Assembly: GCA_030826765.1 (NCBI GenBank)
Contig: JAUUDM010000030.1
Span: forward strand, 1 to 60,273
Source of the DNA: Nautiliales bacterium
GTDB lineage: Bacteria; Campylobacterota; Campylobacteria; Campylobacterales; JAADDX01
Length of the DNA stretch: 60,273 bases
Direction of reading: 5' to 3'
In this document: one piece after another, positions 1 through 60,273 of the stretch
Layout: each line of letters begins with the position of its first letter
Numbering within the stretch: the first letter of the stretch is position 1
The notes under the pieces: generated by a model
Databases searched by the model: none
Told to the model about the DNA's origin: nothing
Seen by the model: the letters and a program-made list of their open reading frames with translations, nothing else
Program-made: the position numbers and the translations under genes

Positions 1-2
1 AT

Positions 3-134
3 TCATTAACAAAACTTGTTTATTTAGTTTATAAAGATATTTCAAAAAAATGGCAAAAATCTATATCAAATTGGGCTGAAATTATCTCTCAATTTGCTAT
101 AATATTTGACGAAAGATTAGAGAAATATCTGTAG
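3..134 (+). pseudogene. C-terminal end of an IS256-family (mutator-type) transposase, cut by window edge
   Basis: The only open frame at the left edge encodes 43 residues ending in a stop at 132-134. It contains LTKLVYLVYKDISKKW and, near the end, ISQFAIIFDERL, which are typical of the extreme C-terminus of IS256/mutator-type DDE transposases. The rest lies outside the window, so it is unknown whether the gene is intact. It is followed within 5 nt by a sequence resembling an IS256-type terminal inverted repeat, so this looks like the right end of an element. Identification is from motif memory. Confidence 0.75.
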
Positions 135-136
135 TG

Positions 137-172
137 GGGTTTTTAGGGCTTACACAAATTATGAAGCGGTCT
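137..172 (+). mobile_element. Putative right terminal repeat of the IS256-family element
   Basis: Just after the transposase stop is a G-rich start, then gggcttacacaaattatgaa and a C-rich end near 172. This resembles the TTTACACAAA-type core of IS256-family terminal repeats. Reading on the other strand, an IS5-type coding frame begins at 173-175 with no gap, so the insertion joint is placed at about 172/173. The left end and the target duplication lie outside the window, so this cannot be proved here. Confidence 0.5.
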
Positions 173-403
173 CGATTTTATCAATACACTCTCTACATCT
201 CTCACTATTTTTGAAGCATGTCTTTCACTTATCCCATAGTCTATTCCCATATGAGCTAATGTTCTATATTCCCGATAATACTCAAGCATAAAAAGTACTC
301 TGTCTTCTTCACTTAATTTAGGCTTTCTCCCTCCTATCTTATGCCCTTTTCCCCTCTCTTCTTCTGCTTTTTTATACTCTTTTATATTTTTCCATTCTTT
401 ATT
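173..403 (-). pseudogene. Truncated IS5-type transposase (N-terminal DNA-binding part)
   Basis: On the minus strand 77 codons are open from 403 down to 173. They encode a lysine-rich stretch, then GGRKPKLSEEDRVLFMLEYY and an HTH-like segment containing YGISERHASKIVRDVE. This is the helix-turn-helix region that precedes the DDE domain in IS5-related transposases. A stop lies just upstream (404-406), so the natural N-terminus is missing or frameshifted. The frame ends at the IS256-like end near 172, so the catalytic domain is gone or displaced. It is a dead fragment. Confidence 0.7.
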
Positions 404-448
404 TTACATAATTTTAGTTTTGCAAGAAGCCTATTATAATAAATAGGG

Positions 449-480
449 AAAAAACTAATTTTGATTTTTATTAGTTTTTT
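449..480 (-). terminator. Rho-independent terminator, probably bidirectional
   Basis: A perfect 11-bp inverted repeat pairs 449-459 (aaaaaactaat) with 470-480 (attagtttttt) around a 10-nt loop. The stem reads into A/T runs on both sides. Its right arm overlaps the stop codon (479-481) of the minus-strand barrel gene, so it ends the 479-4681 operon and shields it from the transposon debris. Confidence 0.75.
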
Positions 481-1762
481 ACCATTTACTTATAAGTGCT
501 AAATTAATTTTAGTATATCTTGGTACATCATTTCCATCATAAGTACCTTTTTTTGTGGCAGCTTGTGCAGCTACATCCAATTCAAACCATTTAAGACCTA
601 GTCCTAATCCAGCTGTTAAGATAGTACCTTCTTCATCTTGTACCATATTTCTCATAGCACCTGCTCTTATACTAAACCAACTTTGATGAATATTAAAACC
701 TCCGCCTATATATTGTGATTTATAATCTTTAATAGCAGTATTATTTGTAGTTAAATCAATATCCATTGCAAATTGTAACCAACTTGTAAGTTCTAAATTT
801 ATACCACCTCTTGCCATTGGTTTTATTTTATATTCACTACCATTATAATATTTAAATTTTGGAGAATTTAAATATTTTCCAACAAGTCCTATATTGATTT
901 TATCTGCACTCAATAATAATCCTAAGTCAACACCTAAATTACTAGATGTTTTTTGATTATCATTTAACGAATTATCTAATTCATTACTGTCTGAATCAAT
1001 TTCTATTTTATTTTGATAGGTAATTCCTTGCATATATTTTAATGCCATACCAACACTTAAAGTAGAATTTTTAATATCAAAAGAGTGAGCATAACCAACA
1101 GGTATTTCTGCTATACCTATACCATTAACATTAATATAAGTTAAATTATTATCAAGAGCATATTCTAATGAATATTTATTATATAGATCTTTATCACTTG
1201 CACCATATGTATCTTTTTTGGGATCATAATAATAATATCCACTATCATTTTTTGTATCTTTTACAATTACATATAAATGTTGTCTATCAACTATTGCTTG
1301 AGCTGTTAAATCTCCTAAACCAAAGATTCCTAAACCAAAATTTCCCATTTGTGCACCAAATTCTGCTGTTGGTTGTATAGAAAATCCATTTCCTTGAGAA
1401 AGTGCATACAATTGTTCCAATGAATCTTGCATTTTTTTATCATATCCACCAGCTTTATTTGCACCAGATTTAGGTGCATTATCTGCAATATGATTTATAG
1501 TATTACTTAAATCATCTTTATTAGCTAATTGATCTATTCTATTAATTAAATTATATTCTCTTCCTCCAATACCTACACCTAATGAAAATTCAGCAGTGTA
1601 TCTATGCTTTGCTAAAAGAGCTGGATTGTAATAAAGTGCTGTACTTCCTTTGGCACTTGCTACACCAGCTCCTCCCATTCCTGTTGCCGTAAATCCTAAT
1701 GGTTGAAATTCAAAACCGAAAAGAGTTGATGCGACAAACATAATAATCGTTGATTTTTTCAT
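479..1762 (-). CDS. TraF/FadL-like outer-membrane beta-barrel protein
   Basis: This 427-residue protein has a Sec signal peptide (MKKSTIIMFVASTLFG) followed at about residues 22-47 by TATGMGGAGVASAKGSTALY and YNPA. That glycine-rich hatch motif is the hallmark of the PF13729 'TraF' and OmpP1/FadL/PorV-type barrels. The remainder alternates polar and aromatic strands and ends in ISKW, consistent with an outer-membrane barrel. The family is called conjugal TraF by homology, but no conjugation genes lie nearby. It is the last gene of a three-gene envelope operon, 9 nt after the upstream gene, with AAGGAG (1769-1774) overlapping that gene's stop. A role in handling the operon's lipoprotein or in hydrophobic transport is only inferred. 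Confidence 0.75.
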   Translation of the reverse strand: MKKSTIIMFVASTLFGFEFQPLGFTATGMGGAGVASAKGSTALYYNPALLAKHRYTAEFSLGVGIGGREYNLINRIDQLANKDDLSNTINHIADNAPKSGANKAGGYDKKMQDSLEQLYALSQGNGFSIQPTAEFGAQMGNFGLGIFGLGDLTAQAIVDRQHLYVIVKDTKNDSGYYYYDPKKDTYGASDKDLYNKYSLEYALDNNLTYINVNGIGIAEIPVGYAHSFDIKNSTLSVGMALKYMQGITYQNKIEIDSDSNELDNSLNDNQKTSSNLGVDLGLLLSADKINIGLVGKYLNSPKFKYYNGSEYKIKPMARGGINLELTSWLQFAMDIDLTTNNTAIKDYKSQYIGGGFNIHQSWFSIRAGAMRNMVQDEEGTILTAGLGLGLKWFELDVAAQAATKKGTYDGNDVPRYTKINLALISKW

Positions 1763-1771
1763 TTTTTCTCC

Positions 1772-2638
1772 TTAATCAAACTTCCAAGTTACTTGCAATC
1801 CCCCATTTAAACTTTGAGTTATATTTGTTGGCCAAACAATTGTTTTACCATCAGAATGTTTAGTTTGCCCATCTCTATACATATATGAATAATTTGTAAA
1901 TAATCCTAATTCTATACCTTTCATTATAGGATAACTTACAGTAAGACCAGTATCAAAATCATATCCATCGGTATTATCAAAAGTTAAAGATGGAGCAGCT
2001 GTATTTGTTACATTTTCATAAATAGGTAATCCACCTTCTATATTGAATTTTATTCTAAGACCATCAAGTGCTGCTGTATTACTTTCAAACCAATATCCTA
2101 CATTTAAAACTAATGATGAAGCAGTTTCTTCTACTAAATATTGTGAGCCACTATCATCTGGATCATTATATCTTTTGAATGTATTTAAAAAATAATTAAA
2201 ACCAAAAGTAATTCTATGGAGATTAGTTAATTTATATTGCATTAAAAATTTCATAGAGTTACTCATAATAGTTGCATTATTTGAAACAATTGTAGAATCA
2301 TCTCCTCTATCTAACCATTTTTCTGTTGTTTTATTTGGTTTTAGAGTAGATGTAAAATCCATTGATAAATCCCATTTCTTATTAATTTTAATCAATCCAC
2401 CACTTAAATAAATAGGATTTGTTACATTTAGTCTTGATTTAACTGCTACATTTGAATTTGCTGGATATGTTTTTCCATTTTTACCAACATATACACTTTT
2501 AAATGTATAAATAAATTTTTCATTATATTCAAAATGTTGAACTCCTATTGCAAAATAACTGTATCCATCAAAGTTTCTATCATTAGCAGCAAAAAGACTT
2601 ACAGCTACTAAACTTGAAATAAGTAATATTTTTTTCAT
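1772..2638 (-). CDS. Predicted outer-membrane beta-barrel protein, function unknown
   Basis: The 288 residues start with a clear signal peptide (MKKILLISSLVAVSLFA, cleavage likely before AND). The mature part has alternating beta-type segments rich in Tyr, Phe, Asn and Gly and ends in a strand closing with WKFD, as expected of an outer-membrane barrel. I do not recognise a named family. It is the middle gene of the operon, 12 nt after the lipoprotein gene and 9 nt before the TraF-like barrel. AAGGAG lies before the ATG. Pairing with a large lipoprotein suggests a surface assembly, but that is inference. Confidence 0.6.
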   Translation of the reverse strand: MKKILLISSLVAVSLFAANDRNFDGYSYFAIGVQHFEYNEKFIYTFKSVYVGKNGKTYPANSNVAVKSRLNVTNPIYLSGGLIKINKKWDLSMDFTSTLKPNKTTEKWLDRGDDSTIVSNNATIMSNSMKFLMQYKLTNLHRITFGFNYFLNTFKRYNDPDDSGSQYLVEETASSLVLNVGYWFESNTAALDGLRIKFNIEGGLPIYENVTNTAAPSLTFDNTDGYDFDTGLTVSYPIMKGIELGLFTNYSYMYRDGQTKHSDGKTIVWPTNITQSLNGGLQVTWKFD

Positions 2639-2650
2639 TTTGTCTCCTTT

Positions 2651-4681
2651 TTAGTTTTTATCATTATCAAAATAACTATCTACATTATCTATGAAATCTT
2701 TAATCCATCTATTTAAAGCATAATTAATATCACTTTTTTTATCATATGGTTTAACTTCATTTTTTAACTCATTAAATGTATTATTATCTTCTTTAGGTAA
2801 TCTTCTAAGTGCATCCACTACATCATAACTATTAACTAAAATCATAGGTTCTGTTGTAACTTTTCCTGATATGGAATCAGTTTCACTTTTTATAACACCA
2901 TAATAATCATAATTTTTGTTTAATTGATTTACATGATAACTTGAATTAAAGTCTAAGCTATAATTAATAATAGTATGGTTATCTTTATTTACTTCATAAG
3001 CACCTGAACTAAAATTAGAATTATTTTCTATAATTTTTGATTTATCACAATTCCAGTCATCTGTTGAATTATTTTCTAAATAACAAGTCTTAGTTTTATA
3101 ATGAGATGGATAAACAATAATTTTAGTATATTCTCTTACAAAGTTTTCATCTGTTTTTGGTTTATTTTCTTTATAATATGCAAGAAGTCTATAGAATACA
3201 TATCCTGAATTTTTAGCCATTTCTTGAAATTTATCTTTTTGTTCTTGATCAGAATTTTCTACTTTTTTGTTAGATATATCATTTAATTGATGAGAAAGAA
3301 TTGTATCATTAGTAATATTATCTTCTAAACTAGTAGAATTATAATCTACTACGGATGTATTTATATCTAAGTTTGCATTATCAACATTTGAAATACTATT
3401 TTTTACTAATTCATATGTATCATTTGCATTATTATCATTAATAGAAGCATTTTCATCAATAACACTTTTTATAACAGCTGCTGCTTTTACTACTTTATCT
3501 TGATAATAAACTCTAAGTTCGCTTAAATTATTTTCATAAGATTTAGAATTTAATGCACCTTTTTCGTCTAAAATAGCATCTTGTGCAGTAGTAATATTTG
3601 AAATAATTAAATTTTTCTCTTTAGTTGGTGAAATTAATTTACTTTGTTGAATAAGAGATTTTAATTTTTTTGTAGTAATAGTTGAAGTTAATTTAATAGA
3701 ACTATTATTATCTTTTACAGCTGTTAATTGTAAAAGATTATCTTCATTCATAATTGTGTAATATAAACTGCCTTTTGTTTTATTTTCATCTATTGTTAAA
3801 CTCCAAGCACCATTTTTATCACTTGTTGCTTTAATATTATCAAATGTTTTATTTGTATCATCTAAATCTTTTATTGAAATATTTGCTTCAAAACTTTTGT
3901 CAAAAACTAATCCGTATAACTTAACTTTGTTTGAATTTTGTAAACTTGATAAACTTTTTAATGGATCATCATTATTTATATCAGGATCATCCATAATTAC
4001 TAATCCAAAAAGTTGAGGTTTATTCATAGATTTCTTTTTAACATCTTTAAGAACATTTTTAACATTTAAACTTCCATTACTATCTATTTTATTTATAACT
4101 TCATTTTTGACTACTTCTAAAAATTTCATTTTATTGGTAATAGCACCTCCTGAATTAGATGCAATTATAATAGAATTTACTTTTGGTAATAGATTTTTTA
4201 CTTTTTTATTTGTTGCATCAAACAAATCTTCTTTGCTTACACCTAATTTATCTGCTAAGTTATTAATGTCCTCATCGCTTGCATTAGCTAAAATAGTAGT
4301 TAAAGGAGTTACAATAAAATCATCATCTTTCCCTGTTTTTGATACATTAAGTAACAAAGGAGAAGTTTGTGTTACATTTTTATCTTTGATTTCCCCATCT
4401 TTAATTTCTATATACAATGGTTTTGCAACACATTTTTTTAGTAAATATTCTCCATCTCCTATTTCTTCAGATGTTTCACAATTTGTAGCTGTTACTGTTG
4501 CGTGAATGATAGGGTCATCAACAGCTTTAACTATATAATTTTTATATGTAACATTTTGTGAATATCCAAAAATAGATGATGTATCATAGCTGTAATCTTG
4601 GTCACTAACACTACTATTATCTCCACATCCTATGATTAATGAAGCAGATATTGTAGATAATAAATATAAATATTTTTTCAT
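2651..4681 (-). CDS. Large predicted surface lipoprotein, function unknown
   Basis: The 676-residue product begins with a lipoprotein signal peptide and lipobox SLIIGC, with Cys19 as the lipidation site; a GDNSS tail follows. The mature protein is Asn/Asp/Ser/Lys-rich and soluble-looking. About residues 50-110 include paired cysteines (CETSEEI...LLKKC), and a later section carries another Cys pair near 535-545. No catalytic motif is recognised. It is first in the operon, with a strong AGGGAGG ribosome site and a promoter about 80 nt upstream. Length and composition suggest a cell-surface or periplasmic scaffold or adhesin. It could also be substrate of, or partner to, the two downstream barrels. 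Confidence 0.6.
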   Translation of the reverse strand: MKKYLYLLSTISASLIIGCGDNSSVSDQDYSYDTSSIFGYSQNVTYKNYIVKAVDDPIIHATVTATNCETSEEIGDGEYLLKKCVAKPLYIEIKDGEIKDKNVTQTSPLLLNVSKTGKDDDFIVTPLTTILANASDEDINNLADKLGVSKEDLFDATNKKVKNLLPKVNSIIIASNSGGAITNKMKFLEVVKNEVINKIDSNGSLNVKNVLKDVKKKSMNKPQLFGLVIMDDPDINNDDPLKSLSSLQNSNKVKLYGLVFDKSFEANISIKDLDDTNKTFDNIKATSDKNGAWSLTIDENKTKGSLYYTIMNEDNLLQLTAVKDNNSSIKLTSTITTKKLKSLIQQSKLISPTKEKNLIISNITTAQDAILDEKGALNSKSYENNLSELRVYYQDKVVKAAAVIKSVIDENASINDNNANDTYELVKNSISNVDNANLDINTSVVDYNSTSLEDNITNDTILSHQLNDISNKKVENSDQEQKDKFQEMAKNSGYVFYRLLAYYKENKPKTDENFVREYTKIIVYPSHYKTKTCYLENNSTDDWNCDKSKIIENNSNFSSGAYEVNKDNHTIINYSLDFNSSYHVNQLNKNYDYYGVIKSETDSISGKVTTEPMILVNSYDVVDALRRLPKEDNNTFNELKNEVKPYDKKSDINYALNRWIKDFIDNVDSYFDNDKN

Positions 4682-4770
4682 ACTACTTTCCTCCCTTTGA
4701 ATTGTCGTATAATTTATAATCTTTATTATATTTAAAGAAATATAAATCAGATCTTAAACTCTCTTAAAAA

Positions 4771-4799
4771 ATTATATTACTAAATAATAGAAAAGTCAA
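4771..4799 (-). promoter_or_regulatory. Sigma-70 promoter of the envelope operon
   Basis: On the minus strand TTGACT (4799-4794), a 17-nt spacer and a perfect TATAAT (4776-4771) form a near-consensus promoter. This is unusual in Campylobacterota, where -35 boxes are usually weak. Transcription should start near 4764, giving a leader of about 80 nt. The -35 box and spacer lie inside the first copy of a 20-bp tandem repeat. Confidence 0.8.
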
Positions 4800-4835
4800 C
4801 TAAATAATAGAAAAGTCAACTAAATAATAGGAAAA
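4781..4835. repeat. Tandem 20-bp repeat, two perfect copies and one degenerate
   Basis: taaataatagaaaagtcaac occurs at 4781-4800 and 4801-4820. A third copy starts at 4821 and diverges after taaataatag. There are no spacers, so this is not a CRISPR. Seen from the minus strand each full copy brings a TTGACT box, but only the copy nearest the gene is correctly spaced from TATAAT. The other copies may be operator sites or products of slippage. Confidence 0.9.
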
Positions 4836-4896
4836 ACTAAAAAACAAATTGAGTATAAATAGTTTTGTAAGAATAAATTTTTAATTTGTTTTATTG

Positions 4897-4902
4897 TATA
4901 AT
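4897..4902 (+). promoter_or_regulatory. -10 box for the mscS pair
   Basis: TATAAT preceded by TTG (TTGTATAAT) lies 20 nt before the GTG start at 4923, with AAAAAAGGA between them. It is diverged from the minus-strand promoter about 100 bp away. The same arrangement, TGTATAATTnCACAAAAAAaGG, recurs before the M48 peptidase gene at 27030. Confidence 0.65.
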
Positions 4903-4922
4903 TTCACAAAAAAGGAATTTTA

Positions 4923-6617
4923 GTGAAGAAATTAGTAATCTTTTTTATAAGTTTATATCTTTTTGCATCTTCTTCAAGTGAGATTTTAAAAAATATTACA
5001 AAAACATCACCAGATTATAATTTTGCTGTTACTTTAGTAAAAAAAACAGACTTATTAAAAGATGAGATTATAACTTTTGATTCAAAAGTTTCTAATCAAG
5101 ATGAATATGTAAATAAGTTTTTAAAACTTGTAAATTTAGATATTTTACAAGATACTTTACCTAAAAAAATAGACTCTTTAAATAATAAAATTGATATTTT
5201 AAATAATTCAGAAAAACCAATTGATAAACTTCAAGTTTTATATTATAAAAAATTATTAGAAATTACTCAAAATAAATTAGATTTTATAAAAAAGAATTTT
5301 GTAAATTATGAAAACAAACTTTTTGAGAAATTAAAATATATTAATTTTGATAAAAAAATAGCGAATACAAATATAAATTATTGGCTTAATTTATTAGCTC
5401 AAAAACAAAAAGAATTAGAACAATTAAATATAAATTTACAAAAATGGCAGTTATTAAATTATAAAGAGAATATAAATAAAACTAAAAATTATATTTTAGT
5501 TAATTTAAATAAACAAAAAAGTATCTATAAAAATTTAGTAAAAAATAGCTTAATTATCTTTTTTATTGATTTAAAAAATAAAAATAAAAAAGCTTTTAAG
5601 GATTTAACAAAAACTTTAGATTATGCTAAAAATATCGATAAAGAATTTTATAAAGCAATTTTGGATATAGCAACATTTTATGAAAAAAAAGTTTTTGGAG
5701 CAACTACTCTTTTTTATTCTGCAAAAGATAATATTGTATATTTTTTTGATAAATTTTTAAATGTTGTAAATTATCCAATTTTTAAAGTAGGTACTAGAAA
5801 TATAACACTTGTTAACTTTATTTTATTTATTTTAGTGATTCTTTTTGCTTTTTATATAGGTAAAAAATATAAAGAATTAATTTATAGAGTTAGAAATCAA
5901 TATGAAATTTCATATTCTACAGCTACTTTATTAGCGAATCTTGGGTATTATGCAATCATAATAATATCGTTTTTAATAGCATTAAAAATCGTTGGATTAG
6001 ATTTAAGCTCTTTTGCAATGATTGCTGGTGCTTTATCTGTGGGTATTGGTTTTGGTCTGCAAAATATTGTAAGTAATTTTGTCAGTGGTATTATAATGAT
6101 GTTTGAAAAGACAATAAAAGTAGGAGATTATATAGAAATTGATGCAAATACAAGAGGAGTAATTGTCGATATTTCTATGAGAAGTACAGTGATTAGAACA
6201 AATGATAATATTGATTTAATTATTCCAAATCAATCATTTGTAGTAAATCAAGTAATAAATTGGACATTAGGAGATAATAAAGTTAGATTTAGAGTGCCTT
6301 TTGGAGTAGCTTATGGAACTGATATTGAAGAAGTTGAAAAAGTTATTTTAAATGCATTAAAAAATTCTAATTTACCATATCTAAAAGGTAAAGAATATGA
6401 GCCTTTAGTTATTTTTGGAGAAATGGCAGATAGTAGTTTAAATTTTGAATTTTTTGTTTGGGTAAAAGATGTTTATGCTAGACGCCCAAGAAGAACAAAA
6501 AATGAATTTTTAAGAGTAATATATAAAGCATTAAATGATGCAAATATTACTATACCTTTTCCTCAACAAGATTTATATATAAAAGAATTACCAGAATTAA
6601 AAATAAAAAAGGATTAA
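4923..6617 (+). CDS. MscS-family mechanosensitive channel, large form with periplasmic coiled-coil domain
   Basis: The 564-residue protein has a GTG start and a signal peptide (KKLVIFFISLYLFA). A roughly 250-residue periplasmic, Lys/Asn/Leu-rich, probably coiled-coil region follows. Membrane segments lie near 293-312, 336-356 and 360-385. The pore helix carries AGALSVGIGFGLQN (about 368) and leads into the MscS beta domain (FEKTIKVGDYIEI) and a C-terminal alpha/beta cage. This is the MscK/YjeP-like architecture in reduced form. It gates ions on membrane tension to prevent lysis on hypo-osmotic shock. The next gene is a second MscS protein starting 1 nt after this stop, so the two are co-transcribed. 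Confidence 0.9.
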   Translation: MKKLVIFFISLYLFASSSSEILKNITKTSPDYNFAVTLVKKTDLLKDEIITFDSKVSNQDEYVNKFLKLVNLDILQDTLPKKIDSLNNKIDILNNSEKPIDKLQVLYYKKLLEITQNKLDFIKKNFVNYENKLFEKLKYINFDKKIANTNINYWLNLLAQKQKELEQLNINLQKWQLLNYKENINKTKNYILVNLNKQKSIYKNLVKNSLIIFFIDLKNKNKKAFKDLTKTLDYAKNIDKEFYKAILDIATFYEKKVFGATTLFYSAKDNIVYFFDKFLNVVNYPIFKVGTRNITLVNFILFILVILFAFYIGKKYKELIYRVRNQYEISYSTATLLANLGYYAIIIISFLIALKIVGLDLSSFAMIAGALSVGIGFGLQNIVSNFVSGIIMMFEKTIKVGDYIEIDANTRGVIVDISMRSTVIRTNDNIDLIIPNQSFVVNQVINWTLGDNKVRFRVPFGVAYGTDIEEVEKVILNALKNSNLPYLKGKEYEPLVIFGEMADSSLNFEFFVWVKDVYARRPRRTKNEFLRVIYKALNDANITIPFPQQDLYIKELPELKIKKD

Positions 6618-6618
6618 G

Positions 6619-7707
6619 ATGAAAGAATTAATGCAAGTTTTGAATTATACAATTTTAAATACACCACTTTACAAATTTGCTTTAGCATTTTTAGTATTTA
6701 TTATGTTTTTATTTATGAGAAAAATTTTTACTTTAACGATTGTAAAAACAGCTAAAGTTTTAGTAGGAAAAACTAAAACAGATATTGATGATAAGATTTT
6801 AGATTCTCTTATCAAGCCATTAGACTTTTTGTTTATTATTTTTGGTATTCATATTGCTTCTATGGTTTTGAAAATAGATGATAAAGTTATAATTTTTACA
6901 AAAAGTATGATGATTGTTGCATTTTTTTGGTTTTTATTTGATTTAGTTAAATCATTTGAAGAAAATATTTTACATCTGTTTAGTAAAAAAGTATCTCGTG
7001 AAATTGGTTTATTTTTAGTAAAAGCTACAAAAGTTTTTATTATTACTTTGGGAATCGTTGCATTTTTGCAAAATTTAGGAATTAATGTAAGTGCTTTTAT
7101 AGCTTCACTTGGACTTGGTGGTTTAGCGTTTGCTTTAGCAGCCAAAGATACAGCGGCGAATCTTTTTGGTGGATTTGCAATTTTAACTGATAATATGTTT
7201 AAAATTGGAGATTGGATAAAAGTAGGTAGTGCTGAAGGAATTGTCGAAGATATTGGAATGAGAACTACAAAAATTAGAGCGTTCGATAAAAGATTAATAG
7301 TTATGCCAAATGCTACGATAGCGAATAGTGCAGTGGATAACTTTTCAAGAAGAGATAGAAGAAGAATTACTATGAGAGTAGGACTTGTTTATTCTACAAC
7401 TCCTGCAACTATGAATAAAATTTTACAAGAAACAAGAAAGATGCTTCAAAATCATCCTATGATTCACGATGACCCACTTTTTGTATATTTTGATGAATTT
7501 GATAATAGTAGTTTAAGTCTGTTTTTTTATCTATTTACAAAAACTGCAGATTGGCAAAAGTATCTTCAAATTAGAGAAGATATAAACTTAAAAATTATGG
7601 ATATAGTTGCCAAAAATGGAAGTAATTTTGCTTTTCCATCTCAAAGTATCTATTTTGAAAATGAGTTAGATGTTAAAAATCAAAATATTTTATTGGATCA
7701 AAATTAA
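6619..7707 (+). CDS. MscS-family mechanosensitive channel, compact form
   Basis: The 362-residue protein has four or five membrane helices. The pore-lining helix contains FIASLGLGGLAFALAAKDTA at about 158-178, followed by NLFGG and the beta domain (MFKIGDWIKVG). The N-terminus has no large periplasmic region, so it resembles YbdG/YnaI-type small channels rather than its upstream partner. Its ATG follows the previous stop directly, in one operon. Having two architectures side by side suggests graded tension thresholds or a mixed function; hetero-oligomers are speculative. Its last 35 nt overlap the 3' end of the convergent mtfA-like gene. Confidence 0.9.
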   Translation: MKELMQVLNYTILNTPLYKFALAFLVFIMFLFMRKIFTLTIVKTAKVLVGKTKTDIDDKILDSLIKPLDFLFIIFGIHIASMVLKIDDKVIIFTKSMMIVAFFWFLFDLVKSFEENILHLFSKKVSREIGLFLVKATKVFIITLGIVAFLQNLGINVSAFIASLGLGGLAFALAAKDTAANLFGGFAILTDNMFKIGDWIKVGSAEGIVEDIGMRTTKIRAFDKRLIVMPNATIANSAVDNFSRRDRRRITMRVGLVYSTTPATMNKILQETRKMLQNHPMIHDDPLFVYFDEFDNSSLSLFFYLFTKTADWQKYLQIREDINLKIMDIVAKNGSNFAFPSQSIYFENELDVKNQNILLDQN

Positions 7708-8500
7708 AAAATTCTTTATACTCTTTATAAATTTCAGGAAAATGAAGTTTCAAAGTTTTTGGCTTTGTCCAAAACATTTCGCTAACTACTGCAAAAAATT
7801 CAGCTTCGTTTGTTGCACCATAAGGGTTAATTAGTTTATATTTTTCTAAATTTTTGTGAGTTGCTACTTTTTTAGAAAATTCTTGATAATCTTTATAAAT
7901 TATATTTACCCATTCATTATATTTACTTTTTTCAAGAGGTGGAACTCCATTTACTACACCACTTTCGAAGTCTAATTCGTGAGTAAACTCGTGAATTATT
8001 ACATTTTGATGTCTTAAATGATAAGCATCTTTTTTGGCTTCATCCCAAGAAATAACAACACTTTCGCCTACTGCTTCACCACTTATTAAAAATTTCTCTT
8101 TTGTATAAATTCCACCATTGTTTTGAATATTATCTAAAATCATAGTATGTGGATAAACATAAATATATTCAAGTTCTTCATAACAGTTATTTTTTCTATT
8201 TATGACAATTAAACAAGCATAAAATGCGATAATTATTTTCATTTCATTAGTTATTTCTGTATAAACACCTATAAATTTTTTAAGATTTATAAACAGTAAT
8301 ATTGAATATTCTATTTTTTTTCTTAAATTGTTTGGTAATTTTTGATAGTGTGGTAAATTTTGTAAATATTCTCTATATTTATCTGGAAATTTAGTATGAT
8401 TTAACTTTCTCAATAAATATCTGTATTTTAAATAATCAAATAGTAAATAACCTAAATAAACAAAAAATATAATCCATAAAGCTATAATTATTTTTATCAT
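7673..8500 (-). CDS. mtfA: MtfA-like zinc metallopeptidase (M90)
   Basis: The 275 residues start with one membrane helix (about 3-23) and continue with an MtfA/YeeI-type domain. The zinc motif H170-E171-F-T-H174 is present, followed by NEAEFFAVVSEMFW (231-244), which supplies the conserved downstream acidic ligand seen in M90 and Mlc-binding peptidases. In E. coli MtfA binds the glucose repressor Mlc and has aminopeptidase activity. Here no PTS or Mlc is seen, so the substrate is unknown. The N-terminal membrane anchor would tether it facing the cytoplasm. The gene is monocistronic and convergent with the second mscS gene, overlapping it by 35 nt. Confidence 0.8.
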   Translation of the reverse strand: MIKIIIALWIIFFVYLGYLLFDYLKYRYLLRKLNHTKFPDKYREYLQNLPHYQKLPNNLRKKIEYSILLFINLKKFIGVYTEITNEMKIIIAFYACLIVINRKNNCYEELEYIYVYPHTMILDNIQNNGGIYTKEKFLISGEAVGESVVISWDEAKKDAYHLRHQNVIIHEFTHELDFESGVVNGVPPLEKSKYNEWVNIIYKDYQEFSKKVATHKNLEKYKLINPYGATNEAEFFAVVSEMFWTKPKTLKLHFPEIYKEYKEFFNFDPIKYFDF

Positions 8501-8510
8501 TTTTTACATA

Positions 8511-8528
8511 ATTATAACTAAATAATAG
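8511..8528 (-). promoter_or_regulatory. Promoter of mtfA-like gene, next to ACTAAATAATAG motif
   Basis: On the minus strand CTATTATTTAGT (8528-8517) runs straight into TATAAT (8516-8511), only 10 nt upstream of the ATG at 8500. Transcription would start about 4 nt before the codon, making the message nearly leaderless. The 12-mer is the same one found in the 4781-4835 repeats. Confidence 0.55.
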
Positions 8529-8607
8529 ATAAAGATTACAAAACGAAACTTGATTTTATTTCAAAAATCGTGTAAATTTACAAAAAACTTTTTAGAAAGG
8601 CATTATT

Positions 8608-10812
8608 TTGGCAAAAAATTTAGTAATAGTGGAATCACCAGCAAAAGCAAAAACAATCAAAAATTTTTTAGGAAAAGATTACGAAGTATTAGCAAGTAAG
8701 GGGCATATCAGAGATTTACCAAAAAGTAGTTTTGGTATAAAAATAGAAGATGGAAAATTTATTCCTGAATATAGAGTTACAAAAGACCATAGTGATATAG
8801 CCAAAAAAATCAAAGAATCAGCAAAAAAAGCAGATACTGTTTATATCGCAACCGATGAAGATAGAGAGGGGGAAGCTATAGGGTATCACATAGCTTATAT
8901 GTTAAATAGAGGAAAAGATATAGAAAAATTTCCAAGAATTGCTTTTCACGAAATTACAAAAAAAGCTATCAAAAATGCACTTGAAAATCCAAGAACTTTA
9001 AATATGGATAATGTAAATGCTCAACAAGCAAGAAGACTTCTTGATAGAATAGTGGGTTACAGACTTTCTCCACTTTTAGGGCAAAAAATACAAAGAGGTT
9101 TGAGTGCCGGTAGGGTTCAAAGCTCAGCTTTAAAATTAATTGTAGATAGAGAAAGAGAGATTCAAAAGTTTATTCCAGTTGAATATTGGAGTGTTTTAGG
9201 ATATTTCAAAAAAACTGAAAGTAGTTTAATTGAATTTGAAAATAATAAAATAGAAAAATTATCTATTAAAAATAAAGATGAAGCTGATAATATTTTAAAC
9301 AGTTTAAAAGCACTTACATATAAAGTAGAAAATATTGAAAAAAAAGAGAGAAAAACTAACTCTTTACCACCTTTTATGACTTCAACTTTGCAACAAACTG
9401 CATCAAGTATGCTGGGATTTTCTCCAAAAAAGACAATGCAAATTGCTCAAAAACTTTATGAAGGGGTAAAAACACCTGTGGGAAATATGGGGATTATCAC
9501 TTATATGAGAACAGATAGTCTGAATATTGCCAAAGAAGCCCAAGACGCTGCTGTTGAATTTATTAAAAATGAGTTTGGTGATAAATATTTAAATCCAACT
9601 GTTTACAAATCAAAAGCACAAGGCGCTCAAGAAGCCCACGAAGCAATTCGTCCAACAGAAGTGAAATTAACTCCATATGATTTAAGAAATTACTTAAGCA
9701 GTGATGAATTTAGATTGTATCAATTAATTTATAACAGATTTATAGCTTCACAAATGAAACCAGCTATTTTTGAAATTCAGAATATTATTTTTGCAAGTAG
9801 CAAAGGAAAATTCAAAACAAGTGGTAGAAAACTGATTTTTGATGGATTTTATAGAATTTATGGGGATAAAGATAGAGATAAAGTTTTACCAGATTTTAAA
9901 GTAGGAGAAGAGCTTAAACTTGAAGATATAAAAGCAGAGCAACATTTTACAGAGCCACCAAGTAGATATTCAGAAGCCAGTTTGATTAAAGAACTTGAAA
10001 AAAGAGGTATCGGAAGACCTTCAACTTATGCACCAACTATTACACTTTTACAAAATAGAGAATATGTTAAAACTGAAAAAAAACAACTTATTCCAACTGA
10101 AATAGCGTTTAAAGTTATTGAAATATTAGAAAAATATTTCCCAAATATTGTAGATGCTAATTTTACAGCTAAAATGGAAGAAGAACTTGATGAAATTGCT
10201 GAACACAAAAAAGATTGGCAAGAAGTTTTAGAAGAGTTTTATGAGCCATTTATCAAACAAATTGAAGAAGGTAAAAAGAATATACCTTCTCAAAAAGTAG
10301 CAAAACCTTTAGAAGGGGAGTTTTGTCCAGAATGTGGAGGGCAACTTTTACTTAGAAAAGGAAGATATGGAGAATTTATAGCGTGTAGTAACTTCCCTAA
10401 ATGTAAATATACTAGACAAATGGATGGGACAGAAAAGCCAAAACCAAAAGAAACTGATATCAAATGTGATAAATGTGGCTCTCCAATGGTGATTAAAACA
10501 AGTAGAAAAGGTGAAGAGTTTTTAGCGTGTAGTAATTATCCAAAATGTAAAAATGCTAAACCTTTAAAAGAGCCTGAAAAAATAGGGATAAAATGTCCAG
10601 AATGTGGTAAAGAAATAGTGGAAAAGAAATCAAAAAAAGGTGTCTATTATACTTGTGAAGATTATCCAAATTGTAAATTTTCATCAAATTTCAAACCAAC
10701 AGATAAAAAATGTCCAGAATGTGGATATATAATGGGTGAGAGAACTTTTAGAAATAAGGAAATTTATGAATGTTTAAATAAAAGTTGTAAACATAGAGAG
10801 GATAAAAAATGA
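8608..10812 (+). CDS. topA: DNA topoisomerase I
   Basis: The 734-residue type IA topoisomerase relaxes negative supercoils by passing one strand through a transient 5'-phosphotyrosine break. The Toprim domain opens with VESPAKAKTI and holds the metal site DEDREGE (83-89). The catalytic tyrosine is Y299 in GIITYMRTDS. Four C-terminal zinc-finger units (Cys-x2-Cys ... Cys-x5-Cys) span about 590-730; the last has CLNKSC and lacks the usual Pro spacing. Start is TTG at 8608 with AGAAAGG 7 nt before it, giving the standard MAKNLVIVES N-terminus. It overlaps the next gene by 4 nt (ATGA), heading a run that includes bioB. Confidence 0.97.
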   Translation: MAKNLVIVESPAKAKTIKNFLGKDYEVLASKGHIRDLPKSSFGIKIEDGKFIPEYRVTKDHSDIAKKIKESAKKADTVYIATDEDREGEAIGYHIAYMLNRGKDIEKFPRIAFHEITKKAIKNALENPRTLNMDNVNAQQARRLLDRIVGYRLSPLLGQKIQRGLSAGRVQSSALKLIVDREREIQKFIPVEYWSVLGYFKKTESSLIEFENNKIEKLSIKNKDEADNILNSLKALTYKVENIEKKERKTNSLPPFMTSTLQQTASSMLGFSPKKTMQIAQKLYEGVKTPVGNMGIITYMRTDSLNIAKEAQDAAVEFIKNEFGDKYLNPTVYKSKAQGAQEAHEAIRPTEVKLTPYDLRNYLSSDEFRLYQLIYNRFIASQMKPAIFEIQNIIFASSKGKFKTSGRKLIFDGFYRIYGDKDRDKVLPDFKVGEELKLEDIKAEQHFTEPPSRYSEASLIKELEKRGIGRPSTYAPTITLLQNREYVKTEKKQLIPTEIAFKVIEILEKYFPNIVDANFTAKMEEELDEIAEHKKDWQEVLEEFYEPFIKQIEEGKKNIPSQKVAKPLEGEFCPECGGQLLLRKGRYGEFIACSNFPKCKYTRQMDGTEKPKPKETDIKCDKCGSPMVIKTSRKGEEFLACSNYPKCKNAKPLKEPEKIGIKCPECGKEIVEKKSKKGVYYTCEDYPNCKFSSNFKPTDKKCPECGYIMGERTFRNKEIYECLNKSCKHREDKK

Positions 10813-11324
10813 AAATAGGACTTATTTCAGATACACATAAAAAAGTAGGCCGTGCTAAAAAAGCTATTGATTTATTGATTGAAAACGGGGCTGAATATAT
10901 AATCCACGCTGGAGATATTGTAAAAGAAGAAGTTTTAGAATATTTAAAAGAAAAAAAAATTCCTTATATTGCAGTTTTTGGAAATAATGATTATCATTTA
11001 TATCGTTTAGTTGATGAATATAATTTACATTATGAACCATTTAAATTTAAATTAGCAAATCATACTTTTAAATTAATGCATTATCCAACCAAAATGTTTC
11101 CATTAGATACTGAAATTGTGATTTATGGGCATACTCATCAAGAGGATATTACTTATAATGGAAGAAATTTAATTTTAAATCCAGGTGAAACGTGTGCGAG
11201 AAATAGAAATTATAGCAGTTGTATGATGTTAGAAATTTTGGAAGATAGATATTTAGTTACTCATTATTATAGATTTGTAGGAACAGATGAGTGGCAAAGT
11301 AATTTAAAAGAGATAAAAAAATGA
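10809..11324 (+). CDS. YfcE/MJ0936-type metallophosphoesterase
   Basis: The 171-residue single-domain calcineurin-like phosphoesterase carries the whole dimetal signature: D8-x-H10 (SDTH), GD at 35-36 (HAGDI), GNND at 58-61, and GHTH at 107-110. Relatives (YfcE, MJ0936) hydrolyse phosphodiesters in vitro with unclear physiological substrate. It is coupled by ATGA overlaps to topA upstream and bioB downstream, which is housekeeping packing rather than proof of shared function. Confidence 0.9.
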   Translation: MKIGLISDTHKKVGRAKKAIDLLIENGAEYIIHAGDIVKEEVLEYLKEKKIPYIAVFGNNDYHLYRLVDEYNLHYEPFKFKLANHTFKLMHYPTKMFPLDTEIVIYGHTHQEDITYNGRNLILNPGETCARNRNYSSCMMLEILEDRYLVTHYYRFVGTDEWQSNLKEIKK

Positions 11325-12154
11325 TATATTTATGTGCAATTTCAAATATTAGTAGTGGGAATTGCAGTGAAGATTGTAAATTTTGTACTCAATCAGCTCA
11401 TTATAATGTTGGAATTGATAAATATAAAGAAAAATCTATTGATGAGGTTATAAAAGAAGCAAAAATTGCTAAAAAAAACAGAGCAGTTGGATTTTGTCTT
11501 GTAACTGCTGGAAAAGGTTTAAGTAATAAAAAAGTTGAATATGTTTCAAAAGTAGCATATGAAGTGAAAAAAGAAGTGGATATTTCTTTGATTGGTTGTA
11601 ATGGAACTGCTACGAAAGAGCAACTAAAAGAGCTAAAAAAAGCAGGAATTGAAAATTATAATCACAATTTAGAAACTTCAAAAGAGTTTTATAAAAATAT
11701 TTGCACTACTCATTCGTGGGATGAAAGGTTTGAAACTTGTTTGAATGCTAAAGAAGTAGGGCTTAATCTTTGCACTGGTGGAATTTTAGGCCTTGGAGAA
11801 AGTGAAAAAGATAGATATTCTATGTTGGAGAGTATAAAAGAATTAAATCCGATGAGTGTGCCTCTTAACTTTTTTATTTCAAATGAAAAACTTCCTTTAA
11901 GTGAAAGTAAAATTACAAAAGAAGAAGCACTTTTTTGGATAAGTGAATATCGTAAAACTTTACCAAAAAGTATGATAATGTTAGCTGGTGGAAGAGAATT
12001 AGTTTTTGGTGATGAATGGATAGAAGCTTTAAAAGCTGGGGCTAATTCTATTGTAATTGGAAATTATTTAACTACCAAAGGCGAAAAAGCAAACAAAGAT
12101 ATAGAGATGCTTGAAAAACATAATTACAAAATAGCAAAGAGTTGCAATGGGTGA
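11321..12154 (+). CDS. bioB: Biotin synthase
   Basis: A radical-SAM enzyme that inserts sulfur into dethiobiotin. The [4Fe-4S] motif is Cys15-x3-Cys19-x2-Cys22 (NCSEDCKFCTQSAHY), almost at the N-terminus. Cysteines in LIGCNGT, KNICTTHSWDERFET and LNLCTGGILGLGE match conserved BioB positions. At 277 residues it is shorter than the E. coli enzyme (346), as is usual in Campylobacterota. It overlaps the upstream phosphoesterase by 4 nt and the downstream antiporter by 8 nt. No other biotin genes are in the window. Confidence 0.93.
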   Translation: MIYLCAISNISSGNCSEDCKFCTQSAHYNVGIDKYKEKSIDEVIKEAKIAKKNRAVGFCLVTAGKGLSNKKVEYVSKVAYEVKKEVDISLIGCNGTATKEQLKELKKAGIENYNHNLETSKEFYKNICTTHSWDERFETCLNAKEVGLNLCTGGILGLGESEKDRYSMLESIKELNPMSVPLNFFISNEKLPLSESKITKEEALFWISEYRKTLPKSMIMLAGGRELVFGDEWIEALKAGANSIVIGNYLTTKGEKANKDIEMLEKHNYKIAKSCNG

Positions 12155-13298
12155 AATTGAATTAATTGTAATAATTTCAGTTTTATTACTTATAGCACCA
12201 TTTGTTTCGAATATTTTAAAATTACCAATTGCAGTAGTTGAAATTATGATGGGTTCATTAGTAGGAACTTTTGGGCTTTTACACGAAAGTCATCTGTTTG
12301 AACTTTTATCAGAAGTTGGATTTTTATATCTAATGTTTTTGGCTGGAATGGAAGTAAATTTGAAGCAGTTTGTTAAAATTGATAAAAAAATATTTTTATT
12401 AGGTGGATTGTTTTTATCTTTTTTATTTTTATTAACTGTTATTTTTGTGAAATTTTTTCATTTAAGTAATATTTTTATAGTTATTTTACCGATGATTAGT
12501 GTAGGCTTGATTGTCAGTGTGCAAAAAGAGGTTGGAAAAAGTGAGTGGATAGAAATGGCAATTACTGTTGGTGTGATTGGAGAATTACTTTCAATTATTC
12601 TTTTAACAGTAATTAGCGGTATTTTTAAGCTTGGTATGGGAAGTGCATTATATTTCTCAATTTTAAAATTAATAATTCTAATTACTATTTTAATAGTTGG
12701 ATTTTATTTTATTAAAGTTTTATTTTGGTGGTTTCCAACTATAAAACATTATATTATGCCTGATGATGATAAATATAATCAGGATATTAGACTTAGTTTT
12801 GCTCTGTTTTTTATTATGATTTCTATTATGATTTATTTACATTTAGATGTGGTTTTAGGGGCTTTTGTAGCAGGTATGTTTATTACTTCATTTTTTGAAC
12901 ATAATGTAGAGTTAGAACATAAATTAGCACCATTTGGATTTGGATTTTTAATTACACTCTTTTTTATTCATGTTGGAAGTACTTTTAATTTAAAATATTT
13001 AGTTGATTTGAAAATGTTAAAAATTACATTTTTAGTAGTTGCTTTAATGCTAGGAATTAGAATAGTTGCTTCTTTAGTTTTTATAAAAATTATGAATTTG
13101 AGAGAGATTTTATTGTTTGCTTTGAGTCTTTCTATGCCTTTAACTTTATTGATTGCAACTTCTACACTTGCATATCAAGCACAAAGTATTGATTTGATGC
13201 ATTATAATGCCTTTATTTTAGCTTCAATTTTAGAAGTATTGATAGCTATGATTGGAATTAAACAGATTTTGAAAATAAAAATTGACAAAAATAGATAA
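12147..13298 (+). CDS. CPA2-family cation:proton antiporter
   Basis: The 383-residue protein is almost entirely hydrophobic, with roughly 11-12 membrane helices. The early LIAPFVSNILKLPIAVVEIM and the FLAGMEVNLKQF segment are typical of the Na+/H+ exchanger family PF00999 (KefB/NapA branch). There is no C-terminal TrkA-N or RCK domain, so it is not a full KefB/C. Its start overlaps bioB by 8 nt. Ion specificity (Na+ or K+ for H+) cannot be read from the sequence. It probably contributes to pH or salt balance. Confidence 0.85.
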   Translation: MGEIELIVIISVLLLIAPFVSNILKLPIAVVEIMMGSLVGTFGLLHESHLFELLSEVGFLYLMFLAGMEVNLKQFVKIDKKIFLLGGLFLSFLFLLTVIFVKFFHLSNIFIVILPMISVGLIVSVQKEVGKSEWIEMAITVGVIGELLSIILLTVISGIFKLGMGSALYFSILKLIILITILIVGFYFIKVLFWWFPTIKHYIMPDDDKYNQDIRLSFALFFIMISIMIYLHLDVVLGAFVAGMFITSFFEHNVELEHKLAPFGFGFLITLFFIHVGSTFNLKYLVDLKMLKITFLVVALMLGIRIVASLVFIKIMNLREILLFALSLSMPLTLLIATSTLAYQAQSIDLMHYNAFILASILEVLIAMIGIKQILKIKIDKNR

Positions 13299-13344
13299 AT
13301 TTTGTATTATTAAATTCAGTACAAAAAAATTAAAAGGATAAAAA

Positions 13345-13626
13345 ATGATAAATGAATTATTTCCAGAAGATGACGGAATGTTTATGGGAAGTCCAAAAAG
13401 TAAATTTTTTGACATAGTTTATAATGCTAATAGAAATTTAGTTGAACAAGAAATTGAAGATATAATTGAAAGAATGTGTCTGTTAGAGATGATAGCTGAA
13501 GAACATGAAGAGGAGTTAGAACAAAAATTAGCAGAAGTTAAATTTAGTAAATCTCAAGAATTAGAAGATAGAAAATTTGATGCTTTTATAAATAGTACAG
13601 GAAATATTCTTTCTCAAAATGAGTAA
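13345..13626 (+). CDS. Conserved small acidic protein, function unknown
   Basis: The 93-residue cytoplasmic protein is very rich in Glu and predicted helical. Residues 30-70 (EQEIEDIIERM...EEHEEELEQKLAEVKF) could form a coiled coil or four-helix element. No enzymatic motif or signal peptide is present. An AAAAGGA ribosome site precedes the ATG, and the end overlaps the next gene by 8 nt (ATGAGTAAA). It sits upstream of a polyprenyl synthase gene. Its position suggests an envelope or isoprenoid link, but no function should be assigned. Confidence 0.7.
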   Translation: MINELFPEDDGMFMGSPKSKFFDIVYNANRNLVEQEIEDIIERMCLLEMIAEEHEEELEQKLAEVKFSKSQELEDRKFDAFINSTGNILSQNE

Positions 13627-14110
13627 ATTTTTACTCTTTTTCTTTTCTATTTCTCTTTTTGCATTTGACCCATTGAAATATTGGTGGATAAATGATACAA
13701 TCTATCTCAAAAAAGATTACCCTGCAATATATAAAATCTTTTATAATAACAAAGTTTATATATTAAAATTTCGATGGACTTTGTTTAAAAATAGAGGTCT
13801 TGTGATACTCTATAACTACGAGAATCATCCTTTTCAAAATATTTTATATAAAAATTATCAATTAAATGGATATAGAATTTATATTACAAAAAATGATGAG
13901 CTAAATGACCCATATTTAATGCTTTATTTTAAAAATTTCAAAGATAATGTTGTAGAGTTTAATATTTTAATATATAATCCAGAACAAAATATAAGAATTA
14001 AATTAAATGAACCAAGATATAGAAAAAAAGAATGGGTTAAAAAGTTAATTCCATTATATCAAGCTCAGTTTGAAGGTGAAATTCCATATAAAGAGGTTAA
14101 AGATGAATAA
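13619..14110 (+). CDS. Predicted exported protein, function unknown
   Basis: The 163 residues begin with a signal peptide (MSKFLLFFFSISLFA, cleavage before FDPLKYWW). The mature part is rich in Tyr, Lys, Asn and Ile and beta-like, with repeated aromatic strands and no cysteine. No family is recognised. It overlaps both neighbours (8 nt on each side), so it is translationally coupled between the acidic protein and the polyprenyl synthase. A periplasmic protein with a conserved local partner set is the most that can be said. Confidence 0.6.
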   Translation: MSKFLLFFFSISLFAFDPLKYWWINDTIYLKKDYPAIYKIFYNNKVYILKFRWTLFKNRGLVILYNYENHPFQNILYKNYQLNGYRIYITKNDELNDPYLMLYFKNFKDNVVEFNILIYNPEQNIRIKLNEPRYRKKEWVKKLIPLYQAQFEGEIPYKEVKDE

Positions 14111-14954
14111 AGTTTATGAATATATGAGTGAAATGTTTAAAGATGTAAAATATTTTGATGAAATTCCAAAAGGAAAAGGTGTTAGGGCAAAATTGATTAC
14201 TTCAATTAATCCTAATGCTGTTGTTTTAGCAGCTGCTGTAGAATCTATTCATTTAGCTTCACTACTTCATGATGATGTGATTGATGAGAGTGAATTAAGA
14301 CGTGGAAAAGCTTCAATAAATGCAAAATATGGAGATAAAATAGCCATAATGCTTGGAGATATGTTTTTTGCTAAAGCGCTTGAAAGACTTACAAATTATG
14401 ATAAGAAAGCCAGTGAAAGTTTAGCTAAAACTATTTATACTTTGAGTTTAGGTGAAATGGAAGATGTGGCGTTAAGTGAAGAGATGAATTTAGATAAACA
14501 AAAATATATGGATATGATTTATAAAAAAACAGCAGTTTTAATTGAGATGGCTTGTTTTGAGTCTGCAAGACTTGCAAATCTTGATGCTGAAAAATATGCA
14601 CTTTATGGACGGAATTTAGGAATAGTTTTTCAAATAATTGATGATATTTTGGATATTGTAAGTGATGAAGAAACTGTGGGAAAGCCTGTAATGAATGATT
14701 TGTATGAAGGAAAAATGACTTTACCTTTTATTTATATGTATGAAGAATTAGATGAAAAAGATAGATCTTATTTCAAAACTTTGTTTAAAAAAAGATTAAA
14801 TAAAGAAGAAGAGAAGTGGATAAAAGAAAGAATTCAAAATGCAATTAAAAAAAGTTATCAAGAAGCGAAAAATTTAGCAAATGAAGGTATTAAGAATATT
14901 AAAGAGCCTTTTTTAAGAGAAATTATGATGAAATTAATTGAGAGAAAGTTTTAA
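14103..14954 (+). CDS. Polyprenyl (geranyl/farnesyl- or octaprenyl-type) diphosphate synthase
   Basis: A trans-isoprenyl diphosphate synthase that builds chains for quinone or undecaprenyl carriers. The first aspartate-rich motif is LHDDVIDES (D57, D58, D61 from the chosen start) followed by RRGK. The second is IIDDILDIVSD near 200, with KxxE-type surroundings. Start is chosen at 14103, with AAAGAGG about 7 nt upstream and an 8-nt overlap with the previous stop. An in-frame ATG at 14070 would add 11 basic residues without family support. The result is 283 residues. Chain length cannot be set from the motif alone, so ispA or ispB are both possible. Confidence 0.9.
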   Translation: MNKVYEYMSEMFKDVKYFDEIPKGKGVRAKLITSINPNAVVLAAAVESIHLASLLHDDVIDESELRRGKASINAKYGDKIAIMLGDMFFAKALERLTNYDKKASESLAKTIYTLSLGEMEDVALSEEMNLDKQKYMDMIYKKTAVLIEMACFESARLANLDAEKYALYGRNLGIVFQIIDDILDIVSDEETVGKPVMNDLYEGKMTLPFIYMYEELDEKDRSYFKTLFKKRLNKEEEKWIKERIQNAIKKSYQEAKNLANEGIKNIKEPFLREIMMKLIERKF

Positions 14955-15700
14955 TGGATATCAAAAATTTACTTGAAAATGAAGTTAAAAATAGAACTTA
15001 TTATGAAGTTAGCGAAGAAAATCCTGACCCAATTTTAATAGCACAAAAATATAAAGATGAAAAAATATCTTTAATTTGCTCTTTATTTGCTTATGGAAAA
15101 GCAAGTTTGATTGTTAAATTTCTGAAAAAAATAGATTTTGATATTTTAAATGAAACTGATGAAGAAATTATAAAATATTTTAAAGATTTTAAATATCGTT
15201 TTCAGACAAATGAAGATATTGCCCAATTTTTTATAACTTTAAAAAGAGTTGATAGTTTAGAAGAGTTGTTTTTAAAAGGATATCAAAAAGAAAATTTTGT
15301 AATTGATGGAATTGATTCTATTTTGGAAGAATTTTATAAAATTAATTTTTACGATTTGAAAGGTTATAGATTTTTAATAGGAAATAGATACAAAGGTAAA
15401 ACAAAAGGAAGTTCTCCGTATAAAAGATGGAATATGTTTTTAAGATGGATGGTAAGGAATGATAATATTGACTTTGGGCTTTGGAAAAATGTTAAAAAAT
15501 CTGATTTAATAATCCCACTTGATACTCATACTTTTAATGTTTCACATAAATTAGATCTATTAAGTAGAAAAACATATGATTTAGAATCTGCTATTTTACT
15601 TACAAATAAATTAAAAGAATTTGATGAAAATGACCCTGTAAAATATGATTTTGCTATTTATAGATTAGGTCAAAACAATGATATTGTTTCTATAAAATGA
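14954..15700 (+). CDS. TIGR02757/DUF2400 family protein
   Basis: The 248-residue cytoplasmic protein is recognised as the DUF2400/TIGR02757 family by features such as NPDPILIAQKY at the N-terminus, ALFAYG-type SLFAYGKASLIVKFL, GSSPYKRWNMFLRWMVR, and the C-terminal LIIPLDTHTFNVSHKL. The latter segments echo the helix-hairpin-helix DNA glycosylase fold. The function is not known. Its ATG overlaps the polyprenyl synthase stop (TAATG). It is the last gene before a promoter gap ahead of atpB. Confidence 0.85.
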   Translation: MDIKNLLENEVKNRTYYEVSEENPDPILIAQKYKDEKISLICSLFAYGKASLIVKFLKKIDFDILNETDEEIIKYFKDFKYRFQTNEDIAQFFITLKRVDSLEELFLKGYQKENFVIDGIDSILEEFYKINFYDLKGYRFLIGNRYKGKTKGSSPYKRWNMFLRWMVRNDNIDFGLWKNVKKSDLIIPLDTHTFNVSHKLDLLSRKTYDLESAILLTNKLKEFDENDPVKYDFAIYRLGQNNDIVSIK

Positions 15701-15790
15701 AAATTTGTAACAAATTAAAGATAATTTTTGAAAATTGTATTCATAATTTAGTAATTTATGATAAAATTTCAATAAAAAAAGGAAATGTCG

Positions 15791-16465
15791 ATGAATGAAC
15801 CATTTTTATTTTTAGGTATTGGTAGTCATATGACTGTACTTGTAATTCATTCTGTTTTAGCAATGATTATAGCATTAGTTGTAGCAAAAATGGCTACAAG
15901 AAATTTACAAACTGTTCCAAAAGGTTGTCAAAATGTTATGGAAAGTTTAGTAGATGGTATTTTAACTATTGGAAGTGATGTAATCAGAAAAGATTTAGCA
16001 AGAAAATATCTTCCATTAACTGGAGCTTTAGCTATTTATATTTTTATAGCGAATGTGATTGGAATTATTCCTGGGTTTGAATCTCCAACTGGAAATGTAA
16101 ATTTAACTCTTGCATTAGCATTGATTGTATTTTTCTATTATCATTTTGAAGGTATTAGAAAAAATGGGGTAGTTCACTATTTTGCGCACTTTGCTGGACC
16201 AGTTAAAGTTTTAGCACCACTTATGTTCCCAATTGAAATTATTTCTCATATTTCAAGAATTATTTCATTATCATTCAGACTTTTTGGGAATATTAAAGGT
16301 GATGATTTATTCTTAGCAGTATTACTTATGTTAGTACCTTGGATTGTTCCTTTACCAGCATTTGCATTACTTACATTCTCAGCGCTTTTACAAGCATTTG
16401 TATTTATGATTCTTACTTATGTTTATCTTGCAGGTGCTGTAACATTAGAAGAAGAAGCTCTTTAA
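15791..16465 (+). CDS. atpB: ATP synthase F0 subunit a
   Basis: The a-subunit forms the two proton half-channels facing the c-ring. The 224-residue protein carries [20 protein letters not shown], the family helix [23 protein letters not shown] with the essential Arg, and the final helix [16 protein letters not shown]. Start is taken at 15791: AAGGA at 15779-15783 is 7 nt away, while the earlier ATG at 15785 is too close. As in other Campylobacterota it stands apart from the F1 genes. A weak TATGATAAAAT element at about 15757-15767 may be its promoter. A ThiE-like gene follows after 11 nt. Confidence 0.95.
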
Positions 16466-16476
16466 GAGTTTTTTCT

Positions 16477-16989
16477 TTGAAAAAATATTTAATTACGGAC
16501 CCTAAATTTTATCCAAATTTTAAACTTAATTTAACTAATTCTATTGAAAAATATAAACCTGATTATATTTGCTTTCGTGATAAAACTTCTACAAAAAATG
16601 CTAAATTAGCTGTTGAAATAGCAAAATATTATAAAATCCCAATAGTTGTAAATCAATATCTAGAATTACTTAATTTAGGATTTGATGGAGTTCATCTTAC
16701 TTCAAATCAACTTTATTTAATTGATAATTTTAAAAATTGTTTAACTTTTGCTTCTACTCACTCTATTGAAGAAATAAAAAAGGCTAAAAATTCAGATTTT
16801 ATTACTTTTTCGCCAATTTTTAATTCAAAAGGTCGTGAAGGTTTAGGAATAGACGTTTTAAATAAAATTTGTGAAGAGACTACTTCAAAAGTATTTGCTC
16901 TTGGTGGAATTATAAGTGATAAAGAAGTAGAGCAAATTAAACTTTCAAAAGCTTATGGATTTGCGAGTATTCGCTACTTTTTGGTATAG
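16477..16989 (+). CDS. ThiE/TenI-like thiamine phosphate synthase family protein
   Basis: From a TTG at 16477 the 170-residue protein reads KKYLITDPKFYPN..., then YICFRDK, VNQYLELLNLGFDGVHLTS, FASTHSIEEIKKA, FITFSPIFNSKGREGLG and VFALGGI. These are the substrate and phosphate-loop positions of the ThiE TIM barrel. ThiE couples HMP-PP with thiazole phosphate, while TenI proteins are aromatases or inactive. It is about 40 residues shorter than E. coli ThiE, missing mostly the front part. The start has only a weak AAGAG site and may rely on read-through from atpB, 11 nt upstream. An earlier start inside atpB gives a nonsense N-terminus. Confidence 0.7.
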   Translation: MKKYLITDPKFYPNFKLNLTNSIEKYKPDYICFRDKTSTKNAKLAVEIAKYYKIPIVVNQYLELLNLGFDGVHLTSNQLYLIDNFKNCLTFASTHSIEEIKKAKNSDFITFSPIFNSKGREGLGIDVLNKICEETTSKVFALGGIISDKEVEQIKLSKAYGFASIRYFLV

Positions 16990-16992
16990 AAA

Positions 16993-17012
16993 TAGTCTCA
17001 AAATTGAGACTA
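16993..17012. terminator. Intergenic palindrome, likely bidirectional terminator
   Basis: Perfect arms tagtctcaa (16993-17001) and ttgagacta (17004-17012) flank two bases. It lies 4 nt after the ThiE-like stop and just before the end of the convergent glycosyltransferase gene. A T-rich stretch (attaaatattttttaa) follows on the plus strand. Confidence 0.65.
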
Positions 17013-17013
17013 A

Positions 17014-17883
17014 TTAAATATTTTTTAATAACTCTTTAATTCTTGTATCTTTTTGAAAGATTCCATATTTTTCAAAAACTTTTACTTCATTTTGATTAAA
17101 AACAATTCTATTTTCAAATTCTTCTTTTAATTTACCTTCATTATAAAGTTTTACCCATCTTCTATAATGAGGTCCCATTCTTATATGTTTTTTATCTTCT
17201 AAAAGAGCTTTTCTTATTTTTATATGTTTTTCAAATTGCTCATAACTTCTTATTACAAAATGAAAAACTTCAATATTGCTAAATCTTTTTATTTTATCGT
17301 AATGTCTCCAATAGTCCCATAAATTTTTAAGATGTAAAGCTTTATGATTTCCACCTCTAATAATTAAAAGTCCTTTTGGGTCGGTTATTACTTTTGGACC
17401 TATTTTTGAAAGAATAATTGATGGATATTCTTGAGTAAGTTGAGTTTCTTTTCTATAAAATACTGGGTTATGTACATGATATTCGGCATCATAATAATTT
17501 CCATTACTTACACTTTCATCAATTACCATATTATATCTTTGACAAGTTAAAACTGCTCCACTTACATTTAAAGCTTCTTTTAAATTCCCCTCTTTTGGAA
17601 TCCAAAATTCATCTGCATCATTATTTATAACCCATCTTGGATTATATTTATTTTTTGCAACAGAAGATAATTTTTTCATCCATTTTGCTTGATTATATAA
17701 ACCTTTTTCATCTATAATTGTAATTTCATATTCCTTAGATAATTCATCAAGTTTTTCTCTGGTTCCATCAGTTGAATTGTTATCCATAACCACAAAAGCA
17801 TCAACTCCAAGTTTAGAATGTACTTTTATGTTTCTTTCGATAATATCTATTTCATCTTTGACTAAAATTGTCATAACAATCAT
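17014..17883 (-). CDS. Glycosyltransferase family 2-like protein (PF13704 type)
   Basis: The 289-residue protein starts TILVKDEIDIIERNIKVHS, then FVVMDNNSTDGTREKL (sugar-nucleotide loop) and WVINNDADEFW, the DxD-like metal site, all within the first 95 residues. A basic C-terminal half contains several RKxxxR-type stretches. This is the GT-A fold typical of LOS/LPS outer-core transferases. It is separately transcribed and divergent from the other glycan genes, with AAGGTTG 7 nt before the ATG. Donor and acceptor are unknown. Confidence 0.85.
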   Translation of the reverse strand: MIVMTILVKDEIDIIERNIKVHSKLGVDAFVVMDNNSTDGTREKLDELSKEYEITIIDEKGLYNQAKWMKKLSSVAKNKYNPRWVINNDADEFWIPKEGNLKEALNVSGAVLTCQRYNMVIDESVSNGNYYDAEYHVHNPVFYRKETQLTQEYPSIILSKIGPKVITDPKGLLIIRGGNHKALHLKNLWDYWRHYDKIKRFSNIEVFHFVIRSYEQFEKHIKIRKALLEDKKHIRMGPHYRRWVKLYNEGKLKEEFENRIVFNQNEVKVFEKYGIFQKDTRIKELLKNI

Positions 17884-17901
17884 AAAACAACCTTTTTTTG
17901 T

Positions 17902-17907
17902 TATAAT
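17902..17907 (+). promoter_or_regulatory. -10 box for the glycan operon
   Basis: TATAAT in ttgttataattatac lies about 45 nt before the leader ORF start at 17953. No good -35 box is visible, which is usual for this phylum. Confidence 0.5.
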
Positions 17908-17952
17908 TATACATTAAAAAGTCAATATATAAATTGTAAGGGGTTTAAAATA

Positions 17953-17997
17953 GTGAAGAAATTTGATAATAATTTAAAAATTTGTTGTTTAATATGA
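17953..17997 (+). CDS. 14-codon leader ORF overlapping the next gene
   Basis: GTG at 17953 lies 9 nt after AAGGGG (17939-17943), the best ribosome site in this gap. The ORF reads MKKFDNNLKICCLI and stops with TGA at 17995-17997, overlapping the ATG of the sialyltransferase-like gene at 17994 (ATGA). The downstream gene has no ribosome site of its own, so translation may depend on this leader. It could also be the eroded start of an older gene. No peptide evidence is available. Confidence 0.45.
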   Translation: MKKFDNNLKICCLI

Positions 17998-18866
17998 AAA
18001 TTTTTATTGCTTCTACAAATTTACACTTAATTGATTCACTAATTTTAAATAATAATGATATTTTGTTTTTTTTAGCAAAAAAAGATAATGAGTTTTTAAA
18101 TTTAATAAAACAAAAGAATTTTTTTAAAAAAGTTTATACTTTTATTGATGATAAAAAAATCTCTACAAGAATAAAAAATTCTCAAAAAATGCTTTCTATT
18201 TCAAAAGAGATATTCCCAGATGAAATTATTGTAGGAAATGATAGAAAAATAGAAGTTTCTATTTTAATTCATAATTTTCAAACTACTTATTCTTATATGG
18301 ATGATGGTCTTCATAGTTATATTTTAGAAAAACAATATCCTTTTAAATATTCTATTTTTGAAAAATATCTTAAAATGTTTTTGTATAAATCTAAACTTGA
18401 TGTGCCAAAATATATAGGGTGTAGTGAATATATTAAAAATGTTTATCTTTTTGAGCCAGAATTTGCAAATGAGTGTTTAAAAAAAAAGAATCTAAAAAAA
18501 CTCGATATAAAAAAACTTCCAAATATAAAAATGGATTTAAAACTTGATTGTAAAAATATTTTACTTTTACCACATCCAAAATTCATTACTTCTGAAATTA
18601 TTGATAAATTATCTTTTTTAAATAATTTTTGTGTAAAATATCATCCAAGAGATGAAAACAGATATTTTAATGCAAAAGAAATAGGAGATATTCCATTTGA
18701 AATTTTACTTTTAAATTTAAATAAAGATATAAAAATATATGGATTTAATACGACTGCTTTATTGATAGCAAAATGGCTTGGATTTGATACTTATAATATC
18801 GTATTTAAAGAAAATGAAGTGGATAGATTTATGAAAATGAATAATATTAAGGAGATAAAAATTTGA
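17994..18866 (+). CDS. Sialyltransferase-like glycosyltransferase (polysialyltransferase/GT52-like)
   Basis: The 290-residue protein begins MKIFIASTNLHLIDSL. It has YMDDGLHSY (D103-D104-G105) and two HP motifs near 193 (LLPHPKF) and 215 (KYHPRD). The D/E-D/E-G plus HP pair marks bacterial sialyltransferases of the polysialyl and GT52/GT80-like groups, which use CMP-activated nonulosonates. A late GFNTTAL could supply the Ser/Thr acceptor position. The donor might be sialic, legionaminic or pseudaminic acid; no biosynthesis genes are in the window. Start is at 17994 because an upstream TTG (17982) has no ribosome site. A run of nine A (18479-18487) lies inside. It overlaps the next gene by 4 nt. 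Confidence 0.6.
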   Translation: MKIFIASTNLHLIDSLILNNNDILFFLAKKDNEFLNLIKQKNFFKKVYTFIDDKKISTRIKNSQKMLSISKEIFPDEIIVGNDRKIEVSILIHNFQTTYSYMDDGLHSYILEKQYPFKYSIFEKYLKMFLYKSKLDVPKYIGCSEYIKNVYLFEPEFANECLKKKNLKKLDIKKLPNIKMDLKLDCKNILLLPHPKFITSEIIDKLSFLNNFCVKYHPRDENRYFNAKEIGDIPFEILLLNLNKDIKIYGFNTTALLIAKWLGFDTYNIVFKENEVDRFMKMNNIKEIKI

Positions 18867-19951
18867 TTTTAGCTTTTGGTGTAAATAAAAAACAGATTAA
18901 TTTATTCAAAAAAATAAAAGATAAAACAAAATTAAATATAAAATTAGTTTATTCTAAAAATATATTTTCTGTTTCTTTTAAATCTTTAAAATATCTAAAA
19001 AAAGTAAATTTTAAAGAAGCTGTTGATTTAAGAGTAAAAGATTTTTATGCTAAATATGATTTTTTTCTTCCTAAAATTATTTTAGAAAATTTTTATAAAT
19101 TAAATGCTCTTTTTTGTTTTATGAGATATTTTTCAGTAATTAATCCAGAATATAAAAAAATACTTATTTGGAATGGATTTATGTTTCGTCAGGCTATAAT
19201 GCTTGAAATTGCAAAATTATATAATATTGAAGCAGTTTATTTTGAAAATGGTTTTTTACCTAATAGATTTGTAATAGATAAAAAAGGAGTTAATTTTTAT
19301 AATTCAGTTCCAAGAAATAAAGAGTTTTTTGAAAAATATAATAATGATAAATTATTACCAACTTCTTTAATTCCAAGAACTCCAAAAAATGCTAAAAAAT
19401 TTTCATCTTTAAAAAAAGAGATTTTGCCTAAAAATTTTATTTTTATTCCTTTTCAGGTAGATTATGATACTCAAATTCTTCTATTTTCTCCTTGGATTAA
19501 AAATATGGAAGAGTTGTTTTTTGTTATGAAAGATATTTCAGAAAAATTAAAAATAAATATAGTTTTTAAAGAACATCCTTCTTCAAGAAAAGAGTATCCT
19601 AAACTTCATAATATTGCAAAGAATAGTGAATTTATACAATTTGCAAATGCATATCCGACACAAGAATTGATAGAAAAAGCTGGTGCAATAATAACTATAA
19701 ATTCAAGTGTAGGAATTGAAAGTTTGCTTTTTTACAAAAAAGTAATAACACTTGGAAGTGCCTTTTATAACATTGAAGGTATAGTTGAGCATGCAGAGAA
19801 TAAAAAAGAATTAGAAAATATTTTAAAAAATCTAGAAAATTATAAATTAGATAAAAAACTTATAGAAAATTTCTTGAAATATTTGTATTATGATTATTTA
19901 ATTCCAAGTGATTTTAGTGATGTTGAGAAAATTAAAAGGAAAATTGGTTGA
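18863..19951 (+). CDS. Capsule_synth-type (KpsC/KpsS-related) glycosyltransferase
   Basis: The 362 residues include IWNGFMFRQAIMLEIAKLY and EAVYFENGFLP, then IFIPFQVDYDTQILLFSPW, VFKEHPSSRKEY and ITINSSVGIESLLFYKKVITLG. This is the pattern of PF05159 proteins, where His-Pro and the NSSVGIE loop bind the nucleotide sugar. Relatives add Kdo or related sugars to lipid-linked glycans. Start is TTG (18863) with AAGGAG (18849-18854) and a 4-nt overlap. Pairing with the previous gene suggests consecutive additions of acidic sugars; specificity is unproven. Confidence 0.8.
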   Translation: MILAFGVNKKQINLFKKIKDKTKLNIKLVYSKNIFSVSFKSLKYLKKVNFKEAVDLRVKDFYAKYDFFLPKIILENFYKLNALFCFMRYFSVINPEYKKILIWNGFMFRQAIMLEIAKLYNIEAVYFENGFLPNRFVIDKKGVNFYNSVPRNKEFFEKYNNDKLLPTSLIPRTPKNAKKFSSLKKEILPKNFIFIPFQVDYDTQILLFSPWIKNMEELFFVMKDISEKLKINIVFKEHPSSRKEYPKLHNIAKNSEFIQFANAYPTQELIEKAGAIITINSSVGIESLLFYKKVITLGSAFYNIEGIVEHAENKKELENILKNLENYKLDKKLIENFLKYLYYDYLIPSDFSDVEKIKRKIG

Positions 19952-20928
19952 TAGTACAAATTATTGGAACTTTAAGAGGTGGGGGAGCAGAAAGAGTTGC
20001 CCTTACTTTACATAAAGGTTTTAAAGAATTGAATATAGATTCTAAAATTTTAGTGTTATCTAATAAAATAGATTATGAAATAGATGATATAGATATAATA
20101 ATTGGAGCTGATTTAAAAACATTAAAAGCCGATTTAATTATAGCCCATATGGCAGATGTTTCTAAAAAAATTTATAATTTGGAAAATGTGTGGCATGTAA
20201 TACATAATAGCTATTCTTTTAAATTTAAGGAAAAAAATTTTATTTCTAAAGTAAAACATATTTATAGTTTTAGAAAATTATATAATAATAAAAATTTAAT
20301 TAGTGTGTCAAATGGTGTTAAGAATGATGTTTTAAATAATTTAAAGATAAGACCAAAAACTATTCAAACAATTTATAATCCTTTTGATATAGAAGAAATT
20401 CAAACATTAGGAAATGAAAAAATCGATTTAAATTTTGATTATATCATCAATGTAGCAGGACTTACTAAAATGAAAAATCAGGCTTTACTTTTAAAATCTT
20501 TTGCTAAATTAGATACTAATTTACATTTAGTATTACTTGGTAAAGGAAATCAAGAAAAAAATTTAAAACAATTATCAAAAAAATTAAATATTGAAAATAG
20601 AGTTCATTTTTTAGGCTGGCAAAAAAATCCTTACAAATATATAAAAAATGCAAAACTTTTTGTTTTATCTTCTAATATTGAAGGGTTTGGAAATGTAATA
20701 GTTGAGAGTTTAATTTTACATACACCAGTTGTTTCTACAAATTGTCCATCAGGTCCTAATGAAATTTTAGTAGATGAACTTAGTAGTTATTTAGCAAAAG
20801 TTAAAGATGAAAATGATTTAAAAGAAAAAATAGAATCAGCACTAAATTATTATCCTCAAATAGAGGAGAAATTTTATAAAAAATTTGATTATTTAAATAT
20901 TGCTAATCAATATAGTAGTTTGATATGA
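19948..20928 (+). CDS. Glycosyltransferase family 4 (GT-B) protein
   Basis: The 326-residue protein has a TTG start overlapping the previous stop. It opens MIVQIIGTLRGGGAERVALTL, the acceptor-domain loop of GT4 enzymes. The donor half contains VAGLTKMKNQALLLKSFAKL, VLLGKGNQEKNLK, RVHFLGWQKNPYKYIKNA and the signature LSSNIEGFGNVIVESLILHTP with the E-x7-E motif. This is a retaining transferase for cytoplasmic-side growth of the LOS outer core. The sugar is unknown. Confidence 0.9.
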   Translation: MIVQIIGTLRGGGAERVALTLHKGFKELNIDSKILVLSNKIDYEIDDIDIIIGADLKTLKADLIIAHMADVSKKIYNLENVWHVIHNSYSFKFKEKNFISKVKHIYSFRKLYNNKNLISVSNGVKNDVLNNLKIRPKTIQTIYNPFDIEEIQTLGNEKIDLNFDYIINVAGLTKMKNQALLLKSFAKLDTNLHLVLLGKGNQEKNLKQLSKKLNIENRVHFLGWQKNPYKYIKNAKLFVLSSNIEGFGNVIVESLILHTPVVSTNCPSGPNEILVDELSSYLAKVKDENDLKEKIESALNYYPQIEEKFYKKFDYLNIANQYSSLI

Positions 20929-21689
20929 AAAAACCAAAAATAGGAATTATAATTCCAACCTATAATAGAAAAGAATTAGTTAAAATATCTGTAAATTCTA
21001 CTTTAAAACAAAGTTATGATAATTTTGAAATTTGTGTTATTGATGATGGAAGTGAAGTTCCGGTTAAAAATTTTATAAAAGAAAATGAAAAAATAAAAAT
21101 AATTACTTTTGAAAAAAATCAAGGAGTTAATACTGCAAGAAACGCAGGTGTTGAATATTTTTTGAATTCAGATGTTGATTTTGTAACTTTTATTGATGAT
21201 GATGATGAATTTTGTGAAAATGCATTTGAAAAATTTGTAAAAGATTATAATAATAATTTAAATCAGAATTGGTTTGTATATAAAGTAAAAGAGAAAAATG
21301 GAAAATCAATTACTAAATTATATGATACAGGAGAGATGGATTATTTATGGTATTTTTATAGGATAAAAATCAATAGAGATACTCATCATTTCGTAAAAAA
21401 AGAGTATTTAAAAGATGTAAAATTTACTTGTGAATTCAAAAATGGGCAAGAGTGGTATTTTTGGTTTCATTTAGGCAGAAAAACAAAAATGTTTGTAATA
21501 AATAAATATATTTCAAAAAAAGAGTATTTGAATGGAGGATTATCTGATAATAAAACAAAAAAAGAAAAAAAACAAGCTTATTATTTTAAACAATATGTAA
21601 TGAAAAAATTTGGATTGTCTCATTTAAAATGGAGTTTAATTAAAAAAATATACTTTCCTTATAAAAAATTAAAAGGCTATTTACAATGA
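20925..21689 (+). CDS. Glycosyltransferase family 2 protein
   Basis: The 254-residue protein has classic GT-A features: IGIIIPTYNRKELVKISVNS near the N-terminus, FEICVIDDGSE, NQGVNTARNAGVEYF, and FVTFIDDDDEF, which gives the DxD metal site around residue 88. The C-terminal half is basic and aromatic. Start ATG overlaps the previous stop by 4 nt, and the end overlaps the ligase by 4 nt. Inverting transferase; substrate unknown. Confidence 0.9.
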   Translation: MKKPKIGIIIPTYNRKELVKISVNSTLKQSYDNFEICVIDDGSEVPVKNFIKENEKIKIITFEKNQGVNTARNAGVEYFLNSDVDFVTFIDDDDEFCENAFEKFVKDYNNNLNQNWFVYKVKEKNGKSITKLYDTGEMDYLWYFYRIKINRDTHHFVKKEYLKDVKFTCEFKNGQEWYFWFHLGRKTKMFVINKYISKKEYLNGGLSDNKTKKEKKQAYYFKQYVMKKFGLSHLKWSLIKKIYFPYKKLKGYLQ

Positions 21690-22903
21690 AAAATAGATTA
21701 ATTTTATTACTACCAAATTATTTAATTTTATTATATGCTTTTTTACTTCCTTTAAATAAAAATATTGTATCTATTATTGGAAAAATTTTGATAGTTTTAC
21801 TATTTTTCAAATATAAAAATAATATAAAAGAGTTTTTTATATCTCTTTATAAATTAGAGTGGTTTAAAGTTTATCTATTTTTAGTTGTGTTTTCTATTTT
21901 TATATCATTTTATTCTTCCTCATTTTCATATGGAATAAAATATACTTTTTCTAAATATCTACCTTATTTTGAAATTTTTGCAATAGCATTTTTAATTGAA
22001 AAAAAATATTTAAAATATGCTTTATCATCTTTTTTAAGTGGTATTTTTGTTAGTGAAATTGTATCCTATGGTATATTTTTTAATTTATGGACAACTCCTT
22101 ATTATCAAAAATATAATTTGGACAAACACGATCCAACTCCTTTTATGCACCATACTTATTATACTCTTTTTTTAAGTATAGGTATTTTGATAAGTATGAT
22201 AACTCTTCTAAAAGAGAAAAAACTTAATTTTATATTATTATTCTTTTCTATAACTATGACTATAAATATGTTTATTACAGGAGGAAGAGGAGGTCAATTA
22301 TCTTTTTTTATAACAGTATTTTTATTAGTTCTATTTTCAAAAGAGAAAAAATTGTTATCAATAATACCTATTGTAATTTTAGTTTTTATTTTAGCCTATA
22401 CATTTAGTGATATGTTTCATAGTAGATTAAATACAGCTTTACACGATATAAAAATATTAATTAATAATTATAATTTTTGTAGTAGTTGGGGAATAAGGGC
22501 TAGTGCTTGGATTTTGAGTTTTGAAATGATAAAAGAGCATTTTTTATTAGGTTTAGGATATAATAATTATGTGAATATTATGAAAGATTTAGTTAATACA
22601 CATTATCAAAATTTTCAATGTGGTATGTCTCCTTTATCTACACATTTACATAATCAATATTTAACTATGTTAATAGAGGGAGGGCTTATATATTTATCTT
22701 TATTTGTTTATGGATTAAATAAATTTTATAAATTACATTTAGAAAACGATTATTTTAATAAAATAAAATTTATAATATTTTGTAATTTTGTTATTTTATC
22801 ATTTATAGAGCCAGTTTTTTTCCAATCTTGGAGTATGTATCTATTTATTTTCTTTGCAGGTATTTTATTAGCAAAATATAGATTTGAAAAATCAAATATG
22901 TAA
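21686..22903 (+). CDS. O-antigen ligase / Wzy-like membrane protein
   Basis: The 405-residue protein has about ten hydrophobic helices. A large loop around 265-325 holds WGIRASAWILSFEMIKEH, GLGYNNYVN and LHNQYLTMLIEGGLIYLSL, the WaaL-type motif with a conserved His. This is the PF04932 family that transfers preformed glycan from undecaprenyl diphosphate to lipid A core, or polymerises repeats. The neighbouring transferases and lipid A acyltransferase favour a LOS ligase role. It is the last gene of the overlapping plus-strand run. Ligase and polymerase cannot be separated by sequence alone. Confidence 0.85.
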   Translation: MKNRLILLLPNYLILLYAFLLPLNKNIVSIIGKILIVLLFFKYKNNIKEFFISLYKLEWFKVYLFLVVFSIFISFYSSSFSYGIKYTFSKYLPYFEIFAIAFLIEKKYLKYALSSFLSGIFVSEIVSYGIFFNLWTTPYYQKYNLDKHDPTPFMHHTYYTLFLSIGILISMITLLKEKKLNFILLFFSITMTINMFITGGRGGQLSFFITVFLLVLFSKEKKLLSIIPIVILVFILAYTFSDMFHSRLNTALHDIKILINNYNFCSSWGIRASAWILSFEMIKEHFLLGLGYNNYVNIMKDLVNTHYQNFQCGMSPLSTHLHNQYLTMLIEGGLIYLSLFVYGLNKFYKLHLENDYFNKIKFIIFCNFVILSFIEPVFFQSWSMYLFIFFAGILLAKYRFEKSNM

Positions 22904-22923
22904 AAATTTAAAATTTTTATATT

Positions 22924-22961
22924 TATTAAGTGTTGAATGGATATGTTTTTAATACTTAATA
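22924..22961 (-). terminator. Imperfect hairpin between waaL-like and htrB-like genes
   Basis: tattaagtgtt (22924-22934) pairs with aatacttaata (22951-22961) with one mismatch and a 16-nt loop. It overlaps the stop of the minus gene and separates two convergent transcripts. The A/T-rich stem makes it a weak terminator at best. Confidence 0.35.
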
Positions 22962-23809
22962 CTAAGTTTAAATCTTTTATGAAACCAATAATATTCACTC
23001 GGATGTTTTTTTATCATTTCTTCTATTATATTTGCTTGCCATTGTGTAAAATTGTGAATAGATTCATTTTCTCCTATACTTCTTGGTTCTAAAAATTCTA
23101 CAACATATTTATCTTGGGTATAAGTGAAAAATGGAACTACAATAGCGCCAAATTTTTTTGAAAGAGTTGAAACTGCTTTATTAAAAGCTACTTCTTGATT
23201 AAAAAATAGTACTTTTTCAGCTTTTTGGGATTTTGAATGTTGGTCTATTAAAACTCCAAGAGCATTTCCATTTTTTAAAGCTTTAATAATATCTCTTGCA
23301 GATGCTCTTTTATTTAAAGTAGATATATTAAAACTATTTCTACTTTTTTTGAAAAATTCTCCAAGTTTTGGATTATCAAATTCTCTCATTAAAACCGTTA
23401 GTTTAGTATAAAAAGCTCCAATGACTTTTGGTGCTACTTCCCAATTTCCAAAATGAGCTGTCATAAAAACTACGGGTTTTCCACTTTTTAAAGCTTTATT
23501 TATATTTTCTTCACCAATTATTTTGACTTTATTAGCCAATTCTTCTTTGGAAATTTCTAAACTTTCTACCATATCAGCCATATAAAATACGAAATTTTTA
23601 TAAAATTGTTTTGCTATTTTTTTTCTTTCTTTTTCACTAAGATTTGGAAATGCTATTTCTAAATTTTTTAAAACTACTTTTTTTCTGAAAAAATCAAGAT
23701 GATATGCTAAAAAATAAAATAGATTTAAAATATATTTTTTTAAAAAGTCTGGAGTATATTTTATGAGAATATAAAATGTATAGAAAAGATAATATAAAAG
23801 TGTATCCAA
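22949..23809 (-). CDS. htrB: Lipid A biosynthesis acyltransferase (HtrB/LpxL family)
   Basis: The 286-residue inner-membrane enzyme transfers a fatty acyl chain to lipid A precursors. An N-terminal hydrophobic stretch (LLYYLFYTFYILI) is followed by the catalytic HxxxxE motif in MTAHFGNWEVA (about residues 118-128) and LGVLIDQHSKSQ and VVPFFTYTQ, all conserved in LpxL/LpxM proteins. It is slightly shorter than E. coli LpxL (306). It is convergent with the glycan genes, as htrB borders LOS loci in Campylobacter. Confidence 0.92.
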   Translation of the reverse strand: MDTLLYYLFYTFYILIKYTPDFLKKYILNLFYFLAYHLDFFRKKVVLKNLEIAFPNLSEKERKKIAKQFYKNFVFYMADMVESLEISKEELANKVKIIGEENINKALKSGKPVVFMTAHFGNWEVAPKVIGAFYTKLTVLMREFDNPKLGEFFKKSRNSFNISTLNKRASARDIIKALKNGNALGVLIDQHSKSQKAEKVLFFNQEVAFNKAVSTLSKKFGAIVVPFFTYTQDKYVVEFLEPRSIGENESIHNFTQWQANIIEEMIKKHPSEYYWFHKRFKLSIKY

Positions 23810-23900
23810 ATTAATACCTTGTTTTTATTAGAATTATATCAAAAAGAAAATTTTATACAAAATGATATTAAAATAGAGAGAGCAGATAATTAAGAGATTT

Positions 23901-23916
23901 AGATTATAAATAATCT
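23901..23916. promoter_or_regulatory. 16-bp palindrome over the -35 region of the SNF2 gene
   Basis: agattat-aa-ataatct is a perfect palindrome at 23901-23916. With a -10 at 23929-23934, a 17-nt spacer places the -35 at 23906-23911, inside the palindrome. It could bind a dimeric repressor or activator. No regulator gene adjoins it. Confidence 0.5.
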
Positions 23917-23928
23917 CCCAAATTATGG

Positions 23929-23934
23929 TATAAT
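23929..23934 (+). promoter_or_regulatory. -10 box of the SNF2 helicase gene
   Basis: TATAAT in atggtataatgg lies 29 nt before the ATG at 23963, with AAAGG at about 23951-23955. The gene is divergent from htrB with a 153-nt gap. Confidence 0.65.
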
Positions 23935-23962
23935 GGCTTCTTACAACTTTTAAAGGTTTATA

Positions 23963-26900
23963 ATGTTAAAATTAACTACACAAGAGATTCAAAAGAAAAT
24001 ATTACTGTTTTTTTATAAAGAGGGTTTAGAATTATTCAAAAAAGGAGCTGTTTTAAAGTGTTCTATAATAGAAAATGGGGATAATTTTATTAGATTAAAT
24101 TCTCGCGTAAAAGATGATAAAGAATATATCCAAGATATTAAAATCACAAAAGATGAAAGTTTAAATATTGAAGGTAAATGTTCTTGTCAAATAGGTTATA
24201 ATTGTAAGCATGTAGCTGCAGTTTGTTTATATTATCAAAAAAATTTACAAGATATAAAATATTCATCTATTGATATGCAAATTAATTCTCTTGAAAAAGT
24301 TAATTTAAATGAAGAATTTTATATTTATAAATTGATTGATAAAGCGATTTATCTTTATCAAGTAAAATTATTAAAAACAAAAGTTCCTTCAAAAGGTAAA
24401 AAAGTAGGATTCTTAGCTCATTCAGTTTATTTAGAAGATGAAAAAGATAAGGAGATTTTACCAATTCTTAGAGGCTTAAGTGATTTTGATGATAAAGATT
24501 GTTGTGTAGTTAATTTTAGAGGAAAGTTAGGTAATTTTGCATTAAAAACAATAATAGAATTCAAAAAATTATATATTGAAGAAGAAAAAATTCCAGCAAC
24601 TCTTACGAAAACAGATGCTTTAACATTAAAATTTGAAAAAAATGAAGAAGATGAATATGTTTTAAAAGTTGATAGTAATAAAGAATTAATTTCATCAAAT
24701 CCCCCATTTTTTATAAATGAAAAAGATAATACTTTAGAAGAAATAGAAATTGATGGGTATAAGTTAGAAAAAATTTTATCATTTCCAACTATCACATTTA
24801 AAGATATTCCAAAAGTTGCAAATGTTATTTTGAAATATTTAGATGTAGAGTTAGAGACTCCAAAAGAGATAAAAACGAAAATTGTTGAAATTTCACCAAC
24901 ACCGAGAATTTTTCTTTTTAATGATTCTTTTAAATTGGATTTTAAATATGATGATTATATATCTTCTTTTTATCCAAGGCGAGATAAAAAAGAGTTTTTT
25001 GAAGATGATTATAAAATTACTATTATTAAAGATTTACAAAAAGAAGAAAATTATAAAAAAATAATAGAAGACAGCTTTGGTTTTAACTTTGAGAAATTTA
25101 ATAATGATATTTTTGTTTATTTAGAAAAAAACTCTAAAAAATTAGAACTTTGGAATGCATTTTTCAATAGTTTAGATAAATTAAAAAATGATGGATGGAT
25201 TGTTGAAACAAGTGAAGATTTTGATTTAGTTTTTGATGAAAGCTCTAAAATAGTTTTAGAATCAGATGAAAAAGATGGATGGTTTAATCTATCATTTGAA
25301 TTTGAATTTAATGGTAAAAAAGCTCCACTTGCCCCGCTTGTTAGCTCAATTATGAATGAATTTGAAGATTTAGAGCTTTTACCTGAGAAGCTGTTTTTAG
25401 AAGTGGATAAAAACTATTTTGTTGAGGTGGATAGTGAAGATTTAAAACCTGTTATAAAAACAATAATGGCTCTATTTGATAAAAAATCAAAAAATGATTT
25501 AAAAGTTAGTTTAGCTGATGCAGTTTTATTAGATGAGCTTGAAAAGTTAGAAATAAAAGGTAATCAAAAGATATTTGAAGTTGCTAAAAAACTTAAAAAT
25601 TTTGAAGGAATCAAAGAAGTAACTCCTCCTAAAAATTTAAATGCAAATCTTAGAGATTATCAAAAAGAGGGGCTTAATTGGCTGAATTTCTTATGGGAAT
25701 ATTCTCTTAATGGAATTTTAGCTGATGATATGGGACTTGGAAAAACTATTCAAACATTGTCTCATTTACTAAGACTTAAAGAAGAAAAAAAATTAAAAAC
25801 TTCATTAGTGATAGTTCCGACTTCACTTCTTGCCAACTGGAAAAATGAAATAGAAGAGTTTACTCCAGATTTATCTAAAATATTATTATATGGAAATGAT
25901 AGAAGTTATGTTTATGATGAAATGACTGATTGTGATATTGTAATTACGACATATGCAGTTTTGACAAGAGATATTGAAAAATTAAAAAAATTTGAATTTG
26001 ATTATGTTATTTTAGATGAAGCACAAAAAATAAAAAATCCACAAGCAAAAGTTAGTCTGAGTGTGAAACTTTTAAAATCTAAACATAAATTAGCACTAAG
26101 TGGAACACCTATTGAAAATAATTTAGGTGAGATTTGGTCAATTTTTAGCTTTTTAATGCCAGGATTTTTGGGTAGTCTGAAGTTTTTCAAAGAATATTTT
26201 CAAAATCCTATAGAAAAAGATAAAGATTTTTCAAAACAACATTTGCTTCATAGAAAATTAAAACCATTTATTTTAAGAAGAACGAAAGAAAATGTAGTAA
26301 AAGAACTTCCACCGAAAACAGATATTATAAAATATACTCAATTTGGAGAAAAACAAGCCAAACTCTATGAGACTATCCGTGTAACAATGGAGAAAAAGGT
26401 AAAAGAAGCTATAGCAAAAAAAGGTTTAAATTCATCTCATCTGACTATATTAGATGCACTTCTTAAACTTAGACAAGTTTGTTGTGATCCAAGATTACTA
26501 AAACTTGATAAACAGATAAATGAATCTGCAAAACTTGATTTATTTTTGGAAATTGTTGATGAATTATTGCTTGAAAATAGAAAAATATTAGTTTTCTCTC
26601 AATTTACATCAATGCTAAAAATTATTGAAGAAGAACTTCAAAAAAGAGAAATAGAGTATGTAAAATTAACTGGAGCTACTAAAAATAGGGAAAAAGTTAT
26701 AAATAAATTCAAAAATGAAGATATTCAAATATTCTTAATTTCGCTAAAAGCGGGAGGAGTTGGACTAAATCTAACTGAAGCAGATACGATTATTCATTAT
26801 GACCCTTGGTGGAATCCTGCTGTTGAAAATCAAGCAACAGATAGAGCTTATAGAATAGGGCAAGATAAGCCTGTATTTGTATATAAATTGATTGTAGAGA

Positions 26901-27019
26901 ATACAATTGAGCAAAAAATTATAGAACTTCAAAATAAAAAATCAAATATGCAAAAAATTATTTATGATGAAGGCGATACAACTTTTGATAAAAATGAACT
27001 TTTAGAACTTTTGAAGTAA
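23963..27019 (+). CDS. SWIM zinc-finger SNF2/Rad54-family helicase (HepA/RapA-like)
   Basis: The 1018-residue protein has an N-terminal SWIM finger at about 72-90 (CSCQIGYNCKHVAAVCLYY, C-x-C...C-x-H). A 400-residue middle of bacterial SNF2-associated type follows. The helicase N-lobe has DDMGLGKT near 587 (motif I), DEAQ near 685 (motif II) and ALSGTPIENN. The C-lobe has VFSQFTSMLKII, SLKAGGVGLNL and the arginine-finger motif QATDRAYRIGQ. It is a DNA translocase likely to remodel protein-DNA or RNA polymerase complexes; the exact role is unknown for this group. It is monocistronic with its own palindrome-associated promoter. Confidence 0.9.
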   Translation: MLKLTTQEIQKKILLFFYKEGLELFKKGAVLKCSIIENGDNFIRLNSRVKDDKEYIQDIKITKDESLNIEGKCSCQIGYNCKHVAAVCLYYQKNLQDIKYSSIDMQINSLEKVNLNEEFYIYKLIDKAIYLYQVKLLKTKVPSKGKKVGFLAHSVYLEDEKDKEILPILRGLSDFDDKDCCVVNFRGKLGNFALKTIIEFKKLYIEEEKIPATLTKTDALTLKFEKNEEDEYVLKVDSNKELISSNPPFFINEKDNTLEEIEIDGYKLEKILSFPTITFKDIPKVANVILKYLDVELETPKEIKTKIVEISPTPRIFLFNDSFKLDFKYDDYISSFYPRRDKKEFFEDDYKITIIKDLQKEENYKKIIEDSFGFNFEKFNNDIFVYLEKNSKKLELWNAFFNSLDKLKNDGWIVETSEDFDLVFDESSKIVLESDEKDGWFNLSFEFEFNGKKAPLAPLVSSIMNEFEDLELLPEKLFLEVDKNYFVEVDSEDLKPVIKTIMALFDKKSKNDLKVSLADAVLLDELEKLEIKGNQKIFEVAKKLKNFEGIKEVTPPKNLNANLRDYQKEGLNWLNFLWEYSLNGILADDMGLGKTIQTLSHLLRLKEEKKLKTSLVIVPTSLLANWKNEIEEFTPDLSKILLYGNDRSYVYDEMTDCDIVITTYAVLTRDIEKLKKFEFDYVILDEAQKIKNPQAKVSLSVKLLKSKHKLALSGTPIENNLGEIWSIFSFLMPGFLGSLKFFKEYFQNPIEKDKDFSKQHLLHRKLKPFILRRTKENVVKELPPKTDIIKYTQFGEKQAKLYETIRVTMEKKVKEAIAKKGLNSSHLTILDALLKLRQVCCDPRLLKLDKQINESAKLDLFLEIVDELLLENRKILVFSQFTSMLKIIEEELQKREIEYVKLTGATKNREKVINKFKNEDIQIFLISLKAGGVGLNLTEADTIIHYDPWWNPAVENQATDRAYRIGQDKPVFVYKLIVENTIEQKIIELQNKKSNMQKIIYDEGDTTFDKNELLELLK

Positions 27020-27029
27020 GTTTTTAGTG

Positions 27030-27035
27030 TATAAT
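27030..27035 (+). promoter_or_regulatory. -10 box of the M48 peptidase gene
   Basis: TGTATAAT in agtgtataattccac is 20 nt upstream of the ATG at 27056, with AAAAAAAGGAA between. It is nearly identical to the mscS promoter at 4897. Confidence 0.65.
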
Positions 27036-27055
27036 TCCACAAAAAAAGGAAAAAA

Positions 27056-28231
27056 ATGTTAATAGGATTTTTAGTAATATTTGCGATTTATATTTCTTTT
27101 AGAGTAGGTCTTGATATTTATGAAAGTTTTTATATCAAAGAAGAAGCAAGCAAAGATGCTGTATTGATGGAGAGAAAAGAGTATTTAGAAGCTGGACTTT
27201 ATGCAGTTTATAAAAAAATTATAGATGTCTTTGATGCATTGAGCTCGCTTTTAGTAGTTGTAGTTTTGCTCTCAGGCGGTCTATGGCTTATAAATTATTT
27301 TGATAATAACAACTCTTTAATAACTGTTTTTTCATATTTTGCATTGGTTTATATAGTTTCTTTACCTGTAACAATTTATTCAAAAATTATAGATAAAAAA
27401 TTTGGATTTAATAAATCAAGTTGGAAACTTTTTATAATTGATGAGGTTAAGAAAATAGTTCTTTTTGCAGTTATTGGTGGGGCGGTATTTTGGGCACTTA
27501 TTTATTTTATAGATAATTTCAAAAAATGGTGGTTAATTAGTTTTGTTTTTGTTTTTGTTGTGATTTTGGCAATTAATATGCTTTATCCTATTTTTATGAC
27601 TCTATTTAATAAGTTTACTCCATTAGAAAATGAAGAGTTAAAAGAAAATATTGAAAAAATAATGGATAAAGTTGGATTTAAAGCAAATGGAATTTTTGTA
27701 ATGGATGCAAGCAAAAGAGATAGTCGTTTAAATGCTTTTTTTGGTGGATTTGGTAAAACTAAAAGAGTAGTTTTGTTTGATACTTTGGTGGAGAAGCTTA
27801 CTCCAAAAGAGATTTTGGCAGTTTTAGGACACGAACTTGGACATTTCAAACATAAAGATATAATCAAAAACATAGCAATGATGGGTGTTATGATGTTTGG
27901 TCTGTTTTTTATTATTGGAAATTTACCAGATAGTTTATTTAAAGAGTTAAATATTCAAAAAACGGCTGGAAATATTTTAGTTTTAGCATTTATTATTGGA
28001 GAAGTTTATTTTTATTTCTTATCACCTGTGATTAATTTAATATCAAGACATAATGAATTTGCAGCAGATGAAATGGGTGCCGAGCTTGGAGATGCTTCTA
28101 ATTTGAAATCAGCTCTTATTAAACTTGTAAAAGAGAATAAATCATTTCCAAAATCAAGTAAAATTTATTCAATTATGTATCATTCACACCCGAGTGTTTT
28201 AGAAAGAATAGAGGAACTTGATAAAAAATGA
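27056..28231 (+). CDS. M48 family (Ste24/CAAX-protease-like) membrane metallopeptidase
   Basis: The 391-residue protein has six or seven membrane helices and the zinc motif HELGH (about 258-262, in VLGHELGHFKHKD). The third ligand is the glutamate in NEFAADEMGAELG further on. The N-terminal region with YSKIIDKKFGFNKSSW matches the full-length Ste24-like subgroup rather than HtpX. It probably degrades or processes membrane proteins. It overlaps holA by 4 nt. Confidence 0.9.
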   Translation: MLIGFLVIFAIYISFRVGLDIYESFYIKEEASKDAVLMERKEYLEAGLYAVYKKIIDVFDALSSLLVVVVLLSGGLWLINYFDNNNSLITVFSYFALVYIVSLPVTIYSKIIDKKFGFNKSSWKLFIIDEVKKIVLFAVIGGAVFWALIYFIDNFKKWWLISFVFVFVVILAINMLYPIFMTLFNKFTPLENEELKENIEKIMDKVGFKANGIFVMDASKRDSRLNAFFGGFGKTKRVVLFDTLVEKLTPKEILAVLGHELGHFKHKDIIKNIAMMGVMMFGLFFIIGNLPDSLFKELNIQKTAGNILVLAFIIGEVYFYFLSPVINLISRHNEFAADEMGAELGDASNLKSALIKLVKENKSFPKSSKIYSIMYHSHPSVLERIEELDKK

Positions 28232-29151
28232 AAATTTGGGAAGTCGCAAAATTACAAATATTTCCGAACTATTTTTTGTTTTATGGAGATGAGTTTTTTT
28301 TATCGATTTATGAAGATAAGATAAATAATCAAATAAAAGATAGTGAAGTTTTGAAGTTATATTTTGATGAGTATAATTTTGATATAGCGAAAAAACATAT
28401 TTCTCAGGATTCTCTTTTTACAGATGCAAGTACACTTATAATAAAAACTGATAAATGGCCAAAAGATATAGAAAAATTACTTAAAATTTTAAAAGGAAAT
28501 AATTTATATCTTTTTTTCAGTGGAGAAGATAAAAAAGCAAAAGCTAAACATTTTGGAAAAAATTTTGTTAGGTTTTTTAAACCTGAACTTAAAGATTTGA
28601 TAATCGCTTCAAATGAATATTTAGCTAAACACAATAAACAAATAGATATAAATCATCTAAAATATTTAATAGAAAAGATTGATTATAGATTTCTGTTTCG
28701 TGAGCTTGATAAACTGATGATAGTTGAAAAAATTAATAATGATATCATAGATAAATTAGTATTTAATTATAATCAAACAAGTTTTGATGATGTATTTGAT
28801 ACACTATTTGAAAAAGGTGATTATTTAGAAAAACTTAAATTTTTACTGGGGCAAGGTGTCGATGAAACTCAAATTTTAATAGCTTTTACAAGATATATTA
28901 AAAATTTATATCTTTTTCATCTTTATATCAAAAATTTTTCATATCAAAATGTTTCAAAAGAAGCTTTAGGTTATCAAATTCCACCACAGCTTGAAGCAAA
29001 AAGAAAGAATTTTGCTTCATCTTTAAAAGAGCAACAATTTTATGAATTTTTTAAAATTTTACTTAAATCTGAACTTGAAATTAAATCAAGTAAAGATAAA
29101 ACAGCAGTGCTTTTTACTACTTTTATAAAAATAAAATCACACTTTGATTGA
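28228..29151 (+). CDS. holA: DNA polymerase III delta subunit
   Basis: The 307-residue clamp-loader subunit opens the beta sliding clamp. The N-terminus NYFLFYGDEFFLSIYEDKI is the degenerate AAA+ start of HolA, and the all-helical C-terminal collar domain (LKFLLGQGVDETQILIAFTRYIKNLYLF) follows. A conserved Walker motif is absent, as expected for delta. ATGA overlap with the peptidase gene; the rpmH cluster starts 57 nt later. Identification rests on the overall pattern, which is weakly conserved between phyla. Confidence 0.8.
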   Translation: MKIWEVAKLQIFPNYFLFYGDEFFLSIYEDKINNQIKDSEVLKLYFDEYNFDIAKKHISQDSLFTDASTLIIKTDKWPKDIEKLLKILKGNNLYLFFSGEDKKAKAKHFGKNFVRFFKPELKDLIIASNEYLAKHNKQIDINHLKYLIEKIDYRFLFRELDKLMIVEKINNDIIDKLVFNYNQTSFDDVFDTLFEKGDYLEKLKFLLGQGVDETQILIAFTRYIKNLYLFHLYIKNFSYQNVSKEALGYQIPPQLEAKRKNFASSLKEQQFYEFFKILLKSELEIKSSKDKTAVLFTTFIKIKSHFD

Positions 29152-29208
29152 ATTTAACAAAAAATTATAGTAAAATTGCAAACTTAAAATTATAATAAGG
29201 AGAACTTG

Positions 29209-29343
29209 ATGAAAAGAACATATCAACCAAGTAAAATAAGCAGAAAAAGAACTCACGGATTTAGAAGTAGAATGGCTACAAAAGGTGGGAGAAAAGTTAT
29301 CAATAGAAGAAGAGCTAAAGGTAGAAAAAGATTAGCAGTTTAA
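29209..29343 (+). CDS. rpmH: 50S ribosomal protein L34
   Basis: A 44-residue basic protein beginning [20 protein letters not shown] and ending GRKRLAV, the full invariant L34 sequence pattern. AAGGAG at 29197-29202 is a strong ribosome site 6-7 nt before the ATG. It heads the conserved rpmH-rnpA-yidD-yidC-jag-mnmE cluster. The end overlaps the inferred rnpA start. TATAGT at 29166-29171 may be the promoter. Confidence 0.97.
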
Positions 29344-29645
29344 TCACTTTAAAAACAAAATCTGAATTTAATAATATTTATCGAAAAGGTAAAAGAATCA
29401 GCAGTAGGTATTTTACATTGATTTTTTTACCGTCAGATGATGTTAAATTTGCATTTGTTGTTTCTAAAAAAGTAGGAAATGCAGTTATTAGAAATAAAAT
29501 AAAAAGAAGATTAAGAGCTATTAGTAGAGATTTAGATTTAAAAAATGGTACTTTTCTATATTTAGCTAAACCAAATATAAAAGAATCAACTTTTGAAATT
29601 TTAAAAAATGATATAAATAAATGTCTTTTACAATTAAAGCAATAA
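29331..29645 (+). CDS. rnpA: Ribonuclease P protein component, apparent ATT start inside rpmH
   Basis: The C-terminal 75 residues from a TTG at 29418 include [26 protein letters not shown], the RNR RNA-binding motif. The frame stays open upstream to 29325, encoding [23 protein letters not shown], the expected RnpA N-terminus, so a 29418 start would lose the fold. No ATG, GTG or TTG exists between the upstream stop (29322-29324) and 29418. AAAGG at 29317-29321 is 9 nt before an ATT at 29331, giving 104 residues and a 13-nt overlap with rpmH. ATC at 29343 is an alternative. The protein binds RNase P RNA and helps 5' tRNA maturation. Confidence 0.8.
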
Positions 29646-29935
29646 ATATATATCAAAAATATATTTCCCCTTTAACAGGAAGTAATTGTAGATTTTATCC
29701 AACTTGTAGTGAATATTCTAAATGGTTGTTTGCCAATAGTGATATAATTACAGCTACTTTTAAAACAACTACAAGAATATTAAAATGTAATCAGCTGTTT
29801 GAAGGTGGAATAGATTATCCTAAAATAAAATTTAAACCAAAAAAAATAGAATATGGAAAAATAATAAATATAAAATTTTGGATAGTTCCTTACAAAAAAG
29901 ACATTTATTATATTATAAAATCATTAAAGGATTAA
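29621..29935 (+). CDS. yidD: Membrane protein insertion efficiency factor YidD
   Basis: A 104-residue protein starting [20 protein letters not shown] with the conserved NCRFYPTCSEYSKWL cysteine motif and ILKCNQLFEGGIDYP, all diagnostic of YidD (PF01809). The N-terminal amphipathic helix associates with the inner membrane and aids YidC. Start overlaps rnpA by 25 nt. yidC begins 1 nt after its stop. The C-terminal tail (KKIEYGKIINIKFW...) is longer than in E. coli (85 residues). Confidence 0.95.
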   Translation: MSFTIKAINIYQKYISPLTGSNCRFYPTCSEYSKWLFANSDIITATFKTTTRILKCNQLFEGGIDYPKIKFKPKKIEYGKIINIKFWIVPYKKDIYYIIKSLKD

Positions 29936-29936
29936 G

Positions 29937-31511
29937 ATGAAAGATGAAGGAATGATGAAGAGGATAATAATAGCTACGGTTATTTCATTTGTATTTTTTA
30001 TGGCTTATGATTATTTTGTTATACAGCCCCAAACTAAAGTGGCAAAAGAAGTAGCACAACATCAAAAAAATGCCAATACAAATACTACAAAAACAAACAA
30101 TCAAATAGAAAACTCAAATAATAAAATTTCAAAAACAGAAGTAAAAAAAGCAAAAATTATAGCTACAGTAAAATCGTCTGCATTTGAAGTACATATTGAT
30201 GAATTAGGAAGAATTTCACAATATATTTTGGAAAAAAATATATTTAATGATGATAAAGGTCATAAACTTGAATTATTAGGAACTAAACTTCCAAAACCAA
30301 TGGAAATTAGATTTAAAAATGAAGAGTTAAATAAAGAATCTTTTCATACGCCTGTAACTATAGATAAAAATGATGTAGTTTTAAATGGTAAACAACAAAC
30401 AGTTACTATTACTCAAAAATTAAAAGAGTTAACATTACAAAAAATTATTACTTTTTACCCTGATGGACATTATGACTTAAATGTAAAACTTTCAAAAGAT
30501 GAGCCATATTTTTTAGCTGTTGGGTATGAACCACAAGCTGCTGTAACAATGTATGCATTCCACGGTGCTATTTTAGAAAATCCAGATGGAACTCTAGAGA
30601 AAATTGAAGATGGTGATGCAGAAGATAAAACGTTTAATAATATAAAAATAGCAGCAATGGTTGATCAATATTATACAACTTTTATGTATAATCTTAAAAA
30701 TCCTATGACAGTTATTGAAACAAGTGATAATCCAAGTGATAAAGTTCCTGTTTTATATATCAAAGGTGAACAAAATTTAAATTTATACGGATACATTGGA
30801 CCAAAATATGTAGAAGTTTTAAAAAGTATCAATCCAGAACTTACAAAAGTAGTGGATTATGGATTTATGACATTTTTAGCTAAGCCTATGTTTAGTGTAA
30901 TTGCTTTTTTATATAATATAGTGCATAATTGGGGTGTAGCAATTATTTTATTTGTTGTTTTAGTTAGACTTATTTTATTCCCTCTAACATATAGAGGAAT
31001 GGTAAGTATGTACAAACTAAAAGAGATGGCTCCAAAAATGAAAGAGCTAAAAGAAAAATATGGAAAAGATCCACAAAAATTCCAAATGAAAACTATGGAA
31101 ATGTATAAAAAAGAGGGTGCTAATCCTTTAGGTGGATGTCTGCCTATGCTTATTCAAATTCCAATTTTCTTCGCAATCTATAGAGTTTTAATAAATGCAA
31201 TTGAACTTAAAGGTGCAGGATTTTTATGGATTAGTGATTTAAGTGCAATGGATCCATATTTTATATTACCAGTATTGATGGGGCTTACTATGTATTTTCA
31301 TCAAAGAGTTACGCCAAATAACTTTACAGACCCAATGCAGGAAAAAATATTTAAATTTTTACCACTTATATTTACATTCTTCTTCTTTAGTTTTGCAGCT
31401 GGGCTTGTGTTATATTGGACAACAAACAATATTTTATCATTCTTACAACAACTTGTAATAAATAAAAAAATGCAAGCGATTGAAAAGGCTAAAAAGGAAG
31501 CAAAAAAATGA
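29937..31511 (+). CDS. yidC: Membrane protein insertase YidC
   Basis: The 524-residue protein has an N-terminal signal-anchor helix (RIIIATVISFVFFMAYDYF) and a periplasmic domain to about 320. Five C-terminal helices form the Oxa1 fold: NWGVAIILFVVLVRLILFPL, a basic hairpin with KMKELKEKYGKDPQKF, GGCLPMLIQIPIFFAIYRVL, and the last helix with GLVLYWTTNNILSFLQQ. It inserts membrane proteins alone or with SecYEG. The ATG at 29937 has AAAGG 6 nt before it; in-frame ATGs at 29952 and 29955 would remove five or six residues. It overlaps jag by 4 nt. Confidence 0.95.
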   Translation: MKDEGMMKRIIIATVISFVFFMAYDYFVIQPQTKVAKEVAQHQKNANTNTTKTNNQIENSNNKISKTEVKKAKIIATVKSSAFEVHIDELGRISQYILEKNIFNDDKGHKLELLGTKLPKPMEIRFKNEELNKESFHTPVTIDKNDVVLNGKQQTVTITQKLKELTLQKIITFYPDGHYDLNVKLSKDEPYFLAVGYEPQAAVTMYAFHGAILENPDGTLEKIEDGDAEDKTFNNIKIAAMVDQYYTTFMYNLKNPMTVIETSDNPSDKVPVLYIKGEQNLNLYGYIGPKYVEVLKSINPELTKVVDYGFMTFLAKPMFSVIAFLYNIVHNWGVAIILFVVLVRLILFPLTYRGMVSMYKLKEMAPKMKELKEKYGKDPQKFQMKTMEMYKKEGANPLGGCLPMLIQIPIFFAIYRVLINAIELKGAGFLWISDLSAMDPYFILPVLMGLTMYFHQRVTPNNFTDPMQEKIFKFLPLIFTFFFFSFAAGLVLYWTTNNILSFLQQLVINKKMQAIEKAKKEAKK

Positions 31512-32350
31512 TTTTTGAAGGAAAAACATTAGAAGAAGTTTATCAAAAAGCGAGTGATCATTTTGGTGTTTCAGTTTCCAAGCTTCAAATAACAACTATT
31601 CAAGCTCCTTCAAAAGGTCTTTTTGGCTTTTTTGCTAAAAAAGCTATTATAGATGCTAAATCAAATGAAGTGGAAACTAAACAAAAACAAGAAATAAAAG
31701 AAACTATAGAAACTATAGAAACTATAGAAACTATAGAAACTATAGAAAAACCTGCGCCTGAAAAAGAAAATCAACAAAAAGATAAACAAAATATAAAAGA
31801 AGAAAAAAAAGAAATTACTGAAGTTAATGAAAATAATGAAGTAAAACCAGAATATTTTGAATATGAAATTGAACAAATCACTATTGAAGATGTAGTTGAA
31901 TTAGCAAAAAAAGAAATAAATGAGCTTTTTAAATTAAGTTGTTTTAATATAGATGAAATTGATGTAAAAGTTTATGATGATGAAACTATTATTTTTATAG
32001 TGAATGGTGAAGATGCTGCTCTTTTAATAGGAAAAGAGGGGTATAGATATAATGCGCTTTCAACAATGCTGTTTAATTGGATTTCTCAAAAATATGGATA
32101 TAAAGTAAAACTTGAAATAGCTGAATTTTTAGAGCAACAAGAAGAGATGATGAGAAAACTGCTTGAGCCTTATATTCGTGAAATAGAAGAAAAAGGAAGA
32201 TGTAAAACAAAAGCTTTTGATGGTGTTTTAGCATATTTAGCAGTAGAAATTTTAAGAAGTGAATTTCCAGATAAATATGTGGCTATCAAAAAAAATAGAG
32301 ACGGAAGTCAATATGTTGTGGTTAATAGGTTTTTAAATAAAAATGAATGA
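31508..32350 (+). CDS. jag: Jag/KhpB family RNA-binding protein
   Basis: The 280-residue protein starts with a Jag_N domain (FEGKTLEEVYQKASDHFGVS...PSKGLFGFFAKKAIID). A Glu/Lys-rich linker of about 60 residues with five ETI repeats follows. A KH domain holds LLIGKEGYRYNALSTML, and an R3H domain ends it (FLEQQEEM..., YLAVEILRSEFPDKYVAIK). KH-R3H proteins bind RNA and affect cell elongation. It overlaps yidC by 4 nt and mnmE by 8 nt. The repeated linker may vary in length between strains. Confidence 0.92.
   Translation: MIFEGKTLEEVYQKASDHFGVSVSKLQITTIQAPSKGLFGFFAKKAIIDAKSNEVETKQKQEIKETIETIETIETIETIEKPAPEKENQQKDKQNIKEEKKEITEVNENNEVKPEYFEYEIEQITIEDVVELAKKEINELFKLSCFNIDEIDVKVYDDETIIFIVNGEDAALLIGKEGYRYNALSTMLFNWISQKYGYKVKLEIAEFLEQQEEMMRKLLEPYIREIEEKGRCKTKAFDGVLAYLAVEILRSEFPDKYVAIKKNRDGSQYVVVNRFLNKNE
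31700..31744 (+). repeat. In-frame 9-bp tandem repeat (5 copies) in jag
   Basis: Five exact copies of gaaactata encode Glu-Thr-Ile each. A partial gaaa follows. Copies change by three residues, so slippage would not break the frame; it would only lengthen or shorten the linker between the Jag_N and KH domains. Confidence 0.95.
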
Positions 32351-33680
32351 TACAATAGCAGCAATTTCTACTGCAAATGGAAGTGGGGCTATCTCTATTG
32401 TTAGAATGAGTGGAGATAGATCCCTTGAAATAGCTGAGAAACTTACAAAAACTACTTTTACTCCCCGCATAGCTAAGCTCGCTAAATTTTATAATTTAAA
32501 TGATGAATTAATTGATATGCCTTTGGTTATTTATTTTAAAAATCCAAATTCTTTTACTGGTGAAGATATTGTCGAATTTCAATGTCACGGTGGAGTAGCT
32601 GTAAGTAGATTGGTTTTAGAAACTTTAATAGAGACAGGTGCAAGAATTGCCGAAGCTGGAGAATTTAGTAAAAGAGCATTTTTAAATTCAAAAATAGATT
32701 TAGCACAAGCCGAAGCAATTGCTAAACTTATTGAATCAAAATCAAAAGAGAGTGTAAAAGTTTTATCAAAACAACTTAGAGGAGATTTATCTCATTTTGT
32801 AAATGATATTAGAGATAAGCTACTTGAAATAATGGCTTATGTGGAAGTGAATATCGATTATGCAGAAGAAGATTTACCTCAAGATTTGATAGATCAAATT
32901 AAAGATAGACTTCAAAATTTATCAAAATTATTAGAAAAATCACTTATTGCATCTAAAAAAAGAGAAGCTATGTTTAATGGGTATAAAGTTGCGATTATTG
33001 GAAAACCAAATGTTGGAAAATCTTCACTTCTGAATAATTTACTTGATTTTGATAGAGCTATTGTAAGCAGTATTGCAGGAACTACAAGAGATATAATCGA
33101 AGAAGAGATAACTATTGGCAGTCACATAATTAAAATAGTTGATACTGCTGGGATTCGTGATGAAACAAATGATGAAATTGAAAAAATAGGTATTTCTAAA
33201 AGCCGCGCGGCTGCTGAGGAAGCTGATATAGTTATAGCTATGTTTGATAATTCAAGAGAATTTGATGAAGAAGATGAGGAGATTTTAGAAATTATTAAAA
33301 ACACAAATAAAGATGTATTAGTAGTTTTAAATAAAATTGATTTGAGAGCTAAATTTGATGAAAGTAAACTAAATGGGTTTAATGTAATTAAAACTTCTCA
33401 AAAAGATGAAAATTATGAAATAGAAAAACAACTTGAAAAGATTTTAGATTCTTACTCAAGCACTCAAGATAATGTATTAATTTCTCAAAGACAAGTAAAA
33501 GCTGTTGAAGATGCATATAATTCTATCAATGAAGCGTATGAATTAATTGAGACTGCTGAACTTGAACTATTTAGTTATAATGTACAAGAAGCAATTTTGG
33601 CAATTAGTCAAATTACAAAACCTTATGAACATGACGATGTATTAGATAAAATGTTTAGTAGCTTTTGTGTTGGAAAATAA
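32343..33680 (+). CDS. mnmE: tRNA modification GTPase MnmE
   Basis: The 445-residue enzyme, with MnmG, installs cmnm5U34 in tRNAs. It opens NDTIAAISTANGSGAISIVRMSG (formyl-THF domain). The inserted G domain has GKPNVGKSSLLNN (G1, about 220), AGTTRD (switch), DTAG (G3) and NKID (G4). The C-terminus reads FSSFCVGK, where the consensus final motif is CIGK with catalytic cysteine. It overlaps jag by 8 nt and closes the conserved rpmH cluster. Confidence 0.97.
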   Translation: MNDTIAAISTANGSGAISIVRMSGDRSLEIAEKLTKTTFTPRIAKLAKFYNLNDELIDMPLVIYFKNPNSFTGEDIVEFQCHGGVAVSRLVLETLIETGARIAEAGEFSKRAFLNSKIDLAQAEAIAKLIESKSKESVKVLSKQLRGDLSHFVNDIRDKLLEIMAYVEVNIDYAEEDLPQDLIDQIKDRLQNLSKLLEKSLIASKKREAMFNGYKVAIIGKPNVGKSSLLNNLLDFDRAIVSSIAGTTRDIIEEEITIGSHIIKIVDTAGIRDETNDEIEKIGISKSRAAAEEADIVIAMFDNSREFDEEDEEILEIIKNTNKDVLVVLNKIDLRAKFDESKLNGFNVIKTSQKDENYEIEKQLEKILDSYSSTQDNVLISQRQVKAVEDAYNSINEAYELIETAELELFSYNVQEAILAISQITKPYEHDDVLDKMFSSFCVGK

Positions 33681-33689
33681 GGAATAAAT

Positions 33690-33842
33690 ATGTGTATGCC
33701 TACAAATTTTGGTGGTAAAAAAGATAAATCTTATAAAATTAGAGATAAAAAAAAGAAAAAATCTGATTTTGATGATGAGTTTTTTAATGATGATTTTTTG
33801 AAAGACAAAAAAACAGATGAAACTTCTAATATCAAGTCTTGA
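33690..33842 (+). CDS. 50-residue charged protein of unknown function
   Basis: The ORF has AAGGA 7 nt before its ATG, right after mnmE, and overlaps lpxB by 26 nt. It begins MCMPTNFGGKKDKSYKIRD, turns into poly-lysine (DKKKKKSD) and then an acidic Phe/Asp run (FDDEFFNDDFLKD). The early CMPTNFGG is unusually composed for a spurious ORF. No signal peptide or known motif is present. Bipolar charge suggests binding to nucleic acid or another protein. Its function is not known to me. Confidence 0.55.
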   Translation: MCMPTNFGGKKDKSYKIRDKKKKKSDFDDEFFNDDFLKDKKTDETSNIKS

Positions 33843-34827
33843 GCCAAGTGCAAATTTACACTTAGAAGAGATTCTTAAAAGAGAAAAATTTGAGATAGTT
33901 GGTATTTTTGATGAAAAATTTGGAAAGACACTCTATTCAAGTAAAGAATTTGCAGTTATGGGATTTTTGGATGTTTTACCAAAAATAAAAAAAGCTAAAG
34001 AGGCTATCAAAAAAATGGCCGAACTTAGTAAAAATTGTGATAAAGTTTTACTAATTGATGGTCCTTCATTTAACATACCACTTGCCAAAGAGATAAAAAA
34101 AGTAAATCCAAATATTGAAATAATTTATTATATTTTACCAAAAGTTTGGGCTTGGAAAAAGGGACGAATAAAAACAATCAATGAATTTATTGATAAAAAA
34201 GCTTATATTTTTCCTTTTGAAAAAGAATATTGGGAAAAAACTTATGTAGGAAATCCACTTTTAGATGAAATTACAACTTTCAGAGATAAAAAAATTTATA
34301 ATCAAGTTGCATTTTTAGCTGGAAGTAGAAAAAGTGAAATAAAATCTCTTATGCCAATTTTTAGAGAATTAGCAAAAAAAATTGATGTAAAAAAAGTTTT
34401 AGTAGTGCCTAAAAGTTATGAAAACAGTATGGAAATTTATGAAGATATAAGTGATTTTGAAATCTCTTTTGATACTCACAAAACTTTACTAAAAAGTGAT
34501 TTTTCTTATATTTGTAGTGGAACGGCTACACTTGAAGCATCAATTATTGGAACTCCTTTTGTTTTGATGTATAAAGCTCGTCAAATTGAATATTTAATTG
34601 CTAAAATGTTTGTAAAATTAAATTATGTAGGGCTTGCTAATATTATTTTTGAAAAAGAAGGATTAGAACAATTTCACAAAGAGTATTTACAAAAATTTGA
34701 TATTGATGAATTAATTGATGATTATAAAAATTCAAATTTAGATGAGTGGCTTGAAAAATCAAAAAAATTAAAAGAAATTTTGAAATTTGGAAGTAGTGAA
34801 AATGTTATAAAGCTTTTGAAGGAATAA
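33817..34827 (+). CDS. lpxB: Lipid-A-disaccharide synthase
   Basis: The GT19 enzyme joins UDP-2,3-diacylglucosamine and lipid X. The 336-residue protein begins LLISSLEPSANLHLEEILK, has LIDGPSFNIPLAKEIKK, the conserved IYYILPKVWAWKKGRIKTIN (PxxWAW) and CSGTATLEASIIGTPFVLMYKA near the C-terminus. It is shorter than E. coli LpxB (382), as in its relatives. Start ATG overlaps the preceding small ORF by 26 nt, so it may be coupled. A HAD gene follows after 1 nt. Confidence 0.95.
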   Translation: MKLLISSLEPSANLHLEEILKREKFEIVGIFDEKFGKTLYSSKEFAVMGFLDVLPKIKKAKEAIKKMAELSKNCDKVLLIDGPSFNIPLAKEIKKVNPNIEIIYYILPKVWAWKKGRIKTINEFIDKKAYIFPFEKEYWEKTYVGNPLLDEITTFRDKKIYNQVAFLAGSRKSEIKSLMPIFRELAKKIDVKKVLVVPKSYENSMEIYEDISDFEISFDTHKTLLKSDFSYICSGTATLEASIIGTPFVLMYKARQIEYLIAKMFVKLNYVGLANIIFEKEGLEQFHKEYLQKFDIDELIDDYKNSNLDEWLEKSKKLKEILKFGSSENVIKLLKE

Positions 34828-34828
34828 T

Positions 34829-35719
34829 ATGAAAAATATAATTGCAGTTGTTTTTGATTTTGATATAACTTTATCTCCATATTTTCAACAAGATATAATT
34901 TTTAAAAAATGGGGAATTAAGCCTGAAGAGTGTTGGAATAAAGCAAAAGAATTTATGCAAAATGGGTATGATCAAGAACACGCATATTTAAGATGTTTGA
35001 TTGATTATAATAAAAAAGAGGGCTTTGAACTTAATAATAAAAAGCTTTATGAATATGGAAAAGAGATAGATTTATATGAAGGTCTTAGTAAAAAGAATAA
35101 TGCACATTCTATTTTTGATGATTTAGAAAATTTACTTAAAAAAGATGAATTTAGTGATGCCAATATAAAAATAGAGTATTATTGCATAAGCGGTGGAATT
35201 ACCGAAATGATAGAGGGTGCCCTAAAAGCACATAATCTAAATTTCAAAGAAGTTTTTGCTTGTAAATTAGATGAAGATGAAAAAGGAAGACTTAATTATA
35301 TAAAAGAGACAGTAGGGCATACTATTAAAACTCAAAAACTTTATATGATAAGTAAAGGAGTTTCTCCAAAAAGAGGGGATAATCCAAATAAAGTAAATGA
35401 AAAAATTGAAGAACATAGAATTCCTTTTAGTAATATTATATTTTTGGGCGATGGACAAACTGATATACCTGCTTTTTCTTTGCTTAAAAAAAATGGAGGA
35501 ATTCCAATTGCCGTTTATAGAGAAGAAAAAACAAGTGATGGAAAGATAGATGAAGAAAAGACATTACAAACTTATCTAAAAGGGTATCAGTTAGCTATTG
35601 AATCAAAAAGAGCAGAACAGCTTTTACCAGCTGATTATTCTTCAGGAAAACCTCTTAAAATGGCGCTTTTGGGATATGTTGAAAAAATTGCAAAAAATAT
35701 TGTTAGAGATTTGATATAA
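34829..35719 (+). CDS. HAD-superfamily hydrolase
   Basis: The 296-residue protein has HAD motif I near the start, VVFDFDITLSPYF, with D10 as nucleophile and D12. Motif II is SGGITEMI (about 125), and motif III/IV is LGDGQTDIPAF (about 205) with catalytic DGxxD. A cap region lies between 20 and 115. It is the PF12710-type group (phosphoserine phosphatase-like) of uncertain substrate. It follows lpxB by 1 nt, in the lpxB-greA interval, an order I recall in Campylobacter without the HAD gene. Confidence 0.85.
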   Translation: MKNIIAVVFDFDITLSPYFQQDIIFKKWGIKPEECWNKAKEFMQNGYDQEHAYLRCLIDYNKKEGFELNNKKLYEYGKEIDLYEGLSKKNNAHSIFDDLENLLKKDEFSDANIKIEYYCISGGITEMIEGALKAHNLNFKEVFACKLDEDEKGRLNYIKETVGHTIKTQKLYMISKGVSPKRGDNPNKVNEKIEEHRIPFSNIIFLGDGQTDIPAFSLLKKNGGIPIAVYREEKTSDGKIDEEKTLQTYLKGYQLAIESKRAEQLLPADYSSGKPLKMALLGYVEKIAKNIVRDLI

Positions 35720-35720
35720 T
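35715..35720 (+). promoter_or_regulatory. -10 box of greA
   Basis: TATAAT lies inside the end of the HAD gene, 23 nt before the greA ATG at 35743, with AAAAAAAGGA at about 35725-35734. greA can thus be transcribed separately. Confidence 0.6.
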
Positions 35721-35742
35721 TTTATAAAAAAAGGATAATTTT

Positions 35743-36234
35743 ATGGATAGAAAAGAGCCAATGACAGCATATGGTTTTGAAAAACTTAGCAAAGAATTAA
35801 AATATATAAAAGAAGTGGCACTTCCAAATAATGCAAAAGATATAGAAGAAGCAAGACAACTTGGGGATTTAAAAGAAAATGCAGAATACCACGCTGCAAG
35901 AGAACAACAACAACATTTAATGAGAAGAGAATCAGAACTTAGTGATATTTTAAGTTGTGCTGTTGTAATTGATCCAAGTAAATCATCTCATGCAAAAGTA
36001 AGTTTTGGAAGTACTGTAACTTTAATTGATGTAGATACAGATGAAGAAGTAACTTATACAATAGTAGGAACTCCTGAATCAAATGTAGAAAAAGGTCTAA
36101 TTTCATATAATTCACCTCTTGCAAGAGCAATTATAGGTAAAGAAGTTGGAGATGAAGTTGAAGTTAAATTGCCAGGTGGAGTGGTAACTTATGAAATAGA
36201 TAAAATCTGTTTTGAGGATATTTGTTTTGATTAA
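35743..36234 (+). CDS. greA: Transcription elongation factor GreA
   Basis: A 163-residue cleavage factor that rescues backtracked RNA polymerase. N-terminal coiled-coil hairpin carries [16 protein letters not shown] with the acidic tip residues D41/E44-like. The C-terminal FKBP-like domain has [26 protein letters not shown] and GGVVTYEI. Size and motifs are standard. Its end overlaps dut by 8 nt. Confidence 0.97.
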
Positions 36235-36658
36235 TTTAAAAGTAAAAAAGCTTTCTTCTTTAGCTGAGATTCCTGCTTACCAAACAGAGGAAGCTGCAGG
36301 ATTTGACCTTCATTCAATAGAGGATGTTGTAATTGCTCCACATGAAAGAAAATTAATTGCAACAGGACTTGCATTTGATATTCCAGCAGGATATGAAATT
36401 CAAATAAGACCAAGAAGTGGACTTGCTTATAAACATGGAATCACAGTTTTAAATACACCAGGGACAATTGATAGTGATTATAGAGGTGAGATTAAAGTTT
36501 TACTAATAAATCATTCAGATGAAGAATTTGAAATAAAAGTAGGAGAAAGAATAGCACAAGCAGTTATTAAAGAAGTTATTCAAGCAACTTTTGAAGAAGT
36601 TGAAGAACTAAGTGAAACTAAAAGAGGTGAAAAAGGATTTGGGAGTACTGGAAAATGA
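36227..36658 (+). CDS. dut: dUTP diphosphatase (dUTPase)
   Basis: Trimeric dUTPase removes dUTP to dUMP and PPi. All five motifs are present: [32 protein letters not shown] (catalytic Asp), RIAQAVI and the C-terminal arm [10 protein letters not shown]. Start is TTG at 36227 with GAGG (36214-36217) 9 nt upstream, giving [16 protein letters not shown] and 143 residues. An in-frame TTG at 36212 lies too far upstream. The end overlaps argC by 4 nt. Confidence 0.95.
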
Positions 36659-37638
36659 AAAAAAGTGTAGCAATAGTAGGGGCGACTGGATATACAGGGG
36701 CTGAACTTATTAAAATTTTACTAAATCATCCTAATTTTGAGATAAAAACTCTTTTTTCAAGTAAAGGCGGAGAAAAAATTGAAGAAATTTATCCAGCTTT
36801 TAAGGGAGTTTTTGAAAAAGAAATAAAAAAAGCAGAGATTGCTGAAATTACTGCGCACGATTTAGTATTTTTAGCAGTTCCACACAAAACTGCTATGGAT
36901 TTTGTAATTGAGCTTATGAATGAAGATATAAAAATAGTTGATTTTTCGGCTGATTATAGACTTATTCAAGAAAATTATGAAGAATTTTATGTGAAACATA
37001 CAGATAGCAAAAATTTATCAAAAGCCGTATATGGGCTTCCTGAATATTTTAGAGAAGATATTAAAACTACAAAACTTTTAGCAAATCCAGGATGTTATCC
37101 TACAGCTACTCTGCTTGGTCTTTTACCTTTTAAAAAATATATTGAAGGAGCTGTTTTTGTAGATGCAAAAAGTGGAGTGAGTGGAGCAGGAAAAAAACTA
37201 AACGAAACTACTCAATATGTGACTATAAATGAAAATATGTTTGCTTATAATCCAATACATCATCGTCATTCAATTGAAATAAAAGAAAAAAGTGGGCTTG
37301 ATGTTAATTTTGTTCCTCATTTACTTCCAATTACAAGAGGTATGATGATTTCAATTTATGCAAATTTAAAAGAAGATATTGATCCACTTGAAATATTAAA
37401 AGAAAAATATAAAAATGAACCTTTTATTAGAATTAAAGATAAACCAGTTGATATAAAAAGTGTAGCTGGGACTAATTTTTGTGATATATTTGCTATGAAA
37501 AATGGAAATAGTCTTTTTGTAAATACTGCAATTGATAATTTACTAAGAGGTGCATCGACTCAAGCTGTTGTAAATGCAAATATTATGATGGGTTATAAAG
37601 AAACTACAGGAATACCAAACATTGCATACATTCCTTAA
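36655..37638 (+). CDS. argC: N-acetyl-gamma-glutamyl-phosphate reductase
   Basis: The 327-residue enzyme makes N-acetylglutamate semialdehyde in arginine synthesis. It has [19 protein letters not shown] (NADP Rossmann loop), [12 protein letters not shown], the catalytic C147 in [14 protein letters not shown], and HHRHSIEI with the conserved His. ATGA overlap with dut. The last 17 nt overlap the LpxH-like gene. The other arg genes are not in the window. Confidence 0.95.
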
Positions 37639-38287
37639 AAATGGGGCAGTTTTTATAGCTGATTCTCATTATAAACATTCAGATGAAACTTTATATAATC
37701 TTTTAGTAGAACTTGAAAAAACTCCTCCAAGCCAACTATTTTTAGTTGGTGATATTTTTCAACTTCTTTTAGACTTTCCGTATTTAATAGAGTATAATAA
37801 AAAAGTGATAGAAATTATTAATTTACTTGCAAAAAAAACAGAAGTTTATTATTTTGAAGGAAATCACGATTTTTGTTTACAAAGGGTTTTTAGTAAAGAT
37901 GTTGTTTTGCTTAAAGAACTTAAAAAAGATGGTATTTGTATAAATCATGGAGATATTTATCTAGATGATAGATTTTATAAATTTTATGTAAAAATTATTC
38001 GTAAAAAATGGTTTATGAAATTTATAAATATAATTAGTTTTAATTTTGTAAATAAATGGATATTTAAAAAAATTTTATCTAAAAATATACGATGTGATGA
38101 AATGGATTCGTTTGAAAAGTTAGCAAAAATGAAAATAAAATTCTATAAAAATTGTCGATTAATAATTGAAGGGCATTATCATCAAAATAAAAGATATAAA
38201 AACTATTTGAATTTACCTTCATTATATTGTCAAAAATCTTATTTAATGTATGAAAATAAACAATTTAGAGAAATAAAAGTAAATTAA
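37622..38287 (+). CDS. LpxH-like UDP-2,3-diacylglucosamine diphosphatase / metallophosphoesterase
   Basis: The 221-residue protein has calcineurin-type sites: IADSHYKHSD, FLVGDIFQLLLDF, EGNHDF (GNHD), NHGD and EGHYHQ (H-x-H). The GDIFQ and CLQR elements match LpxH-type enzymes that cleave UDP-diacyl-GlcN to lipid X. lpxB lies about 2.8 kb upstream, which supports lipid A function. Start is TTG at 37622, overlapping argC. No ATG or GTG in frame offers a better start. Confidence 0.8.
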   Translation: MHTFLKNGAVFIADSHYKHSDETLYNLLVELEKTPPSQLFLVGDIFQLLLDFPYLIEYNKKVIEIINLLAKKTEVYYFEGNHDFCLQRVFSKDVVLLKELKKDGICINHGDIYLDDRFYKFYVKIIRKKWFMKFINIISFNFVNKWIFKKILSKNIRCDEMDSFEKLAKMKIKFYKNCRLIIEGHYHQNKRYKNYLNLPSLYCQKSYLMYENKQFREIKVN

Positions 38288-38298
38288 GTTTAATTTTC

Positions 38299-38327
38299 TT
38301 GAAATAAGTCAAAAGTTATTATAAAAT
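38299..38327 (+). promoter_or_regulatory. Promoter of the cheV-cheA-cheW operon
   Basis: TTGAAA (38299-38304), a 17-nt spacer and TAAAAT (38322-38327) form a sigma-70-like promoter. The start codon is 28 nt downstream at 38355, with AAAGGA before it. Confidence 0.6.
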
Positions 38328-38354
38328 AATGTATTAAAACATCAAAGGATTTGT

Positions 38355-39308
38355 ATGAAAAAGAACGATGTATTACAAGTATCTTCTAATGAAATGGAAT
38401 TAGTTGATTTTAGAATTTATAAAAAAATGCCAAATGGTAAAGTATATGAAGGTATTTATGGAATAAATGTAGCCAAGGTAAGAGAAATTATAAAAATGCC
38501 AGAGCTTACTGAACTTCCAGGAGGTGGAGAATATATAGAAGGTATCTTTGATTTAAGAGGAATTGTAGTTCCTGTAGTAAATCTTGCAAAATGGATGGGA
38601 ATTACAGTACCTCCTTTAGATGAATTACATATTACACCAAGAGTTATTATTACTGAATTTAATAATATCTTAATAGGATTTATTGTTCATGAAGCAAAAA
38701 GAATTAGAAGAATTTCATGGAAAGATATAGAACCAGCTACATTTAGTAGTGGTGGTGAAAGTCTTGATAGTAGTAAAATAACAGGTGTTACAAGAATTGA
38801 GAATAATGAAATATTACTTATTTTAGATTTAGAAAGCATAGTTGAAGAACTTGGTATTTATACTCCTTCAATTAATACGGATATTGAAATAGAAAAATTT
38901 GACGGGGTAGTCTTAGTTTTAGATGATAGCGCAACTGCTAGAAAAATAGAAAAAGATGCTCTTAAAAAAATGGGATTTGATGTAGTAGAAGCTAATAATG
39001 GAGAAGAAGGTCTTGAAAAATTAGATGAATTGTATTCTTTATATAAAGACTCAATACAAGATAAATTAAAATTAATTCTTTCAGATGTTGAAATGCCAAA
39101 AATGGATGGATTTCATTTTGCAGCAAGAGTAAAAGATGATCCAAGATTTAAAGAAATTCCAATTGTATTTAGTTCTTCAATTTCTGATGCTTTTAGTGAA
39201 AAAAGAGGTGAAGAAGCAGGAGGAGAAGAGTATTTAGTTAAATTTAAATCAGAAGAATTCGTTAAAAAAATAACTGAGGTTATAAAATCTCATCAAAAGG
39301 ATGGATAA
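38355..39308 (+). CDS. cheV: Chemotaxis coupling protein CheV
   Basis: The 317-residue hybrid has an N-terminal CheW domain (about 10-170; YGINVAKVREIIKMPELTELPG, GIFDLRGIVVPVVNL) and a C-terminal receiver domain (about 185-315). The phosphoacceptor is in LSDVEMPKMDG around D244, and LVLDDSATARKIEK forms the acidic pocket. It couples receptors to CheA and may adapt or buffer the signal by phosphorylation. It is first in a cheV-cheA-cheW operon, with cheA 1 nt overlapping. Confidence 0.95.
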   Translation: MKKNDVLQVSSNEMELVDFRIYKKMPNGKVYEGIYGINVAKVREIIKMPELTELPGGGEYIEGIFDLRGIVVPVVNLAKWMGITVPPLDELHITPRVIITEFNNILIGFIVHEAKRIRRISWKDIEPATFSSGGESLDSSKITGVTRIENNEILLILDLESIVEELGIYTPSINTDIEIEKFDGVVLVLDDSATARKIEKDALKKMGFDVVEANNGEEGLEKLDELYSLYKDSIQDKLKLILSDVEMPKMDGFHFAARVKDDPRFKEIPIVFSSSISDAFSEKRGEEAGGEEYLVKFKSEEFVKKITEVIKSHQKDG

Positions 39309-41650
39309 TGGATGAAATGCAAGAAATAATGGAAGACTTCTTAATTGAAGCTTTTGAAATGATAGAACAACTTGATCAAGATTTAGTTGAATTAGAATCT
39401 AATCCAGATGATTTAGATCTTTTAAATAAAATATTTAGAGTTGCACATACTATTAAAGGAAGTGGAAGTTTTTTAAATCTTGATGTTTTAACAAAGCTTA
39501 CTCATCATATGGAAGATATTTTAAATAAAGCTAGAAAAAGTGAACTTAAAATTACTCCTGATATTATGGACGTTATTTTAGAATCTGTAGATATGATGAA
39601 AGCATTACTTGAAAATATTAGAGATAATGGTACAGATGTAACTGATGATATAAATATAGATCCAGTTGTTGCTAAACTTGATGCAATTTCAAAAGGTGAA
39701 GCAGTTGCTACTGAAAATGAAGATAAAGCAGAAGAAGAGGAAGTAGAAGTTTCAGATGAAGAAGATGATATTTCTGAAGTTGATTTAGAAAATATGTCTC
39801 CTGAAGAAGTAGAAGCTGAGATTGAGAGATTGCTTAAACAAAGAGCTGAAGAAGATAAAAAACTTAGAGAAGAGATGAAAAAAGAAAATTCTTCAGAAAA
39901 TAAATCAGAAAGTCCAAAAGAAGAGCCTAAAAAAGAGAAAAAAGAAGAAAAACAAGTTCCAAAAAAACAAGAACCAAAATCAACTCCAAAAAAAGAAGCA
40001 CAAAAAAATGTTCCTGCTAAAAAGACTTCAAATGTAGAACAAACAATTAGAGTTGATGTAAATAGACTTGATAATTTAATGAATTTAATTGGTGAACTTG
40101 TTTTATCTAAAAATAGACTTATAAAAATTTATAATGATGTAGAAGAAAGATATGAAGGAGAACATTTCCTAGATGAATTAAATCAAGTGGTTTCTTCTAT
40201 TTCTATTGTTACAACTGATCTTCAAATTGCAGTTATGAAGACTAGAATGCTTCAAATTGGTAAAGTATTTAATAAATTCCCAAGAGTTATTAGAGATCTT
40301 AGCCGTGAGCTTGGTAAAAAAGTTAATTTAATTATTAAAGGTGAAGAAACTGAACTTGATAAATCAATTATTGAAGAGATTGGAGATCCTTTAATGCATA
40401 TGATTAGAAATTCAGTTGATCATGGAATTGAATCTCCAGAAGAAAGAATTGCAAAAGGAAAACCAGAAGTAGGAACAATTGAGCTTAAAGCATATAATGA
40501 AGGTAATCAGATTGTAATTGAAATTGCAGATGATGGTAATGGAATGGATCCAGAACAATTGAAACAAAAAGCTTTAGAAAAAGGACTTATTTCTGAAAAA
40601 GAAGCAGATATGATGAGTGATAAAGAAGCATTTATGCTTATCTTTAAAGCTGGATTTTCTACTGCAGCAAAAATTACAAATGTGAGTGGTAGAGGTGTTG
40701 GAATGGATGTTGTTAAAACAAATGTTGAAAAACTTAATGGTATTATTGAAGTTGATTCAACACCGTCAAAAGGAAGTGTATTTAAAATAAAAATTCCTTT
40801 AACTTTAGCAATTATTCAAGCACTTTTAGTAGCAGCTCAAGAAGAACTTTTTGCAATTCCATTAGCAAATGTTATTGAAACAGTTAGAATAACAACTGAG
40901 GATATTTCGGCGGTTGAAGGTAAATCGGTTCTTAAATTAAGAGATGAAGTTTTACCTTTAGTAAATATGAGTGATATATTTAAAATTGAAAAAATTCTTG
41001 GAATGAATCAATATTTATATGTTGTTGTTTTAGGTGTAGGAGCAAGTAAAGTTGGACTTATTGTTGATGGATTAATTGGACAAGAAGAGATAGTTATTAA
41101 ATCTCTTGGAGAATATTTAAAAGGAATAGAAGGAATTGCTGGAGCTACTATTAGAGGAGATGGTAAAGTTACTTTAATTGTAGATGTTGCAGCTCTTATG
41201 AAACTTGCTAAAGAGACACATTCTAATACAATTGCAACTATTGCAGTAGAAAAGAAAAAGAAAAAAGAAAATCCGGAGGATTATGTTATTTTAATTGTTG
41301 ATGATTCAAATACAGATAGAAAAATAATGAAAAATGCTATTAAGCCATTAGGTTTCCAAATAAAAGAAGCAACAAATGGAGAAGAAGCATTAAACATCTT
41401 AAAAAATGATTCAAATATAGATGCAGCGTTAGTTGATATAGAAATGCCAAAAATGGATGGATATACTTTAGCCCAAGAAATTAGAAAATATAATAGATTT
41501 AAAAATTTACCATTGATTGCAGTAACAAGTAGAACTACAAAATCAGATAGAGTAAGAGGGGTTGAAGTTGGTATGAATGAATATATCACAAAACCTTATA
41601 CACCTGACTATTTGGCTAATGTTTTGAAAAGAAATTTGAAATTATCATAA
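39308..41650 (+). CDS. cheA: Chemotaxis histidine kinase CheA with C-terminal receiver domain
   Basis: The 780-residue protein starts with an Hpt domain whose phosphohistidine is H47 (FRVAHTIKGSGSF). A long acidic-basic linker (about 130-245) follows, then dimerisation, ATPase (HMIRNSVDHGIESPEER, DDGNGMDP, GRGVGMDVV), a CheW-like regulatory domain and a fused receiver at about 660-780 (LIVDDSNTDRK; acceptor Asp in LVDIEMPKMDG near 711). The CheAY layout is usual for Campylobacterota. No separate CheY, CheR or CheB lies in the window. cheW starts 9 nt after. Confidence 0.97.
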   Translation: MDEMQEIMEDFLIEAFEMIEQLDQDLVELESNPDDLDLLNKIFRVAHTIKGSGSFLNLDVLTKLTHHMEDILNKARKSELKITPDIMDVILESVDMMKALLENIRDNGTDVTDDINIDPVVAKLDAISKGEAVATENEDKAEEEEVEVSDEEDDISEVDLENMSPEEVEAEIERLLKQRAEEDKKLREEMKKENSSENKSESPKEEPKKEKKEEKQVPKKQEPKSTPKKEAQKNVPAKKTSNVEQTIRVDVNRLDNLMNLIGELVLSKNRLIKIYNDVEERYEGEHFLDELNQVVSSISIVTTDLQIAVMKTRMLQIGKVFNKFPRVIRDLSRELGKKVNLIIKGEETELDKSIIEEIGDPLMHMIRNSVDHGIESPEERIAKGKPEVGTIELKAYNEGNQIVIEIADDGNGMDPEQLKQKALEKGLISEKEADMMSDKEAFMLIFKAGFSTAAKITNVSGRGVGMDVVKTNVEKLNGIIEVDSTPSKGSVFKIKIPLTLAIIQALLVAAQEELFAIPLANVIETVRITTEDISAVEGKSVLKLRDEVLPLVNMSDIFKIEKILGMNQYLYVVVLGVGASKVGLIVDGLIGQEEIVIKSLGEYLKGIEGIAGATIRGDGKVTLIVDVAALMKLAKETHSNTIATIAVEKKKKKENPEDYVILIVDDSNTDRKIMKNAIKPLGFQIKEATNGEEALNILKNDSNIDAALVDIEMPKMDGYTLAQEIRKYNRFKNLPLIAVTSRTTKSDRVRGVEVGMNEYITKPYTPDYLANVLKRNLKLS

Positions 41651-41659
41651 AGGATAAGT

Positions 41660-42160
41660 ATGAGTAATCAATTAGAAAATGTTGTGAAACAACAAAAAGA
41701 GCAACAAGGTTTTACAAATCAGGAAAAAGTGGAAAAAGATATAGTTCAATTAGTTGGATTTATTGTAGGAGATGAAGAATTTGCAGTCCCTATTCTTTCT
41801 ATTCAAGAAATTATAAAACCAATAGAATGGACAAGAGTTCCTTTTACTGAAGATTATGTTTTGGGAGTATTCAATTTAAGAGGTAACGTTTTACCTTTGA
41901 TTGATTTAAGAAAAAAGTTTCATGTTCCTGATGCTGAATTTGATGATAATACTAGATTTATTGTAATTAAAATTGGAAATGAACTTGCCGGATTTGTAAT
42001 AGATAGATTAACAGAAGCACTTAGAATAGAAGAATCTTCAATTTTACCTGCACCTGATACAGGAATGGATAAAGATATGATGATTGAAGGTATTGGAAGA
42101 AAAGATGATAGAATTATTTCTATTTTAAGAATCAAAACATTACTTAAAACAGAAGATTGA
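41660..42160 (+). CDS. cheW: Chemotaxis adaptor CheW
   Basis: The 166-residue adaptor links CheA to receptors. An N-terminal 30-residue tail precedes the CheW fold: VGFIVGDEEFAVPILSIQEI, GVFNLRGNVLPLIDLRKKF, FIVIKIGNELAGFVIDRL, and IEGIGRKDDRIISILRIKTLL. AAAGGATAAGT leads to the ATG. It ends the operon just ahead of the palindromic terminator. Confidence 0.96.
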   Translation: MSNQLENVVKQQKEQQGFTNQEKVEKDIVQLVGFIVGDEEFAVPILSIQEIIKPIEWTRVPFTEDYVLGVFNLRGNVLPLIDLRKKFHVPDAEFDDNTRFIVIKIGNELAGFVIDRLTEALRIEESSILPAPDTGMDKDMMIEGIGRKDDRIISILRIKTLLKTED

Positions 42161-42174
42161 TTTTATATATTATT

Positions 42175-42194
42175 CGTGGATTTTAAAATCCACG
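42175..42194. terminator. Bidirectional terminator between cheW and lon
   Basis: cgtggatttt and aaaatccacg form a perfect 20-bp palindrome; the stem is the most G+C-rich part of the gap. It separates convergent transcripts and lies 14 nt after the cheW stop and 20 nt from the lon stop. Confidence 0.75.
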
Positions 42195-42214
42195 ACGATA
42201 ATAATAAATATATC

Positions 42215-44539
42215 TTAAATTAAACTATGTTTTAGTACTTCTTCTACTCTCTCAACTGAGATTATTTCAAGACCATTTTTTACTTCAATAGGAAGTTCAT
42301 CTAAATCTCTTTCATAATTTTTCTTAGGAATTAATACTGTTTTAATTTTTGCTTTGTAAGCAGCTATTAATTTTTCTTTAAGTCCTCCAATTGGTAAAAC
42401 ATCTCCAATTAAACTAACTTCACCAGTCATAGCAATATCATGTCTAATTTTTTTATGAGAAAAAATTGAGCTTAAAACTGTAACCATTGCAATACCAGCA
42501 CTTGGTCCATCTTTTGGAGTAGCTCCTGCTGGGAAATGAATATGTACATCAAAATTTTTGTAATAAGGTTCTTTTGAATCAAGTTCAGGGACTTTTACTT
42601 TTCCTTCATCAATTAATACTCTTACAGCACTTAGAGCAATTCTCGCACTCTCTTTCATAACATCACCTAAACTACCAGTTAAAGTAAGTCCACCTTTTCC
42701 TTTGATTTTGATAGCTTCGATTTTTAGAATATCCCCACCAACTGCTGTCCAAGCAAGTCCATTTACAACTCCAATTTTATCTTTTTTATCTATTTCTTCA
42801 ATTCCACCATAACTTTTTTCAAGATAATTTTTTAGATTTTTAATAGTAATTGATACTTTTTTATTTTCTTGTAAAATCTCTTTTGCAGCTTTTCTCATAA
42901 GTTTAGCAACTATTTTTCTTAAATTTCTAACTCCAGCTTCTTTTGTGTATTCATCAATAATCATTTTTAATGCACCATCACTAATAGATACTTCTGTTTT
43001 TTTAAGAGTATGTTTTTTTATCTCTTGTGGAATTAAATATTTTTTTGCTATTGACAATTTTTCATTTGGAGTATAACTATCTACAAATATAAGTTCTAGC
43101 CTATCTCTAAGTGGTGCTGGTAGTTTTGAAATATCATTTGCAGTTGCTATAAATATAATTTGAGATAAATCTATATCAAAATTAAGATAAAGGTCTCTAA
43201 AATTTGAATTTTGTTCAGGGTCTAACACTTCGAGTAATACAGAAGTAGGATCACCTCTATGACGAGCAATTTTATCAATCTCATCAAGAACCATTACAGG
43301 ATTCATACTTTTTGCATTTATAAGTCCTTGCACGATTCTACCTGGCATACTTCCTATGTAAGTTCTTCTATGACCTCTTAGTTCACTAACATCATCAATT
43401 CCACCAAGGGCAATTCTAACTAACTCTCTTTTTAAACTTTTAGCAATTGAATTTGCAAGACTTGTTTTACCTATACCTGGAGGTCCTACAAAACAGATAA
43501 CAGCACCTTTATATTCTTTTCCACGAAGTTCAACTAACTCTTTTGCTGCAAAATAATCAACTATTCTTTCTTTTGGTTTTTTTAATCCAAAATGATCTTC
43601 ATCAAGTCTTTTTTGAAGTTCATCTACACTAAGTTTTGCTTTTGAAATTTTTCCAAAAGGAATATTAAGAGCCCATTCTATATAATTTTCAGTAGTTGAA
43701 TATTCACCACTTTCTGGATGCATTTTTGATAGTCTATCTATCTGTTTTTTGATTTCTTTATATGCAGATTCAGGCATTTTATTTTTTATTTTTTCTAATT
43801 TTTTATAATACTCTTCGATTTCTTCATTTTTATTGTTAGTAAGTCCTAACTCTTCTTGAATCATTTGAAGTTGTTGTTTTAAAAAATATTCTCTATTTGT
43901 ATCATTTATTGATTTACTTACTTTTTTAGCTAATTCATTTTTTATTTTTAAATTTTCAATTTCTTCAAGGATGTATTTAATAAGTAAAAGTAGTTTTTCT
44001 TCTATATCATCTAATTTAAAAATATTATAAGATTTAACTTTATCTATTTTAAGGGATGAAGTTAGTAAATCAACTATTCTATTTATGTCATTATTTTCAT
44101 CTATAATTTTTATTAAATCATGAGGAAATGCTGGATTTAGTTTTGAAAGTTCTATAGTGTGATTTTTTAATGTATCAAGTAAAGCATCTACTTCTACTTT
44201 ATTATATGAAGGAGTTTTAACAAGTTCAATAATAGCTTTTAAAGATTTATTATCGGTAATTTCTTTAATTTTTCCTTTTGCTATTCCTTGAAAAAGTATT
44301 TTTATTTTTCCATCAGGAAGTTCAACTTCTCTTAAAATTGAACCAATAGTTCCAACTGAATTATTTTCAAATTTTGTAGTAATAAATAGTAATTTTCCAT
44401 TACTATTAGCTTCTTTTACGATTTTTATATCTTCTTCTTTTGTCAAAAAAATAGGAACAATCATAAAAGGATATATAATATTTTCTCTTTCTAAAACAGC
44501 TAATTCAGTAGGAAAATTTTCATAATTTTCTAGTTTCAT
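42215..44539 (-). CDS. lon: ATP-dependent protease Lon
   Basis: The 774-residue protease has an N-terminal substrate-binding domain (FPTELAVLERENIIYPFMIV), a helical region, and an AAA+ module with Walker A GPPGIGKTSLA near 350 and Walker B VMVLDEIDKIARHRG. The C-terminal domain has the catalytic Ser in KDGPSAGIAM (about 680) and Lys in GGLKEKLIAAYKAKIK (about 724). It degrades damaged and regulatory proteins. Order lon-bamD-fliW-proC, here with valS inserted, agrees with Campylobacter. Confidence 0.97.
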   Translation of the reverse strand: MKLENYENFPTELAVLERENIIYPFMIVPIFLTKEEDIKIVKEANSNGKLLFITTKFENNSVGTIGSILREVELPDGKIKILFQGIAKGKIKEITDNKSLKAIIELVKTPSYNKVEVDALLDTLKNHTIELSKLNPAFPHDLIKIIDENNDINRIVDLLTSSLKIDKVKSYNIFKLDDIEEKLLLLIKYILEEIENLKIKNELAKKVSKSINDTNREYFLKQQLQMIQEELGLTNNKNEEIEEYYKKLEKIKNKMPESAYKEIKKQIDRLSKMHPESGEYSTTENYIEWALNIPFGKISKAKLSVDELQKRLDEDHFGLKKPKERIVDYFAAKELVELRGKEYKGAVICFVGPPGIGKTSLANSIAKSLKRELVRIALGGIDDVSELRGHRRTYIGSMPGRIVQGLINAKSMNPVMVLDEIDKIARHRGDPTSVLLEVLDPEQNSNFRDLYLNFDIDLSQIIFIATANDISKLPAPLRDRLELIFVDSYTPNEKLSIAKKYLIPQEIKKHTLKKTEVSISDGALKMIIDEYTKEAGVRNLRKIVAKLMRKAAKEILQENKKVSITIKNLKNYLEKSYGGIEEIDKKDKIGVVNGLAWTAVGGDILKIEAIKIKGKGGLTLTGSLGDVMKESARIALSAVRVLIDEGKVKVPELDSKEPYYKNFDVHIHFPAGATPKDGPSAGIAMVTVLSSIFSHKKIRHDIAMTGEVSLIGDVLPIGGLKEKLIAAYKAKIKTVLIPKKNYERDLDELPIEVKNGLEIISVERVEEVLKHSLI

Positions 44540-44548
44540 ATATACTCC

Positions 44549-45172
44549 TTACCAGTAAAATAGCTTTTTATACCAAGGGATATATGGAGGTATAATGTCA
44601 CTTTTGTTTATATCTGTTTTGTAAATTTCAGCTGATTTTGGTTTATCAAGTCTTTTGTATAGATTTGAAATATTTTGTCTAAAAAGTTTTTTTGTAAGTT
44701 CAAGTTTAATTTTCATTGTGTTTAATTCATAATTATAAATACTATCTGGGTATGTTTTTATAGTAGTATTGACAAAGTCTAAAGCATCATCCATACCTTG
44801 TTGATTTGTATAAGCTTCTTCTATAGAAAAAAATTTATATTTTGCAATCATATAATCAGCCCACTCTTTATCTTCAAAAGAAGCATATCTTTTTTTAAAT
44901 TCTTGCATATAAAAAGTAGATAAAGCAAATTCATGATTTTTTGCATGAGCAAGGGAGAGTTGTAACATATCAATAGGAATAAATTCTGAAGTTGGATGTT
45001 CTACTTCTAATGATGTAAAAGCATCATCCGCATCATCTAAATTTATTGATGATAGATTTTTAAAAATAATTCTATGCCAGTGCAGCGCAGTTTGTTTTGA
45101 AATTTCTTGATTTTTAGATGCACATCCAATTATAAAAAGGGATAAAAAAATCCCCAAAACTGTTTTTTTCAT
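44549..45172 (-). CDS. bamD: Outer-membrane assembly lipoprotein BamD
   Basis: The 207-residue lipoprotein has lipobox FIIGC (Cys17) and five TPR-type helices, with motifs such as ALHWHRIIFK and NHEFALSTFYMQEFKKRYAS and YYNYELN. BamD helps BamA insert outer-membrane barrels. It lies 9 nt upstream of lon and 2 nt downstream of valS, all on the minus strand. The order is syntenic with Campylobacter. It is shorter than E. coli BamD (245). Confidence 0.9.
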   Translation of the reverse strand: MKKTVLGIFLSLFIIGCASKNQEISKQTALHWHRIIFKNLSSINLDDADDAFTSLEVEHPTSEFIPIDMLQLSLAHAKNHEFALSTFYMQEFKKRYASFEDKEWADYMIAKYKFFSIEEAYTNQQGMDDALDFVNTTIKTYPDSIYNYELNTMKIKLELTKKLFRQNISNLYKRLDKPKSAEIYKTDINKSDIIPPYIPWYKKLFYW

Positions 45173-45174
45173 TA

Positions 45175-47763
45175 TTATCCTTTTAGTTTATTAAGTTCAT
45201 CTTCTATGCTTGATAATTTATTGTTAATTTCATCAAGTTCATTTCTATTTTTTTCTATTACATTAGCCGGTGCATTTGCTACAAATCTTTCATTATTTAA
45301 CATATTATCAAGTTTTGTTTTATCTTTTAATAGTTTTTCTTTTTGTTTTGTAAGTCTGTTTATAATTGGTGTTAAATCAATATCGCTTAGTGGTATAAAT
45401 GTTTGAAGGTTATCAGAAATATCACTTACTGCATTTTCTATTTTTTCATCTACTAATTCAACATTTTCAACTTTTGCCAATTTTTCTATATAAGATAAAG
45501 CCCACTCAGGTAATTTTGCTAAAACCATAGCTTTATTGATTCTATTATTTGGCATTTCAATTAAAGCTTTTGCTCTTCTAATTGATGTAATTGCTTCTAT
45601 GATAAGTTCAAATTCTTCTATTTTTTCAACTTCTTTTACTTGTGGATAATCCATAATCATAATTGAATCATTTGTAGCAATATCTGTTTTATTTAGAGTT
45701 TGGTATAAATATTCAGTAATAAATGGCATAAATGGATGTAAAAGTTTCATACTCTCTTTGTAAATTGCTCCAAGTTCTGCTACTGAATCTTTATTTGCTT
45801 TACTAAGCTCAATACCCCAGTCACAGAAATCTTGCCATAAGAATCTATAAAGAGTCATACTTGCATCATTAAATCTATATTCATCAAGTTCATTTCTTAC
45901 TTTTTTAACAGCTTCATTAAATTTATAAAGCATATATTTTCCAAGTTCTGTTTTGATTTCAATTTTATCTAAATCTTCAAACCTATCTTGGCTCATTAGT
46001 AAATATTTAGTTGCATTATAAAGTTTGTTTGTAAAGTTTCTGCTAAGTTCAAGTTTTTCATCACTTAATTTAATGTCTCTTCCTTGAACTGCTAAAATAG
46101 CAAGTGTAAAACGCAAAGCATCTGTTGAATATTTTTCTATCATTTCAAGTGGGTCAATTACATTACCTTTAGATTTACTCATTTTTTGACCATCTTTATC
46201 TCTTACAAGTGCGTGAAGATAAACATCTTTAAATGGAACTTTTCCTTCAAAATGAGTTCCCATCATCATCATTCTTGCTACCCAAAAAAATAGAATATCA
46301 AAACCAGTGATTAAAAGGTTATTTGGATAGAATCTTTCTAAATCTTCTTCTTTCCATAAAGTACCTTCACCAAATTCACCATTTCCCCATCCAAGTGTTG
46401 AAAAAGGCCATAAAGCTGAGCTAAACCAAGTATCTAAAACATCTTTATCTTGACGAATTTTTGTGCTTTTACATTTTGGACATTCACTTGGAGTTTCCTC
46501 ATCAGCCCATTCATTTCCACATTCATCACAATAAAATACAGGAATTTGATGTCCCCACCAAAGTTGTCTTGAAATACACCAGTCTCTTAGTTCTCTCATC
46601 CAAGCATCATAATTGTTTTTCCAAGTTGATGGGTGGAATTTTACTTCACCTTTGTTTGCTGCTTCAATGGCAGGAAGTGCTGTTTCTTTTTTTAAGAACC
46701 ATTGAGTTGAAACATAAGGCTCAATCACACTTTTACATCTATAACAATGTCCTACTTGATGAGTATGTTCTTCTATTTTTTCTATAAATCCTTCGTCTTG
46801 AAGTTTTTGAACAATATCAGCTCTTGCTTCAAGTCTATCACTTCCTGCAAATTCACCAGCTATTGGAAGTAAAATACCTTTTTCATCAAAAACTTTTATG
46901 ATTTCTAGATTATGTCTAAGTCCTACTTCATAATCGTTAGGGTCGTGTGCTGGAGTAACTTTTACAAGTCCTGTTCCAAATTCCATATCTACATGTTTAT
47001 CTGCAATTATAGGAATTTCTCTATCCATTAGTGGAAGTCTTACTTTTTTACCTATTAGATGAGTATATCTTTCATCATTTGGATTTACCATGACAGCGCT
47101 ATCCCCAAAATATGTCTCAGGTCTTGTAGTAGCAACTATGATATATTCATCACTATCAACTATTGGATATTTGATATGATACATATGTCCATGATGTTCT
47201 TCATATTCTACTTCAATATCACTTAAAGCACCATCTTTGGGACACCAGTTTACCATATAGTTACCTCTTACAATTAGTCCTTCATCATAAAGTCTTTTGA
47301 ATGCTTTTTTTACTGCTTTTTGAAGACCTTCATCCATAGTAAATCTTTCTCTTTTCCAAGCGGGGCTTACTCCAAGACTTCTAAGTTGTGATGTTATTGT
47401 ATTTCCACAACTTTTTTTCCATTCCCAAACTTTTTCAAGAAATTTAACTCTGCCAAGCTCTTCTTTTGTAGTACCTTCAGCTAAAATTTGTCTTTCTACT
47501 ACATTTTGAGTAGCAATTCCTGCGTGGTCAGTTCCTGGTTGCCATAAAGTTGCATAACCATCCATTCTTTTATATCTAACTATAATATCTTGCAAAGTAA
47601 AAGTAAGTGCATGCCCTATGTGTAGGTTTCCAGTAACATTTGGAGGTGGCATCATAATTGCGAAATTTTTCTTTTTAGAATAATCAACTTCAAAATAATC
47701 TCTATCTTCCCATATTTTATAATATCTATTTTCTATATTTTTAGGATTATAAACTTTTTGCAT
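45175..47763 (-). CDS. valS: Valyl-tRNA synthetase
   Basis: The 862-residue class Ia enzyme has HIGH at 48-51 (NLHIGHALTF), GTDHAGIATQ, zinc-like cysteine sites (CYRCKSV, CDECGNEW...CPKCKS), KMSKS near 525 (DGQKMSKSKGN), the editing CP1 domain, and a C-terminal coiled coil (LTKQKEKLLKDKTKLDNM). Ribosome site AAAGGA precedes the ATG. It heads the minus-strand valS-bamD-lon operon. Confidence 0.97.
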   Translation of the reverse strand: MQKVYNPKNIENRYYKIWEDRDYFEVDYSKKKNFAIMMPPPNVTGNLHIGHALTFTLQDIIVRYKRMDGYATLWQPGTDHAGIATQNVVERQILAEGTTKEELGRVKFLEKVWEWKKSCGNTITSQLRSLGVSPAWKRERFTMDEGLQKAVKKAFKRLYDEGLIVRGNYMVNWCPKDGALSDIEVEYEEHHGHMYHIKYPIVDSDEYIIVATTRPETYFGDSAVMVNPNDERYTHLIGKKVRLPLMDREIPIIADKHVDMEFGTGLVKVTPAHDPNDYEVGLRHNLEIIKVFDEKGILLPIAGEFAGSDRLEARADIVQKLQDEGFIEKIEEHTHQVGHCYRCKSVIEPYVSTQWFLKKETALPAIEAANKGEVKFHPSTWKNNYDAWMRELRDWCISRQLWWGHQIPVFYCDECGNEWADEETPSECPKCKSTKIRQDKDVLDTWFSSALWPFSTLGWGNGEFGEGTLWKEEDLERFYPNNLLITGFDILFFWVARMMMMGTHFEGKVPFKDVYLHALVRDKDGQKMSKSKGNVIDPLEMIEKYSTDALRFTLAILAVQGRDIKLSDEKLELSRNFTNKLYNATKYLLMSQDRFEDLDKIEIKTELGKYMLYKFNEAVKKVRNELDEYRFNDASMTLYRFLWQDFCDWGIELSKANKDSVAELGAIYKESMKLLHPFMPFITEYLYQTLNKTDIATNDSIMIMDYPQVKEVEKIEEFELIIEAITSIRRAKALIEMPNNRINKAMVLAKLPEWALSYIEKLAKVENVELVDEKIENAVSDISDNLQTFIPLSDIDLTPIINRLTKQKEKLLKDKTKLDNMLNNERFVANAPANVIEKNRNELDEINNKLSSIEDELNKLKG

Positions 47764-47790
47764 ATAAATTTCCTTTTAAATTTTTTCATA

Positions 47791-47814
47791 ATTATAACTA
47801 AACTTTGTTATAAT
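47791..47814. promoter_or_regulatory. Symmetric divergent promoters of valS and fliW
   Basis: ATTATAAC (47791-47798) and GTTATAAT (47807-47814) are perfect inverted arms 8 nt apart. The minus reading gives TATAAT at 47796-47791 for valS; the plus reading gives TATAAT at 47809-47814 for fliW. The start codons are 28 nt (valS) and 35 nt (fliW) away. Confidence 0.6.
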
Positions 47815-47848
47815 TACGAAATAAGCAAAATAAATTAAAAGGTTTAAT

Positions 47849-48220
47849 ATGAAATTTGAAGTAGTTTTACCAATTTTAGGGTTTGAAAATATAAAAGAAT
47901 ATGAACTTGAAAAAATAGATGATGTATTTTTTAAATTAAAAAGTGGAGATATTTCTTTTACACTAATTAATCCTTTTGCAATAAGAGAATATGATGCAAT
48001 TATAAGCGATAATGATAAAGAAAAATTACAATTAGATGAGAATACAAATTTTTTAATTTTAAATAATATGATAGTAGCGACTCCTTTACAAAATTCCACA
48101 ATTAATTTTGCATCTCCAATTATTTTTAATATCGATACAAAAAAGATGGGACAGGTTATTTTAGAAAATGCTGAAAATTACTCTCTGACAGATCCTTTAG
48201 CTAATTATATTAAAGCCTAA
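47849..48220 (+). CDS. fliW: Flagellar assembly factor FliW
   Basis: The 123-residue protein has the FliW pattern: VVLPILGFENIKEYELEKID, FKLKSGDISFTLINPFAI, and FLILNNMIVATPLQNSTINFASPIIFN. In Campylobacter and Bacillus FliW binds flagellin and the translational repressor CsrA, coupling flagellin synthesis to secretion. The neighbouring proC follows by 2 nt, as in Campylobacter. No csrA lies in the window. Confidence 0.92.
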   Translation: MKFEVVLPILGFENIKEYELEKIDDVFFKLKSGDISFTLINPFAIREYDAIISDNDKEKLQLDENTNFLILNNMIVATPLQNSTINFASPIIFNIDTKKMGQVILENAENYSLTDPLANYIKA

Positions 48221-48222
48221 TC

Positions 48223-48942
48223 ATGATTACAATTATTGGTAATGGAAAAATGGCCTTGGCTATTGCGAAAGGTTTAAATGGTGAAGTTGAGGTAGTTGGA
48301 AGAAATGAAAATAAATTAAAAGAGTTTTGTGAGAAAAGTGGTGCTAAAAAATATTATTTATTAAATGACTTTGATATAACCAATAAAACAATAATTTTAG
48401 CTACTAAACCTTATGCTTTGGAACTACTTTCTTTAAAAGGAAAAGCAAAAGAGATTATTTCAATAATGGCTGGTAAAAAAATAGAAGAGATAGGAAAGTA
48501 TATTGAATCTGAAATTTATTCAAGAGCTATGCCAAATGTCGGTGCTGTAAATCAAGCTTCAACTACTGCTATTTTTGGAAGTGACACAGCTTATGATATT
48601 TTTTCTAAAATAGGGACTGCTATTAAAGTAAATAGTGAAAAAGAACTTGATATAGCAACTGCGATTGCTGGAAGTGGTCCTGCATTTTTAGCACTTGTAG
48701 CAGAAGCTATAGCAGATGGTGGAGTTTTATGTGGAATGAGTCGAGAGATGAGTTATGAATTTACAAAAGGACTTTTTAAAAGTTTTGCCTCACTTGATGA
48801 AAAACCGGTAAATATAAAAGATTCTGTAATGAGTCCAGCTGGAACTACAGCGACTGGAATAGAAAAATTAGAAGAAAATGGAGTAAGAAATTCTTTTATA
48901 AAAGCGATTAAGGGCGCTTATGAAAAATCTCAAAAAATCTAG
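48223..48942 (+). CDS. proC: Pyrroline-5-carboxylate reductase
   Basis: The 239-residue enzyme makes proline. It begins MITIIGNGKMALAIAKGL (NADP loop), has YSRAMPNVGAVNQASTTAIF and the catalytic region IAGSGPAFLALVAEAIADGGV, then MSPAGTTATGIEKLEENGVR. It is shorter than E. coli ProC (269), but motifs are complete. It overlaps the first pilin-like gene by 23 nt. Confidence 0.95.
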   Translation: MITIIGNGKMALAIAKGLNGEVEVVGRNENKLKEFCEKSGAKKYYLLNDFDITNKTIILATKPYALELLSLKGKAKEIISIMAGKKIEEIGKYIESEIYSRAMPNVGAVNQASTTAIFGSDTAYDIFSKIGTAIKVNSEKELDIATAIAGSGPAFLALVAEAIADGGVLCGMSREMSYEFTKGLFKSFASLDEKPVNIKDSVMSPAGTTATGIEKLEENGVRNSFIKAIKGAYEKSQKI

Positions 48943-49588
48943 TTTTACTTTAATAGAATTAGTAGTAGCAATAGTCGTAATAGGAATTGCTGTAACTTCA
49001 ATTCCTATGCTCTTATCTACTACATCTCAAAGTTTTTCTACACATTTGAAATCAAAATCTTTTTATAATGCTTATTCTACTTTAGCTTTGATAGAATCAA
49101 TGGATTGGGATGAACAAAATACAAAAAATGATAATTTTTATAAAATTTTGAGATCACAAGGAGATAATGAGTTATATTGCAAAATTCATTATCAAAAATT
49201 TTATATTAAATATGAAAGAGAAGGAGTTTATCAGCTTGATAATGAAAGTGGTGCTGATTGTTCTTATGATCAGGCTTCTAAAATTGGAACTGATGAAGGT
49301 GAAAATGATAGTTCTCAATATGATGATGTAGATGACTTTGATGGATATGAAAATGATGATTTAGCATATTATAATATTAAAGTTGGTGTTAAATATGTTC
49401 AAGATAACGCTGATTATACTGCAAAAAATATTTTCTATAATGATAATTTAGATAGTTCAAACAAGAGAACAAATATAAAATATATAGAAATAAATATGAC
49501 TGATAAAACAGGAAAATTAGTTTCAGTAATTAGAGGTAAAGCTTATAATATTGGAGCTGTTAAAATTTATAGTAGGAATGATTTATGA
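48920..49588 (+). CDS. Prepilin-like protein 1
   Basis: The 222-residue protein has a short basic leader then the type IV prepilin cleavage and methylation pattern SSFTLIELVVAIVVIGIAVT, with E5 relative to the Phe. The mature part is acidic and Asp-rich (residues 110-150). In Campylobacterota such proteins are called type II secretion or pilin-like. It overlaps proC by 23 nt and the next pilin-like gene by 4 nt. The role (pseudopilus, surface appendage, DNA uptake) is undecided. Confidence 0.8.
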   Translation: MKNLKKSSFTLIELVVAIVVIGIAVTSIPMLLSTTSQSFSTHLKSKSFYNAYSTLALIESMDWDEQNTKNDNFYKILRSQGDNELYCKIHYQKFYIKYEREGVYQLDNESGADCSYDQASKIGTDEGENDSSQYDDVDDFDGYENDDLAYYNIKVGVKYVQDNADYTAKNIFYNDNLDSSNKRTNIKYIEINMTDKTGKLVSVIRGKAYNIGAVKIYSRNDL

Positions 49589-50625
49589 AATTTAAAAAAA
49601 GTTTTACTTTGATAGAATTAATTGTTGTTATTGTAATTATGGGTATTTTAGCAACTATTACTTTTAATATTTTATCAAAGGTTTATAAACATTATATATA
49701 TACTAAAGAGATAAATAAATTAGATAATAAATTAGACTTAGCACTTGATGAAATAGCAACACTTCTTAGAAATAGACTTAAAAATACTATAATTGCTACT
49801 AAATATCCAGTTAAAACAGATCAGAAAGATGCAAATAGTGTAGATTTTAAGCCTATATCAGAATTAACTGAAAGTGATGAAGGTTATATAGTATTAGAGT
49901 GGATTGGTAAAGATTATGAAGCGCGATATGGAATGTGGGATGAAAATCAAAAAGATATTCAAACAGGTTGGAGTGGATTTATTGATTTAGATGAAGCTAC
50001 AAAAACAAATGATGATCCAAAAGAATTTAATGTAACTACACTTAATAGTAATTTTAATATAGTAAAATCAATTGATAGAAATATTACAGCTGCTTTAGGT
50101 GAAGATATTGACCCTTTTGAAAATAACATTACTACACTCATATTTTCCGGATATGATATGGGAGGAGATTTGAATCCTGATGTAAATCAAAGTTTTGGTT
50201 GGTATTTTGATAAGGATAAAAAAAGAACTGCAAAATCTGTTTTTGCAATTCAGAATTATACTCAAAATAATAATGCTGTTGATTTAAATATTACATCTAT
50301 TACAGAGAATAATGATACTACATTATTTGCAAGATATTTTTTAGTAAGAACTGCTTATACAATAGTTCCGATAAGTGATAAAGATGATTATAATTTAACA
50401 CTTTATTATAATTATCAGCCATGGAGAAAAGACTGGTGGAATAAACTTCACGGAAGTGGTAATGAAGCAAATAATACTTTAATATTGAATCATGTAACTC
50501 AATTTAGATTTAAAAAAGATGAAAACTCTAATATGGTTAGAATTTATCTTTGTGTAAGATCTACATTTGTAGATATGAACTCAACTAATAAATTAGAAAT
50601 TTGTAAAGAAAAGGTTGTTTTTTGA
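49585..50625 (+). CDS. Prepilin-like protein 2
   Basis: The 346-residue protein has the prepilin N-terminus KKSFTLIELIVVIVIMGILATI with F and E5. The mature domain of about 320 residues is much larger than a major pilin (150-200), suggesting a minor or priming pseudopilin (GspJ/PilW-like position). It contains many Asn/Asp residues and WRKDWWNKLHG near the end. ATG overlaps the previous stop. No peptidase PilD or ATPase is within the window. Confidence 0.75.
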   Translation: MKFKKSFTLIELIVVIVIMGILATITFNILSKVYKHYIYTKEINKLDNKLDLALDEIATLLRNRLKNTIIATKYPVKTDQKDANSVDFKPISELTESDEGYIVLEWIGKDYEARYGMWDENQKDIQTGWSGFIDLDEATKTNDDPKEFNVTTLNSNFNIVKSIDRNITAALGEDIDPFENNITTLIFSGYDMGGDLNPDVNQSFGWYFDKDKKRTAKSVFAIQNYTQNNNAVDLNITSITENNDTTLFARYFLVRTAYTIVPISDKDDYNLTLYYNYQPWRKDWWNKLHGSGNEANNTLILNHVTQFRFKKDENSNMVRIYLCVRSTFVDMNSTNKLEICKEKVVF

Positions 50626-51029
50626 AAAAATCATTTGCAATGATATTGACTATTATTTTTATTGTTGTTTTAGGAACTGTTGGAATGTTTATGATGTATT
50701 TTTCAGCAGCAAGTGTAAAAAAAACAAGTAATGAATATTTGGCTGTTCAAGCACAAATGAAAGCAAAAGATGCTACAGCATACGCGATTATGGCTCTTGA
50801 AGCAAGAGATTTTGCAAAATATGGATGTATAAATAAAATGGATATAAATTCTACTTTGTATGATGTAAATATGACTTTTTACTATTTTTTAAAACAATGC
50901 CCAAGTGATTGTAATTGTTCTACTATTACTACACAAGATTCAAATGGAACCGTTATAATAAATACTTATGTAACAAGTAAATTTGATCCAAATATCCGTT
51001 TTTTTAGACAAACTATTCAAAAACCTTAA
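50622..51029 (+). CDS. PilX/GspK-like small exported protein
   Basis: The 135-residue protein has a TTG start overlapping the previous stop. It begins MKKSFAMILTIIFIVVLGTVGMFMMYF, a hydrophobic N-terminal helix without the Phe-Thr-Leu-Ile-Glu prepilin motif. The later segment has KSNEYLA-like sequence and four cysteines (CPSDCNC, GCINK) likely to form disulfides. Its position after two prepilins suggests the PilX/GspK role of an atypical minor pilin. This is an inference from context. Confidence 0.55.
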   Translation: MKKSFAMILTIIFIVVLGTVGMFMMYFSAASVKKTSNEYLAVQAQMKAKDATAYAIMALEARDFAKYGCINKMDINSTLYDVNMTFYYFLKQCPSDCNCSTITTQDSNGTVIINTYVTSKFDPNIRFFRQTIQKP

Positions 51030-51037
51030 ATTTGTGG

Positions 51038-51043
51038 TATAAT
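51038..51043 (+). promoter_or_regulatory. -10 box of hpf
   Basis: TATAAT in ttgtggtataatttaag lies 31 nt before the ATG at 51074, after the end of the pilin-like gene (51029). GGAGG at 51063-51067 is a strong ribosome site. Confidence 0.7.
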
Positions 51044-51073
51044 TTAAGCAATATAAAAATATGGAGGTGTACT

Positions 51074-51571
51074 ATGAATGTAAGTATTGTTGGAAGACAT
51101 ATTGATGTAACAGATGGAATGAAAGCAGCAATAAATGCTGTAATAGATGATATTAAAAAATATAATCTTGATATTATTTCTTCAAAAGTAGTAGTAGAAG
51201 AAAATAAAAAAGGTGAAATAAAAGTAGAATTTAATGTAATCGTAGCTGATAAAGGTAGTGTAGTTATTACTCAAATTGATAAAGATTTTTATAAAGCTGT
51301 TGATTTAGCAAAAGATAGATTAGAAAAAAAACTTAGAAGATATCATGATAAATTGGTTTCTCATAGAGTAAAAGAAGAAATTCCTGCTGTAGTAGTAGAA
51401 GAAGTTGATGAAATAGTTCCAGTTGATTTAATGGCTGAAAAACCTATGACTGTAGATGAAGCTTTAGCTGAATTTAAACAAACAAATGAAGCATTTATGG
51501 TATTTAAAGATTTAGGTGGGGATACTAGAGTTCTTTATAGAAGAAAAGATGGAAAATTTGGACTTTATTAA
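51074..51571 (+). CDS. hpf: Ribosome hibernation-promoting factor, long form
   Basis: The long HPF packs ribosomes into 100S dimers. N-terminal S30AE domain starts MNVSIVGRHIDVTDGMKAAI; the C-terminal dimerisation tail has MTVDEALAEFKQTNEAFMVFKD and RVLYRRKDGKFGLY. Start ATG 51074 follows GGAGG by 6 nt and gives 165 residues. An in-frame upstream ATG at 51032 would lie before the promoter's transcription start. A terminator overlaps the stop. Confidence 0.95.
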   Translation: MNVSIVGRHIDVTDGMKAAINAVIDDIKKYNLDIISSKVVVEENKKGEIKVEFNVIVADKGSVVITQIDKDFYKAVDLAKDRLEKKLRRYHDKLVSHRVKEEIPAVVVEEVDEIVPVDLMAEKPMTVDEALAEFKQTNEAFMVFKDLGGDTRVLYRRKDGKFGLY

Positions 51572-51584
51572 GAGTCCTTTTTTT
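51559..51584 (+). terminator. Rho-independent terminator of hpf
   Basis: GGACTTT (51559-51565) pairs with AAGAGTCC's AGAGTCC (51570-51576) around ATTA; T-run at 51577-51584. It overlaps the hpf stop (51569-51571) and faces the convergent mqnX gene, whose stop lies at 51584. Confidence 0.8.
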
Positions 51585-52798
51585 TAAATTTCTATTTTTT
51601 CTCCATTTATCCACATTTTTTCAATTTCATTTATATGTAAAATAATTTGTAAATATAAATCTTCTATATTACTACATTGAGGTAATTTAAAACTAATTAA
51701 GTCAGCAAATTTACCAACTTCAATACTACCGTTATTTAAATTTAATATTTCACCTGCATTTTTTGTAACAGATTTTATTAAATCTTTTGCTAAATATTTT
51801 GGATGAAGTCCAGTATGCATTAAAAGGGCACTTCTAATTTCTTTAAATAAGTTTAGAGAATAATTACTACTAAGTCCATCAGTTGCCACGCTATAAGGAA
51901 TTTGTAAATTTTTTACTCTTTCAATATTTAATAAACCTGTATTTAAAAGTCTATTTGAAACAGGGCAGTGTGCAATTGATGCATTTATTGAAGATATATA
52001 TTGAAGTTCTTCTTCGTTTGCCCAAACAGCGTGAATGAAATGTGTTTTTACATCTTCAAATTGTTTTAAAAATTCTACTGCAGATGTAACTGCTGTTTCT
52101 TGATTAAGGTTTTGTTTAAAAAATATTTTAAAATCACCTTTATTATTATCAAGCCATTCTCTCTCTGCTTTACTTTCCATAAAATGTGCTGAAACTACCA
52201 TATTTTTTTGTTTAGCAATATCAAGTACTTTTTTTATTACAATTGGATGAACTGAATATGGAGAATGTATAGAAATCGAAGGTATAAATTTTTCACTTTT
52301 ATATTCTTCACTTTCTTTTAATCTATTTAAAAAATCTTGATATAAAGCATCAACAGCAGCTGGATTTGAACCTATTATTTCATTGAAGTAGATTACCTTT
52401 AAATCAGAGTTTTTTAAATGATCCAAATCAAGACCAGTTGAAGATATTTCCCCAAAAGCTACAATTCCACTTTTTTTCATTTGAGTAATTGCATTTTGAT
52501 AACAATTATTTTTACAATCAGCAAGTAAATTTTCTCTTTTTGCTATTACACTATTTAGCCAAGTAATAAAATCTCCATAAATTAATGTAGTTTGATTTGC
52601 ACTAAATTCTAAGTGGGTATGGGTGTTGATAAGTCCTGGCATTAAAACAGAGTTTTCTCCTAAATCTATAGTTTTTATGTTTTTTTCTAAATTTTTCCCT
52701 ATTTTTATAATTTTTTTATCAAATATAACTTCACCATTTTCAATAATTTCATTTTTTTCATTCATAGTTATTATATAATTTGCTTTTAATTTAATCAT
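51584..52798 (-). CDS. mqnX: Aminodeoxyfutalosine deaminase (amidohydrolase)
   Basis: The 404-residue amidohydrolase has metal ligands H60-x-H62 (INTHTHLEFS), SIHSPYSVHP, VSAHFMES, and HCPVSNRLL...ATDGLSSN, with the catalytic Asp in TDGL. It is like HP0267, a deaminase acting on 6-aminodeoxyfutalosine in the alternative menaquinone pathway. The order mqnX-aroQ-folK-flhF fits Campylobacter. AGAAGGA precedes the ATG. The hydrolase family is certain; the pathway rests on synteny. Confidence 0.85.
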   Translation of the reverse strand: MIKLKANYIITMNEKNEIIENGEVIFDKKIIKIGKNLEKNIKTIDLGENSVLMPGLINTHTHLEFSANQTTLIYGDFITWLNSVIAKRENLLADCKNNCYQNAITQMKKSGIVAFGEISSTGLDLDHLKNSDLKVIYFNEIIGSNPAAVDALYQDFLNRLKESEEYKSEKFIPSISIHSPYSVHPIVIKKVLDIAKQKNMVVSAHFMESKAEREWLDNNKGDFKIFFKQNLNQETAVTSAVEFLKQFEDVKTHFIHAVWANEEELQYISSINASIAHCPVSNRLLNTGLLNIERVKNLQIPYSVATDGLSSNYSLNLFKEIRSALLMHTGLHPKYLAKDLIKSVTKNAGEILNLNNGSIEVGKFADLISFKLPQCSNIEDLYLQIILHINEIEKMWINGEKIEI

Positions 52799-52846
52799 TT
52801 TTATCCTTCTTTATAAAATAAACTACTATTTTATCGGAAATTTTTG

Positions 52847-52852
52847 TAAAAT
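52847..52852 (+). promoter_or_regulatory. -10 box of aroQ
   Basis: TGTAAAAT (TAAAAT at 52847-52852) lies 22 nt before the aroQ ATG at 52875 with AAAAAAAAAGGA between. On the other strand GATAAAATAG at about 52825-52834 may serve mqnX. Confidence 0.5.
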
Positions 52853-52874
52853 ATCAAAAAAAAAAGGATAAAAT

Positions 52875-53345
52875 ATGAAAATATGCGTAATTCAAGGGCC
52901 AAACTTAAATATGTTAGGAGTTAGAGAAACAAATATTTATGGACCAATGAAATTAGAAGATATTCATAATCAAATGAAAGTAGTTGCTGAACAAAATAAT
53001 TTTGAAATAGAGTTTTTTCAATCAAATTTAGAAGGTGAAATAGTTGATAAAATTCAAGAGTGTTTAGGCGATTCAGATGGAATTATAATAAATCCAGCAG
53101 CTTATACTCATACTTCAATTGCAATTAGAGATGCTTTAAGAGCAGTTCAACTTCCAGCAGTAGAAGTTCATATTTCAAACATAGCTTCAAGAGAAGACTT
53201 TAGAAAAACAAGTATGATTTCTGATGTATGTGCAGGAACAATTGCAGGATTTGGACCATTTAGTTATCATTTAGCAATGATTTCTATGATTCAAATTTTA
53301 AATGAAATATCTCAAATGAAAGCACAACAAGCAAATAATGGATAA
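52875..53345 (+). CDS. aroQ: 3-dehydroquinate dehydratase, type II
   Basis: The 156-residue dodecameric enzyme of the shikimate pathway starts [20 protein letters not shown] (active-site Arg and Tyr region), has [18 protein letters not shown] and [16 protein letters not shown], with the catalytic His in EVHISN. Type II enzymes use an anti elimination. It overlaps the M24 peptidase gene by 8 nt. Confidence 0.96.
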
Positions 53346-54357
53346 TTTTATTCTAAATAAAGAAAATGAAATTTATTATGAGTGTGGATATAGCTGTGAT
53401 AATGTAATATTTTTATCTATTGAAGGTGAAAAATATTTTATTACAGATGGTAGATACACTCTTGATGCCAAGCAAAATGCAAAAGCTAATGTAATTACAA
53501 CTTCAAACTTACTTAAAACAGTAAAAGAGATTATTTTAAAAAAAAGAGCAAAACGAATCATAATTGATCCATTAAATTGGGATTATGATTCGTTTGTTAG
53601 TTTAAGTAAAGTAACAACTTTAAAACAAATCAAAAACTATTCACATCAAAAAAGAGAAATAAAAAGTGAAGATGAACTTAAAATAATAAAAAAAGCAGTT
53701 AAAAAAGGTGCCAAAGCTTTTGAAAAATTTAAAAGTGAAATTCAAACGAATTTAGATGAATTTGATCTTTCATATAGATTTAAAGAAAAATTGACTTCTA
53801 GAGGTAGAAATGCTCTTAGTTTTGAGCCAATAGTTGCAATTAATGAAAATAGTGCAAAACCTCATGCAGTTGTAAGTGAAAAAAAACTTCATAAAAATGA
53901 TTTATTATTGCTTGATGCAGGTCTTAAATATAAAAGATATTGTAGTGATAGAACAAGAACTATTTCTATAAACAGTGAAATATCTATGAGTAAGATTCAA
54001 AAATTTAAAGATAAAAAAAGACAAAAAATTTATGATATTGTTTTAAAAGCAAATGAAGAAGCTATTAAAGCTATTAAAGTTGGAATGAAAATAAGTGAAC
54101 TTGATAAAATAGCAAGAAAAGTAATTGAAGATGCTGGGTATGGTAAATTTTTTATCCATTCATTAGGGCATGGAGTAGGGCTTGATATCCACGAATGGCC
54201 ATATGTTAATTCAAGAAATGAAACAATTATTAAGCCAGGTATGGTTTTCACGATAGAACCTGGAATTTATCTGCCTGATGAATTTGGTGTGAGAATTGAA
54301 GATATGGTTTGTATAAATTATGATGAAAAGGTGGAGGTTTTAAGTGAGTATATTTAG
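53338..54357 (+). CDS. M24 family Xaa-Pro aminopeptidase
   Basis: The 339-residue protein has an N-terminal creatinase-like domain (to about 110) and a pita-bread domain with metal ligands in [19 protein letters not shown] (two Asp), [13 protein letters not shown] (His), FTIEPGIY (Glu) and VRIEDMV (Glu). It removes N-terminal residues before proline. ATG overlaps aroQ by 8 nt and ends 14 nt into folK. pepQ or pepP-like; not separable by eye. Confidence 0.9.
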
Positions 54358-54799
54358 TAATACTTTTTTTCCTTTTCATAAAAAAAATGCTAAATTCAAA
54401 CATAAAGCATTAATTGGTGTTGGATGTAATGTAGGAGATTGTTCAAGAAGGTTTAAAAAATTATTTTTGTTTTTAAAATCTCATCCAAAAATTGATATAA
54501 CTGATACTTCATACCTTTATAAAAATCCACCGTTTGGATATTTAGAACAAGATGATTTTATTAATTCTGTTATAATTATATCTACTTCATTTGCTCCTAT
54601 GAAATTACTTAATTTTCTTTTATATACAGAAAAAAAATTTAATCGTAAAAGAAGTTTCAAAAATGCACCAAGAACATTAGATTTAGATATAATTATGTAT
54701 GATAATATTAAATTTAATAATAAGAGACTGAATATTCCACATCCATTTTTTAAACAAAGAGATTCAGTTTTATTACCACTTTATCTATTAAGGAAATAA
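54344..54799 (+). CDS. folK: 2-amino-4-hydroxy-6-hydroxymethyldihydropteridine pyrophosphokinase
   Basis: The 151-residue folate enzyme has GVGCNVGDCSRRFKKL (near the usual G-SNLGD), YLYKNPPFGYLEQDDFINSV, RKRSFKNAPRTLDLDIIMYD (metal-binding DLD) and IPHPFFKQRDSVLLPL. GTG start with GGAGG at 54332-54336 upstream. It has an extra basic N-terminus of about 20 residues. flhF follows directly, an arrangement I recall in Campylobacter. Confidence 0.93.
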   Translation: MSIFSNTFFPFHKKNAKFKHKALIGVGCNVGDCSRRFKKLFLFLKSHPKIDITDTSYLYKNPPFGYLEQDDFINSVIIISTSFAPMKLLNFLLYTEKKFNRKRSFKNAPRTLDLDIIMYDNIKFNNKRLNIPHPFFKQRDSVLLPLYLLRK

Positions 54800-56020
54800 A
54801 TGGCATTAAAAACATTTACGGGACAAACTATGCAAGAAGCTATGGCTAAAGTAAAAGCTGCAGTTGGGGATGATGCATTAATCGTTTCAAACAGAGAAAT
54901 AAAGCGAAAAACACTAACTACACCTGGGCTTTATGAAATTGTAGTTAAGATTGATGATGAAGTAAAACAACCTAAAAAAGAGAAAAAGAATAGTTTTGGA
55001 AATGATGTATTACTTAAAATTTCAGAGGCGGCTAAAGAGATTAATTCTATTTCAAATTCTAAAGATAAATTTCAAAACAGTAATACAAATACTTCAAATA
55101 CAAATGTAGTAGAGATAAAAGAATTACAAAAAGAGATAAAAGAAATTACAAATCATATGAAACTTTTACAAGCTACAGTTTGGGATTTAAATGCACCAAA
55201 AAGAGATAACCTTATAATTCCACCTGAATTTAGTGAAATTTATGCTGTTGCCAAAAATAGTGGTATGAATAAATCTCATTTAGATGAAATTATGGAACTC
55301 ACTCTCAAACATATGCCAGTAAAAATGAGAAAAAGTCCTGTTACTATAAAAAGATATTTTAATACCCTTCTAAAAAAAATGATTCCAATAAGACATGAAA
55401 AAGAGTTTGCAGTAGGTCAAAAAAAAATAATGATGTTTGTAGGGCCTACAGGAGTAGGTAAAACAACAACAATAGCAAAATTAGCAGCTCGTTATGCATT
55501 TAAAAAACATAGAAAATATAAAGTAGGGATTATTACATTAGATACTTATAGAATTGGAGCGGTTGAGCAACTTATGACATATGCCAGAATGATGAAACTC
55601 TCAATTGAAGCTGTAGTTGATCCAGAAGATTTTAGTGAGGCACTTTATAAACTTAAAAATAATGATATTATTTTAATTGATACAGTAGGAAGTAGCCAAC
55701 ACGATAAAGATAAAGTTGATAGACTTAATCAATTTATAAATGTTAGTACATTTGCTTCTATTGATGTAAATTTAGTTATGTCTGCAACTACAAAATATGA
55801 AGATTTAAAAGATATATATGAAAATTTTGCAATTTTACCAATAGATACTTGTATTTTTACAAAACTAGATGAAACTATAACATTAGGAAATCTTTTTTCT
55901 TTGATTTATAATGTAAAAAAACCAGTTAGTTATCTTTCCATTGGTCAAGAAGTGCCGGATGATTTGATGGTAGCAGATAATGATTATTTAGTGAATAAAA
56001 TTTTAAAGGATATTAAATGA
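54800..56020 (+). CDS. flhF: Flagellar biosynthesis GTPase FlhF
   Basis: The 406-residue SRP-type GTPase places flagella at the pole. N-terminal B domain (MALKTFTGQTMQEAMAKVKA) is followed by a linker, an N domain and the G domain with Walker A GPTGVGKTTTIAKLAARY near 214, DTYRIGAVEQLMTYA, DTVGSS and TKLDE (G4). Usual motif DTAGR is DTVGS here, with Val in place of Ala. ATGA overlap with flhG. Confidence 0.95.
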   Translation: MALKTFTGQTMQEAMAKVKAAVGDDALIVSNREIKRKTLTTPGLYEIVVKIDDEVKQPKKEKKNSFGNDVLLKISEAAKEINSISNSKDKFQNSNTNTSNTNVVEIKELQKEIKEITNHMKLLQATVWDLNAPKRDNLIIPPEFSEIYAVAKNSGMNKSHLDEIMELTLKHMPVKMRKSPVTIKRYFNTLLKKMIPIRHEKEFAVGQKKIMMFVGPTGVGKTTTIAKLAARYAFKKHRKYKVGIITLDTYRIGAVEQLMTYARMMKLSIEAVVDPEDFSEALYKLKNNDIILIDTVGSSQHDKDKVDRLNQFINVSTFASIDVNLVMSATTKYEDLKDIYENFAILPIDTCIFTKLDETITLGNLFSLIYNVKKPVSYLSIGQEVPDDLMVADNDYLVNKILKDIK

Positions 56021-56889
56021 AGACAACACAAGCAGATAAGCTAAAAGAACTTGTAGAATCTTCAAAAAATTCTAAAAAAAGAACTACTAAATTTGTAGCA
56101 ATTACTAGTGGAAAAGGTGGTGTAGGTAAATCTACTATATCTGCAAATTTAGGTTATATATTACATTCTCTTGGATTTAAAGTAGGGCTTTTTGATGCAG
56201 ATATTGGTTTAGCTAATTTAGATGTATTACTTAAAGTTAATACCAAAAAAAATATTTTGCATGTTTTAAAAGGTGAAGCTAAATTTAGAGATATTATTGT
56301 AGAAGTAGAAAAAGATTTCTATTTAATTCCTGGAGATAGTGGTGATGAAATTTTAAAATATAGTGATGAATTTATGTTTGATAGATTTGCAGAAGATATT
56401 TCAGAATTAGATGATTTAGACTTTTTAATTATAGATACAGGTGCAGGAATAGGAAAAGAAGTTCAAACATTTTTATTAGCTGCAGATGAAGTTATAGTTG
56501 TTACAGTACCGGAACCAGCAGCAATTACAGATGCATATGCTGTGGTAAAAGTTTTAAGTGATAAAAAAGATAGACTATTTTTACTTATGAATGAAGTTGA
56601 TTCACAAAAAGAAGCAAATAATATATATCAAAAAATTGCAACAGTTGCCAAAGAAAATGTTAAAGCTAATTTTAGATTACAAATGATAGGGTATTTAAAA
56701 AAAGATAAAGTAATACAAACAGCATCTATAAAAAGACAACTTTTTGCAAAAGAGAATGCTTTTTCACAACCAACTGAACAATTAAAAACGATTGCTAAAA
56801 AAATAGTTCAAATTTTGGAACGAAAAGTGCTTGTAGAAGAAGAAACGGGGCTTGGTAGATTTTTTAAAAAGATTTTGAATCGTTTTTAA
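56017..56889 (+). CDS. flhG: Flagellar number regulator FlhG (FleN, MinD-like ATPase)
   Basis: The 290-residue ATPase has deviant Walker A SGKGGVGKSTISANLG near 31, DADIGLANLDVLL, and DTGAGIG (switch II). The amphipathic tail near the C-terminus (RFFKKILNRF) should anchor it to the membrane. It acts with FlhF to set flagellar number and in Campylobacter also cell division. It starts 4 nt inside flhF. Confidence 0.95.
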   Translation: MKTTQADKLKELVESSKNSKKRTTKFVAITSGKGGVGKSTISANLGYILHSLGFKVGLFDADIGLANLDVLLKVNTKKNILHVLKGEAKFRDIIVEVEKDFYLIPGDSGDEILKYSDEFMFDRFAEDISELDDLDFLIIDTGAGIGKEVQTFLLAADEVIVVTVPEPAAITDAYAVVKVLSDKKDRLFLLMNEVDSQKEANNIYQKIATVAKENVKANFRLQMIGYLKKDKVIQTASIKRQLFAKENAFSQPTEQLKTIAKKIVQILERKVLVEEETGLGRFFKKILNRF

Positions 56890-56900
56890 AGGGAGTATAA

Positions 56901-57245
56901 ATGTTTAGGAGTGATAATTTTATCTCTTTTTTAACAGTTGTAGGATTTTTTATTGGGCTTATATTTGCTGTATTACATGGATTTGAACCAGATAAATTTT
57001 TATATTCTATTCTTATAATATCAGGAGTTTTTTATATTATAGGAGTAGCGAGTAGTAGTTTTTTTATAAAATATATTTCTGTCAAACAGATATTTGCTCT
57101 TGATAAAGAATTTTTAGAAAAAACAATAGATATGCAAATTTACGAATTAGATAAAAAAGAAGATTATATTAGAGAATCTCACTATTTTATAGAAGAAATA
57201 GAAAAAGAAGAGATGTTAGTTTATAAAAAAGAGGATGATAAATGA
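56901..57245 (+). CDS. Conserved membrane protein of the flhG-fliA interval, function unknown
   Basis: The 114-residue protein has two hydrophobic helices, about 8-28 (FISFLTVVGFFIGLIFAVLHG) and 34-56, then a charged cytoplasmic helix (KEFLEKTIDMQIYELDKKEDY). AAAGGGAG precedes the ATG and it overlaps fliA by 4 nt. A homologue sits at the same place in Campylobacter (Cj0062c). No function is known to me; its position suggests an accessory of the FlhG/FliA flagellar system. Confidence 0.7.
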   Translation: MFRSDNFISFLTVVGFFIGLIFAVLHGFEPDKFLYSILIISGVFYIIGVASSSFFIKYISVKQIFALDKEFLEKTIDMQIYELDKKEDYIRESHYFIEEIEKEEMLVYKKEDDK

Positions 57246-57916
57246 ATCCTTATGAAAAAAGTATAAGAGCTTATCAAGATAGTTTAGCAGTTGAGTATTT
57301 GCCTGCTGTAAAAAAATTGGCATATAGAATGAAATCAAGACTTCCTTTAAGTGTAGATTTTGATGATTTAGTAGCAGTTGCAACTGAAGAGCTGATAAAA
57401 GTATCACGAAGGTATGATCCTAAACAAAATGATAATTTTTGGGGCTATGCAAGAAAAAGAGTAGAAGGTGCAATGCTTGATTATTTAAGAAGTTTAGATA
57501 TTGTTAGCCGGGGTAACAGAAAGATTATAAAAGATATAGAAAAAGAAGTAGAAAATTATTATCAAAAAAATCAAATTGAGCCAACTGATGAATATTTAGC
57601 TGAGGTTTTAAATTTACCACTTGAGAAAATTCAAAAAGCAAGGATTGCCGGGGATATTTATAATGTAATGCCAATAGAAGAGCAACTTGAAGCTTTTGAT
57701 AATATAAATAAAAAAATAGAAGAGGAAGAACTTATTGAAATTATCAAAAAAGAGCTTTCCAAAATGGATAAAAGAGAACAAATGGTTATTCAACTTTACT
57801 ATTTTGAAGAGCTTTCATTAAAAGAGATTTCGGAAATTTTGGATATTAGTGAAAGTAGAATTTCACAAATACATAAATCTATTGTTAGAAGAATTAGGGA
57901 GAATTTAAATGGCTGA
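57242..57916 (+). CDS. fliA: RNA polymerase sigma-28 factor FliA
   Basis: The 224-residue sigma factor transcribes late flagellar genes. It shows region 2 (YLPAVKKLAYRMKSRLPLSVDFDDLVA...GYARKRVEGAMLDYLRSLD), region 3 and region 4 (QMVIQLYYFEELSLKEISEILDISESRISQIHKSIVRRIR). ATGA overlap with the preceding gene and 8 nt overlap with fliM. Its anti-sigma factor FlgM is not in the window. Confidence 0.95.
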   Translation: MNPYEKSIRAYQDSLAVEYLPAVKKLAYRMKSRLPLSVDFDDLVAVATEELIKVSRRYDPKQNDNFWGYARKRVEGAMLDYLRSLDIVSRGNRKIIKDIEKEVENYYQKNQIEPTDEYLAEVLNLPLEKIQKARIAGDIYNVMPIEEQLEAFDNINKKIEEEELIEIIKKELSKMDKREQMVIQLYYFEELSLKEISEILDISESRISQIHKSIVRRIRENLNG

Positions 57917-58973
57917 TATTTTAAGTCAAGAAGAGATTGATGCCCTTTTAGAAGTTGTTGATGATGATAATGTAAATCCTGATGAACTTGAAAAATCATC
58001 AGAAATTTTGGATCAAAGACAGATTACTTTATATGATTTTAAAAGACCAAATAGAGTAAGTAAAGAGCAGTTAAGAGCTTTTAGAAGTATTCATGATAAA
58101 ATGGCAAGAAATTTGGCAAGTCAAATATCTTCTGTAATGAGAAGTATTGTTGAAATCCAACTTCATTCAGTTGATCAAATGACTTATGGGGAATTTTTAA
58201 TGTCACTTCCTTCTCCTACCTCATTTAATGTTTTTTCTCTAAAACCTTTAGATGGAAAAAGTGTAGTAGAAATAAATCCTTCTATTGTATTTCCTATGAT
58301 AGAGAGACTTCTTGGTGGTCCAGGAGAATCATATGATGGAAATAGAGATTTTAGTGATATAGAACTTAATTTACTTGATACTATTTTAAAAGTAGTAAGT
58401 ACAAATATAAAAGAAGCGTGGGCTCCTGTAATTGATATATATCCAGTAGTAGAAGCAAAAGAATCTTCTCCAAATGTTGTACAAATTGTAGCCCAAAATG
58501 AGATTATTGTAATGGTTGTAATGGAACTTATTATTGGGCATACAAGTGGAATGATAAACTTTTGTTATCCAGTAATTACACTTGAATCTGTTCTTCCAAA
58601 ATTAGCAAATAGAGATTTGATGCTTACAGAAACAAGTAGTAGAAAAAGTAGAAATAAAGAATTAAAAGCATTACTTGGTGGAGCTAAAGTAGATGTGGAA
58701 GCTATAATTGGACATGCTAATTTAACAATGAAAAGTATTCTTGAACTTGAACAAGGTGATATTATAAGGCTTGATAGAGGTGCTGATGATACAGCTATTT
58801 TAAGAGTAGATGGTAAAGATAAATTTAAAGCAAAAATAGGTGTGAATAGATTTAGAAAAAGTGCTAAAGTAATAGAAGTATTAAGAACAGAACATGATGA
58901 AGTAAAAGATATTCTTGAAGAAATAGAATATACAAGAAAAAGTAAAATAAATATGGTTGAGGAAGAAGAATGA
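57909..58973 (+). CDS. fliM: Flagellar motor switch protein FliM
   Basis: The 354-residue C-ring protein starts ADILSQEEIDALLEVVDDDN, the CheY-binding N-terminal motif, then a CheC-like middle (LLGGPGESYDGNRDFSDIELN) and the SpoA domain (HANLTMKSILELEQGDIIRLDR). It links phospho-CheY to rotation. 4-nt overlap with fliY and 8 nt with fliA. Confidence 0.96.
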   Translation: MADILSQEEIDALLEVVDDDNVNPDELEKSSEILDQRQITLYDFKRPNRVSKEQLRAFRSIHDKMARNLASQISSVMRSIVEIQLHSVDQMTYGEFLMSLPSPTSFNVFSLKPLDGKSVVEINPSIVFPMIERLLGGPGESYDGNRDFSDIELNLLDTILKVVSTNIKEAWAPVIDIYPVVEAKESSPNVVQIVAQNEIIVMVVMELIIGHTSGMINFCYPVITLESVLPKLANRDLMLTETSSRKSRNKELKALLGGAKVDVEAIIGHANLTMKSILELEQGDIIRLDRGADDTAILRVDGKDKFKAKIGVNRFRKSAKVIEVLRTEHDEVKDILEEIEYTRKSKINMVEEEE

Positions 58974-59803
58974 TAAAAGATTTTTTAGATTTATTACAAA
59001 AAGATATAGTTTCTACAGTAGAGGGTTTAATTGGAGTGGCTCCAGAGGTTAGTTTAAAAGAGTCTACTGAAGGTATTGGAGAATTAACTCCTCCTTATGC
59101 TGTAATTAATGTAGATGTTAGTGGTGATGCCCAAGGTAAAATGATATTTTTAATACCTCCACAAAGTGCTACAGCATTAGGTGATTTAATGCTGGCTGGT
59201 GAAGGAGAAGAAAAAGAAGAGATGAATGAAGAAGATTTAGATGCTATAAAAGAGATAGTTTCTAATATTTTAGGAAGTCTTTCAACTGCCTTATCTGCTC
59301 AACAAAATGTGCCGAATTTAAATTTTTCAGTAACAAGTGCTACTTTTGAAACAAGTGGTAATTGGAGCTCAAATAGTTATAAAGCTATATTTGATTTTCA
59401 TATAAATGATAAGGATTATGAATGGATTGTTTTATTTGATGATAGTTTATATTCTAAATTAAATCCTTCAACAAAGAGTAGTAGTTCTTCAACAGATGAT
59501 AATTCTTCTCATGATTTATCTGGTATAGAAAATGATGAAATTAAAAATTTAAAACTTCTTTTAGATGTTAAACTTAATGTTAGAGTTAGAATCGGTTCTA
59601 AAAAGATGCTTTTAAAAGATGTGATTAATATGGATATAGGAAGTATTGTAGAACTTAATCAGTTAGCAAATGAGCCTTTGGACGTATTAGTTGATGATAA
59701 AAAAATAGCAGAAGGCGAAGTTGTTATTGTAGATGGAAACTTTGGTATTCAAATAACTTCTATTGGAACGAAAAAAGAGAGAATGCAAACTTTAAATTCT
59801 TAA
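58970..59803 (+). CDS. fliY: Flagellar motor switch protein FliY/FliN-like
   Basis: The 277-residue protein has an N-terminal CheC/CheX-like domain (MKIFLIPPQSATALGDLM-type VSGDAQGKMIFLIPPQ and EDLDAIKEIVSNILGSLSTAL) and a C-terminal SpoA domain (LDVKLNVRVRIGSKKMLLKDVINMDIGSIVELN). FliY joins FliN-like C-ring function, and in Campylobacterota it is part of the switch together with FliM, FliN and FliG. It ends 1 nt before the convergent lolA. Confidence 0.93.
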   Translation: MIKDFLDLLQKDIVSTVEGLIGVAPEVSLKESTEGIGELTPPYAVINVDVSGDAQGKMIFLIPPQSATALGDLMLAGEGEEKEEMNEEDLDAIKEIVSNILGSLSTALSAQQNVPNLNFSVTSATFETSGNWSSNSYKAIFDFHINDKDYEWIVLFDDSLYSKLNPSTKSSSSSTDDNSSHDLSGIENDEIKNLKLLLDVKLNVRVRIGSKKMLLKDVINMDIGSIVELNQLANEPLDVLVDDKKIAEGEVVIVDGNFGIQITSIGTKKERMQTLNS

Positions 59804-59804
59804 G

Positions 59805-60273
59805 TTATTTTGCATAAATTATATCTACATAGCTTGGATATTTTGGTGTAAATTTAGATAAATTTATATCTTTTTTTTGTATATTATAAAAGTTTAGTGT
59901 AACTAAATTATCTATCTTATCTTTATAATATATTTTCTTAATTAAACCATTATTTGTTTCAAAATAAATTTTACGATTATCATACTCTTTTAAATATAAA
60001 TTATCTTTTATTTTTTTAGCACTTCTAATTAGTTTAAAAAAATTATCTTTTTTAGAGGTGTTATAAATTGTAACTTGTTCTAAATCAGGTTCATAAACAT
60101 AGATTTTATTATCTAAAGTTACCCATATTTTCTTTTCAATTGGTTTTGTATAGTGCCAAAAAATCAGTTCATTATTTACATAAACTTTTCCTTCATAATT
60201 AATAGTTTTATTTTCACTTCTAACACTTTGATTAAAATCACTTATAAAACTATTGTATTTAAGTTCAAATCCA
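59805..60273 (-). CDS. lolA: Outer-membrane lipoprotein carrier LolA, C-terminal part (truncated by window)
   Basis: The minus-strand frame is open to the window end for 155 residues. It includes NYEGKVYVNNELIFWHYTKP, KIYVYEPDLEQVTIY, and ends TPKYPSYVDIIYAK. This is the LolA barrel pattern, with hydrophobic half-barrel strands and a W-H-Y-like core; the signal peptide and first strands lie beyond 60273. LolA ferries lipoproteins from LolCDE to LolB. Identification rests on strand pattern and ending. Stop TAA at 59807-59805. Confidence 0.8.
   Translation of the reverse strand, partial: GFELKYNSFISDFNQSVRSENKTINYEGKVYVNNELIFWHYTKPIEKKIWVTLDNKIYVYEPDLEQVTIYNTSKKDNFFKLIRSAKKIKDNLYLKEYDNRKIYFETNNGLIKKIYYKDKIDNLVTLNFYNIQKKDINLSKFTPKYPSYVDIIYAK

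Follow-up and report, generated by a model that had tools for sequence, protein, structure and literature searches.

Pullulanase (PulA) is a surface lipoprotein that is exported by a type II secretion system (T2SS; PMC7857515), and Nautilia sp. PV-1 has been reported to encode such a system (PMC10092268). In Campylobacter jejuni, N-glycosylation by PglB follows a rule that requires an acidic residue at position -2 (PMC4894442). Lipoprotein genes are also found together with outer-membrane (OM) barrel genes in the Slam and SusC/SusD systems, and channels such as CymD and TbuX represent the FadL superfamily of barrels.

The three-gene operon described here joins these known kinds, namely lipoprotein-barrel pairs and PglB glycoproteins, and its value lies in the density of its glycosylation sequons and in its link to T2SS. 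Its lipoprotein shares with C. jejuni-type N-glycoproteins an enrichment in D/E-x-N-x-S/T sequons and the presence of pglB in the genome, but its 14–16 candidate sites per protein are unusually dense. As with PulA, the lipoprotein is large, and relatives of its modules occur in T2SS loci of two genomes (G000 and G029); unlike for PulA, however, the operon lies outside a T2SS locus and no enzyme domain was recognised in the lipoprotein. The adjacent lipoprotein and OM barrel genes recall Slam and Slam-dependent lipoproteins, but the operon is devoid of a TPR/DUF560 protein and its barrel is much smaller. One of its barrels matches the TraF_2 profile (E 3e-30) and resembles FadL-superfamily channels in its hatch region, but its gene shares the operon with those of a lipoprotein and of another barrel. 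Finally, a lipoprotein co-encoded with barrels is also found in SusC/SusD; a Sus-like system was rejected, as Pfam gave no TonB-dependent receptor or SusD-family match.

Organization of the operon

The window, i.e., the whole stretch of DNA that was analysed, is the complete 60,273-nt contig C6 of a Nautiliaceae-like genome (G000; 1.51 Mb in 47 contigs), base 1 being a contig end. Three consecutive open reading frames (ORFs), running from 4681 to 479 on the minus strand, encode the lipoprotein, a small barrel and the TraF_2 barrel, with intergenic gaps of 12 nt (lipoprotein/small barrel) and 9 nt (small barrel/TraF_2). The features of this region are as follows:

3..134, plus strand: open-frame tail that enters at the contig boundary (resembles a transposase by eye only, without a Pfam match)
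146..403, minus strand: transposase remnant, HTH_Tnp_4 (E 8e-13)
about 446..481, minus strand: A/T-rich terminator-like hairpin and U-run over the TraF_2 stop codon (-10.4 kcal/mol, z -2.87)
479..1762, minus strand: predicted FadL-superfamily barrel TraF_2 (PF13729), 427 aa (Pfam match E 3.2e-30)
1772..2638, minus strand: small predicted beta-barrel partner, 288 aa (ORF, orthologues, beta-segment statistics)
2651..4681, minus strand: predicted OM lipoprotein, 676 aa (ORF, orthologue alignment, 14 sequons)
4625..4681, minus strand: predicted lipoprotein signal peptide through the lipobox Cys (SLIIG/C19, +2 Gly; from sequence)
4771..4799, minus strand: promoter-like site TTGACT-17-TATAAT (11 of 12 consensus match only)
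4779..4834, no strand: 2.8 tandem copies of a 20-nt unit (ACTAAATAATAGAAAAGTCA) that overlap the -35 region

The coordinates agree with a preliminary description of this DNA, which had proposed a three-gene operon with spacings of 9 and 12 nt, and the identical gene order recurs in a Nautiliaceae MAG (JALVAK010000001.1; 57, 68 and 78% identity) and in genome G005 (42, 58 and 62% identity), which shows that the grouping is not a chance one. That description had also placed one promoter and one terminator around the genes. The hairpin and the TTGACT-17-TATAAT site, which is the best promoter-like site 5' of the operon, are in keeping with this, but promoter-like sites as a class showed no excess (35 found against 40.7 expected in shuffles). 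The A/T-rich hairpin at 446-481 is not picked up by a G+C-based terminator scan. The 20-nt repeat at the putative -35 could provide sites for an operator, or could switch the promoter through a variable number of copies. Transposon debris covers positions 1-403, reaching the contig end, and the HTH_Tnp_4 match confirms the earlier observation of such debris nearby.

A lipoprotein dense in candidate N-glycosylation sites

The lipobox (...SLIIGC) that had been recognised in the 676-residue protein has its Cys19 and the Gly (GC) kept in 4/4 orthologues, although the word "giant" used for it was an overstatement. An N-terminal TTR/Ig-like module with a "VTPLTT" segment and helices occupies about residues 45–235 and is followed by a second, carboxypeptidase-regulatory-like Ig module (about residues 253–340), which resembles CarboxypepD_reg below cut-off (E 0.0055 for the G054 orthologue). 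The C-terminal half (about 350–676) is family-specific and was seen only within its own family. Neither Pfam nor NCBIfam gave a family match for the lipoprotein, a PDB sequence search was without matches, and AlphaFold models from two-sequence alignments were uninformative (pLDDT 32.9, and 31.8 for the small barrel). Lipoproteins of genome G391 share the N-terminal stalk, some 360 residues long, of the operon lipoprotein (E 1e-28 to 1e-32 among the ORFs searched) but differ from it in their C-terminal halves. In G391, the stalk is fused to unrelated C-terminal halves that by eye are glycosidase-like and beta-helix-like (L015:7400-10346 and L016:7431-9674), and at L015 it adjoins polysaccharide export genes (ORFs read by eye). 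These fusions look like a swappable surface-lipoprotein stalk.

The chief clue beyond the preliminary description is the sequon enrichment of this lipoprotein, together with a genomic PglB and related lipoprotein/barrel sets in T2SS loci. The lipoprotein holds 14 D/E-x-N-x-S/T sequons (acidic residue at 100, 200, 265, 275, 298, 324, 383, 409, 439, 446, 453, 536, 577 and 631), compared with 1.8 expected from composition and at most 7 in any of 1000 block shuffles. The reversed motif is absent (0 occurrences), and of nine other control motifs most were as frequent as expected. D/E-N-x-S/T, a spacing variant that overlaps with the sequon, was also raised (9 against 1.9); Asn-rich sites that fit both motifs probably account for part of this. 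Orthologues carry 16, 14 and 7 sequons, one site being common to all four proteins. Among 1272 ORFs, which represent about 90% of the G000 genome, the operon lipoprotein ranks first for sequon enrichment. Sorted by a crude compartment classifier, which placed the operon lipoprotein itself in the cytosolic class, these ORFs showed 33 sequons against 9.2 expected in lipoproteins and 103 against 64 in signal-peptide proteins, with no enrichment in those classed as cytosolic (214 against 238). In the same genome, L130:3961-6096 codes for a complete PglB that has both the STT3 core and the C domain. Considering the sequon excess, the presence of PglB and the acidic -2 rule, we predict that the lipoprotein is very likely a PglB substrate.

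Two further observations concern sequon-rich genes of this genome. At 48920-51029 of the window, three pilin-like genes adjoin an hpf-like gene; the second has 9 sequons (0.6 expected) and ranks 2 among the ORFs scanned, and the third has 4 (0.1 expected) and ranks 7. Contig C13 encodes a protein of 268 aa (L149:18258-19064) in which no signal peptide is obvious and 7 sequons occur against 0.4 expected; it may be a membrane protein of the RodZ type, with one domain in the periplasm.

Two predicted barrels

Amphipathic beta segments exceed shuffles in both downstream proteins (z 3.2 and 2.5) and do not do so in housekeeping controls, in line with the two OM barrels previously proposed. The small barrel has no Pfam or NCBIfam family match, gave a chance match only in a PDB sequence search, and was encountered among 397 genomes solely beside an operon-type lipoprotein. 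Two of the three proteins of the operon are thus without a Pfam or NCBIfam model, in agreement with the earlier label of a candidate undescribed system.

The third protein matches PF13729 with 105.7 bits, far above the gathering cut-off of 25, and carries the N-terminal glycine hatch motif (GMGGAGVASAKGS) that the preliminary description had linked to TraF and FadL. Its only PDB profile matches are to FadL channels, namely CymD (6z34; E 0.0097, TraF_2 residues 17-75) and TbuX (E 0.63), over the hatch region. Members of the FadL superfamily combine an N-terminal hatch with a barrel of about 14 strands, and the CymD match bears on the first of these features. Judged by these profiles, it is a predicted FadL-type barrel, and the label "TraF" is misleading, as had been suspected. 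The window's listed ORFs of at least 100 aa, read by eye, are chromosomal housekeeping and envelope genes with no conjugation genes apparent among them, and solo TraF_2 copies elsewhere sit among housekeeping genes. An F-type conjugation TraF was rejected because no transfer genes were apparent around the operon or the solo copies. NCBIfam gave weak matches to PorP (E 2.2e-8) and PorV (E 1.1e-7); an assignment to T9SS PorV/PorP was likewise rejected, the scores being 31.8 and 33.9 bits against cut-offs of 90 and 90.55, with the best PorV stretch comprising the hatch motif only. The operon TraF_2 proteins form a single clade (support 100/99) that nests in a supported group including solo copies of G000, G054, G146 and G200. 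None of the papers searched mentions PF13729 or brings TraF, FadL and Campylobacterota together.

Distribution and mobility

A survey of 397 genomes of the class found the full-length lipoprotein in 3 of them (G000, G005 and G054) and the small barrel in precisely these 3, the two genes being adjacent in each case. In G054 (27% identity for the lipoprotein, 40% for the small barrel; gap 6 nt), the pair adjoins capsule-export-like genes, and the TraF_2 gene is located elsewhere, adjoining groEL and unlinked to the pair. TraF_2 relatives are present in 84 of the 397 genomes, nearly all without lipoprotein or small barrel, and G000 itself has a second, solo copy. Based on this distribution, the unlinking in G054 and the TraF_2 tree, we conclude that the lipoprotein and small barrel are the core pair and that TraF_2 was recruited in the Nautiliaceae-type lineage, from what looks like a wider chromosomal family. 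It is highly likely that the lipoprotein and small barrel form a functional pair. The preliminary description had suggested that all three act together, and the co-occurrence survey supports this in part: the lipoprotein and small barrel are never separated, but TraF_2 homologues occur independently in many genomes. In other words, its observation was right and its interpretation half right.

In G005, the block is inserted between pepA and ychF, 50 and 40 nt away, whereas in six genomes (G000, G007, G054, G014, G003 and G008) pepA and ychF are direct neighbours with no block between them, which identifies it as an accessory cassette. Since the operon is also absent from relatives (G001, of the family of G000, and G007, of the family of G005), it moves or is lost as a unit. 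The accessory status put forward earlier is thus established by the empty pepA-ychF sites and the patchy distribution rather than by debris alone. Foreign base composition was rejected (operon G+C 0.24-0.29 against 0.26 for the window).

Related proteins in type II secretion loci

A T2SS cluster on contig C31 of G000 (gspD, gspE and pseudopilins) is followed by genes for a small barrel of 266 aa, a lipoprotein of 952 aa that carries 14 sequons, and a barrel-like protein of 380 aa. In G029, two T2SS gene blocks enclose the genes for lipoproteins of 1229 and 1109 aa, with 25 and 35 sequons, respectively, and for a protein homologous to the 380-aa one (E 1.7e-44). The coordinates of these sequon-packed lipoprotein/barrel T2SS loci are:

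G000, contig C31: L124:5949-15114
G029: L191:13128-16817 and L192:257-4652

The N-terminal modules of the operon and T2SS-locus lipoproteins gave a profile-profile match of 96% (E 3.7e-9), with few sequences in the profiles. The 266-aa barrel is related to barrels adjoining TraF_2 in G028 and G369 (E 1e-16 and 3e-12), and in G200 TraF_2 adjoins T2SS genes. The GspD N0 domain was found in 5/5 genomes with the stalk lipoprotein as opposed to 24/75 others (Fisher P 0.005, uncorrected for phylogeny), and in 11/12 genomes with a close TraF_2 (P 3e-5, likewise uncorrected); G001 and G007, the relatives that have no operon, also lack GspD. This correlation is confounded by phylogeny and drawn from few genomes.

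An unnamed small-barrel family with a C-terminal EPDS motif (L057:8334-9113, L058:6155-6970 and L124:10001-10801) adjoins TraF_2 in two genomes and T2SS genes in G000. Homology of the operon small barrel to the C31/G028/G369 barrel family was unsupported (hhalign probability 2.6%), and none of the T2SS-locus barrels shows detectable homology to it. The C31 and G029 loci are possibly a more striking system than the operon.

Proposed function and alternatives

Our best reading, to which we give about an even chance, is an OM lipoprotein, glycosylated by PglB and most likely displayed at the surface, that works with a barrel dedicated to it and with a FadL-type channel recruited as a further partner. 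The lipoprotein would enter the periplasm by Sec and be lipidated, after which PglB of the same cell would N-glycosylate it at many D/E-x-N-x-S/T sites; it would then be delivered to the outer membrane and displayed on the cell surface. As a lipid-anchored Ig-like stalk with a family-specific C-terminal domain, it would act with its obligate small barrel and the FadL-type TraF_2 channel, capturing or presenting a ligand for the barrels, most plausibly for ligand capture and uptake. We consider surface exposure of the lipoprotein reasonably probable. T2SS, as for pullulanase, would be the most plausible route of delivery, a suggestion that we make with some reserve, and a function in ligand uptake is proposed more tentatively still. 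A complex of all three proteins may form, against which the unlinked TraF_2 of G054 counts. These degrees of confidence, including those given above for glycosylation and for the pair, are judgements and were not computed.

That the lipoprotein and the small barrel always occur together and side by side, as in Slam-SLP pairs (PMC5449769), would also fit a display pair in which the small barrel exports its own lipoprotein, with or without TraF_2 as a PorV-like shuttle, the latter suggested by the weak PorP and PorV matches. We consider this unlikely, given that Pfam finds no DUF560 or TPR domain in either barrel, that a barrel of 288 aa is an improbable conduit for a folded 676-aa protein with many glycans, and that the PorV/PorP scores are far under cut-off, the PorV match being confined to the hatch motif. 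The lipoprotein might instead face the periplasm, plugging or stabilising two OM channels for the uptake of hydrophobic compounds in a FadL-like manner, with glycans that are stabilising or incidental. TraF_2 is of the predicted FadL type, the Gly at +2 is consistent with outer-membrane sorting as the Lol default, and in C. jejuni many N-glycoproteins are periplasmic proteins or lipoproteins; however, lipoproteins with related modules sit inside T2SS loci, and the G391 stalks with swapped C-terminal halves adjoin exopolysaccharide export genes, which looks like surface display, so that we give this arrangement little credence. That three separately useful envelope genes are chance neighbours without a joint function is very unlikely: TraF_2 does occur alone in many genomes and elsewhere in G000, but the three-gene block is kept in three genomes at unrelated sites, entered the pepA-ychF site whole, and contains a pair that is never separated.

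Nautiliaceae and their relatives might make large surface lipoproteins as a class, each densely N-glycosylated by PglB in the periplasm, then exported by T2SS, and provided with an OM barrel of its own, the operon being a mobile member that gained a FadL-type channel; we regard this generalisation as doubtful. Two protein families without a name in the databases gain a concrete, testable partnership, and the misleading annotation "conjugal transfer TraF" is corrected for a predicted FadL-type barrel. The operon points to an undescribed cell-surface glycoprotein module in a vent-type relative of Campylobacter. To our knowledge, little is known about the natural targets and the purpose of N-glycosylation outside Campylobacter. 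With 14–16 candidate sites in one protein and a compartment-specific enrichment over about 90% of the proteome, cultivable vent Campylobacterota would therefore offer a direct test of the purpose of PglB.
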